Source of the DNA: Gammaproteobacteria bacterium | GTDB taxonomy: Bacteria > Pseudomonadota > Gammaproteobacteria > HK1 | Direction of reading: 5' to 3' | NCBI GenBank assembly: GCA_021773645.1 | Contig: JAJFJU010000020.1 | Span: 1 to 33,653 of the forward strand | DNA length: 33,653 bases | In this document: positions 1-33,653 of the stretch, piece by piece | Layout of the letters: the number at the start of each line of letters is the position of its first letter | Position numbering within the stretch: position 1 is the first letter of the stretch | Program-made: the position numbers and the translations under genes | The notes under the pieces: model-generated | Databases searched by the model: none | What the model was told of the DNA's origin: nothing | Seen by the model: only the letters and a program-made list of their open reading frames with translations

Positions 1-413
1 TCATGGGCCAGCACGCCGGCCAGCTCCGCTTCGGAGTCCATGGTCAGCAGCAGTCCGCGGGTAATAAAAACATAGCCCCCGGGAGCGGCGAAGGCATTGA
101 TGCTGTCAACATCGAGCACACCAAAATGCCATTCCAAATCCGCTCGTTCTGTTTGTGATGCGAGCCATCGACCCACCCGGTTCACATACAGCTGAACCTT
201 CCGATTCTCCACCAGAGCGGCGGCACCCAGAAGTTTGGCGGATAGCCTTCCGCCAATTTTTAGCTCCCGTTCCTCATCCACTTCGCCGGTCGCGTCCTTA
301 ATATTACCGAGGGCGGCCCCGAGTTTATTCAGATTTAGCTCAAAAGCTGTGGCCTGCGCCAGTGGCAGTGCGGTGGCTAGCAGAAGGGCTGCGGTACGGA
401 GAGCATGTTTCAT
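1..413 (-). CDS. M48 family metalloprotease, secreted, N-terminal part only (cut by window edge)
   Basis: Reading leftward from an ATG at 413, the product has a signal peptide (basic start MKH, hydrophobic core, likely cleavage after ATA near residue 23). It then runs through the region typical of periplasmic Zn-metallopeptidases of the M48/BepA/LoiP type: a conserved stretch ending NAFAAPGGYVFITRGLL, then EAELAGVLAH. That last piece is the beginning of the HExxH zinc helix, which the window edge cuts after the first His. About 137 residues are visible. Its start overlaps the stop of the upstream SH3-domain gene by 4 bp (ATGA), so the two are probably translationally coupled. The family degrades or helps fold envelope proteins; the exact member cannot be decided without the C-terminus. 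Confidence 0.85.
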   Translation of the reverse strand, partial: MKHALRTAALLLATALPLAQATAFELNLNKLGAALGNIKDATGEVDEERELKIGGRLSAKLLGAAALVENRKVQLYVNRVGRWLASQTERADLEWHFGVLDVDSINAFAAPGGYVFITRGLLLTMDSEAELAGVLAH

Positions 414-1030
414 TGGAATTCCTCCTCCGTGTCTGAGTCAGCAGCGGAATTGCTTTGGGTCTTAGTAGCTTTCGATGGTTCGAGATAATCCATGTCTGCC
501 GCTGCCAGACTGGCTTCATCGGCAAAGTTAGCGGCTTCTTCCTCTTCTACGGTAAAGCGCATGAGACGGCGTAATTCCGCCGGGTTGGGTCCGGCCGTTT
601 CCAGATCCTCGGCCCCGAGGCCGCGTATGCCAATGGTACTGGTGCCCTGGGCCTCATTGGATGAGCGTGAGGAACTCCCGAATAAACTGGTTGCGCCACG
701 AGCCAAACTGGCGAAAAATCCGCCGGAGGCTGCAGGTTTGGAATCGGTGATAGTCGTCGAGGTTGGAGGCGAGGATTCCTCATAGCGCACATTAAACAAT
801 TTAATCCAGCCGCTGGGTTTAGTTTCGTCGGTGAATTTGACCTTGAGCCAATAGCCTTGGCGGCGCAACACATCGACCGCCGTGTCTTTTGCCAATTCAG
901 TGAGAATGGGGGCGCTGCGGTACGGCCGTTTACGAAGTTCGGTGTCAGCGGAAATGACGCCTGGACGGGCAAGGCAGGGTGCTGCCAGTACGGAAATGAT
1001 GACGAGGCTGGTGAGCTTGAGTGCAGCCAT
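410..1030 (-). CDS. secreted SH3-domain protein, partner of the M48 protease
   Basis: 206 aa. A signal peptide (MAALKLTSLVIISVLAAPCLA) is followed by one bacterial SH3 (SH3b) domain at about residues 25-85, from the LRKRPYRSAPILTEL region to the closing GWIKLFNVR. A Ser/Thr-rich linker follows, then a segment IRGLGAEDLETAGPNPAEL that recurs in SH3 proteins found next to M48 peptidases (from memory of the family). The C-terminus is acidic. An AGGAG ribosome site sits 5 bp upstream of the ATG at 1030. The stop overlaps the protease start as ATGA. SH3b domains usually bind peptidoglycan or protein, so a role in anchoring or guiding the coupled protease is plausible but inferred. Confidence 0.8.
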   Translation of the reverse strand: MAALKLTSLVIISVLAAPCLARPGVISADTELRKRPYRSAPILTELAKDTAVDVLRRQGYWLKVKFTDETKPSGWIKLFNVRYEESSPPTSTTITDSKPAASGGFFASLARGATSLFGSSSRSSNEAQGTSTIGIRGLGAEDLETAGPNPAELRRLMRFTVEEEEAANFADEASLAAADMDYLEPSKATKTQSNSAADSDTEEEFQ

Positions 1031-1177
1031 AGGGGCTCCTGGATACGCGGTCCGGTGAGGTATTCGGCAAGACTATGCGCTTGCCGCCTGAACCGCAATG
1101 GCGGCTAAAACAGCAGGGGTGTTATGCCCCGAATAGTTAGGGTTGAACTGCTGGCCTTAGTGGGCTCAGAAGGTGGT

Positions 1178-3046
1178 TTAGCCGAGGCTGTGATGTCGTT
1201 TTTCAATCGCCTGCAGGATGCCTGTGCTATCTAGCCCTGCTTCGGCCAGTATCTGTTCTGGTGAGGCGTGCTCTTGGTAGCGATCAGGCAGGCCCAGATT
1301 GAGTAGCGGCAGGGTGATGCCATGAGCGGCGAGACACTCATTAATGCCGCCGCCAGCGCCTCCAGCCACGGCATTTTCCTCCACCGTAACCAGTAATTCG
1401 TGAGTGCTTGCGATCTCAAAGATGGACGCTTCATCCAGGGGCTTGATAAAGCGCATATTGAGCACCGTCGCATTCAGTTTTTCGGCGGCTTCCAGGGCGG
1501 GGTAGAGCATGGAACCAAAGGCGAGAATGGCGATCCCAGTACCTTCCCGCACCTGTTCGGCCTTGCCGATGGGCAGGGCGGTCATTTCTGCCTCTGGCGC
1601 TTCTCCCGTGCCACCACCACGCGGATAGCGCACCGCAGCCGGTTGATCCAGGCTGAAACCGGTGTAGAGCATCTGGCGGCACTCGTTTTCGTTGGTGGGT
1701 GCCATGATGACCATATTGGGGATGCAGCGCAGGAAGCTCAGATCGAAGCTGCCGGCATGGGTGGGGCCGTCTTCACCCACGAGCCCGGCACGATCGATGG
1801 CAAACAGCACCGGCAAATTCTGTAGCGCGACATCGTGAATAAGTTGGTCGTAACCGCGCTGCAGAAAGCTTGAGTAGATAGCGACTACTGGCTTGACGCC
1901 TTCGCAGGCGAGTCCGGCGGCAAAGGTGATAGCGTGTTGCTCAGCGATGGCAACATCGTGGTAGCGGTCAGGAAATTCCTCGGAATAACGGACCAGCCCG
2001 GAGCCCTCTCGCATCGCCGGGGTAATGACCTGCAGACGTGAATCCAGCGCCGCCATATCACAGGCCCAATCGCCGAAAATATCGGAATAGGTCGGTGCTT
2101 TTCTGGTGCCGGAGGGCTTGATGCCAATCTCCGGATCAAAGGGGCTACCAATGCCGTGGTATTTGATTGGATCCGCTTCGGCTGGCTCGTAGCCTTTGCC
2201 CTTGCGGGTGACGACATGCAGCAGGCGGGGTCCCTGCAATTCGTGCAGATTGTGCAGGGTGGTAATCAGGGTAGACATATCGTGACCGTCTACGGGGCCC
2301 AGATAGTTGAAGCCAAATTCCTCGAACAGGGTGCCGGGAACAATCAGATGGCGGGCCTCGGTTTCCACCCGCCGTGCCAGTTCCCACACCGGTGGTATAC
2401 GGGTCAGTACCTTTTTGCTTTCCTCGCGAATGGTGGAATAGACCCGACCCGAGAGTACCTTGGCGAGATAGTTGGAGATAGCGCCCACATTGGGAGAGAT
2501 GGACATGTCGTTGTCGTTGAGTATCACCAGTAGATCGGCTTTCAGATCTCCCGCGTGATTGAGCGCCTCGAGGGCCATGCCAGAGGTCAGCGCACCATCG
2601 CCAATGACCGCCACCACCTTGTTGGGGCTGCCCGCGTGGGCAAGGCCGGCAGCCATGCCCAGAGCCGCGCTGATGGAGGTGCCGGAATGACCTACACCAA
2701 AGGGGTCGTAGGCACTTTCACTGCGCTTTGGAAAGGGGGCGAGACCATCTTTGCGGCGGATGCTGGACATCTGTTCGCGCCGTCCGGTGAGGATTTTGTG
2801 CGGGTAGCTCTGGTGGCCCACATCCCAGACTAGGCGATCATCGGGTGTATTAAAGACATAGTGGAGCGCGACGGTAAGCTCCACGGTGCCTAGCCCCGCG
2901 GCAAAATGTCCCCCGGATTGTGATACCGAGTGAACCAGAAAGTCGCGTAGTTCTTCAGCTAATTGTGGTAGCTGGTTTTTGGGGAGTTTACGCAGTTCCG
3001 TCGGCGTGGAGATCCGATCGAGAAGTGGGTAGGATTTTGCACTCAT
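1178..3046 (-). CDS. dxs: 1-deoxy-D-xylulose-5-phosphate synthase
   Basis: 622 aa, the normal full length. It condenses pyruvate and glyceraldehyde-3-phosphate to DXP, the first step of the MEP isoprenoid pathway, using TPP and Mg2+ in the cytoplasm. Visible landmarks are the active-site His47 in [10 protein letters not shown], the [14 protein letters not shown] block, the TPP/Mg motif GDG (149-151) to Asn177, and the catalytic Glu369 in AIAEQH, matching E. coli Glu370. The C-terminal transketolase domain is intact. It is divergent from hpnH, which uses a C30 isoprenoid made from this pathway, so the pairing is metabolically sensible. The 147 bp between dxs and the next minus-strand gene contains only weak inverted repeats and no clear terminator. 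Confidence 0.97.
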
Positions 3047-3182
3047 GAGGTGGGCCGTTGGACAGTAAAAGAGAAGTCTAAGGACTTCCCTGTCGGGATG
3101 CTAGCCCGGAACCATTTGGGCCTGAAGCGCATCATAGGAAGGCAGTGGCGACCGTTAGGTCGATGAGAGCAAAGGACGAAGC

Positions 3183-4295
3183 ATGGGTGTACCCCTAAGG
3201 CAGCAATTGAAGATCGGTGCCTATCTGTTCAGTAAAAAGCTGAAGGGAGTAAAGCGCTATCCATTGGTGTTAATGTTGGAGCCCTTGTTTCGCTGCAACC
3301 TTGCCTGTGCCGGTTGTGGGAAGATCGATTATCCCGAGGCCACTTTGGACCGGCGTATGTCTGTGGCGGATGCCATGGGGGCCATCGACGAATGTGGTGC
3401 ACCGATAGTGTCTATTGCCGGTGGTGAGCCGCTGATTCACAAGGAACTCCCGGCCATGGTGGCGGGCTTCATCCAGCGCCGGAAGTACGTCTATTTGTGT
3501 ACTAATGCGCTGCTGCTAAAAAAGCGTATGAGTGACTACACCCCCTCCCATTACCTCACTTTTTCCGTGCATTTGGATGGGGATCGGGGGCATCACGATA
3601 ATTCGGTGTGCCAGGCAGGGGTTTTCGATCGTGCCCTGGAGGCAATTCGTGAGGCTCGTCGGCGTGGTTTTCGGGTGACGGTCAATTGCACCCTGTTCCA
3701 GGGAGAAACAGCTCCTGAGGTGGCGGATTTCTTTGACGCGGTGACTAAGCTCGGTATTGAAGGCATCACGGTGGCTCCGGGTTTTCAATACGAACGTGCT
3801 CCCGAGCAGGAGGCCTTCCTCAAGCGCACCACTAGCAAGCAATTGTTTCGCGACATCTTTCGTTTGGGTCAGGGGCATCAGTGGCAGTTCAACCATTCCA
3901 GCCTGTATCTGGATTTTCTCGCTGGTAACCAGACCTATCAATGCACCCCTTGGGGTAACCCCACGCGCAACATCTTCGGTTGGCAGCGTCCTTGCTACCT
4001 GCTTTCAGAGGGTTATGCCAGTAGCTATCAGGAGCTGATGGAGGAAACGGACTGGGATGCTTATGGGCTGGGTCGCAATGATAAATGTGCCAACTGCATG
4101 ATGCATTGTGGTTTTGAGGCCAGTGCTGTGGATGATGCCTTGCAGCATCCGTTGAAGGCCTTAGATGTTGCCCTGCGGGGGCCTCAAACGGAAGGGGTGA
4201 TGTCTCCTGAGTTGCCTGGATCCTATGGCAGTAGCGTAGGAGAGGCCTTATCGATCAGCCCCAAGATGGCCGAAGATAAATGTAGCTCCTTATAG
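3183..4295 (+). CDS. hpnH: adenosyl-hopene transferase, radical SAM protein HpnH
   Basis: 370 aa. HpnH adds the adenosyl group of SAM to diploptene (hopene), the first step in making C35 extended hopanoids. The radical-SAM iron-sulfur motif CxxxCxxC is at Cys38, Cys42 and Cys45 (RCNLACAGC), followed by the SIAGGEPL SAM-binding segment and CTNALLL. The C-terminal region carries a second cysteine group (KCANCMMHC), as in the DUF3463 end of this family. The N-terminal MGVPLRQQLKIGAYL is nearly diagnostic for HpnH. An AGGA site lies 6 bp before the ATG. No squalene-hopene cyclase is in the window, so it must be elsewhere if the pathway is complete. Confidence 0.95.
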   Translation: MGVPLRQQLKIGAYLFSKKLKGVKRYPLVLMLEPLFRCNLACAGCGKIDYPEATLDRRMSVADAMGAIDECGAPIVSIAGGEPLIHKELPAMVAGFIQRRKYVYLCTNALLLKKRMSDYTPSHYLTFSVHLDGDRGHHDNSVCQAGVFDRALEAIREARRRGFRVTVNCTLFQGETAPEVADFFDAVTKLGIEGITVAPGFQYERAPEQEAFLKRTTSKQLFRDIFRLGQGHQWQFNHSSLYLDFLAGNQTYQCTPWGNPTRNIFGWQRPCYLLSEGYASSYQELMEETDWDAYGLGRNDKCANCMMHCGFEASAVDDALQHPLKALDVALRGPQTEGVMSPELPGSYGSSVGEALSISPKMAEDKCSSL

Positions 4296-4383
4296 AAAGG
4301 GGAGCTGGATAGATGGGAGAGGGAACAACCGTGTATTGGAGAGGTCGGATGCATAGGCCTTTTGCCGTGGCATTGGGTGCTTA

Positions 4384-4392
4384 TGCTATAGT
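4384..4392 (+). promoter_or_regulatory. candidate extended -10 promoter for the hpnM-mlaA pair
   Basis: TGCTATAGT is an extended -10 (TGn followed by TATAGT). A poor -35 candidate TTGCCG lies at 4362-4367 with 19 bp spacing. The predicted start point near 4399 gives a leader of about 24 nt to the ATG at 4423. It lies in the 127-bp gap after hpnH, so the two lipid-carrier genes may have their own promoter. Confidence 0.4.
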
Positions 4393-4422
4393 CCCCGCCC
4401 ATTGCTACTGGGAGCAGATTTG

Positions 4423-5040
4423 ATGCTTAAGGGGAAGCAGTTCGCAGCACGCGTAATGGTCGCTCTGTTGGTGTGGCTATTACCACTGCAATGGGCCGAG
4501 GCTGGGTCGCCGGCACGCAGTGTGGTGGAGCGCCTCGATAGTCGTTTGCTGGAGGTGATGCGTAAGGCTGATGCCTTAGGGTTTCGGGGGCGGCATGCTC
4601 GTCTGGAGCCGGTGTTGCGCCAGACCTTTGATCTCCCATATATCACTCGCTTGGTGTCGGGTCGGCACTGGAAGGGTTGGAGCGACGGTCAGCGAGCCAA
4701 AATGGTGGAGGCCTTTAGTCGACTGACCTTTGCTACTTACGCAGATCGTTTTGATGGCTACGACGGAGAGCGATTCAAGATCACCGCCGAGCGGCCGTTA
4801 AAAAAGCAGCGTGTATTTGTCCGCTGTCAGTTGACCAAGCCCAATGGCGAGGCAATACAGCTGGACTACGTGCTTCATAAGGCGGCTGACCGGTGGCGTA
4901 TTATCAATGTGGTGGCGGACGGCATTAGTGACCTGTCGCTACGGCGAGCAGAGTATACGGCGGTCATCAAGCGTGATGGCTTTGACGCACTCATCACTCA
5001 ACTTAATAACAAGATTGTGGTCTATGCACGTGAAGAATAG
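4423..5040 (+). CDS. hpnM: MlaC/Ttg2D-type phospholipid-binding periplasmic protein, HpnM-like
   Basis: 205 aa with an N-terminal signal peptide (MLKGKQFAARV, hydrophobic core, AEA cleavage region). The rest has the MlaC/Ttg2 (tol_tol_Ttg2) pattern: LRQTFDLPYITRLVSGRHW, then QRAKMVEAFSRLTFATYADRF, then LDYVLHKAADRWRIINVVADGISD, ending in a helix with FDALITQLNNKI. MlaC proteins shuttle phospholipid between the outer-membrane MlaA complex and the inner-membrane Mla ABC transporter; HpnM is the variant found beside hopanoid genes. I chose the ATG at 4423, preceded by GGGAG, over an in-frame TTG at 4402 that lies almost at the predicted transcription start. The mlaA gene follows 75 bp downstream. 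Confidence 0.87.
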   Translation: MLKGKQFAARVMVALLVWLLPLQWAEAGSPARSVVERLDSRLLEVMRKADALGFRGRHARLEPVLRQTFDLPYITRLVSGRHWKGWSDGQRAKMVEAFSRLTFATYADRFDGYDGERFKITAERPLKKQRVFVRCQLTKPNGEAIQLDYVLHKAADRWRIINVVADGISDLSLRRAEYTAVIKRDGFDALITQLNNKIVVYAREE

Positions 5041-5115
5041 TGGGTTTTTATTTAACGTTAGGAACTTGAAATTGATACATTGGGGTGTCCGTGTTTGGCC
5101 AAGGAGTACTACAGC

Positions 5116-5859
5116 ATGAATAAAGGAACCAGGACCGGCACGGGCCTCGTGCTCCTTTTCTGTTTTCTACTTGCTGGCTGCGCCACGGTGGCGGACAACG
5201 GCGACGGCGATCCGATGGAGTCACCCAACCGTGCCTTCCATAGCCTGAACAAAACACTGGATAAGGCCATCGTAGGGCCTGTTTCGGAGGCTTATGTCTG
5301 GATTACCCCCGAGATCCTGCGCACCAGTATCGGTAATTTCTTTAGCAATTTGGGCACCCTTAGCGTTGTTCTTAATGATTTGCTGCAGGGTAAATTTGAG
5401 CAGGGCGTGGAGGATGCCGGGCGGTTTATCGTCAACAGCACCTTTGGTATCGGTGGTCTATTTGATGTGGCGACGGGCGTGGGCCTGGAGCGCCATAACG
5501 AAGATTTGGGACAGACCTTCGGGGTTTGGGGCGCGGGCGAGGGTGCCTATCTGGAGTTGCCTGTGCTTGGGCCTAATTCCGTGCGTGATGCGCCGGATCT
5601 CGTATCGAGCACTTATACCAATCCGCTCTACTACATCTTCCAGTCCTCGGTTAGCCTGCCGCTGACCGTGCTAAAACTCATTGATGATCGGGCGCGTTTG
5701 GCCGGCGCCATTCGCTTGCGCGATAAGTCTGCTCTGGATACTTATATCTTCACCCGTGAGGCCTATCGTCAACGCCGAACTCATTTGATTTACGACGGCA
5801 ATCCGCCAGACGATGCCTTTGATGACCTTGCCCAAGCGTCTGCCAAGGGTATTGAATAG
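5116..5859 (+). CDS. mlaA: MlaA/VacJ family outer-membrane lipoprotein
   Basis: 247 aa. A lipoprotein signal peptide ends in the lipobox LLAGC with the modified Cys22. The body matches MlaA/VacJ: ESPNRAFHSLNKTLDKAIVGPVSEAY, SIGNFFSNLGTLSVVLNDLLQG, RFIVNSTFGIGGLFDVAT, and GQTFGVWGAGEGAYLELPVLGPNSVRD. MlaA forms a ring with an outer-membrane porin and removes phospholipid from the outer leaflet. The start at 5116 is set by AAGGAG at 5101-5106 and by the signal peptide. Together with the MlaC-like gene just upstream it makes two parts of an Mla system; the MlaDEFB inner-membrane transporter is not in this window. Confidence 0.95.
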   Translation: MNKGTRTGTGLVLLFCFLLAGCATVADNGDGDPMESPNRAFHSLNKTLDKAIVGPVSEAYVWITPEILRTSIGNFFSNLGTLSVVLNDLLQGKFEQGVEDAGRFIVNSTFGIGGLFDVATGVGLERHNEDLGQTFGVWGAGEGAYLELPVLGPNSVRDAPDLVSSTYTNPLYYIFQSSVSLPLTVLKLIDDRARLAGAIRLRDKSALDTYIFTREAYRQRRTHLIYDGNPPDDAFDDLAQASAKGIE

Positions 5860-5888
5860 TTCTAAGGAAGCTCTGATTCTTTAGAACT
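5858..5888. terminator. possible hairpin between convergent genes
   Basis: An 8-bp inverted repeat, AGTTCTAA and TTAGAACT, with a 15-nt loop starts inside the mlaA stop codon. A run of five T follows about 10 nt later, near 5899. The stem is A/T-rich and the spacing to the T run is long, so function as a terminator between mlaA and the convergent gene is only possible. Confidence 0.3.
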
Positions 5889-5901
5889 ACTTAGCGGGTT
5901 T

Positions 5902-7338
5902 TTATTCCATGGATGGAATTGCGTAACGATCAACGCGTGGGGAACACACGCTTGCTTTCCCAACTTTGAAGGCGCGTTTGCCATCAGGAAGCTGTAGCTT
6001 CACCTCCGTCCCTTCCTTTAGTCGTCTATGGGTAACCAATAAATAAGCCTGTTTGCCCTTTTCTTGTATGTAAAGGCAGGGAATGGATTCCGATGGTTGG
6101 TTTAAAATCATGCAGGTCGCTGTTTGCACCTTTCCCACCAGTTTTTCCAGCCCCAGGCTAATGGCCCCCATAGGATTTCGCCGCTGCCAGCGGGTCAATC
6201 CCAGTTGATAGTCCTGATCAATACCGCTTTCTAGCAAGGCAACCAGTTCGCCTACGGGCAGCCGGATTTCCGCCTCATCTTTGCCACTTAGCCGGTAGCC
6301 GCAGGTGGACTCCTCAACGATACGCCACAGATTTTCCCTTGCCGGGGTGTGTTCTGATTGCAATCTGTTTCGCACCATCTCCAAGCCGATGATTAGGCTG
6401 GTTTGACGTTTACTTTGGCGACGTTTTTCACGCTGGAACGGTTGTGCCTGGAGGTGAGGCTCAAACTGCTTTAGCAACCATTTTGCCTGTTCGGCTACGA
6501 TGCGGTGTTTGAGGGAAGCATTCTTATTGATGATATCCCGGGTTGCCGCACGCACCATGGGATTGATATCGAAGGCCCGTACCGTTGGTGGCATCGGGGA
6601 CTCCATACGGTCGGCGGGCAGCGGTGGCGTATTAGCAGCAAGATCGATGAAGAAAATACCGCTTTGTGGCGTGGTGGAATATTCTCGCTGCATGCGACAC
6701 CCACCCGCATAGCGGCCCAGGAAGGTAAAGGCCTGCATGGCTTCACCCTCGGGCAGATGAAAGGGATCGGCCAAGGTGAGTAGCATGAGCTGCTTATATA
6801 GAGCCGAAATGTTTTCGTGGCGTTCTGAACGGGTACCAATCTTTACTGGCGTATAGAGCAGTCCCCGCTGCTCGGCCTGCAGATAGTAAGTATTAATATG
6901 CCGATGTACGCCCGCAGGAATGGGGCCATAGGTGCGAAATGTATGGCGTAATCGGTGCGTGCTTTGCTCCAGGGCTGCGTACAGGGCGGCAAGATACTCC
7001 GACGATTCGAGTTCTGCTGCATTCAGTATTGTTGCGTAAGCCTGTTCCAGGAGCTTGCTTAGCTCCCCCAATTGGTGCCTGACCAAATCCCTGTTTTGCG
7101 CTTGAATACCGTGTTGAAATGAGGGGGTGTCATAGGCATAGAAGAGGCTGTTTATCCGGCCGCGGTAGAGGTGTAGTAAAGGCAGACGCGTTTTGCCTAG
7201 CAAGGTACATTGCTTAAAATTCGCCAATGCCTCAAATACAGCACCCACCGATAGCTCTGGATTGAGCAGTGGCAGGTCTTCCAGCCATTGGCGTAGTTGT
7301 GCCGGCTGTGCGTCCGGGGTTGGTGCTTGGTTATTCAT
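5902..7338 (-). CDS. conserved protein with a degenerate PilZ-like domain
   Basis: 478 aa, soluble, with no signal peptide or membrane segment. The N-terminal 300 residues are mostly helical by composition and I do not recognise a domain there. Residues about 303-400 resemble a PilZ barrel: a basic stretch with R306/R307 and R311, then WRIVEESTCGY, where E342-x-S344-x-x-G347 sits at the place of the [D/N]xSxxG c-di-GMP motif, then a GLTRWQRR strand and GAISLGLEKL. The Glu replaces the usual Asp/Asn, so nucleotide binding is uncertain. The last 75 residues form a second beta-rich segment. The start ATG has no clear Shine-Dalgarno. It is divergent from the DUF815 ATPase with 85 bp between the starts. 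Confidence 0.6.
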   Translation of the reverse strand: MNNQAPTPDAQPAQLRQWLEDLPLLNPELSVGAVFEALANFKQCTLLGKTRLPLLHLYRGRINSLFYAYDTPSFQHGIQAQNRDLVRHQLGELSKLLEQAYATILNAAELESSEYLAALYAALEQSTHRLRHTFRTYGPIPAGVHRHINTYYLQAEQRGLLYTPVKIGTRSERHENISALYKQLMLLTLADPFHLPEGEAMQAFTFLGRYAGGCRMQREYSTTPQSGIFFIDLAANTPPLPADRMESPMPPTVRAFDINPMVRAATRDIINKNASLKHRIVAEQAKWLLKQFEPHLQAQPFQREKRRQSKRQTSLIIGLEMVRNRLQSEHTPARENLWRIVEESTCGYRLSGKDEAEIRLPVGELVALLESGIDQDYQLGLTRWQRRNPMGAISLGLEKLVGKVQTATCMILNQPSESIPCLYIQEKGKQAYLLVTHRRLKEGTEVKLQLPDGKRAFKVGKASVCSPRVDRYAIPSME

Positions 7339-7411
7339 GGAAAGCTGAGTGAGGCAGATCCCGAAAGCTTGCCAGCACCGTGTGTGCCAGCCGTGGCGGC
7401 AGATTAACAGT

Positions 7412-7417
7412 TATAAT
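7412..7417 (+). promoter_or_regulatory. consensus -10 box immediately upstream of the DUF815 gene
   Basis: A perfect TATAAT ends 6 bp before the ATG at 7424. Transcription would start at about the A of the ATG, giving a leaderless or nearly leaderless message. No good -35 is found 16-18 bp upstream, and no Shine-Dalgarno precedes the ATG, which agrees with a leaderless start but does not prove it. Confidence 0.35.
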
Positions 7418-7423
7418 CCACCG

Positions 7424-8323
7424 ATGAGTCAGAGTGATGATATGGCGCGGCTGCTTGCCGGGCTCGAAGCCTTGGTAAAGCGCGTCGGATCATTTTACCC
7501 GCATCAACCCAGCGCGCCTGACTGGGCTACCGTGCATGCTTGTCGCTGGCGTCAACACCAGGGACGCGCCTATTTTCAGGAAATCCCCCACCCACATGCC
7601 ATCTCGCTTGCCGATCTCATGGGGATTGAGCGGCAGAAGGACTTACTGGTGAAAAACACCTTGCAGTTTGTCCGTGGTGTGCCGGCCAACAATGCGCTGT
7701 TATGGGGGCCTAGGGGCACCGGAAAGTCTTCATTAATAAAAGCTTTGCTCAATGAATATGCCGCCGAGGGTTTGCGGATTATTGAGGTGGAAGGGCACGC
7801 GCTGATGGAGCTCGGCGATATCGTCGATGATTTATACGGACGGCCCGAGCGCTTTGTGCTGTTTAGCGATGATCTTTCCTTTGAGGCAGACGATCCGGGC
7901 TACAAAGCGCTGAAGGCGGTGCTGGATGGTGCACTCACCGCACAACCGGAAAATGTGCTGGTCTATGCCACCTCCAACCGCCGTCACCTGTTGCCTGAAT
8001 ACATGGATGAAAATCAGGCGTCACATCTGCGCGATGGTGAGATCCACCATGGTGAGGCGGTGGAGGAGAAGATATCCCTGTCCGAGCGCTTTGGCCTGTG
8101 GCTCGCCTTTCATCCCTTTTCACAAGGGCAATATCTGGATATCGTTTCCCATTGGCTGGGCGTACTGGAGGTAGAGCCAGCGGATGCTGAGGGAATGCGT
8201 AGGCAGGCGCTGCAATGGGCCCTGTTGCGTGGCTCACGCAGTGGGCGAGCGGCTTGGCAGTTTGCTCGGGATTATGCCGGGCGTATGGCGCTGGATGGGG
8301 CTGCTAATGAAGGTCAACCATGA
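7424..8323 (+). CDS. DUF815 family AAA+ ATP-binding protein
   Basis: 299 aa from the ATG at 7424. DUF815 proteins are single-domain P-loop AAA+ ATPases of unsettled function. The Walker A is GPRGTGKS at residues 95-102, preceded by the family segment LMGIERQKDLLVKNT and VPANNALLWG. The Walker B is RFVLFSDDLSFE with D149/D150. A sensor-type region reads NVLVYATSNRRHLLPE, and the C-terminus has LSERFGLWLAFHPFSQGQYLDIV. An in-frame GTG at 7349 would add 25 residues that do not resemble the family. The stop overlaps the hpt start as ATGA, so the two are translationally coupled; what links their functions is unknown. Confidence 0.9.
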   Translation: MSQSDDMARLLAGLEALVKRVGSFYPHQPSAPDWATVHACRWRQHQGRAYFQEIPHPHAISLADLMGIERQKDLLVKNTLQFVRGVPANNALLWGPRGTGKSSLIKALLNEYAAEGLRIIEVEGHALMELGDIVDDLYGRPERFVLFSDDLSFEADDPGYKALKAVLDGALTAQPENVLVYATSNRRHLLPEYMDENQASHLRDGEIHHGEAVEEKISLSERFGLWLAFHPFSQGQYLDIVSHWLGVLEVEPADAEGMRRQALQWALLRGSRSGRAAWQFARDYAGRMALDGAANEGQP

Positions 8324-8877
8324 GCGATAGCACGCTGTCGGCTATCCCGCCGGGGGAGATGCAACAAATCTATACGGCAGGCGAAGTGGATGCCGCCTTT
8401 GATCGCATTGCCGCCGCCATCCATACCCGCTTACATGATCGCCAGCCACTGGTGCTGCCGGTGATGATGGGTGGACTGATTCCTGCGGGAGAGCTGCTAC
8501 GGCGGATGGATTTCCCCCTTGATCTTGATTACATCCACGCCACCCGTTATCGCGGTGGCACCGAGGGCAAGGAACTGAAGTGGCGGGCCTATCCACAAAT
8601 TTCCCTGGCAGGCCGGGGGGTGCTGATCATCGACGATATCCTTGATGAGGGGGCAACCCTGGCAGCCATTGTGGATTACTGCCACGAACAAGGCGTTGAT
8701 GAGGTATTGACCGCGGTGCTGGTGGACAAACAACATCCACGCCAGCGTCATTTTGAACGCGCGGATTTTTGTGGTCTGGAGGTGGATGATCGTTATGTTT
8801 TTGGTAGTGGCATGGATTATCACGGACGTTACCGAAATTTGCGCGGCATTTATGCGATACACACAGAAGAGGATTGA
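8320..8877 (+). CDS. hpt: hypoxanthine-guanine phosphoribosyltransferase
   Basis: 185 aa, the usual size. It transfers ribose-5-phosphate from PRPP to hypoxanthine or guanine, making IMP or GMP. The PRPP-binding motif VLIIDDILDEGATL is at residues 101-114. The flexible-loop region has the TRYRGGTEGKELKW segment. The VDKQHPRQ segment supplies the base-contacting Lys, and DYHGRYRNLRGIYAI is the C-terminal purine/PRPP region of this subfamily. It overlaps the DUF815 gene by 4 bp and lies 5 bp before the methylthioinosine phosphorylase gene, whose product releases hypoxanthine, the substrate of this enzyme. Confidence 0.93.
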   Translation: MSDSTLSAIPPGEMQQIYTAGEVDAAFDRIAAAIHTRLHDRQPLVLPVMMGGLIPAGELLRRMDFPLDLDYIHATRYRGGTEGKELKWRAYPQISLAGRGVLIIDDILDEGATLAAIVDYCHEQGVDEVLTAVLVDKQHPRQRHFERADFCGLEVDDRYVFGSGMDYHGRYRNLRGIYAIHTEED

Positions 8878-8882
8878 ATGGA

Positions 8883-9626
8883 GTGAAAACCACGCTGGCA
8901 ATTATTGGCGGGACCGGACTGACCTCCCTCAAGGGATTGGAAATCATCCGTCGAGAGGTAGTCAATACGCCGTACGGTGAGCCGTCGGGGCCATTGATCT
9001 ATGGCCAGCTGAGCGGTCGTGAGGTAGTGTTTCTCGCCCGCCATGGTCATAGCCACACCATTCCGCCACATAGGGTCAATTACCGCGCGAATATCTGGGC
9101 ACTGCATCATATTGGGGTAGAGAAGGTGATGGCAGTGGCGGCGGTGGGGGGAATCCACCCGGAACTACTGTCGCGGCGAATCGCCATTCCGGACCAGATC
9201 ATCGACTATACCGGTGCTCGCTCAAATACTTTTTTTGAAGACGATTTGAGCCATGTGGTGCATGTGGATTTCACCAATCCCTATTGCGAGGAATTGCGCG
9301 CTATTTTGATAAAGGCTGCACCAAAGGCGAATGTGTCGGCTATGACTTACGGGGTCTATGGGGCAACCCAGGGACCGCGCTTAGAGACCGCCGCCGAGAT
9401 TAACCGCTTGGCTCGGGATGGCTGCGATATGGTGGGTATGACGGGTATGCCGGAGGCCGTTCTGGCGCGGGAGTTGGGGCTTTGCTACGCCGCTTGTGCG
9501 GTGGTTGCCAATGCCGCCGCTGGGCGTGGTGAGGGGGAAATTACCATGGCGGAAATCGAGCGTAATCTACAGGATGGTATGGCTGAGGTACGGGCCTTGC
9601 TGGAGCAGGCTATCCGCCTGTTATGA
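8883..9626 (+). CDS. S-methyl-5'-thioinosine phosphorylase (MTAP/PNP family)
   Basis: 247 aa. The family splits purine nucleosides with phosphate. Motifs: IIGGTGL (8-13 region) and FLARHGHSHTIPPHRVNYRANIWAL for phosphate and ribose, then YGVYGATQGPRLETAAEI and DMVGMTGMPEAVLARELGL. The base-specifying residue is Asn210 in VVANAAAG. 6-Oxopurine phosphorylases have Asn here, whereas methylthioadenosine phosphorylases have Asp, so methylthioinosine (as in Pseudomonas PA3004) is the likelier substrate. That would form hypoxanthine for the adjacent Hpt. I chose GTG at 8883, 10 nt after GAGG; an upstream TTG at 8874 lies only 1 nt after the same site. Confidence 0.88.
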   Translation: MKTTLAIIGGTGLTSLKGLEIIRREVVNTPYGEPSGPLIYGQLSGREVVFLARHGHSHTIPPHRVNYRANIWALHHIGVEKVMAVAAVGGIHPELLSRRIAIPDQIIDYTGARSNTFFEDDLSHVVHVDFTNPYCEELRAILIKAAPKANVSAMTYGVYGATQGPRLETAAEINRLARDGCDMVGMTGMPEAVLARELGLCYAACAVVANAAAGRGEGEITMAEIERNLQDGMAEVRALLEQAIRLL

Positions 9627-9638
9627 GGAGTTGAAGCG

Positions 9639-10754
9639 GTGACGCCAGAGAAAAAACCCGTTCACAGGCAGGGACGCAGTCTTTGGGCGACCTTCCGGCA
9701 GCTGCTGCGGCGCATTATTGTGCTGCTGGTCATTCTCATCCCACCTATCGCCTTCGGGCTTGGAGGGATCTACTACTATTTCACATCGGCACGTTACGTG
9801 AGTACCGAAAATGCCTACGTGAAGTCGGAAAAGATTGCCGTGAGCGCCGATATCTCTGGCCGGATGGTGACCGTAGCGGTGGGGGAGAATCAGCGCGTCC
9901 AGATGGGTCAATTACTGTTTCAGCTTGATCCCGAACCCTTCCGCATTGTCCGTGAACGGGCGCGCGCGCAGCTCGCCAAGGTGCGCCAGGATGTCGATGA
10001 ATTACGGGCACTGTATCGCCAAAAGCGTGCTGAGCGCCGCCTTATGGAAAAAGATGCCTCCTATTATCAGCGCGAGTTTGATCGTCAGCAGGGGCTCAAG
10101 CGCAAGGGATTAATTTCAGCAGCAAAATTTGATGAAACCCGCCGCAACTTGCAGGTGGCCAGAGAACGCAGCGTGGGCATTCAGCATGATCTTGCCGGCA
10201 TCCTTGCCCGTCTGGGCGGCTCTGATGAGGTCAATGTCGCCCTCCACCCGCAGGTGCGCGAGGCTCAGGCGGCGCTGGAGCAGGCGGCGCTGGAGCTGCG
10301 TTATACCACGGTTCGGGCCCCTACTGCCGGAGTGGTCACTAATTTTGATCTGCAGGTGGGGGAGTTCTTTAAGGCTGGGGCCCCGGCCTTCAGTCTGGTG
10401 GGTACCGGGCAGCGTTGGTTTCAGGCCAATTTCAAGGAAACTGAGCTTACCCATCTGCGCAAAGGGCAGTCGGCCAGCATTTCCATAGATGCCTACCCCG
10501 ATGTGGATTTTAAGGCACGAGTCATGAGCATCGGCCCGGCGACCGGTGCTGAGTTTGCCCTGTTGCCACCGCAAAATGCCTCGGGTAATTGGGTCAAGGT
10601 AGTGCAGCGTCTGCCGGTGCGGCTAGAGCTTGATGAGGGGCAGCAAACGCCCCCGCTACGAGCCGGCATGAGTGTGCAGGTGCGGGTGGATACCGGTAAT
10701 GAGGCGGCTGCGCCCGAGTGGCTGCGGCGGGTCTTTAACTGGATGATGGAGTGA
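9639..10754 (+). CDS. emrA: HlyD/EmrA-type membrane fusion protein
   Basis: 371 aa. It is the periplasmic adaptor of a tripartite drug efflux pump. A short basic cytoplasmic N-terminus precedes one membrane helix at about residues 24-47. The STENAYVKSEKIAVSADISGRM segment that follows is typical of EmrA. A coiled-coil hairpin occupies about residues 105-215, and then LRYTTVRAPTAGVVTNFDLQVGE starts the second lipoyl half. A beta-barrel with FKETELTHLRKGQSASISIDAYP follows. The GTG start is set by GAGGAG 8 bp upstream, which overlaps the previous stop region. It overlaps emrB by 4 bp. No TolC-like gene is present, so the outer-membrane channel must come from elsewhere. Confidence 0.92.
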   Translation: MTPEKKPVHRQGRSLWATFRQLLRRIIVLLVILIPPIAFGLGGIYYYFTSARYVSTENAYVKSEKIAVSADISGRMVTVAVGENQRVQMGQLLFQLDPEPFRIVRERARAQLAKVRQDVDELRALYRQKRAERRLMEKDASYYQREFDRQQGLKRKGLISAAKFDETRRNLQVARERSVGIQHDLAGILARLGGSDEVNVALHPQVREAQAALEQAALELRYTTVRAPTAGVVTNFDLQVGEFFKAGAPAFSLVGTGQRWFQANFKETELTHLRKGQSASISIDAYPDVDFKARVMSIGPATGAEFALLPPQNASGNWVKVVQRLPVRLELDEGQQTPPLRAGMSVQVRVDTGNEAAAPEWLRRVFNWMME

Positions 10755-12265
10755 TCCCAGGGCAGGGGTTGGCCGGTACTCCGGGTGGCCACCGGATCAT
10801 GATTACCATCGCCTGCATCCTTGGGCCGTTGATGCAGGAGATCGATGCTTCAGTGGTGGGCATTGCCCTGCCGCATGTACAGGCGGCACTTTCTGCGGGT
10901 CCCGATCAGGTGACCTGGGTGCTTACCTCTTTTCTAATTTCTGTCGCCGTGGCGATGCCCGCAACCGGGGTGCTGGCCACGGTGCTCGGGCGCAAACGCT
11001 TGCTGCTGCTTGCCTACACCGGCTTCGCGCTGTTTTCCATCCTCTCTGGCCTTTCAGGTTCCCTCACGGAGATGATTTCCTTTCGCTTCATCCAGGGCAT
11101 TTTTGGGGCCGCATTAATGCCGCTTTCCCTGGCCACATTGCTGGATAGCCATCCGCGTGAGGATCACGGTATGGCGCTGGGGTTGTGGGGGGTGGGCATT
11201 ATGACCGCGCCGATTATAGGGCCGACGCTGGGCTCATATATTACCGAGAGCTTTAGCTGGCGTGGGGTGTTCTTTTTTAATTTGCCGCTGGGGATAATGG
11301 CCTTTGCCATGACCTCGTTATTTGTGCCAGAGGTGAAGGGCGCACGCAGCCGACCCTTTGGTTTTGCCGGTTTTTTCTTTGTCGCCCTGTGTGCCGGATC
11401 GCTACAGTTTTTGCTCGATCGCGGCGAGGGCTTGGACTGGTTCAATTCCACCCAGATCGTGATCGCCGCGAGTCTAGCCGGAATTGGTTTCTATGGCTTC
11501 GTGCTCAACTCCATGCTCGCTAGCAACCCCTTCATCGACCGCCATGTGTTGGGCGATCGCAACTTCATGTTGGGTAGCTGCCTCAAGGCCCTATTCAGCG
11601 TGGTACTGATTAGCATCATTGCCTTATTGCCGCCTTTTTTGCAGAACATCTGGGGTTATCCCATCGTTACCACCGGGCTGGTAATGGCACCACGCGGGGC
11701 TGCCATCATGTTGTCCGTGGTGCTGGTGGGATGGCTACATAAGCGGGTTGATGCACGCTTCCTCATGGCTTTTGGTCTATTGGTGATTGCATTGTCGACC
11801 TGGATGTTGTCGCGCTTTGCAGTCAACATCACTGCTGCCCACGTGATTACGGCCAATTTGGTGCAGGGGGTTGGGCTTGGCTTTTTCTTTGTGCCACTCA
11901 CTGCTGCCGCCTTTTCCACCCTGGCAATCCAGTACCGTGATGTCGGCACCGCCTTTTATGGGCTGATCGGTAATCTGGGTAAGAGCGCGGGGGTTGCGGT
12001 GTTGGTGGGGGTGCTTACCCACCAGACCCAGGCCCAGCATGCCTATCTGGTGCCCCATGTCAGCCCATTTAACGAAAGCCTGCGGCATACGCCTGGGCTG
12101 TGGGATATTGCCACGCCCCAAGGATTGGCCCTGGTTGATGTGGAGCTTGGGCGTCAGGCGGCATTGCTGGCCTACAGCAATGATTTTCTGCTGCTTACCT
12201 TCATTGTTCTTGCATGCGTTCCGATGGTTTTCCTCATGCGTAGGCCCGATTTATCGCCGGCATAA
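10751..12265 (+). CDS. emrB: EmrB/QacA-type MFS multidrug transporter (DHA2, 14 TM)
   Basis: 504 aa, the usual length for 14-helix DHA2 transporters that export hydrophobic compounds using the proton gradient. TM1 carries the family motif MQEIDASVVGIALPHVQ. The loop motif A follows as GVLATVLGRKRLLLL, and motif C appears as LGLWGVGIMTAPIIGPTLGSY. Hydrophobic segments continue regularly to the C-terminus. A GTG start at 10751 overlaps the emrA stop and gives a short N-terminal tail before TM1; an ATG at 10799 would begin almost in the membrane helix and is less likely. With EmrA it forms an inner-membrane/periplasm efflux unit. The substrate is unknown, and no local regulator of the MarR/EmrR type is present. 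Confidence 0.93.
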   Translation: MIPGQGLAGTPGGHRIMITIACILGPLMQEIDASVVGIALPHVQAALSAGPDQVTWVLTSFLISVAVAMPATGVLATVLGRKRLLLLAYTGFALFSILSGLSGSLTEMISFRFIQGIFGAALMPLSLATLLDSHPREDHGMALGLWGVGIMTAPIIGPTLGSYITESFSWRGVFFFNLPLGIMAFAMTSLFVPEVKGARSRPFGFAGFFFVALCAGSLQFLLDRGEGLDWFNSTQIVIAASLAGIGFYGFVLNSMLASNPFIDRHVLGDRNFMLGSCLKALFSVVLISIIALLPPFLQNIWGYPIVTTGLVMAPRGAAIMLSVVLVGWLHKRVDARFLMAFGLLVIALSTWMLSRFAVNITAAHVITANLVQGVGLGFFFVPLTAAAFSTLAIQYRDVGTAFYGLIGNLGKSAGVAVLVGVLTHQTQAQHAYLVPHVSPFNESLRHTPGLWDIATPQGLALVDVELGRQAALLAYSNDFLLLTFIVLACVPMVFLMRRPDLSPA

Positions 12266-12271
12266 CAGGCT

Positions 12272-12303
12272 GCATTGGCACCGGCAGGGGCCCGCCGCAA
12301 TGC
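12272..12303 (+). terminator. probable terminator hairpin after emrB
   Basis: Outer arms GCATTG (12272-12277) and CAATGC (12298-12303) enclose CGGC (12282-12285) and GCCG (12294-12297), with a 4-nt bulge on the left arm. The hairpin begins 6 bp after the emrB stop and is followed by a pyrimidine-rich but imperfect tail (CGTTTCTATCTT). It would end the DUF815-hpt-phosphorylase-emrAB transcript. Confidence 0.42.
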
Positions 12304-12313
12304 CGTTTCTATC

Positions 12314-12342
12314 TTGACTTTTAGCCTGTTTTTTGAAAGAAT
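12314..12342 (+). promoter_or_regulatory. sigma-70-like promoter of the universal stress gene
   Basis: A -35 TTGACT (12314-12319) and a -10 AAGAAT (12337-12342) are separated by exactly 17 bp, giving a start near 12349 and a leader of about 94 nt. The leader contains a GC-rich stem-loop at 12344-12372 (CGCCG with CGGCG around GGCG with CGCC). That hairpin lacks a U-tract and is not an obvious terminator. Confidence 0.45.
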
Positions 12343-12442
12343 TCGCCGCTTTTGGGCGCTTGCCGCCCGGCGCGAAAATGGCCATTTAGAGGGGCTGCTT
12401 TCGCTGCCTTAGCCAGTGTAATTTTTCAAAAGGGCATGAACC

Positions 12443-12904
12443 ATGAGCGAAGCAGAGCAGGCATCTCCGGTACTGGTGGCGGTGGATTTTTCCGACGATT
12501 CCCGCGCCGCATTTCTTTGGGCTTATAACTACGCCTCTGCTTGTAATTTGCCGCTGGTGGTACTGCACGTGGTACACGATCCAGGCGAGGCTCCCGGCTA
12601 TTACAAACACGATACCAGCAATGCTATGCAGACCATGAAAGAACTGGCCACCTCTATGCTGGATGAATTTTTGGAAGAGATGTCGGAAGCCGTTCCGAAC
12701 CGTAAGGCTTGGGACAATATCAGCACCCAGTTGGTTAGTGGCTTGCCCGTGGCCCAGGTGCTGAAGGCGGCGAAGAAAAGTGGTGCCAGCTCCATCGTCA
12801 CCGGTAGCCAGGGGCGCACCGGACTTAAGCATTTGCTCATTGGTTCTAAGGCGGAACAGATCGTGCGCTTGGCCGAGATCCCGGTCACGGTGGTTAAGAG
12901 CTAG
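12443..12904 (+). CDS. universal stress protein, UspA family, ATP-binding type
   Basis: 153 aa, a single Usp domain of normal size. The N-terminal strand and Asp (VLVAVDFSDDSRAAF) and the C-terminal nucleotide motif are intact: GSQG (121-124), nine residues, then GS (134-135), followed by VRLAEIPVTVVK. This G-2x-G-9x-G(S/T) pattern marks the ATP-binding Usp branch rather than the UspA branch that lacks ATP. These proteins aid survival under starvation and other stress. An AAAAGGG sequence lies about 8 bp before the ATG. A Na+/phosphate-type transporter gene follows 70 bp downstream in the same direction, so the two may be co-expressed. Confidence 0.92.
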   Translation: MSEAEQASPVLVAVDFSDDSRAAFLWAYNYASACNLPLVVLHVVHDPGEAPGYYKHDTSNAMQTMKELATSMLDEFLEEMSEAVPNRKAWDNISTQLVSGLPVAQVLKAAKKSGASSIVTGSQGRTGLKHLLIGSKAEQIVRLAEIPVTVVKS

Positions 12905-12974
12905 AGCAGGCACAACGCAGAGTTTCCAACTTTTTTAGAATCGCAAAACAGATAACAACAGGGTGGGTGTTTCA

Positions 12975-14867
12975 ATGAATATGGATTACAGCAGGGTAAA
13001 GCGTAGCGAATGGGTGGTTTTATTCCTCATGTTTGCAGGGGTTTTCAGCCTCATCATCAGCCCGGTGTATGCCGCGGTACCTACCGCCGCCAGTAAGGAA
13101 ATAGCCTGGGGCTTCATGATTATGAAGCTGCTGGGTGGTTTGTCGCTGTTCCTGTTTGGTATGGAGCAGATGTCCGATGCCCTGAAGGTCGTGGCGGGCA
13201 ACCGCATGAAGGATATCCTCGGCAAGTTGACCTCGAACCGGTTGGCGGGGCTGGCCACGGGTGCTGGCGTAACCGCTGTGATTCAGTCTTCCTCGGTAAC
13301 CACGGTGATGCTGGTGGGCTTCGTGACTGCCGGCCTGATGTCGCTGTCCCAGGCCATTGGCGTCATCCTTGGCGCGGATATCGGCACCACGATTACCGCC
13401 CAGATTGTCGCCTTCCCGGTGACCAAGTATGCGTTGTTACTGGTAACCATTGGTTTTGGCATGCTGTTTGTTGGTCGTAGTGAAAATATCAAGCAGTACG
13501 GCATCCTGATCATGGGTCTGGGTCTGATCTTTTTCGGTATGAGCGTGATGAGCGGTGCCATGAAACCGCTGCGCTCCTATCAGCCTTTTATCGACCTGAT
13601 GCAGAATGTCTCCAATCCCGTCATTGGCATCCTGCTGGCCACCGCCTTTACCTCGGTGGTGCAGTCCTCCTCGGCGACTATGGGGGTGGTCATCGTGCTG
13701 GCCTCACAGGGTTTGGTTAGCCTGGAGGGTGGGATTGCGCTAGCACTCGGTGCCAATATCGGCACCTGTGCCACCGCGGGTCTGGCCTCCATTGGCAAGC
13801 CGCGTGAAGCGGTGCGGGTGGCGGTGGCTCACGTCACCTTTAAGATCGTTGGCGTGGCCCTGATCTTCTTCTTTATCCCCTATCTGGCGGAGCTGGCGGT
13901 ATGGATGTCGCCGCAATATCCAGAGCTTGAGGGGGTGGAAAGGCTGGCAAAGGAAACCCCGCGCCAGGTGGCCAATGCCCATACCATGTTTAATGTGGGT
14001 ATCGCCTTTTTGTTCCTGCCCTTTTCCAATTTGTTTGCTCGCTTTTGTGAGTGGGCCGTAAAGGATAAACCGGAGACCGAAGAGGAGCTGCCAGAGGAAT
14101 ACCAGCCGCAGTTCCTCAACGACGTGCTGATTGAGACCCCGGTGTTGGCATTAGGAATGGCACGCCATGAGATTGGGCGTGTTGGCACCCAGGTTGCGGC
14201 GATGTTTGACCGCGTGGTGCCTGCCTTCATGGATGGCAATCAACAGGACCTGGCAGAGATTGTTGCCATGGACGACGAGGTGGATGCGGTACATGGACAG
14301 GTCGTGGTCTATCTCGGCAAGCTCAGCATGACCAGTATCTCCGAGGAACAGGCGGCCGAGCTGGTGTATCTGATGCAGACGGTGAATCGCTTTGAGAACA
14401 TGGGCGATATCATTGAGGATAATATGGCTTCGTTGGCTAGAAAGCGTATGGACGAGGGCATCGTGGTGAGTGAGGAGACTCAAACCGTTCTGGCCAATTA
14501 TCATCAACGCGTGTCTTCGGCACTCAGACATACCTCTGAGTTGATTGTCAGCGGTGATCTGGATGCAGGGGAAAAAATCAATGCCATGCGTAAGGAAATG
14601 CGTGAGATCCGTATGGAAGCGGCCGAGCATGAAATTGAGCGCCTTACTGCGGATGCACCCAATCGTTTACGGACCTACACGCTGGAGCGTGAAACCGTCG
14701 ATCACATGAACGATATCTTCCGTATCTGCCGGCGCATCGCACGTGCTATGCCGCATACCCTGAATGATTCAGCGGCACCGGCTGAGCCTTCTGCCTCACA
14801 GCCCGGCAGTGAGTTTGACGTCAAAATATCGGATGATGCGCGGATTTCTTCTCCCACCGATAGCTAG
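12975..14867 (+). CDS. Na+/phosphate cotransporter family protein with C-terminal PhoU-like domain
   Basis: 630 aa from the ATG at 12975. An N-terminal hydrophobic segment ending in VYAA looks like a cleavable or anchoring signal. Two inverted Na/Pi-cotransport repeats follow, each with the QSSS signature: Q104-SSS in TAVIQSSSVTTVMLVGF and Q230-SSS in SVVQSSSATMGVVIVL. They are accompanied by LGADIGTTITAQ and LGANIGTCATAG. After the membrane part (to about residue 360) comes a helical cytoplasmic PhoU-like region with the DEVDAVHGQVVVYLGKL and ENMGDIIEDNMA segments. Members import phosphate or act as regulators of phosphate pools. A GTG at 12963 is possible but has no ribosome site; the ATG follows GGGTGGG at a usable distance. 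Confidence 0.92.
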   Translation: MNMDYSRVKRSEWVVLFLMFAGVFSLIISPVYAAVPTAASKEIAWGFMIMKLLGGLSLFLFGMEQMSDALKVVAGNRMKDILGKLTSNRLAGLATGAGVTAVIQSSSVTTVMLVGFVTAGLMSLSQAIGVILGADIGTTITAQIVAFPVTKYALLLVTIGFGMLFVGRSENIKQYGILIMGLGLIFFGMSVMSGAMKPLRSYQPFIDLMQNVSNPVIGILLATAFTSVVQSSSATMGVVIVLASQGLVSLEGGIALALGANIGTCATAGLASIGKPREAVRVAVAHVTFKIVGVALIFFFIPYLAELAVWMSPQYPELEGVERLAKETPRQVANAHTMFNVGIAFLFLPFSNLFARFCEWAVKDKPETEEELPEEYQPQFLNDVLIETPVLALGMARHEIGRVGTQVAAMFDRVVPAFMDGNQQDLAEIVAMDDEVDAVHGQVVVYLGKLSMTSISEEQAAELVYLMQTVNRFENMGDIIEDNMASLARKRMDEGIVVSEETQTVLANYHQRVSSALRHTSELIVSGDLDAGEKINAMRKEMREIRMEAAEHEIERLTADAPNRLRTYTLERETVDHMNDIFRICRRIARAMPHTLNDSAAPAEPSASQPGSEFDVKISDDARISSPTDS

Positions 14868-14874
14868 GATTAAT

Positions 14875-14911
14875 AGCCCCCCTAGGCCGTTTTGAGCGGC
14901 TTAGGGGGGCT
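14875..14911 (+). terminator. strong terminator-like hairpin after the phosphate transporter gene
   Basis: A 10-bp perfect outer stem (AGCCCCCCTA with TAGGGGGGCT) extends inward through a G-U pair and GCCG/CGGC around a TTTTGAG loop. It starts 7 bp after the stop. The 3' side (GTGTCGTTTGTTTC) is only partly T-rich. It ends 21 bp before the DUF938 start, so that gene needs either readthrough or its own promoter. Confidence 0.6.
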
Positions 14912-14932
14912 GTGTCGTTTGTTTCGAGCGAT

Positions 14933-15526
14933 ATGACCAAACCCTACGCGGAAGCATGCGATCAAAACCGGGATCCTATCCTGGCGGCGATTGCACCGCT
15001 GTTTCATGATTGTCAACGGGTGTTGGAAATTGGTAGTGGTACCGGCCAGCACGCGGTCTATTTCGCTCACCACATGCCCCATCTGCGCTGGTACACCAGT
15101 GACCGGTATGAGTATCACGCGGGCATTCATGCCTGGCTGGATGAGGCCGATCTTTCCAACGTAGAACCACCCCTGTTGCTTGATGTCAGTCAGCCATCCT
15201 GGCCAACCGTTCAAGTGAATGCAGTTTTCTCCGCAAATACCACCCACATCATGCATTTGGATGAGGTTGATGCTTTGTTCGCAGGAGTCGGCCGTTTGTT
15301 GTCTACGGCGGGTCTGTTGGCTCTGTATGGACCTTTCAACTACGGTGGAAACTACTCCAGTGACAGTAATGCGCGTTTCGATGAGTGGTTGAAGGGGCGT
15401 GATCCCGAGAGTGGCATACGCGACTTTGAATATCTGAATGAGCGGGCGGGTGACGCGGGATTGGAGGCGGTGGAAGACATGCCCATGCCGATGAATAATC
15501 GTCTATTGTGCTGGCGCAAGCGCTAA
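14933..15526 (+). CDS. DUF938 family SAM-dependent methyltransferase-like protein
   Basis: 197 aa from the ATG at 14933. The N-terminus MTKPYAEACDQNRDPIL and the whole length match DUF938. The SAM-binding glycine loop is VLEIGSGTGQHAVYFA (residues 30-45), followed by the acidic WYTSDR strand end and the VFSANTTHIMHLDEVDALFAGVGRLL segment typical of this family. YGPFNYGGNYSSDSNARFDEWL follows and RLLCWRKR closes the protein. The substrate is not known for the family. A GTG at 14912 would add seven residues but lies directly on the edge of the upstream hairpin. The stop abuts the stop of the convergent csiV gene with no gap. Confidence 0.88.
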   Translation: MTKPYAEACDQNRDPILAAIAPLFHDCQRVLEIGSGTGQHAVYFAHHMPHLRWYTSDRYEYHAGIHAWLDEADLSNVEPPLLLDVSQPSWPTVQVNAVFSANTTHIMHLDEVDALFAGVGRLLSTAGLLALYGPFNYGGNYSSDSNARFDEWLKGRDPESGIRDFEYLNERAGDAGLEAVEDMPMPMNNRLLCWRKR

Positions 15527-16447
15527 TCAGGGTTGTTTGGTTTGAGCCTCTTGCGGGGATACTGACAAATCTGATGTGGGGACATTATTCAGCTCCTCCG
15601 GTATGGGCTCAGGCTCTGGTGGTAGCTCAAAGGGGGTGACTTTGACCATGAGCCCGAACAGTGGATGGTCGAGGTAATGGAGCTCCCCGCTGCGCAGGCG
15701 CCGTTGTTGCTGTAGGCGGAAACGGAAAACCGGGGCTTGCTGTGCCACAAAGGGACTGGATTCAAGTTTCGCTCCCGTAGACTGAGGCACGTCCGTTTCG
15801 GCTATTAACGCCTTATTTTCATACAGCAGATCGGCTTCCAAATGCAGGTAGCGGCGTAGATAGAGGCGGATGCTGCCCTCTATGCCAGGGCCTTGTTCAA
15901 CTTCTGGTGTGGGCTCGGATGCCCGCAAAAAAGGGATGGCTGAAAATAGTGTCGGGGTCGGTTTTTGCGCCTCCGTCATGTTGGGAGCCACTGCTGAGAA
16001 CGGCCGGGTGTTGAGATGCACGGCAGGTGCTTGTTCCCTGGGAAGGCCTGGTTGACGCCAGCCCAGATGAAGTAGCGTTTGATAGCCCGCATGGCGATTC
16101 AATTTTTTCACCGCCTCGCCAAGCTCCAGTTCATCGGCAGTTAGGCGACCAAAGGCTATTGGCGGTGTTGGTGGTCTGAGTGTTTCTGGTTTGGATATTT
16201 CTGGAAGTTCAGCTACCGCGACCGGATCATCGTGGCTCTCAAAGAGCTCTACTGCACCGTGGATGTCGGGCATGCCGGGATCATTGGGCCATTGTTCTGA
16301 CTCCATAGCGGCCGCATTTCCCTGGGAGAAAAGCACCAGCTCAACGGTGTACCAATTGGGCGGTTCGATTTCTTCCTCGGCATGGCTGGCAAGGGCGGGC
16401 AGAAGCGTGAGTAAACCCACGATAAATGTGTGTAAAGTCAAGCTCAT
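15527..16447 (-). CDS. csiV: CsiV family periplasmic protein
   Basis: 306 aa with a signal peptide (cleavage near ASHA, residue 23). The start of the mature protein, PPNWYTVELVLFSQ, and the later GSIRLYLRRYLHLEADLLYE and RRLRSGELHYLDHPLFGLMVKVTP are the conserved blocks of CsiV. In Vibrio cholerae CsiV is a periplasmic protein that works with the LpoA/PBP1A peptidoglycan synthase. The middle and C-terminal parts are Pro/Glu-rich and poorly conserved. It overlaps the mfd stop by 4 bp (ATGA), and csiV next to mfd is a known gammaproteobacterial arrangement, which strengthens the call. Confidence 0.85.
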   Translation of the reverse strand: MSLTLHTFIVGLLTLLPALASHAEEEIEPPNWYTVELVLFSQGNAAAMESEQWPNDPGMPDIHGAVELFESHDDPVAVAELPEISKPETLRPPTPPIAFGRLTADELELGEAVKKLNRHAGYQTLLHLGWRQPGLPREQAPAVHLNTRPFSAVAPNMTEAQKPTPTLFSAIPFLRASEPTPEVEQGPGIEGSIRLYLRRYLHLEADLLYENKALIAETDVPQSTGAKLESSPFVAQQAPVFRFRLQQQRRLRSGELHYLDHPLFGLMVKVTPFELPPEPEPIPEELNNVPTSDLSVSPQEAQTKQP

Positions 16448-19400
16448 GCCGCCTCCCTCAGGGCCAGGCTATCAAGTAGCATTTCCAGCATTTCGGCGCG
16501 TGCTTCCCATTCCGGCTGTTCGATTTCCAGCCGTAAACGATTATTACCGGAAAAGCGATATTTCTCAGGTTCCCGGGCTATCAGCTCAACAATTTTCCCC
16601 GGATCGATTGCGGCATTATCCGCGAACTGGATATATCCCCCCTGATTGTCCAGATCCATTTTCTGAATTCCCAGGGGTAGGGATTTTAGCTTGAGCCCAG
16701 TGACCCGAAATAATACCCGGGCCGCATCTGGCAGCAGGCCGAAGCGGTCGATCATCTCAATCTGTAAATCCCGTAGTGTTTCTGCACTGTTTGCCCCGGC
16801 AATACGTTTGTAGAGCACCAGGCGGGCGTGCACATCCGGGAGGTAGTCCTCCGGAATCAGCGCAGGCGTGCCCAACTCCACCTCGGGACCGTGGTCCAGG
16901 GGCTGGGTAAGTTCTGGGTGGCGTCCATCCTTCAGGGCCGCTACGGCACGCTCCATTAACTCCGTATACAAGCTGTAGCCGATCTCCTGAATCTGCCCGC
17001 TTTGCTCTCCACCTAACAACTCGCCTGCGCCGCGTATTTCCAGATCGTGGCTAGCCAGGGTGAAACCCATGCCCAGATCCTCCATGGATTCGATGGCATC
17101 CAGGCGTTTGACTGCATCGGCCTTGAGGGCCCGTCGATCCGGGGCTAGCAGAAAGGCATAGGCGCGGTGATGGGAGCGTCCTACCCGGCCACGCAACTGA
17201 TGCAGCTGGGCCAAGCCAAAGCGATCTGCGCGATTGATGATGATGGTATTGGCGGTGGGGATGTCGATGCCACTCTCGACGATGGTGGTACACAACAACA
17301 GATTGAAGCGCTGATGGTAGAAATCCATCATCACCCCTTCAAGCTCCTTTTCGCGCATCTGGCCATGGCCAATGCGTAGGCTGGCCTCGGGCACCAGTGC
17401 GGCCAGTTGCTCGCCGATGCGCTCGATATCTTCCACCCGATTGTGGACGAAGTAGATTTGCCCACCGCGGTGGATCTCGCGCAGACAGGCCTCACGAATA
17501 AGGGCATCGTCCCAAGGGCGTACGAAGGTCTTAATGGATAACCGATGTTGTGGGGCAGTGGTAATGAGCGATAGATCCCGCAACCCCGAGAGGGCGAGAT
17601 TAAGGGTACGGGGAATGGGGGTGGCGGTCAGCGTCAGCACGTCAACCTCGGCACGCAATGCCTTCAGACGTTCCTTCTGGCGTACCCCGAAGCGATGTTC
17701 CTCGTCTATGACCACGAGTCCCAGACGCTTAAAGTTGATGCCCTTTTGCAACAGCTTGTGGGTGCCGATAACGATGTCTACGGTGCCATCTGCGAGCCCT
17801 TCGAGGGCTGCATCCTGCTGTTTTTTGGAACGAAAGCGGGACAGTAGTTCCACTCGGACCGGCCAATCGGCGAAGCGATCACAAAAGTTTTGGTAATGCT
17901 GTTGGGCGAGCAGGGTGGTGGGTACCAGGATGGCTACCTGACGGCTGTCTTGCACAGCGACGAAGGTGGCGCGTAGCGCGACCTCGGTTTTACCAAAGCC
18001 CACATCTCCGCAGGCGACTCGATCCATGGGGCGTTCGCCTTCCATATCCGTAATAACGGCGTCGATGGCGGCTTGTTGGTCCGGGGTTTCCTCGAAGGGA
18101 AACTCGTTGGAAAAGGCCTCATAGAGCGGCGTTTCTATCTGGTATCGGTGACCCTTGCGGGCCATGCGTTGGGCGTAAATATCCAGCAACTCGGCAGCCA
18201 CATCGCAGACCCGCTCCGCGGCCTTCTTGCGTGCCCGTGCCCACTGCGGGCTGCCGAGCTTGTGCAAGGGTGCGTGTTCGGGATCGCAGCCGGTATAGCG
18301 GCTAATCAGGTGCAGGGACTGCACGGGTACATAAAGGCGATCACCACCAGCGTATTCCAGGCTGAGAAATTCACCCTTGGAGCCACCTGCTTCAACGGTA
18401 CATAGCCCGTGGTAGCGCCCGACCCCGTGGCTTTCGTGTACCACCGGGTCATTGATATGTAGCTCGCCGAGGTTGCGTACCATGCCCTCGGCATCCCGCT
18501 CACGTCGGCGCCGCCGCCGGCGTTGCACCGCGCGATCACCGAAGAGTTGGGTCTCGGTGACGATGGCGAGCGGGGGATCTTCCAGTACCGTGCCGTCTTC
18601 CAGTGGTGCAACAGTAATACCCAGTGTGTTGTCTGCTGCCGCAAATTGTTGCCAGTTTTCTGTGGGCTGTACCGGCAGGCGGGCACGCAGGAAACTCTCC
18701 AGCAGCATTTCCCGACGTCCCGGTGATTCGGCCACGAATAGGATACGGCCTTGGAAGTCATCGATAAATTTATGCACCAGCGCCAGCGGCTCCTCGGCAC
18801 GACCATCTACCGGCATGCGCACCGGGGCACGGCTGGCGAAATGCTGTACTTCAATCTCCGCATTCGCCTCGGTTGTGCGGATATCAAGCCGTCGAAAGCC
18901 GCTCAGCACAGCCTCAAATTCATCCACCGTAAGGGCCAGTCCGGTCGGTGCCAACAGCGGGCGTTCCTTATCATGTCCGCGTTGCTCATAGCGTTCTTCC
19001 AACTCCTGCCAACACACCGCAGTGGCATCGGCGCTGTGCTCCAACCCGACCACAATGCTGTTGGCAGGCAAATACTCGAACAGGCTTTCGCTGTGCTCGA
19101 AAAATAGCGGGAGAAAATACTCGATCCCCGCGGATGCCACCCCCGTACTAATCTCGCGATAAACCGTGTGGCCCATGGGATCGCCTGAGAAGGCGGCACG
19201 CCAACGACGGCGAAAATCGGAAATTCCTTCCTCATTGAGTGGAAATTCGCGTGCTGGTAATAGCTGTAAATTGTCGAGCTTATCGCCAGAGCGTTGATTT
19301 TCCGGGTCAAAGCCACGAATGCTGTCCACCTCATCGTCAAACAGATCGATGCGGAAGGGGAACTCGCTACCCATGGGGTAGAGGTCGATGAGTGAGCCGC

Positions 19401-19944
19401 GCACCGCAAACTCGCCGTGCTCCATTACCTGGCTGACGCAGCGATAACCCACCGCCTCCAGGCGCTGGCGAAAGGCGCTGATATCGAGATGCTCACCGAC
19501 GCCGAGCAGAAAGGCGTTGGCATCGAGATAACTGCGCGGGCACAGGCGCAGCATGGCAGTAGCCACGGTGACCAACAGGATGCCCCGTTTGAGCTGGGGC
19601 AGGCGGCAAAGGCTCGCTAGGCGCTCCGAGATGATGTCCTGATGGGGGGAAAACAGATCGTAGGGCAGAGTTTCCCAATCCGGAAAGTGCAATACAGGCA
19701 GCTTATCGGAGGTAAGAAAAAAACGGATCTCATCTTCTAGCAGCGTGGCGCTGCGGGAATCAGGGACCAGCAATATCAATGGCCCATCGGCATTTTCCGC
19801 CGCACGGGCCAGCGCCAATCCCCGGCTACTACCACGCAGGCCGGTCCAGGAGAGATGCCCTTTGGGGGAGGCGGGCAGAGTAGGGGAGAAAGCGCTGTGT
19901 ACGGTCATTTCGTTGTGGATAGATTCCGGGGTATTAATCTTCAT
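16444..19944 (-). CDS. mfd: transcription-repair coupling factor
   Basis: 1166 aa, full length. Mfd removes RNA polymerase stalled at DNA damage and recruits UvrA. The N-terminal UvrB-like part (about 1-350) includes DWETLPYDLFSPHQDIISERL. The RNA-polymerase-interacting domain lies near 490-550 (HINDPVVHESHGVGRYHGL, then RLYVPVQSLHLISRY). The RecG-like motor follows with Walker A GDVGFGKT near 646-653 and DEEH near 747-750, and the TRCF C-terminal domain is present. I chose ATG 19944; a TTG at 19953 after GAGGTG and a later ATG near 19908 are alternatives. The start lies inside the end of the deoR-type gene, so mfd, csiV and the regulator are probably one transcript. Confidence 0.96.
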   Translation of the reverse strand: MKINTPESIHNEMTVHSAFSPTLPASPKGHLSWTGLRGSSRGLALARAAENADGPLILLVPDSRSATLLEDEIRFFLTSDKLPVLHFPDWETLPYDLFSPHQDIISERLASLCRLPQLKRGILLVTVATAMLRLCPRSYLDANAFLLGVGEHLDISAFRQRLEAVGYRCVSQVMEHGEFAVRGSLIDLYPMGSEFPFRIDLFDDEVDSIRGFDPENQRSGDKLDNLQLLPAREFPLNEEGISDFRRRWRAAFSGDPMGHTVYREISTGVASAGIEYFLPLFFEHSESLFEYLPANSIVVGLEHSADATAVCWQELEERYEQRGHDKERPLLAPTGLALTVDEFEAVLSGFRRLDIRTTEANAEIEVQHFASRAPVRMPVDGRAEEPLALVHKFIDDFQGRILFVAESPGRREMLLESFLRARLPVQPTENWQQFAAADNTLGITVAPLEDGTVLEDPPLAIVTETQLFGDRAVQRRRRRRRERDAEGMVRNLGELHINDPVVHESHGVGRYHGLCTVEAGGSKGEFLSLEYAGGDRLYVPVQSLHLISRYTGCDPEHAPLHKLGSPQWARARKKAAERVCDVAAELLDIYAQRMARKGHRYQIETPLYEAFSNEFPFEETPDQQAAIDAVITDMEGERPMDRVACGDVGFGKTEVALRATFVAVQDSRQVAILVPTTLLAQQHYQNFCDRFADWPVRVELLSRFRSKKQQDAALEGLADGTVDIVIGTHKLLQKGINFKRLGLVVIDEEHRFGVRQKERLKALRAEVDVLTLTATPIPRTLNLALSGLRDLSLITTAPQHRLSIKTFVRPWDDALIREACLREIHRGGQIYFVHNRVEDIERIGEQLAALVPEASLRIGHGQMREKELEGVMMDFYHQRFNLLLCTTIVESGIDIPTANTIIINRADRFGLAQLHQLRGRVGRSHHRAYAFLLAPDRRALKADAVKRLDAIESMEDLGMGFTLASHDLEIRGAGELLGGEQSGQIQEIGYSLYTELMERAVAALKDGRHPELTQPLDHGPEVELGTPALIPEDYLPDVHARLVLYKRIAGANSAETLRDLQIEMIDRFGLLPDAARVLFRVTGLKLKSLPLGIQKMDLDNQGGYIQFADNAAIDPGKIVELIAREPEKYRFSGNNRLRLEIEQPEWEARAEMLEMLLDSLALREAA

Positions 19945-20707
19945 CGCTGGCAATCAGCACCTCAATGTTGGCTTCATCCAGGGCTCGTCGTACTTTCTGT
20001 GGCAGCCGTTCATCGCTAATGACCCGGTTTACTCGATCAAGGCTGGCAATGCGGTAGAGAGAGTGGTTGCTAAATTTGCTGGCATCCACGAGTACGGTAA
20101 CTTCATCGGCAGTCGCCAAAAAAGCGGCATTGATGGTGGCCTCGGCCTGGTTATGCATGGCGATGCCATCTGCCACAGAAATTCCACTGACCCCAAGAAA
20201 GGCATGGCTGACATGGAGTTCTTTTACGGCTGTCTCGGCCACGGGACCTACTGTCCCCAGTTTTTTCGGGTCCACGGTGCCACCGAGCAGCAGCACATCA
20301 ATGCCAGGATTACGGCTTAATTCCGCGGCCACGGTGAGTCCATTAGTGACCACCTGCAGATCCTTAAAACCCCTTAATTCCCGGGCCACCGCATACAGGC
20401 TGGTGCCGGCATTCATGAGGATGCAGTCACCCTCATGAATAAACTGTACGGCACAGGCGGCGATGGCTGATTTTTCCCGCGGATGTTCCCGCTCCCGGAC
20501 CTCATAGGGTGAGAGGTCAAAGTTAGGCGTATCCGTAGGAACGGCACCGCCATGGGTACGTTGCAGCAGGCCGAGCTTTTCCATGGCGCTCAGGTCACGA
20601 CGGATGGTAATCGGCGTTTTGTTGAAGCGTGCGGCGAGCGCGCTTACCGTAACTCCATGTGTTTTCTGGAGTAATTTCAGTATTTCTTGTTGACGGAGGT
20701 TCTGCAT
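19934..20707 (-). CDS. DeoR/GlpR-type transcriptional regulator
   Basis: 257 aa, standard size. The N-terminal winged helix-turn-helix has the DeoR signature: VTVSALAARFNKTPITIRRDLSAMEKLGLLQRTHGGAV, residues 19-56 (quoted in part; key residues R36-R37-D38-L39). The C-terminal sugar-phosphate-sensor fold shows NAGTSLYAVAREL (99-111), TNGLTVAAEL (121-130), LLGGTVD and LGVSGISVADGIAMHN. Members usually repress operons for sugars or polyols and respond to a phosphorylated intermediate. It is divergent from the E1/E2 operon with 125 bp between the starts, and the gap contains repeated ATGTTCG half-sites, so it is the likely local regulator. GGAAG precedes its ATG. Its 3' end overlaps mfd by 11 bp. 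Confidence 0.92.
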   Translation of the reverse strand: MQNLRQQEILKLLQKTHGVTVSALAARFNKTPITIRRDLSAMEKLGLLQRTHGGAVPTDTPNFDLSPYEVREREHPREKSAIAACAVQFIHEGDCILMNAGTSLYAVARELRGFKDLQVVTNGLTVAAELSRNPGIDVLLLGGTVDPKKLGTVGPVAETAVKELHVSHAFLGVSGISVADGIAMHNQAEATINAAFLATADEVTVLVDASKFSNHSLYRIASLDRVNRVISDERLPQKVRRALDEANIEVLIASDED

Positions 20708-20730
20708 CAGTTCTTCCGGAAAGCACAGGG

Positions 20731-20770
20731 ATGTTCGTTAATGTTCGGTAATGATTGATCATGTGTGATT
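20731..20770. promoter_or_regulatory. candidate DeoR-family operator, four 10-bp-phased repeats
   Basis: Units beginning with ATG occur at 20731, 20741, 20751 and 20761. The first two, ATGTTCGTTA and ATGTTCGGTA, match at nine of ten positions; the third and fourth match the first at six of ten. The ATGTTCG core equals the half-site of the GlpR operator known in enterobacteria (there arranged as an inverted repeat; here direct). A weak -35/-10 pair for the plus-strand operon, TTGATC (20755-20760) and TAGGGT (20778-20783) with 17 bp spacing, overlaps the last repeats, so binding could block it. Confidence 0.42.
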
Positions 20771-20832
20771 GTTTTGCTAGGGTACACCACATAACCCGTG
20801 TCATATCTCGTCGAAGCCGAGGATCCTAAGCC

Positions 20833-21828
20833 ATGCCTGCCCGGAAAAGAACTTCTTTAGCGCTGTCCAGCGAACAATTACTCCAGCTTTATGAGGATAT
20901 GTCCATGCTGCGGGCCTTTGATGAAAAGGTCAGCGAGCGTTGCATCCGTGGGGAGATCCCCGGGCTGATCCATCTCGGCGTGGGTGAGGAGGCGGTGGCG
21001 GTAGGGGTGAATGCCGCGTTGCAGCCTCAGGACAAAATGGTGAGCACCCATCGGGCCCATAGCCATTTTCTCGCTCGTGGTGCCGATCCCAAGGCCTTTA
21101 TGGCGGAACTCTACGGCAAGGCCACGGGTTGTTGTGGGGGCAAAGCGGGCTCCATGCATTTGGCAGATTTGGATATCGGTTTCCTTGCCGCCAACGGCGT
21201 GGTGGGCGGCGGTTTGCCATTGGCGGTTGGGGCTGCGCTGGGGCTGCGCATATTAAACGATGACGGGGTGACCCTGTGTTTCTTCGGTGATGGCGCCAAT
21301 AACAATGGTGCCTTTCATGAGTCCCTCAATCTCGCCGCAGTATTGGAACTGCCGGTGGTGTTTTTGTGTGAGAACAACGGTTATGGCATCTCCCAGAGTA
21401 TTCACAAGCAGCAGCGGGTAGCTAATGTCGCGGATCGGGCGCCTGGCTATGGTATCCCGGCGGAGATCATCGACGGTAATGATGTGTTGGAAGTCTACGA
21501 AACCGTGCGGCGGGCGGTGGACAAGGCTCGTGCCGGCGGCGGTCCAACGCTGATCGAGGCGAAAACCTACCGTACGATCGGCCACTATGTGGGCGATTCC
21601 GAGAACTATCGTTCCGCGGAGGAAGTGGCTGAGTGGCAGGCGAAGGATCCCATCGTGCGCTTTGAACAGGTCATGCGCCGCAAAAAATTATTGAATAAGG
21701 CCCTGAAAGAGGAGATTGCAGCACGCATCGCTGTTCTGGTGGAGGAGGCCACGGACTTTGCCTTGCATAGCCCGTTTCCTGATCCCGCGTCGGCCCTTAG
21801 CCATGTTTATGCCGAAGGAGTCGCGTGA
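20833..21828 (+). CDS. TPP-dependent 2-oxoacid/acetoin dehydrogenase E1 alpha subunit, first pair
   Basis: 331 aa. E1 alpha subunits bind TPP and, with E1 beta, decarboxylate a 2-oxoacid (or cleave acetoin) and pass the acyl group to lipoyl-E2. The TPP/Mg motif is GDGANNNGAFHESLNLAA with GDG at 152-154 and N181-N182 (CENNGYG). The GKAGSMHLADL and ANGVVGGGLPLAVGAAL blocks are like acetoin dehydrogenase AcoA and pyruvate dehydrogenase PdhA. His251 in TIGHYVGD is at the conserved active-site/phosphorylation-loop position. GAGGA 9 bp before the ATG supports this start. It is the first gene of the operon divergent from the DeoR-type regulator and overlaps its E1 beta partner by 1 bp. The substrate cannot be assigned from these motifs. 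Confidence 0.92.
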   Translation: MPARKRTSLALSSEQLLQLYEDMSMLRAFDEKVSERCIRGEIPGLIHLGVGEEAVAVGVNAALQPQDKMVSTHRAHSHFLARGADPKAFMAELYGKATGCCGGKAGSMHLADLDIGFLAANGVVGGGLPLAVGAALGLRILNDDGVTLCFFGDGANNNGAFHESLNLAAVLELPVVFLCENNGYGISQSIHKQQRVANVADRAPGYGIPAEIIDGNDVLEVYETVRRAVDKARAGGGPTLIEAKTYRTIGHYVGDSENYRSAEEVAEWQAKDPIVRFEQVMRRKKLLNKALKEEIAARIAVLVEEATDFALHSPFPDPASALSHVYAEGVA

Positions 21829-22802
21829 TGGCCAGGATGAGCTATGCCCAGGCCTTGAATGAGGCCCATCGCATTGCCATGCACGATGATCCACGGGTCT
21901 TCGTCCTCGGTGAGGATATCGGTGTCTACGGGGGGATCTATCGAGTCACCAAGGGCCTACAGGCGGAATTTGGTGAGCAGCGGGTGCTGGATACGCCCAT
22001 CTCCGAGATCGCCATTACCGGCGCAGCGGTGGGTGCAGCGCTGGTGGGGAGCCGCCCTATCCTCGAGATTGGCTTCGTGGATTTTGTTGGCACCTGCTGG
22101 GATCAGGTTTTCAATCAGGCGGCAAAATTCAGCTATATGACCGACGGGCGTGCCTCGGTGCCACTGGTGATTCGCATGGCCTGTGGCGCAGGCCTAGGTT
22201 ACGGCGTGCACCACTCCCAGAGTCTAGAGGCGTGGTTTACCCACGTGCCGGGCCTGAAGGTGGTGATGCCGGCGACACCGGCAGATGCCAAGGGCCTGTT
22301 ACTCGCCGCTATTGATGACCCCAATCCGGTGATCTTCCTGGAACACAAATTTCTCTATGAGGTGAAGGACGAGGTGCCCGATGGCCGTTATACCGTGCCG
22401 CTAGGCAAGGCTTGGATGGCTAGGGAGGGTGCTGATGTCACTATCGTCAGCTGGTCTGGCGCCGTCCCCTGGGCGCTGAAGGCGGCGGAGCAGGCGGCGG
22501 CAGAGGGTATCGAATGTGAGGTATTGGATCTACGCAGCCTGGTGCCGCTGGATGAGGATGCCATCGTGGCCTCGGTGGAGAAAACCGGCCGTCTGATCGT
22601 TTGCCATGAGGCCTGCACTACGGGTGGATTCGGGGCCGAGGTAATAGCCCGGGTGGTGACCCGCGCCTTTGATTTCCTCGATGCCGAGCCACTGCGGGTG
22701 GCCGCACCAGATATTCCGGTGCCCAACAGCCTGCCCTTGGAGGCGGTCTATCTGGGGACTCGTGAGCGTTTGCTGGAGGCCGTGCGCGGGATCGTGTCTT
22801 GA
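21828..22802 (+). CDS. TPP-dependent 2-oxoacid/acetoin dehydrogenase E1 beta subunit, first pair
   Basis: 324 aa. It starts at ATG 21828 with AAGGAG 7 bp upstream, overlapping the E1 alpha stop (TGATG). The N-terminal pyrimidine-binding domain has VLGEDIGVYGG and the catalytic-type Glu60 in DTPISE. The family's conserved His is present in the segment VHHSQS (H128-H129, the second aligning with the His of human PDH E1 beta). HVPGLKVVMPATPADAKGLL and the C-terminal domain (EVLDLRSLVPLD, then CHEACTTGGFGAEV) are standard. Everything needed for an active E1 heterotetramer with the preceding alpha subunit is visible. A 59-bp gap, the largest in the operon, separates it from the second E1 pair. Confidence 0.92.
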   Translation: MARMSYAQALNEAHRIAMHDDPRVFVLGEDIGVYGGIYRVTKGLQAEFGEQRVLDTPISEIAITGAAVGAALVGSRPILEIGFVDFVGTCWDQVFNQAAKFSYMTDGRASVPLVIRMACGAGLGYGVHHSQSLEAWFTHVPGLKVVMPATPADAKGLLLAAIDDPNPVIFLEHKFLYEVKDEVPDGRYTVPLGKAWMAREGADVTIVSWSGAVPWALKAAEQAAAEGIECEVLDLRSLVPLDEDAIVASVEKTGRLIVCHEACTTGGFGAEVIARVVTRAFDFLDAEPLRVAAPDIPVPNSLPLEAVYLGTRERLLEAVRGIVS

Positions 22803-22861
22803 TGTGAGAACACCTGTCGATCAGTAATTTTCTGTAGTTTGTGAATTAAAGGGGAAGAAAT

Positions 22862-23821
22862 ATGAGTTTGAGCCCACAGGATTTAAAACAGTTGTTCCGG
22901 CGGTTACTTCTCATTCGCCGTTTTGAGGAAGAGGCCTTTCGCCTCGCCGTGGCTGGGAAATTTTCCAATTACCATGGCGGCATGGGGCAAGAGGCGATAC
23001 CGGTCGGGGTGTGTTACGGCCTGAAGCCTACGGATAACACCATGATTACCCACCGTGGGCTCGGGGTGCTGCTGACTCGTGGGGTGCCTGTGGGGGAGAT
23101 CTTCGCCGGCCTTTATGCCAAGGAATCATGCCCCACCCGCGGCCGTCATCCGATCTTTCACATGGCGGCACCGGAATTGGGAATTCTTGCGGGTACCACC
23201 ATGGTGGGTTCGGTGATTCCGTTGGCAACGGGTGCCGCGCTGGCTGCGCGCATTCAGGGCAAGCCGGATGTCACCATCTCCTTCTTTGGGGATGGATCGG
23301 TGAACCGCGGAGATTTCCACGAGGGTGTCAACTTAGGAGCGGTGCGCAAGCTCCCCATCGTGTATTTTTGCGAGAACAATTTTTACGCTAAATCCATGCC
23401 GCTGGAGGCATCTACTGCCGGTGGCAGCATCATTGCTCGCGCCCAGGGTTACGGACTACCTAGTGAGCTGGTGGACGGTAATGATGTGGTGGCGGTATAT
23501 GAGGCCACCCAGCGTGCCGTAGCCCGTGCCCGCGCGGGAGAGGGGCCAACATTCATTGAGTGTCTGACCTATCGCTGGACCCCGCATTCCACCGCCGGCG
23601 ATCGGGAATTTTCCCGTACTGCAGAGGAGCTTGCGAGTTGGAAGGCCAAATGCCCGATCCTGCGTTTGCGCAAGCAACTCATAGAGGCAGGCCATGCCAG
23701 CGCAGAAGAACTGGATGCGGTGGATATAGATATTCAGCGTGAAGTGGCGGAGGGCGTGGAATTTGCCGAAGCCGCCCCCTACGCAGCGCCTGAAGTGGCC
23801 CTGGAAAACGTTTACGTTTGA
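22862..23821 (+). CDS. TPP-dependent dehydrogenase E1 alpha subunit, second divergent pair
   Basis: 319 aa. It is clearly an E1 alpha homologue: GDGSVNRGDFHEGVNLGAVRKLP with GDG at 143-145, then CENNFYAKSMP (N172-N173), VDGNDVVAVYEA, and His242 in the WTPHSTAGDRE loop. It differs from the first pair where the family has GKGGSMHxAD; here the sequence reads CPTRGRHPIFHMAAPELG. Its N-terminal block NYHGGMGQEAIPVGV is also its own version. So the two alpha subunits are not a recent duplication. An AAAGGGGAAG ribosome site precedes the ATG. Its beta partner follows after 10 bp. Different residues near the cofactor and substrate channel suggest a different 2-oxoacid, which is inference. Confidence 0.88.
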   Translation: MSLSPQDLKQLFRRLLLIRRFEEEAFRLAVAGKFSNYHGGMGQEAIPVGVCYGLKPTDNTMITHRGLGVLLTRGVPVGEIFAGLYAKESCPTRGRHPIFHMAAPELGILAGTTMVGSVIPLATGAALAARIQGKPDVTISFFGDGSVNRGDFHEGVNLGAVRKLPIVYFCENNFYAKSMPLEASTAGGSIIARAQGYGLPSELVDGNDVVAVYEATQRAVARARAGEGPTFIECLTYRWTPHSTAGDREFSRTAEELASWKAKCPILRLRKQLIEAGHASAEELDAVDIDIQREVAEGVEFAEAAPYAAPEVALENVYV

Positions 23822-23831
23822 GGTAATGAGA

Positions 23832-24806
23832 ATGCACAAGATTAGTTATCAGCAGGCCATTATCGAGGCCATGGTGGAGGAGATGCGCGGCGACGAAGCA
23901 GTTGTACTCATGGGCGAGGATGTGGGCACTTTCGGAGGTTTGACCGGAACTACAGTGGGCATCATCGAGGAATTTGGTGATAGCCGAGTGCTGGAGATGC
24001 CTATCTCCGAGTGCGGTTTTGTCGGGGCCTCGGTGGGAGCGGCATTGAAGGGTGTGCGGCCCATCGTGGAGATGGGGCTGGCTGACGTGTCGCTGGTGGC
24101 CATGGACCAATTAGTCAACAGCGCGGCGAAGATGAATTATTACCACGATGGGGTGGCTTCGGTTTCCGCAGTGTACCGGCTGTGGTCGGGTTTTCGCCCC
24201 GGCGGCGGTGCGCAGATGTCCCAGAGCAATGAGGCGATGTTTGCCCATGTGCCAGGCCTCAAGGTGGTGATGCCTGGTACCCCCCGCGATGTGAAGGGCC
24301 TGCTAAAGGCCGCTATCCGCGACGATAATCCGGTAATCGTTTTCGAGCCCAAGGGCTGCTATACGCTGCTTGGCGAGGTGCCGGATGATGAGGAGGTGAT
24401 TCCTCTGGGGCAGGCGGAGGTGAAGCGTGCCGGTGCCGATGTGAGTGTGATCGCCACGGGTGTCATGGTGGGCAAGGCGCTGGCCGTGGCCGAAAAACTG
24501 GCCGCAGAGGGCATTGATGTGGAGGTGGTGGATCCTCGTACCTTGCGTCCGTTGGATACCAAGACCCTAGTGGCCTCGGCGTGCAAGACGGGGCGGGTGG
24601 TCGTAGCACAGGAGGCCAGCCAATTCTGTGGCTACACTGCGGAGATTGCCGCGCTGCTGGCAGATGAGGCCTTTGATGCCCTCAAGGCACCGATCAAGCG
24701 GGTCGGCGGGGCCGAGACGCCAATGCCCCTAAGCCCGCGTATGGAGCCGCTGGTGGTGCCAGGCGAGGTGGCCATTGAAGCAGCCATTCGTAACGTTGTT
24801 GGCTGA
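23832..24806 (+). CDS. E1 beta subunit, second pair, with His-to-Met change at the conserved active-site position
   Basis: 324 aa from ATG 23832 (GAGG 8 bp upstream; an ATG at 23826 is only 2 bp from the same site). Fold and core motifs match E1 beta: LMGEDVGTFGG, Glu60 in EMPISE, HVPGLKVVMPGTPRDVKGLLKAAI, and the C-terminal EVVDPRTLRPLD and AQEASQFCGYTAEIA. The striking point is AQMSQS at 127-132. Pyruvate dehydrogenase E1 beta has AQHSQ here and the first pair has VHHSQS, so the conserved His is Met129. The codon is ATG at 24214-24216, not one base from CAT or CAC, so a single sequencing error does not explain it. Its chemistry may differ from normal E1. Confidence 0.88.
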   Translation: MHKISYQQAIIEAMVEEMRGDEAVVLMGEDVGTFGGLTGTTVGIIEEFGDSRVLEMPISECGFVGASVGAALKGVRPIVEMGLADVSLVAMDQLVNSAAKMNYYHDGVASVSAVYRLWSGFRPGGGAQMSQSNEAMFAHVPGLKVVMPGTPRDVKGLLKAAIRDDNPVIVFEPKGCYTLLGEVPDDEEVIPLGQAEVKRAGADVSVIATGVMVGKALAVAEKLAAEGIDVEVVDPRTLRPLDTKTLVASACKTGRVVVAQEASQFCGYTAEIAALLADEAFDALKAPIKRVGGAETPMPLSPRMEPLVVPGEVAIEAAIRNVVG

Positions 24807-25812
24807 AACAGCAGTGGCTAATCCACAGCACATGCTGATCGGAGTTACTGACCACTTTGAGGCGCCCTTCGAAATCGAGGCCAGGGCCCTGCCTGGTGCG
24901 GAATTTGTCACCCTCAGTGGGGGTGATGAAGATAGCTATGACGAGGAACTGCTGGCGCGTATAGATGCCCTGCTGGTCTTCCATGCCCATCTTGGCGCCA
25001 AGACCCTTGCCAGCTTGCCGCGTTGCCGCATTGTCGTTCGCTATGGCGTCGGGGTGGACAACCTGGACCTCTTAGCCTTTGCTCGCTTTGGCGTACCGGT
25101 GTGCAACACCCCGGATTACGGCGTGGAGGAAATTGCGCTGACCACGGTGGCGCATATCCTCAATTTATGGCGGCGTATCTCGCAGTACGATATCGCCTGC
25201 CGTGAACATCGTGTGGGTTGGGTTGAACACATCCTGCGGCCTATCCCACGACTCTCGGAGGCAACGCTTGGGATTGTCGGCGTGGGGCGCATGGGTGCGG
25301 CGGTGGTTCGCTACATGAGTGCCTTTGGATGCCGCGTTCTCGGCTATGACAAGCACCAACCCAGGGGACACGAGCAGACTGTGGGTTACACGCGGGTAGA
25401 TAGTCTTGGTGCACTACTGGAGCAGGCCGATATTGTGAGCCTGCATTGCGTGCTCACGGAAGATACCCGGGGCATGGTGGATGAGGCTTTTCTGGAGACC
25501 ATGAAGCCTGGCGCGTTGCTGGTGAATACCGCCCGTGGTGGCTTATTCAAGAATCTCGATGTACTTGAAGCCGCCTTACGCAGTGGTCGGCTTGGCGGTC
25601 TGGGGACCGATGTATTGCCGGAGGAGCCTCCTGGGGATCATCCGCTGATCCATGCTTGGCGGGAGCATGCGCCGTGGTTGGGTGGTCGCCTCATGATCAG
25701 TCCGCATACGGCCTATTATTCGGAGTCGGCGCTGCACGATATGCGCTATCAGGCGGCAGAGACCATCCACTTATATCTGCAGCAAGGCATCTTGCGTAAC
25801 CACATCGTTTAG
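24775..25812 (+). CDS. D-2-hydroxyacid dehydrogenase, CtBP/phosphoglycerate dehydrogenase-like
   Basis: About 345 aa. It is an NAD-dependent oxidoreductase interconverting a D-2-hydroxyacid and a 2-oxoacid. The Rossmann motif is GVGRMG (169-174) in LGIVGVGRMGAAVVRYMSA. The catalytic triad is visible as Arg254 (NTARGG), Glu283/284 (DVLPEEP) and His311 (SPHTAYYS). The VVRYGVGVDNLDL and NTPDYGVEEIALTTVAHIL blocks point to the C-terminal-binding-protein-like branch. The start is uncertain: TTG 24775 follows GAGG by 6 bp but overlaps the E1 beta gene by 32 bp. GTG 24814 and ATG 24832 are alternatives; MLIGVTDHFE from the last resembles the usual family start. Its 2-oxoacid product could feed one of the E1 enzymes. 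Confidence 0.87.
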   Translation: MKQPFVTLLAETAVANPQHMLIGVTDHFEAPFEIEARALPGAEFVTLSGGDEDSYDEELLARIDALLVFHAHLGAKTLASLPRCRIVVRYGVGVDNLDLLAFARFGVPVCNTPDYGVEEIALTTVAHILNLWRRISQYDIACREHRVGWVEHILRPIPRLSEATLGIVGVGRMGAAVVRYMSAFGCRVLGYDKHQPRGHEQTVGYTRVDSLGALLEQADIVSLHCVLTEDTRGMVDEAFLETMKPGALLVNTARGGLFKNLDVLEAALRSGRLGGLGTDVLPEEPPGDHPLIHAWREHAPWLGGRLMISPHTAYYSESALHDMRYQAAETIHLYLQQGILRNHIV

Positions 25813-25822
25813 GAGAGTAAGC

Positions 25823-26773
25823 GTGGAAAAAATCGCTATCGTCGGTGCCGGCTTCATTGGTCGCAGCTGGTCCATCCTGTTCGCCCGGGCGGGCTACGAC
25901 GTGAGCCTCTATGATCGGGATGCCGAGGTACTCGGCCGTGCTTTGGCCATTATCGATACGAGTATCGATGAACTGGTTTCGCTGGGATTGCTGGATGATG
26001 CCGCGGCGGTGCGGGAGCGCATCTCCATCAGTGCTGATTTGGTCGAGGCCCTGTCCGGTGCGGTGCATATACAAGAGGCCGTGAGCGAGCGTCTGGAGAT
26101 CAAGCAGGCGGTCTTTGCCGAGCTCGATCAGTTCGCGGATGCGGATGCGGTGATCGCCAGCTCTTCTTCCACCATTCCGACCTCAGAGTTGAGCGAGTCC
26201 CTCGCGGGGCGGGCACGTTGTCTGCTCGCCCATCCGCTGAATCCGCCGCATCTGGTGCCGGTGGTGGAGGTGGTGCCCACCCCCTGGACGGCCCCCGAGG
26301 TAGTGGAACGTACCCGCGTGCTGCTCAGTGCCATCGGTCAGATGCCGGTGGTGATGAAAAAAGAGGTGCCGGGTTTCATCGTCAATCGACTGCAGATTGC
26401 GGTGCTTAACGAGGCCTTTCGCCTGATTGACGATGACTGTATCGACCCGGTGGAGCTGGACAAGGCCATGACCCATGGCCTGGGCCTGCGCTGGTCCGTG
26501 GTGGGACCTTTCGACACCATCGACCTGAATGCTGCACGGGGGGTTAGTCACTACGTGGATATCTTCGGTGAGATGTTTTACCAAGCCATGAAGGACCGTG
26601 GCGAACCCCGGCGTTGGAGTGAGTCGTCCATCATGGCCGTGGAAGAGTCCATGCGTGCCCGCCTGCCAGTGGCGGAGATTCCCTATCGACAGGCCTGGCG
26701 TGACCGGAAATTGTCGGAACTCGCGGTGCTACGTGCCCGTAGTGAACAAGCGGAGACCCGTGATGGCGACTGA
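25823..26773 (+). CDS. 3-hydroxyacyl-CoA dehydrogenase family, lambda-crystallin/L-gulonate 3-dehydrogenase-like
   Basis: 316 aa. The N-terminal Rossmann domain has GAGFIG (8-13) in IAIVGAGFIGRSWSILFA, very like lambda-crystallin (CRYL1). ASSSST (112-117), His137 in AHPLNPP with Glu149, and Asn188 in VNRLQ give the family's Ser-His-Glu-Asn set. The AVHIQEAVSERLEIKQAVFAELD segment and the C-terminal QWRDR-like WRDRKLSEL tail also match CRYL1 rather than fatty-acid-oxidation FadB types. CRYL1 oxidises L-gulonate to 3-dehydro-L-gulonate; bacterial relatives act on various 3-hydroxyacids or their CoA esters. It starts at GTG 25823 after GGAGAG, 10 bp after the previous stop, and overlaps the E2 gene by 11 bp. 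Confidence 0.88.
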   Translation: MEKIAIVGAGFIGRSWSILFARAGYDVSLYDRDAEVLGRALAIIDTSIDELVSLGLLDDAAAVRERISISADLVEALSGAVHIQEAVSERLEIKQAVFAELDQFADADAVIASSSSTIPTSELSESLAGRARCLLAHPLNPPHLVPVVEVVPTPWTAPEVVERTRVLLSAIGQMPVVMKKEVPGFIVNRLQIAVLNEAFRLIDDDCIDPVELDKAMTHGLGLRWSVVGPFDTIDLNAARGVSHYVDIFGEMFYQAMKDRGEPRRWSESSIMAVEESMRARLPVAEIPYRQAWRDRKLSELAVLRARSEQAETRDGD

Positions 26774-27977
26774 GATCAAATTGCCCGCGCTGTCACCGTC
26801 CATGACCGACGGTACGGTGGCCCACTGGCACAAGCAGGCCGGCGATAGCGTGGTGATCGGAGAACCGCTGGTGGATATTGAAACCGCCAAGACGGTGCTG
26901 GAAATGGAGTCTCCCGTTAGCGGCACTATTGAGGCCTTGCTGGTCACCGTGGGTGATGAGGTGAATGTCGGCACGGGCATTGTGCGATTGGCGGGTGCTG
27001 GCGATGAGGCCAGGCCGGCAATCGATACAGAAGGTGCGGCTCCTGCGAAAATGGCGGAAAAGACGGTGGCTACTGAGAGTCGGCCGCGGTCTGCTGATAT
27101 CAAGGCCCAGAATGAACAACGGCTACGTATCAGCCCGCGAGCCCGCAAGCTGTTGCGTGCTGAGGGTATGGCTGTTGACGGCATTGTGGGGAGCGGTCCG
27201 GGCGGGCGCATCGTGGAACGCGATGTACAGCAGCAGCTTGCCAAGTCCGCCAGCAAGTCCGTGGTCCCGGTGGAGGTTGAACTGCCCGGCTCAACCCTTG
27301 TGCCGCATACCCGTACGCGGCGTTATATTGCCGACCGCCTGCAGCAAGCCAAACAGCACATCCCCCATTTCTATCTCTATATTGACTGTGAGGTGGATGA
27401 TCTGGTGGCATTTCGTGCTCGCCTCAATAGCGAACCTGGAAGGTTGCCAGAACAGCGTTTGTCCCTTAATGATTTTGTTATCCGTGCCCTGGCTCTAGCG
27501 TTGCGGGATATGCCGGAGCTTAACGGGCTGTGGGAGGAGGCGGGGATTCGGCATTTTGAGTGCGTCGACCTTGCGGTTGCCGTAGCGACTCCGGATGGTT
27601 TGTTAACGCCGATACTGAAAAACGTGGCTCGCAAAGGCTTGATGGAGATCAGTCGGGAGATGCGTGAGCTGGCCGCACGAGCACGGGCGGGAGAGCTCCA
27701 GCCCGAAGAATACGCCGGTGGTGGATTCACCCTGTCCAATCTGGGTATGTACGGTGTTCGCAGCTTCTCACCGATTATCAATCCACCCCAGATTGGTATT
27801 CTCGCGGTGGGAGCGATGGCGCGTCAGCCGGTGGTTCGGGGAGATGCGCTGGAAATCGCTTCGGTGATGAGCGTCACGCTCTCCGTGGATCACCGCGCAG
27901 TGGACGGGGCTGAAGCGGCGCGTTTTCTTGCCACCATCCGCCGCTACCTTGAAGAGCCTCGTGCGATGTTGCTGTAG
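26763..27977 (+). CDS. dihydrolipoamide acyltransferase, E2 of a 2-oxoacid dehydrogenase complex
   Basis: 404 aa. It receives the acyl group from E1 on a swinging lipoyl arm and transfers it to CoA. There is one lipoyl domain (residues 1-77) with the lipoylated Lys43 in ETAKTVLE. An Ala/Thr/Glu-rich linker leads to a peripheral subunit-binding domain at about 123-157 (RISPRARKLLRAEGMAVDGI, then GPGGRIVERDV). The catalytic domain has SNLGMYGVRSFSPIINPPQ and the active-site motif DHRAVDG with His377 and Asp381. The ATG at 26763 overlaps the previous gene by 11 bp; the open frame upstream of it is not E2-like. It is the only E2 for two E1 pairs, and there is no E3 gene, so lipoamide dehydrogenase must be supplied from elsewhere. 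Confidence 0.94.
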   Translation: MATEIKLPALSPSMTDGTVAHWHKQAGDSVVIGEPLVDIETAKTVLEMESPVSGTIEALLVTVGDEVNVGTGIVRLAGAGDEARPAIDTEGAAPAKMAEKTVATESRPRSADIKAQNEQRLRISPRARKLLRAEGMAVDGIVGSGPGGRIVERDVQQQLAKSASKSVVPVEVELPGSTLVPHTRTRRYIADRLQQAKQHIPHFYLYIDCEVDDLVAFRARLNSEPGRLPEQRLSLNDFVIRALALALRDMPELNGLWEEAGIRHFECVDLAVAVATPDGLLTPILKNVARKGLMEISREMRELAARARAGELQPEEYAGGGFTLSNLGMYGVRSFSPIINPPQIGILAVGAMARQPVVRGDALEIASVMSVTLSVDHRAVDGAEAARFLATIRRYLEEPRAMLL

Positions 27978-27983
27978 TCCTGG

Positions 27984-28775
27984 CTAACGCGAAGTATCCA
28001 GATTCCATTTCCGCAGGCGTAAACCTTCACCCGTGATGGCCAGGGAGGCTTGATAATCGGTATCTGGCCACAGGTCGTGAAGCGACCAGCGCTCTGATGC
28101 TCCGGGCTCCAGCGTGCTAGCAATGAGATGCGGTGGCACATCTGGCTCCACCGATACCTGGAAATTTCCAAGCCCTAGAGCAATACCTCCCCCCATGGCC
28201 TTGAGATAAGCCTCCTTGCGACACCAACAGGTGTAAAAGGCCTGTTCCTGCTTGGGTGTGGGCAGCGCCCGGATGGCGGCATATTCGGCAGGGTGGAAAA
28301 AGCGCCGGGCGATACCTTGCCAGGGGCGGTTTGGGCGGAGCTGCTCCACATCGATACCCAACGGAAGATCGAGGGCCACGGCGATGAGCAGCAAGCCGCC
28401 CGAATGGGACAGGTTGAACTCCACTTGATGACCGTGCCAGAGCTGGGTGAGGGTGGGTTTGCCTTTTTCCCCGGTGAGCAGTTCGAGCGTTTGCGGCGGG
28501 GTATCCAATAAGGAGCCCAGCAGTCGGCGCAGCATGCCCCGGCTATAAATAGTCTCGTGTCGTTTGTGGATGGAGCCGATCCTGGCCAATCGCTGTAGTT
28601 CATCGGCGGACAAGAGGGCGCTTAAGGCATCCAGTTGTGCTGGATCTGTCGATATCGTCGCGCAGCCGATCTCTATGCAGCTGGGCTTGAGGTGGAGCTG
28701 TTCCCATGGGAAGGCTGACCACGGTCCAGGCTGGGCGTCGTGCTGTGAACTGAATGCTTGCTTGGAAGGCGTCAC
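27984..28775 (-). CDS. 4'-phosphopantetheinyl transferase, Sfp type
   Basis: 263 aa, as usual for the Sfp/Gsp class. It moves the phosphopantetheine arm of CoA to a serine of carrier proteins. The motifs are in order: FNLSHSGG (120-127), LGIDVEQL with the Mg-binding Asp142 and Glu144, and WCRKEAYLKAMGGG with Trp184, Lys187, Glu188 and Lys192. The N-terminal half is the pseudo-symmetric repeat. It starts at GTG 28775 with no strong ribosome site. It is convergent with the E2 gene (6 bp between the stops) and divergent from ggt. No carrier protein, fatty-acid, polyketide or nonribosomal peptide synthase is nearby, so its target is elsewhere in the genome. Confidence 0.92.
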   Translation of the reverse strand: MTPSKQAFSSQHDAQPGPWSAFPWEQLHLKPSCIEIGCATISTDPAQLDALSALLSADELQRLARIGSIHKRHETIYSRGMLRRLLGSLLDTPPQTLELLTGEKGKPTLTQLWHGHQVEFNLSHSGGLLLIAVALDLPLGIDVEQLRPNRPWQGIARRFFHPAEYAAIRALPTPKQEQAFYTCWCRKEAYLKAMGGGIALGLGNFQVSVEPDVPPHLIASTLEPGASERWSLHDLWPDTDYQASLAITGEGLRLRKWNLDTSR

Positions 28776-28821
28776 GGAGATGCTAGTCTAGCGCTCACAC
28801 TATAGAAGGGAAGAGCTGGTG

Positions 28822-30552
28822 ATGATGGTTAAAGAGTTTTCTGAAGCCCCACAGCATCTCTTTGCGGCTGCCTTGACACTGTTACTACTCGTTTCCAGTG
28901 TCGGGGTGTTGGCGGAACCTGCGGGGAGGGAAGCGCCACCACGGGTGGTAGCGCGCCACGGCATGGTGGTGAGTGGTGAGGCCCTGGCAACCCGTGTGGG
29001 GGTGGATATTCTCCGGCGCGGTGGTAATGCCATTGATGCGGCCGTAGCCGTGGGCTTCGCGCTGGCGGTGACCTTGCCGGATGCAGGCAATCTCGGGGGC
29101 GGAGGATTTATGCTGCTGCATCTCGCTGACAGCGGCGAGAGCATTGCCCTGGATTATCGGGAAGCGGCTCCGAAGGCGGCCAGTGAGCATATGTTTGTGG
29201 ATAAAAGTGGTGCGGTGGATGCCAAGCGAGCACGCTTTAGCCATTTATCGGCGGGGGTGCCGGGTACCGTGGCCGGATTGAGTTATGCCCTCGAGCACTA
29301 TGGCAGCCTGTCGCTTCAAGAGGTGATAGCTCCAGCCATCCGTTTGGCCGAGGCCGGTTATCCGGTGAGTGGCGCGCTGGCGGAGCTGCTCCAGAAGGAT
29401 GCCGCACATCTGGGACGCTCAGCGGCGAGCCGTGAGATCTTCTTGCGTGATGTTGGTTCACCTTATAAGGCGGGGGAGCGGCTGGTGCAGACGGATCTGG
29501 CCTGGTCGCTACGGCAAATCGCGACGCAGGGCATGCAGGCCTTCTATGGTGGGGCAGTGGGGCGCCGCCTCGTTGCGGATATGGCACGTCACGGTGGCCT
29601 GATGACTCTTAATGACTTAAAGCAATATCGGCCGTTGCCACGTACGCCGGTACAGGGGCATTACCGTGGCCACGAGATCATCGCTATGCCGCCGCCGAGC
29701 TCTGGCGGTGTTCATCTGATCCAGATGCTCAATATCCTAGAGGGCTATCCCATAGCCCGTCTGGGGCATAACACCGCGGACACCATCCACCTTATGGCCG
29801 AGGCGATGAAACGTGCGTATGCCGATCGCAGCCTTTACTTGGGGGACCCGGACTATTTTGCCGTGCCCGTGAAGGGGCTGATATCCAGACCGTATGCCGA
29901 TAAATTGCGCCAGAGCATAGACCCTGAGCGCGTGACCCCGGTGGAGGGGCCGGGAAACCCGATTCCCTATGAGAGCGCTGAGACCACCCATTTCACCGTG
30001 GTGGACCGGGCGGGAAATATTGTGAGCAATACCTATACCCTCAACTTTCGTTTTGGCAGCGGCATTGTGGCGGCGGGTACGGGAATATTGCTCAATAACG
30101 AGATGGATGATTTCTCTGCCCGGGCGGGGGTCGCCAATGCCTATGGATTGTTGGGCGGTCGCGCCAATGCCATTGCCCCGGGAAAACGCCCCCTGAGCTC
30201 CATGACTCCGGTGATCGTTATGCGAGCGGGCAAGCCGGTGCTCGCCACGGGTAGCCCGGGAGGCAGTCGTATCATTAGCACGGTGCTGCAGATACTGATG
30301 AATGTCATCGACCACGGCATGAATATCGTCGCTGCCACGGCGGCACCTCGGGTGCATCATCAATGGCGTCCCGACGAGTTGCGGGTGGAAACGGGTCTTA
30401 ATCCCGCTGCGACGGCGAATTTAAAAAAAATGGGACATCATTTAATGCAGACCATACCCATGGGGGTCGCGAATTCGGTGATGTGGATTGAAGAGGGATT
30501 GCAGGGCAGTGCGGACTCACGCCGCCCCGATGGTTTAGCTGAGGGTTATTAA
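28822..30552 (+). CDS. ggt: gamma-glutamyltransferase, periplasmic, self-processing
   Basis: 576 aa with a signal peptide ending near VGVLA. GGT hydrolyses or transfers the gamma-glutamyl group of glutathione. The large-subunit motif GGNAIDAAVAVGFALAVT (68-84), LGGGGFMLLH and Arg113 in DYREAAP (glutamate carboxylate binding) are present. Self-cleavage would occur before Thr388 in ETTHFTVVD, the N-terminal nucleophile of the small subunit, matching E. coli Thr391. RPLSSMTP and GSPGGSRI complete the active site. GGGAAGAG precedes the in-frame cluster GTG-ATG-ATG; ATG 28822 has the best spacing. It has no obvious partner genes; periplasmic glutathione recycling is the default role. Confidence 0.95.
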   Translation: MMVKEFSEAPQHLFAAALTLLLLVSSVGVLAEPAGREAPPRVVARHGMVVSGEALATRVGVDILRRGGNAIDAAVAVGFALAVTLPDAGNLGGGGFMLLHLADSGESIALDYREAAPKAASEHMFVDKSGAVDAKRARFSHLSAGVPGTVAGLSYALEHYGSLSLQEVIAPAIRLAEAGYPVSGALAELLQKDAAHLGRSAASREIFLRDVGSPYKAGERLVQTDLAWSLRQIATQGMQAFYGGAVGRRLVADMARHGGLMTLNDLKQYRPLPRTPVQGHYRGHEIIAMPPPSSGGVHLIQMLNILEGYPIARLGHNTADTIHLMAEAMKRAYADRSLYLGDPDYFAVPVKGLISRPYADKLRQSIDPERVTPVEGPGNPIPYESAETTHFTVVDRAGNIVSNTYTLNFRFGSGIVAAGTGILLNNEMDDFSARAGVANAYGLLGGRANAIAPGKRPLSSMTPVIVMRAGKPVLATGSPGGSRIISTVLQILMNVIDHGMNIVAATAAPRVHHQWRPDELRVETGLNPAATANLKKMGHHLMQTIPMGVANSVMWIEEGLQGSADSRRPDGLAEGY

Positions 30553-30558
30553 GGCGGT

Positions 30559-30585
30559 AATATATGAGAACTATGTCTCATTATT
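30559..30585 (+). terminator. weak hairpin just after ggt
   Basis: ATGAGA and TCTCAT, extended by AATA and TATT with one bulged T, form a 10-bp A/T-rich stem with a 6-nt loop, starting 7 bp after the ggt stop. No T run follows. It may be a weak terminator or an mRNA 3'-end structure. It lies at the start of a 388-bp non-coding gap (30553-30940) that otherwise holds the promoter and leader of phnD described separately. Confidence 0.25.
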
Positions 30586-30759
30586 CCGGGGCTTAGTGAA
30601 ACATTGCAGAAGCCATAATAACTTAGTATCCGTAGGGTTTTAGACTTAAAGAAGGACGGTTTCCGGCTTTTTGTGGCGCACGAAAGGAAACGCCCTGCAC
30701 GGCAATAAGTGGGGTGTATCCATAGCCTTATTGGGGGCCGATAAGGGGCTTTTGAGAGC

Positions 30760-30797
30760 TGTCAAGCCTTGACAAGAGCCACCCCTAAGGTAAGAAT
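30760..30797 (+). promoter_or_regulatory. phnD promoter with a perfect palindrome over the -35 box
   Basis: The -35 is a consensus TTGACA (30769-30774), and the -10 is AAGAAT (30792-30797) at 17 bp, giving a start near 30804 and a leader of about 137 nt. The -35 is the right half of a perfect 15-bp palindrome, TGTCAAGCCTTGACA (30760-30774). A regulator bound there would cover the -35. Nothing in the window identifies that regulator. Confidence 0.5.
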
Positions 30798-30856
30798 CCG
30801 CCCCGCTACACGTGTACAAATTGGGCTGTATAAACGATTTCACGTATAGAAAAACG

Positions 30857-30881
30857 GAGGGCACGGGTTCCCTGTGCTCTT
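30857..30881 (+). other. stem-loop in the phnD leader
   Basis: GAGGGCACGGG pairs with CCCTGTGCTCTT, with one bulged T and two G-U pairs, around a short TT-containing loop. It lies about 60 nt before the phnD start. It has no U-tract, and I do not recognise a riboswitch class. It may stabilise the message or be incidental. Confidence 0.3.
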
Positions 30882-30940
30882 GGGGTTGGTGCTTAGCAGA
30901 TGGTCCGCGGCACTTATTTTTAATTGAGGAGTTAGCTTGT

Positions 30941-31852
30941 ATGAAAACAGTAAAAGCGAAACTGATCCTCGCTCTGGCAGTGCCGATGCTGATGTTTGGC
31001 AGCATGGCAGCCAAAGCGGAGAAACTGGAAGTTCTGCGTATCGGTCTGCTTCCGACCGAGCAGGGTTTGGAGATGGTCAAGCAGTTCGATGATATTGCAA
31101 AGCATCTAGCTAAGGCGCTTGGCGTGCCCTACAAAATCCAGGTAACCCAGAGCTATAACGCTCTGATCGAAGCCATGGACGCTGGTCGTATTGACCTTTC
31201 CTACACCGGTGGTGGTGCCTACGTGTCTGCACGTGCCAAGGGCCTCAAGATTGTCCCGCTGGTAACCGCAGTGCTGCAGGGCCGGACCTACTACAAGTCT
31301 TGCCTGATCACCCAGCCGAACAGCAAGATCAAGACCATTCAGGACATGAAGGGCCACACCTTTGCCTTTGTATCCACACACTCCACCTCCGGTGGTGTGG
31401 GTCCGCGTTACTTCCTCGGAAAGAATGGCGTCTCTCCTGAAAAGGATTTCAAAAAGTTCCTGTATGCAGGTACTCATGACGCCGTGATGCTGGCCGTTAT
31501 CAACAACAAGGTTGATTCTGGTGCCGTTGGTGACATCTTCTTCCAGCGTTGGAAGGATCGTGGCATGGTAAAGTTCGACAGCTATGACGAGCCCAACAAC
31601 GTCCTGGTGAATGGTCAGTTCCGTATCATTGACTGCATCAAGGTGCCGGGTACCCCGATGATCGCCCGTGAGGCGCTGGGTAAAGATGTCCTGAAGAAGC
31701 TGCAGGATGCCTTCGTCAATATGCCTAAGTCGGCCACCGAGAAGCTGAAATATTACGGTGCCACTCAGGGCTTTAACCGTGCTTCCCATGCGGACTATGT
31801 TGATTTGGCCGCCATGAAGAAGATGGCCAAAGCAATGAAGAAAAAGAAGTAA
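30941..31852 (+). CDS. phnD: phosphate/phosphite/phosphonate ABC transporter substrate-binding protein (PhnD family)
   Basis: 303 aa with a signal peptide cleaved near AAKA (residue 26). It is a type II periplasmic binding protein of the PhnD/PtxB family. The phosphonate-contacting features are visible: SYTGGGAYVSA (87-97), the Ser148-Thr149-Ser150 motif (STHSTSGG) and His179 in AGTHDAVMLAV with a following Asp, matching the E. coli PhnD pocket residues. Family members bind alkylphosphonates, phosphite or hypophosphite, and the ligand is not decided here. GAGGAG lies 9 bp before the ATG. The C-terminus is very Lys-rich. A strong terminator follows before phnC, which fits a binding protein made in excess of the membrane parts. 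Confidence 0.92.
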   Translation: MKTVKAKLILALAVPMLMFGSMAAKAEKLEVLRIGLLPTEQGLEMVKQFDDIAKHLAKALGVPYKIQVTQSYNALIEAMDAGRIDLSYTGGGAYVSARAKGLKIVPLVTAVLQGRTYYKSCLITQPNSKIKTIQDMKGHTFAFVSTHSTSGGVGPRYFLGKNGVSPEKDFKKFLYAGTHDAVMLAVINNKVDSGAVGDIFFQRWKDRGMVKFDSYDEPNNVLVNGQFRIIDCIKVPGTPMIAREALGKDVLKKLQDAFVNMPKSATEKLKYYGATQGFNRASHADYVDLAAMKKMAKAMKKKK

Positions 31853-31902
31853 GTAATTGGTAAGATATCTATCCTCTGCTAAGCAGAGATAGTTGCAGTA
31901 TT

Positions 31903-31945
31903 GGTTGCCGGCAGCCTGCCGAAAGTAGGTTGCCGGCACCTTTTT
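31903..31945 (+). terminator. rho-independent terminator between phnD and phnC
   Basis: The left arm GGTTGCCGGCA (31903-31913) pairs with TGCCGGCACC (31931-31940), with one bulged T, around a 17-nt loop, and five T follow directly. A smaller perfect hairpin (CTCTGC-TAA-GCAGAG, 31874-31888) precedes it. Partial readthrough would set a high binding-protein to transporter ratio. The remaining 31946-32104 stretch shows no other feature. Confidence 0.75.
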
Positions 31946-32104
31946 AGAAGGTCTTGTTTGTCATCTGGTCGATTTTAGGGCCAGCCAACTATTAAGTCGG
32001 GTGTTGGGCGCGGTATTGGTCTGGCACCTTTTTCTGTCCGATGAGAGAGCTTCATGGCCCGCCGGGTCGGGAGTTCTACCTTTGAAGTAGCTGGGGGATG
32101 TGCA

Positions 32105-32905
32105 GTGTCCGAGCAAAACGCGGGTTCGCGTAAGCCTAAAATCGTAGTCGACCACCTGACCAAGTCTTATGACGGCAATATCATTGCTGTGGACGACATT
32201 AATCTGAGTATAGACAAGGGGGAATACTGCATTCTCTTTGGCCCAAGTGGCGTCGGTAAGTCGACCCTGATGCGCCATATTAATTACCTCATTAAGCCCA
32301 CTAAGGGCGACATCGTCATCGATGGTAAGCGCCTCGGTGATATGAAAACTAAGGAACTGCTCAAGCAGCGTTCAAAAATCGGCATGATTTTCCAGGAGTT
32401 CAACCTGGTAAACCGCATGTCGGTAATCATGAATGTTATGTGCGGCCGCCTGCATTATCTCAGCACCTGGCGCTCTCTGACCTTCAGCTTTACTCGTGAT
32501 GACCATGAGCGTGCAGTGGATTGCTTGCGTCGCGCCGGTCTACACGAAGAAGAGCTTTACTTCCGTCGTGCCGATACCTTAAGTGGCGGCCAGAAACAGC
32601 GTGTGGCTATTGCCCGTATGTTGATTCAGGAGCCAGAAATCATCCTGGCGGATGAGCCTATCGCGGCGCTCGATGTGAAAAATCAGCACATGATTCTCGA
32701 GCTAATTGGTGATATTGCCCGTCGTGACAACATCACTATCGTCATGACCCTACATCACCTGGATCTTGCCAAGAAGTACGCCAGCCGTATCATCGGTCTG
32801 TCTGAGGGCAAAGTGGCCTTCGATGGCCCGGGAGAGAGCCTGGACGAAGCCGCTATCAACCGTGTGTTCAAAATGGAAGATGGCAAAGTCGTAGGTACGA
32901 CCTAA
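32105..32905 (+). CDS. phnC: phosphonate/phosphite ABC transporter ATP-binding protein
   Basis: 266 aa from GTG 32105, the usual PhnC size. Walker A is GPSGVGKS (46-53), the Q-loop is in IFQEFNLVNR, the ABC signature is LSGGQKQR (159-166), and Walker B is IILADEPIAALD (179-190). The H-loop is in MTLHHLDLAKKYA. The CGRLHYLSTWRSLTFSFTRDD insertion is typical of PhnC rather than other ABC ATPases. GGGGGA sits 6 bp before this GTG; an in-frame ATG at 32054 would add 17 residues with no family resemblance. It overlaps phnE by 1 bp (TAATG). As a homodimer it would power the permease that follows. Confidence 0.93.
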   Translation: MSEQNAGSRKPKIVVDHLTKSYDGNIIAVDDINLSIDKGEYCILFGPSGVGKSTLMRHINYLIKPTKGDIVIDGKRLGDMKTKELLKQRSKIGMIFQEFNLVNRMSVIMNVMCGRLHYLSTWRSLTFSFTRDDHERAVDCLRRAGLHEEELYFRRADTLSGGQKQRVAIARMLIQEPEIILADEPIAALDVKNQHMILELIGDIARRDNITIVMTLHHLDLAKKYASRIIGLSEGKVAFDGPGESLDEAAINRVFKMEDGKVVGTT

Positions 32906-33653
32906 TGGCTAAAATTATCGACATTAGGGATATTGACCTTGAGGGGGTGGAACTCGCCATCCATGTGCGCAAAAAAGTTCGCATGGGATATGCCAGGCTT
33001 GTGGCCGTTGTCCTTGGGGTCGTTTTGTACGCCGCCTACTACACTAACTTTAACCTTGCTGAGCTGGAGCGCGGTTCTCCTCACATCTGGAAACTGCTGG
33101 GACGCATGTTCCCACCGGATCTGGAGCCATTGGGAGAAATTGGTGGGCCACTGGTAGAAACCCTGCAGATGGCCTTGGTGGGTACCACCCTGCCCATTCC
33201 CATCGCTATGTTTCTGGCCTTTTATGCCGCTACCAGTACACGGCGTATACATTGGCTAGGTAATCTGGTTCGTGTTGCGTTGAATACCCTGCGTACGGTT
33301 CCGGAGCTATTGTGGGCAATGATTCTGGTGTCTGCAGTGGGCCTGGGTACCTTTCCGGGTACGTTGGCGCTGACTCTGCATAGCACGGGTAGCATGGGTA
33401 AGTTCTTCTACGAGACCATTGAGGCCGTGGATGAGGGGATTCTTGAGGCGATGAAGTCCACCGGGGCCAATCGCTTGCAGATTTTCTTCTTTGGAATCAT
33501 TCCCACCATCTTGCCTAATATCATGTCAGTGGTTTTGTTGTATTGGGATTACAACAATCGCTCGGCAACGGTACTGGGGCTCGTGGGCGCCGGTGGTATC
33601 GGTTTTATCCTCACCTCCGCTATCGCCGAATTTGAATACCAGCAGGCTATTAC
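32905..33653 (+). CDS. phnE: phosphonate/phosphite ABC transporter permease, cut by window edge
   Basis: About 249 residues are visible before the right edge. It is an inner-membrane permease of the PhnE family. There is a first membrane helix at about residues 31-48. GGPLVETLQMALVGTTLPIPIAMFLAFYAA begins the permease core (key residues Gly, Pro and Phe of the family). The coupling EAA-type loop is the segment with EAVDEGILEAMKSTGANRLQIFFFGIIP. DYNNRSATVLGLVGAGGIGF is the PhnE hallmark, where D-N-R-S-A-T-V-G-V-GAGGIG is conserved. It starts on the phnC stop codon (TAATG). Many relatives have a second phnE next; this would lie outside the window. Confidence 0.9.
   Translation, partial: MAKIIDIRDIDLEGVELAIHVRKKVRMGYARLVAVVLGVVLYAAYYTNFNLAELERGSPHIWKLLGRMFPPDLEPLGEIGGPLVETLQMALVGTTLPIPIAMFLAFYAATSTRRIHWLGNLVRVALNTLRTVPELLWAMILVSAVGLGTFPGTLALTLHSTGSMGKFFYETIEAVDEGILEAMKSTGANRLQIFFFGIIPTILPNIMSVVLLYWDYNNRSATVLGLVGAGGIGFILTSAIAEFEYQQAI

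Follow-up and report, generated by a model that had tools for sequence, protein, structure and literature searches.

Phased direct repeats in the gap between two divergent genes raise the question of whether they form an operator, and if so, for which regulator and which target. The stretch of DNA analyzed here (the window, 33,653 nucleotides of contig JAJFJU010000020.1 from a gammaproteobacterium) contains four ATG-headed 10-mers in exact 10-bp phase, starting at positions 20731, 20741, 20751, and 20761, and this array lies inside a 125-bp gap between a DeoR-family regulator gene and a divergently transcribed operon for 2-oxoacid dehydrogenase components. The features of the locus are:

19934..20707, minus strand: DeoR-family regulator (HTH_DeoR and DeoRC domains), proposed to bind the repeats; from domain matches, the sole DeoRC gene found in the genome
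20731..20740, plus strand: putative operator unit 1, ATGTTCGTTA; ATGTTCNNTA in all three genomes of the genus
20741..20750, plus strand: putative operator unit 2, ATGTTCGGTA; ATGTTCNNTA in all three genomes, varying at unit positions 7-8 like unit 1
20751..20760, plus strand: possible weaker unit 3, ATGATTGATC; 9 of 10 columns invariant across the genus genomes (three), holds the candidate -35 of the operon
20761..20770, plus strand: possible weaker unit 4, ATGTGTGATT; 9 of 10 columns invariant across the genus genomes (three)
20755..20783, plus strand: candidate operon promoter, TTGATC, 17-bp spacer, TGC-TAGGGT (extended -10); read by eye from three genomes
20833..22802, plus strand: 2-oxoacid dehydrogenase E1 alpha and beta, first pair; from the ORF list and domain/family matches
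22862..24806, plus strand: E1 alpha and beta again, second pair; listed as overlapping ORFs, with tentative starts
24775..26773, plus strand: 2-hydroxyacid dehydrogenase and 3-hydroxyacyl-CoA-dehydrogenase-like protein (PRK06129)
26598..27977, plus strand: 2-oxoacid dehydrogenase E2 (lipoyl, E3-binding, and acyltransferase domains)

The window sequence bears out the preliminary description of this DNA as to the positions and the 10-bp period of the ATG repeats, and as to units 1 and 2, which differ at a single base and both contain ATGTTCG. Its picture of a four-unit repeat stands for the ATG heads, which are common to all four units and in phase, but the units are unequal, since TTCG is confined to units 1 and 2 and the same place is occupied by ATTG in unit 3 and by TGTG in unit 4. 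The exact pattern of four phased ATGs occurs once in the window, compared with 0.01 occurrences expected, and when the 125-bp gap was shuffled, any trimer in four in-phase copies was obtained in 5 of 20,000 shuffles at a period of 10, in 8 at periods of 10-11 and in 33 at periods of 7-12. Tandem Repeats Finder detects just the first 2.3 copies of the array (score 39), and two of its 12 rows for the window, both within listed ORFs, outscore it (62 and 44), hence the likeness of the copies is unimpressive by itself and the case for the array is made by its conservation and its neighborhood. An inverted-repeat operator was rejected, as no inverted repeat with a length of at least 8 was found in 20690-20840, and the array does not have the inverted half-site repeat of an Escherichia coli-type palindromic GlpR operator.

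The gene on the left of the gap encodes a DeoR-family protein, as judged by its Pfam matches to HTH_DeoR (57.6 bits, cut-off 21) and DeoRC (159.5 bits, cut-off 31.8), and by curated cut-offs it is neither GlpR (110.7 bits against the equivalog PRK10906, cut-off 331) nor AgaR (194.6 bits against the equivalog NF040755, cut-off 260). Its start codon (20705-20707) lies 23 bp from unit 1, so that the start of the regulator message must be close to or within the array. A family search with DeoRC (PF00455) in the three genus genomes (about 2.5 Mb each) returned one match per genome, namely the gene beside the array. No orthologous regulator was found outside the genus, matches at E <= 1e-25 in 369 genomes of the class being at most 39% identical; the closest are those of the loci L019 and L020 (39 and 36% identical). 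A contig scan gave two congeneric MAGs and one 29% match, and a phmmer search against PDB chains returned nothing at E <= 0.001.

Persistence of the repeats in orthologous gaps had been named in the preliminary description as a check, and in the three genus genomes compared here, the window's own and two others (G000, G001, and G002), the repeats are kept. The array lies in the same place of the gap in both other genomes (3/3 in all), and a pattern of three copies of AATGNNNNNT followed by NATG, with up to two mismatches allowed, matches once per genome in 3/3 (reversed control, 0), each genome having one regulator and one array. Units 1 and 2 read ATGTTCNNTA in all three genomes, with changes confined to unit positions 7 and 8, while unit 3 varies solely at position 10 and unit 4 solely at position 8. 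For the array alone, 34 of 40 columns are identical versus 60 of 85 in the remaining gap (one-sided p = 0.06); if the comparison is extended by the following 13 bp to take in the candidate -10, the values are 46 of 53 versus 48 of 72 (Fisher one-sided p = 0.008). Because the array alone is just marginally better conserved than its surroundings, the argument rests on the phase-locked pattern together with the neighborhood. At up to three mismatches, ATGTTCNNTAATGTTCNNTA was found at 17, 8, and 11 places in G000, G001, and G002, respectively, compared with 6, 3, and 12 for the reversed control. The two best matches besides the array (2 mismatches, one in G000 and one in G001) are similar to each other and look coding, and no second target of the regulator is evident among the ATGTTCNNTAATGTTCNNTA places, judged at the level of the matches.

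On the operon side of the gap, the candidate -35 (20755-20760; TTGATC, or TTGATA in relatives) falls inside unit 3 and the candidate -10 lies at 20778-20783, and TGCTAGGGT of this candidate promoter is invariant in the three genus genomes. A consensus scan of 20600-20900 for sigma-70 promoters and terminators called 0 promoters and 0 terminators, hence the promoter is our own reading. The genes that would be transcribed from it are, in order, E1alpha, E1beta, E1alpha, E1beta, 2-hydroxyacid dehydrogenase, 3-hydroxyacyl-CoA-dehydrogenase-like protein and E2. An orthologous operon was not found outside the genus, a PRK06129-type protein at E <= 1e-60 being present in 3 of 55 genomes, all of them from the genus. 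Within the operon (20833-27977) the E1alpha-E1beta pair is doubled and E2 is single, and no E3 was seen among the ten proteins that were domain-searched.

The TTCG core of units 1 and 2 was followed beyond the genus in the last 150 bp upstream of regulators from 35 regions, which include the near-duplicates L007/L008, L010/L011, and L021/L023 and from which three class-genome matches without a locus were left out; start codons were guessed. In these regions TTCG occurs 75 times, compared with 36.6 in shuffles that preserve base composition only and 51.2 in control windows from the same loci. No other four-letter word forms as many direct pairs at spacings of 10, 11, and 20-22 bp (13 pairs in 9/35 regions for TTCG), the runner-up CGCC being nearly as frequent (9 pairs in 8 regions), and the control windows contain on average 1.5 TTCG pairs in 1.4 regions, the observed values being reached in 0 of 500 draws. 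A preference of the pairs for whole helical turns is not exclusive, since they also exceed shuffles at 5-9 bp (8 versus 0.66) and at 12-19 bp (5 versus 1.0). The loci L022 and L025 have TGTTCG repeats at 10 bp that closely resemble those of the window; upstream of L019 and L020, TTCG pairs at the tested spacings (10, 11, and 20-22 bp) are absent. Direct TTCG pairs at 20-22 bp, that is two helical turns, as though a unit were skipped, lie upstream of L025, L026, L027, L029, L033, L036, and L041.

The pattern TGTTCGNTNNTGTTCGNT, which was designed after the window, L022 and L025 were known, occurs at 7 places in 369 class genomes and at 18 places in 398 phylum genomes (23 distinct places). Since its reversed control occurs at 15 and 23 places in the same two draws, TGTTCGNTNNTGTTCGNT is not enriched genome-wide and is enriched in placement only. 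A DeoR-family gene, called with an HMM built from 38 regulators, is present within the locus at 6 of the 23 places and at none of the 23 of the reversed control, whose loci stem from the phylum draw with 8 from one genome, these 8 and L114 spanning about 1.6-1.9 kb and not 3 kb; the test loci L084 and L087 are short too, and L099 and L100 are one array. At the other 17 of the 23 places, no DeoR-family gene lies within the stretch examined. When the window and the two loci behind the design are set aside, 3 of 20 places have a DeoR-family gene (L079, L088, and L091), and in each of them the array sits between a GlpR-like gene and glpD, encoding glycerol-3-phosphate dehydrogenase. A similar neighborhood is seen at the design loci, with L022/L080 beside glpD and L025/L078 beside glpK and a UgpC-like gene. 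With 342.3 bits, the L091 regulator exceeds the GlpR cut-off of 331, whereas those of L022, L025, L079, and L088 have GlpR as their best family, yet at 249 to 270 bits remain under it. The window and these five loci (L079, L088, L091, L080, and L078) have in common TGTTCGNTNNTGTTCGNT, with its direct 10-bp phasing, next to a gene of the DeoR family, but they differ in the regulator, which scores 249 to 342 bits against PRK10906 at the five loci (with 1/5 passing 331) and 110.7 bits in the window, and in the neighboring genes, as the five adjoin glycerol-3-phosphate genes, unlike the array of the window. The distant GlpR-like loci carry two or three TTCG units. Direct TGTTCG repeats at 10 bp are also found in L099/L100 (around 1491-1530), L085, and L087, with no DeoR-family gene in the stretch (1.8 kb for L087), and L099 has three perfect TGTTCG units followed by an imperfect fourth.

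The TTCG core is shared between the array and the GlpR operators of E. coli, which are each palindromic, whereas the array consists of direct repeats without an inverted repeat. Direct repeats with a period of 10-11 bp are, however, the operator motifs of the DeoR-family regulator RhaR, described as two repeats for four RhaR groups, and in a gel shift the RhaR of Chloroflexus aurantiacus bound a 38-bp tandem of four TCGAAA sites, binding being abolished by L-rhamnulose (PMC3870299, in the sections drawn on here). The direct arrangement, which the preliminary description had singled out as notable, is thus a known form in the DeoR family. By the features used in the same sections, the array likewise presents imperfect direct repeats of 10-11 bp period upstream of a regulator and its presumed target, conserved in the orthologous upstream regions of 3/3 genus genomes. 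The C. aurantiacus system resembles the window in having a DeoR-family gene with a four-site tandem upstream of it; it differs in its consensus (TCGAAA, compared with ATGTTCNNTA) and its genes (rhamnose genes, compared with a 2-oxoacid dehydrogenase operon), and RhaR binding and its effector, L-rhamnulose, were assayed, whereas the array is known from sequence alone (PMC3870299, same sections). Several sites in one control region, to which the array can be likened, are also described for E. coli glpFK, with four GlpR operators (O1-O4), one of them overlapping the -10, acting in repression (PMC4117983, in the part available). The part of PMC8579813 available reports a putative tandem-repeat site of the DeoR-family regulator AxgR, kept in the eight Caldicellulosiruptor genomes that possess the locus; sites of LacI- and DeoR-family regulators that overlap promoters or sit in 5' UTRs are read there as repression. 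No repeat geometry is given in the corresponding parts of PMC3750489 or PMC7567609.

In our judgment, the array is very probably the operator of the adjacent divergent DeoR-family regulator. The overall interpretation of the preliminary description was largely right: an operator of the DeoR family, phased and with a TTCG core like that of GlpR sites, fits the conservation in the genus and the 10-bp direct TGTTCG repeats beside GlpR-like genes elsewhere, and it is the remark on the arrangement that falls away. What we infer for the regulator, namely its binding, repression, autoregulation, stoichiometry and inducer, may be pictured as follows. The regulator would act as an oligomer in which each winged-helix domain reads a single 10-bp unit, all on one face of the helix, with units 1 and 2 as strong sites and units 3 and 4 as probably weaker ones. 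Once bound, the regulator would cover both the operon's candidate -35 and the DNA immediately preceding its own start codon, and a protein in this position would be expected to repress the operon from E1alpha to E2 and probably the regulator gene itself, with relief when the DeoRC domain binds a small metabolite. Although real, the site is an ordinary one, in that its layout is already known for DeoR-family repressors.

A narrower version of this reading, which takes up a share of the probability assigned to it and which we regard as a serious contender short of an even chance, limits the operator to units 1 and 2 (20731-20750); the ATGs of units 3 and 4 would then be coincidental and their conservation a consequence of the -35 and spacer of the promoter. 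Units 3 and 4 both lack the TTCG core, their conservation could stem from the promoter, the candidate -35 lies within unit 3, and the distant GlpR-like loci manage with two or three TTCG units. However, the ATGs of units 3 and 4 are in phase in 3/3 genomes, the single change in unit 4 is at position 8, as in units 1 and 2, and promoter spacer bases are usually under little constraint. Precedents exist on both sides, as the four RhaR groups have motifs described as pairs of repeats, whereas for one protein of the DeoR family a tandem of four sites is documented (PMC3870299, sections as above).

It is improbable that a different DNA-binding protein, such as an activator or a nucleoid protein, uses the array instead of the adjacent regulator. 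The data presented here do not single out one binding protein, and the array lies partly upstream of the -35, where activators bind too, but the over-representation of TTCG direct repeats upstream of DeoR-family genes, the occurrence of the array once per genome beside the sole DeoRC-domain gene, and the lack of inverted repeats of at least 8 in 20690-20840 all speak for the regulator. That the array arose by chance, or as a side effect of start codons or of a leader peptide, is a very remote explanation, for although ATG-headed units might resemble starts and copies 3 and 4 are poor, chance was rejected on the count of one versus 0.01 expected and on just 8 of 20,000 gap shuffles (period 10-11), the array is kept in 3/3 genus genomes, and a leader peptide was rejected on the length of the frames from the four ATGs, which are 6, 5, 5, and 22 codons in the window and G001 (5-22) and 6, 5, 9, and 32 codons in G002 (5-32).

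Returning to the array as the operator of the adjacent regulator, we tentatively propose, as a possibility that is on balance doubtful, that a member of the DeoR family belonging to neither GlpR nor AgaR either retained a direct-repeat TGTTCG operator of GlpR type or arrived at one by convergence, and that in a single small genus of Gammaproteobacteria it governs a doubled 2-oxoacid dehydrogenase operon. In this genus it would be the sole DeoR-family regulator, with the array as its only strong site. If this is true, the regulator would serve one operon and sense a pathway of 2-hydroxy or 2-oxo acids, not a sugar phosphate. At a more practical level, a likely operator and target can be assigned to an unstudied regulator, with a 40-bp probe for the bench. 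The sites of GlpR-like and DeoR-family regulators are usually pictured as palindromes, and the loci compared here suggest that direct 10-bp-phased TTCG units recur beside DeoR-family genes, GlpR-like ones included, which is a modest and checkable point. Directly downstream of the operon lie a 4'-phosphopantetheinyl transferase gene (27984-28775, minus strand) and a gamma-glutamyltranspeptidase gene (28819-30552).
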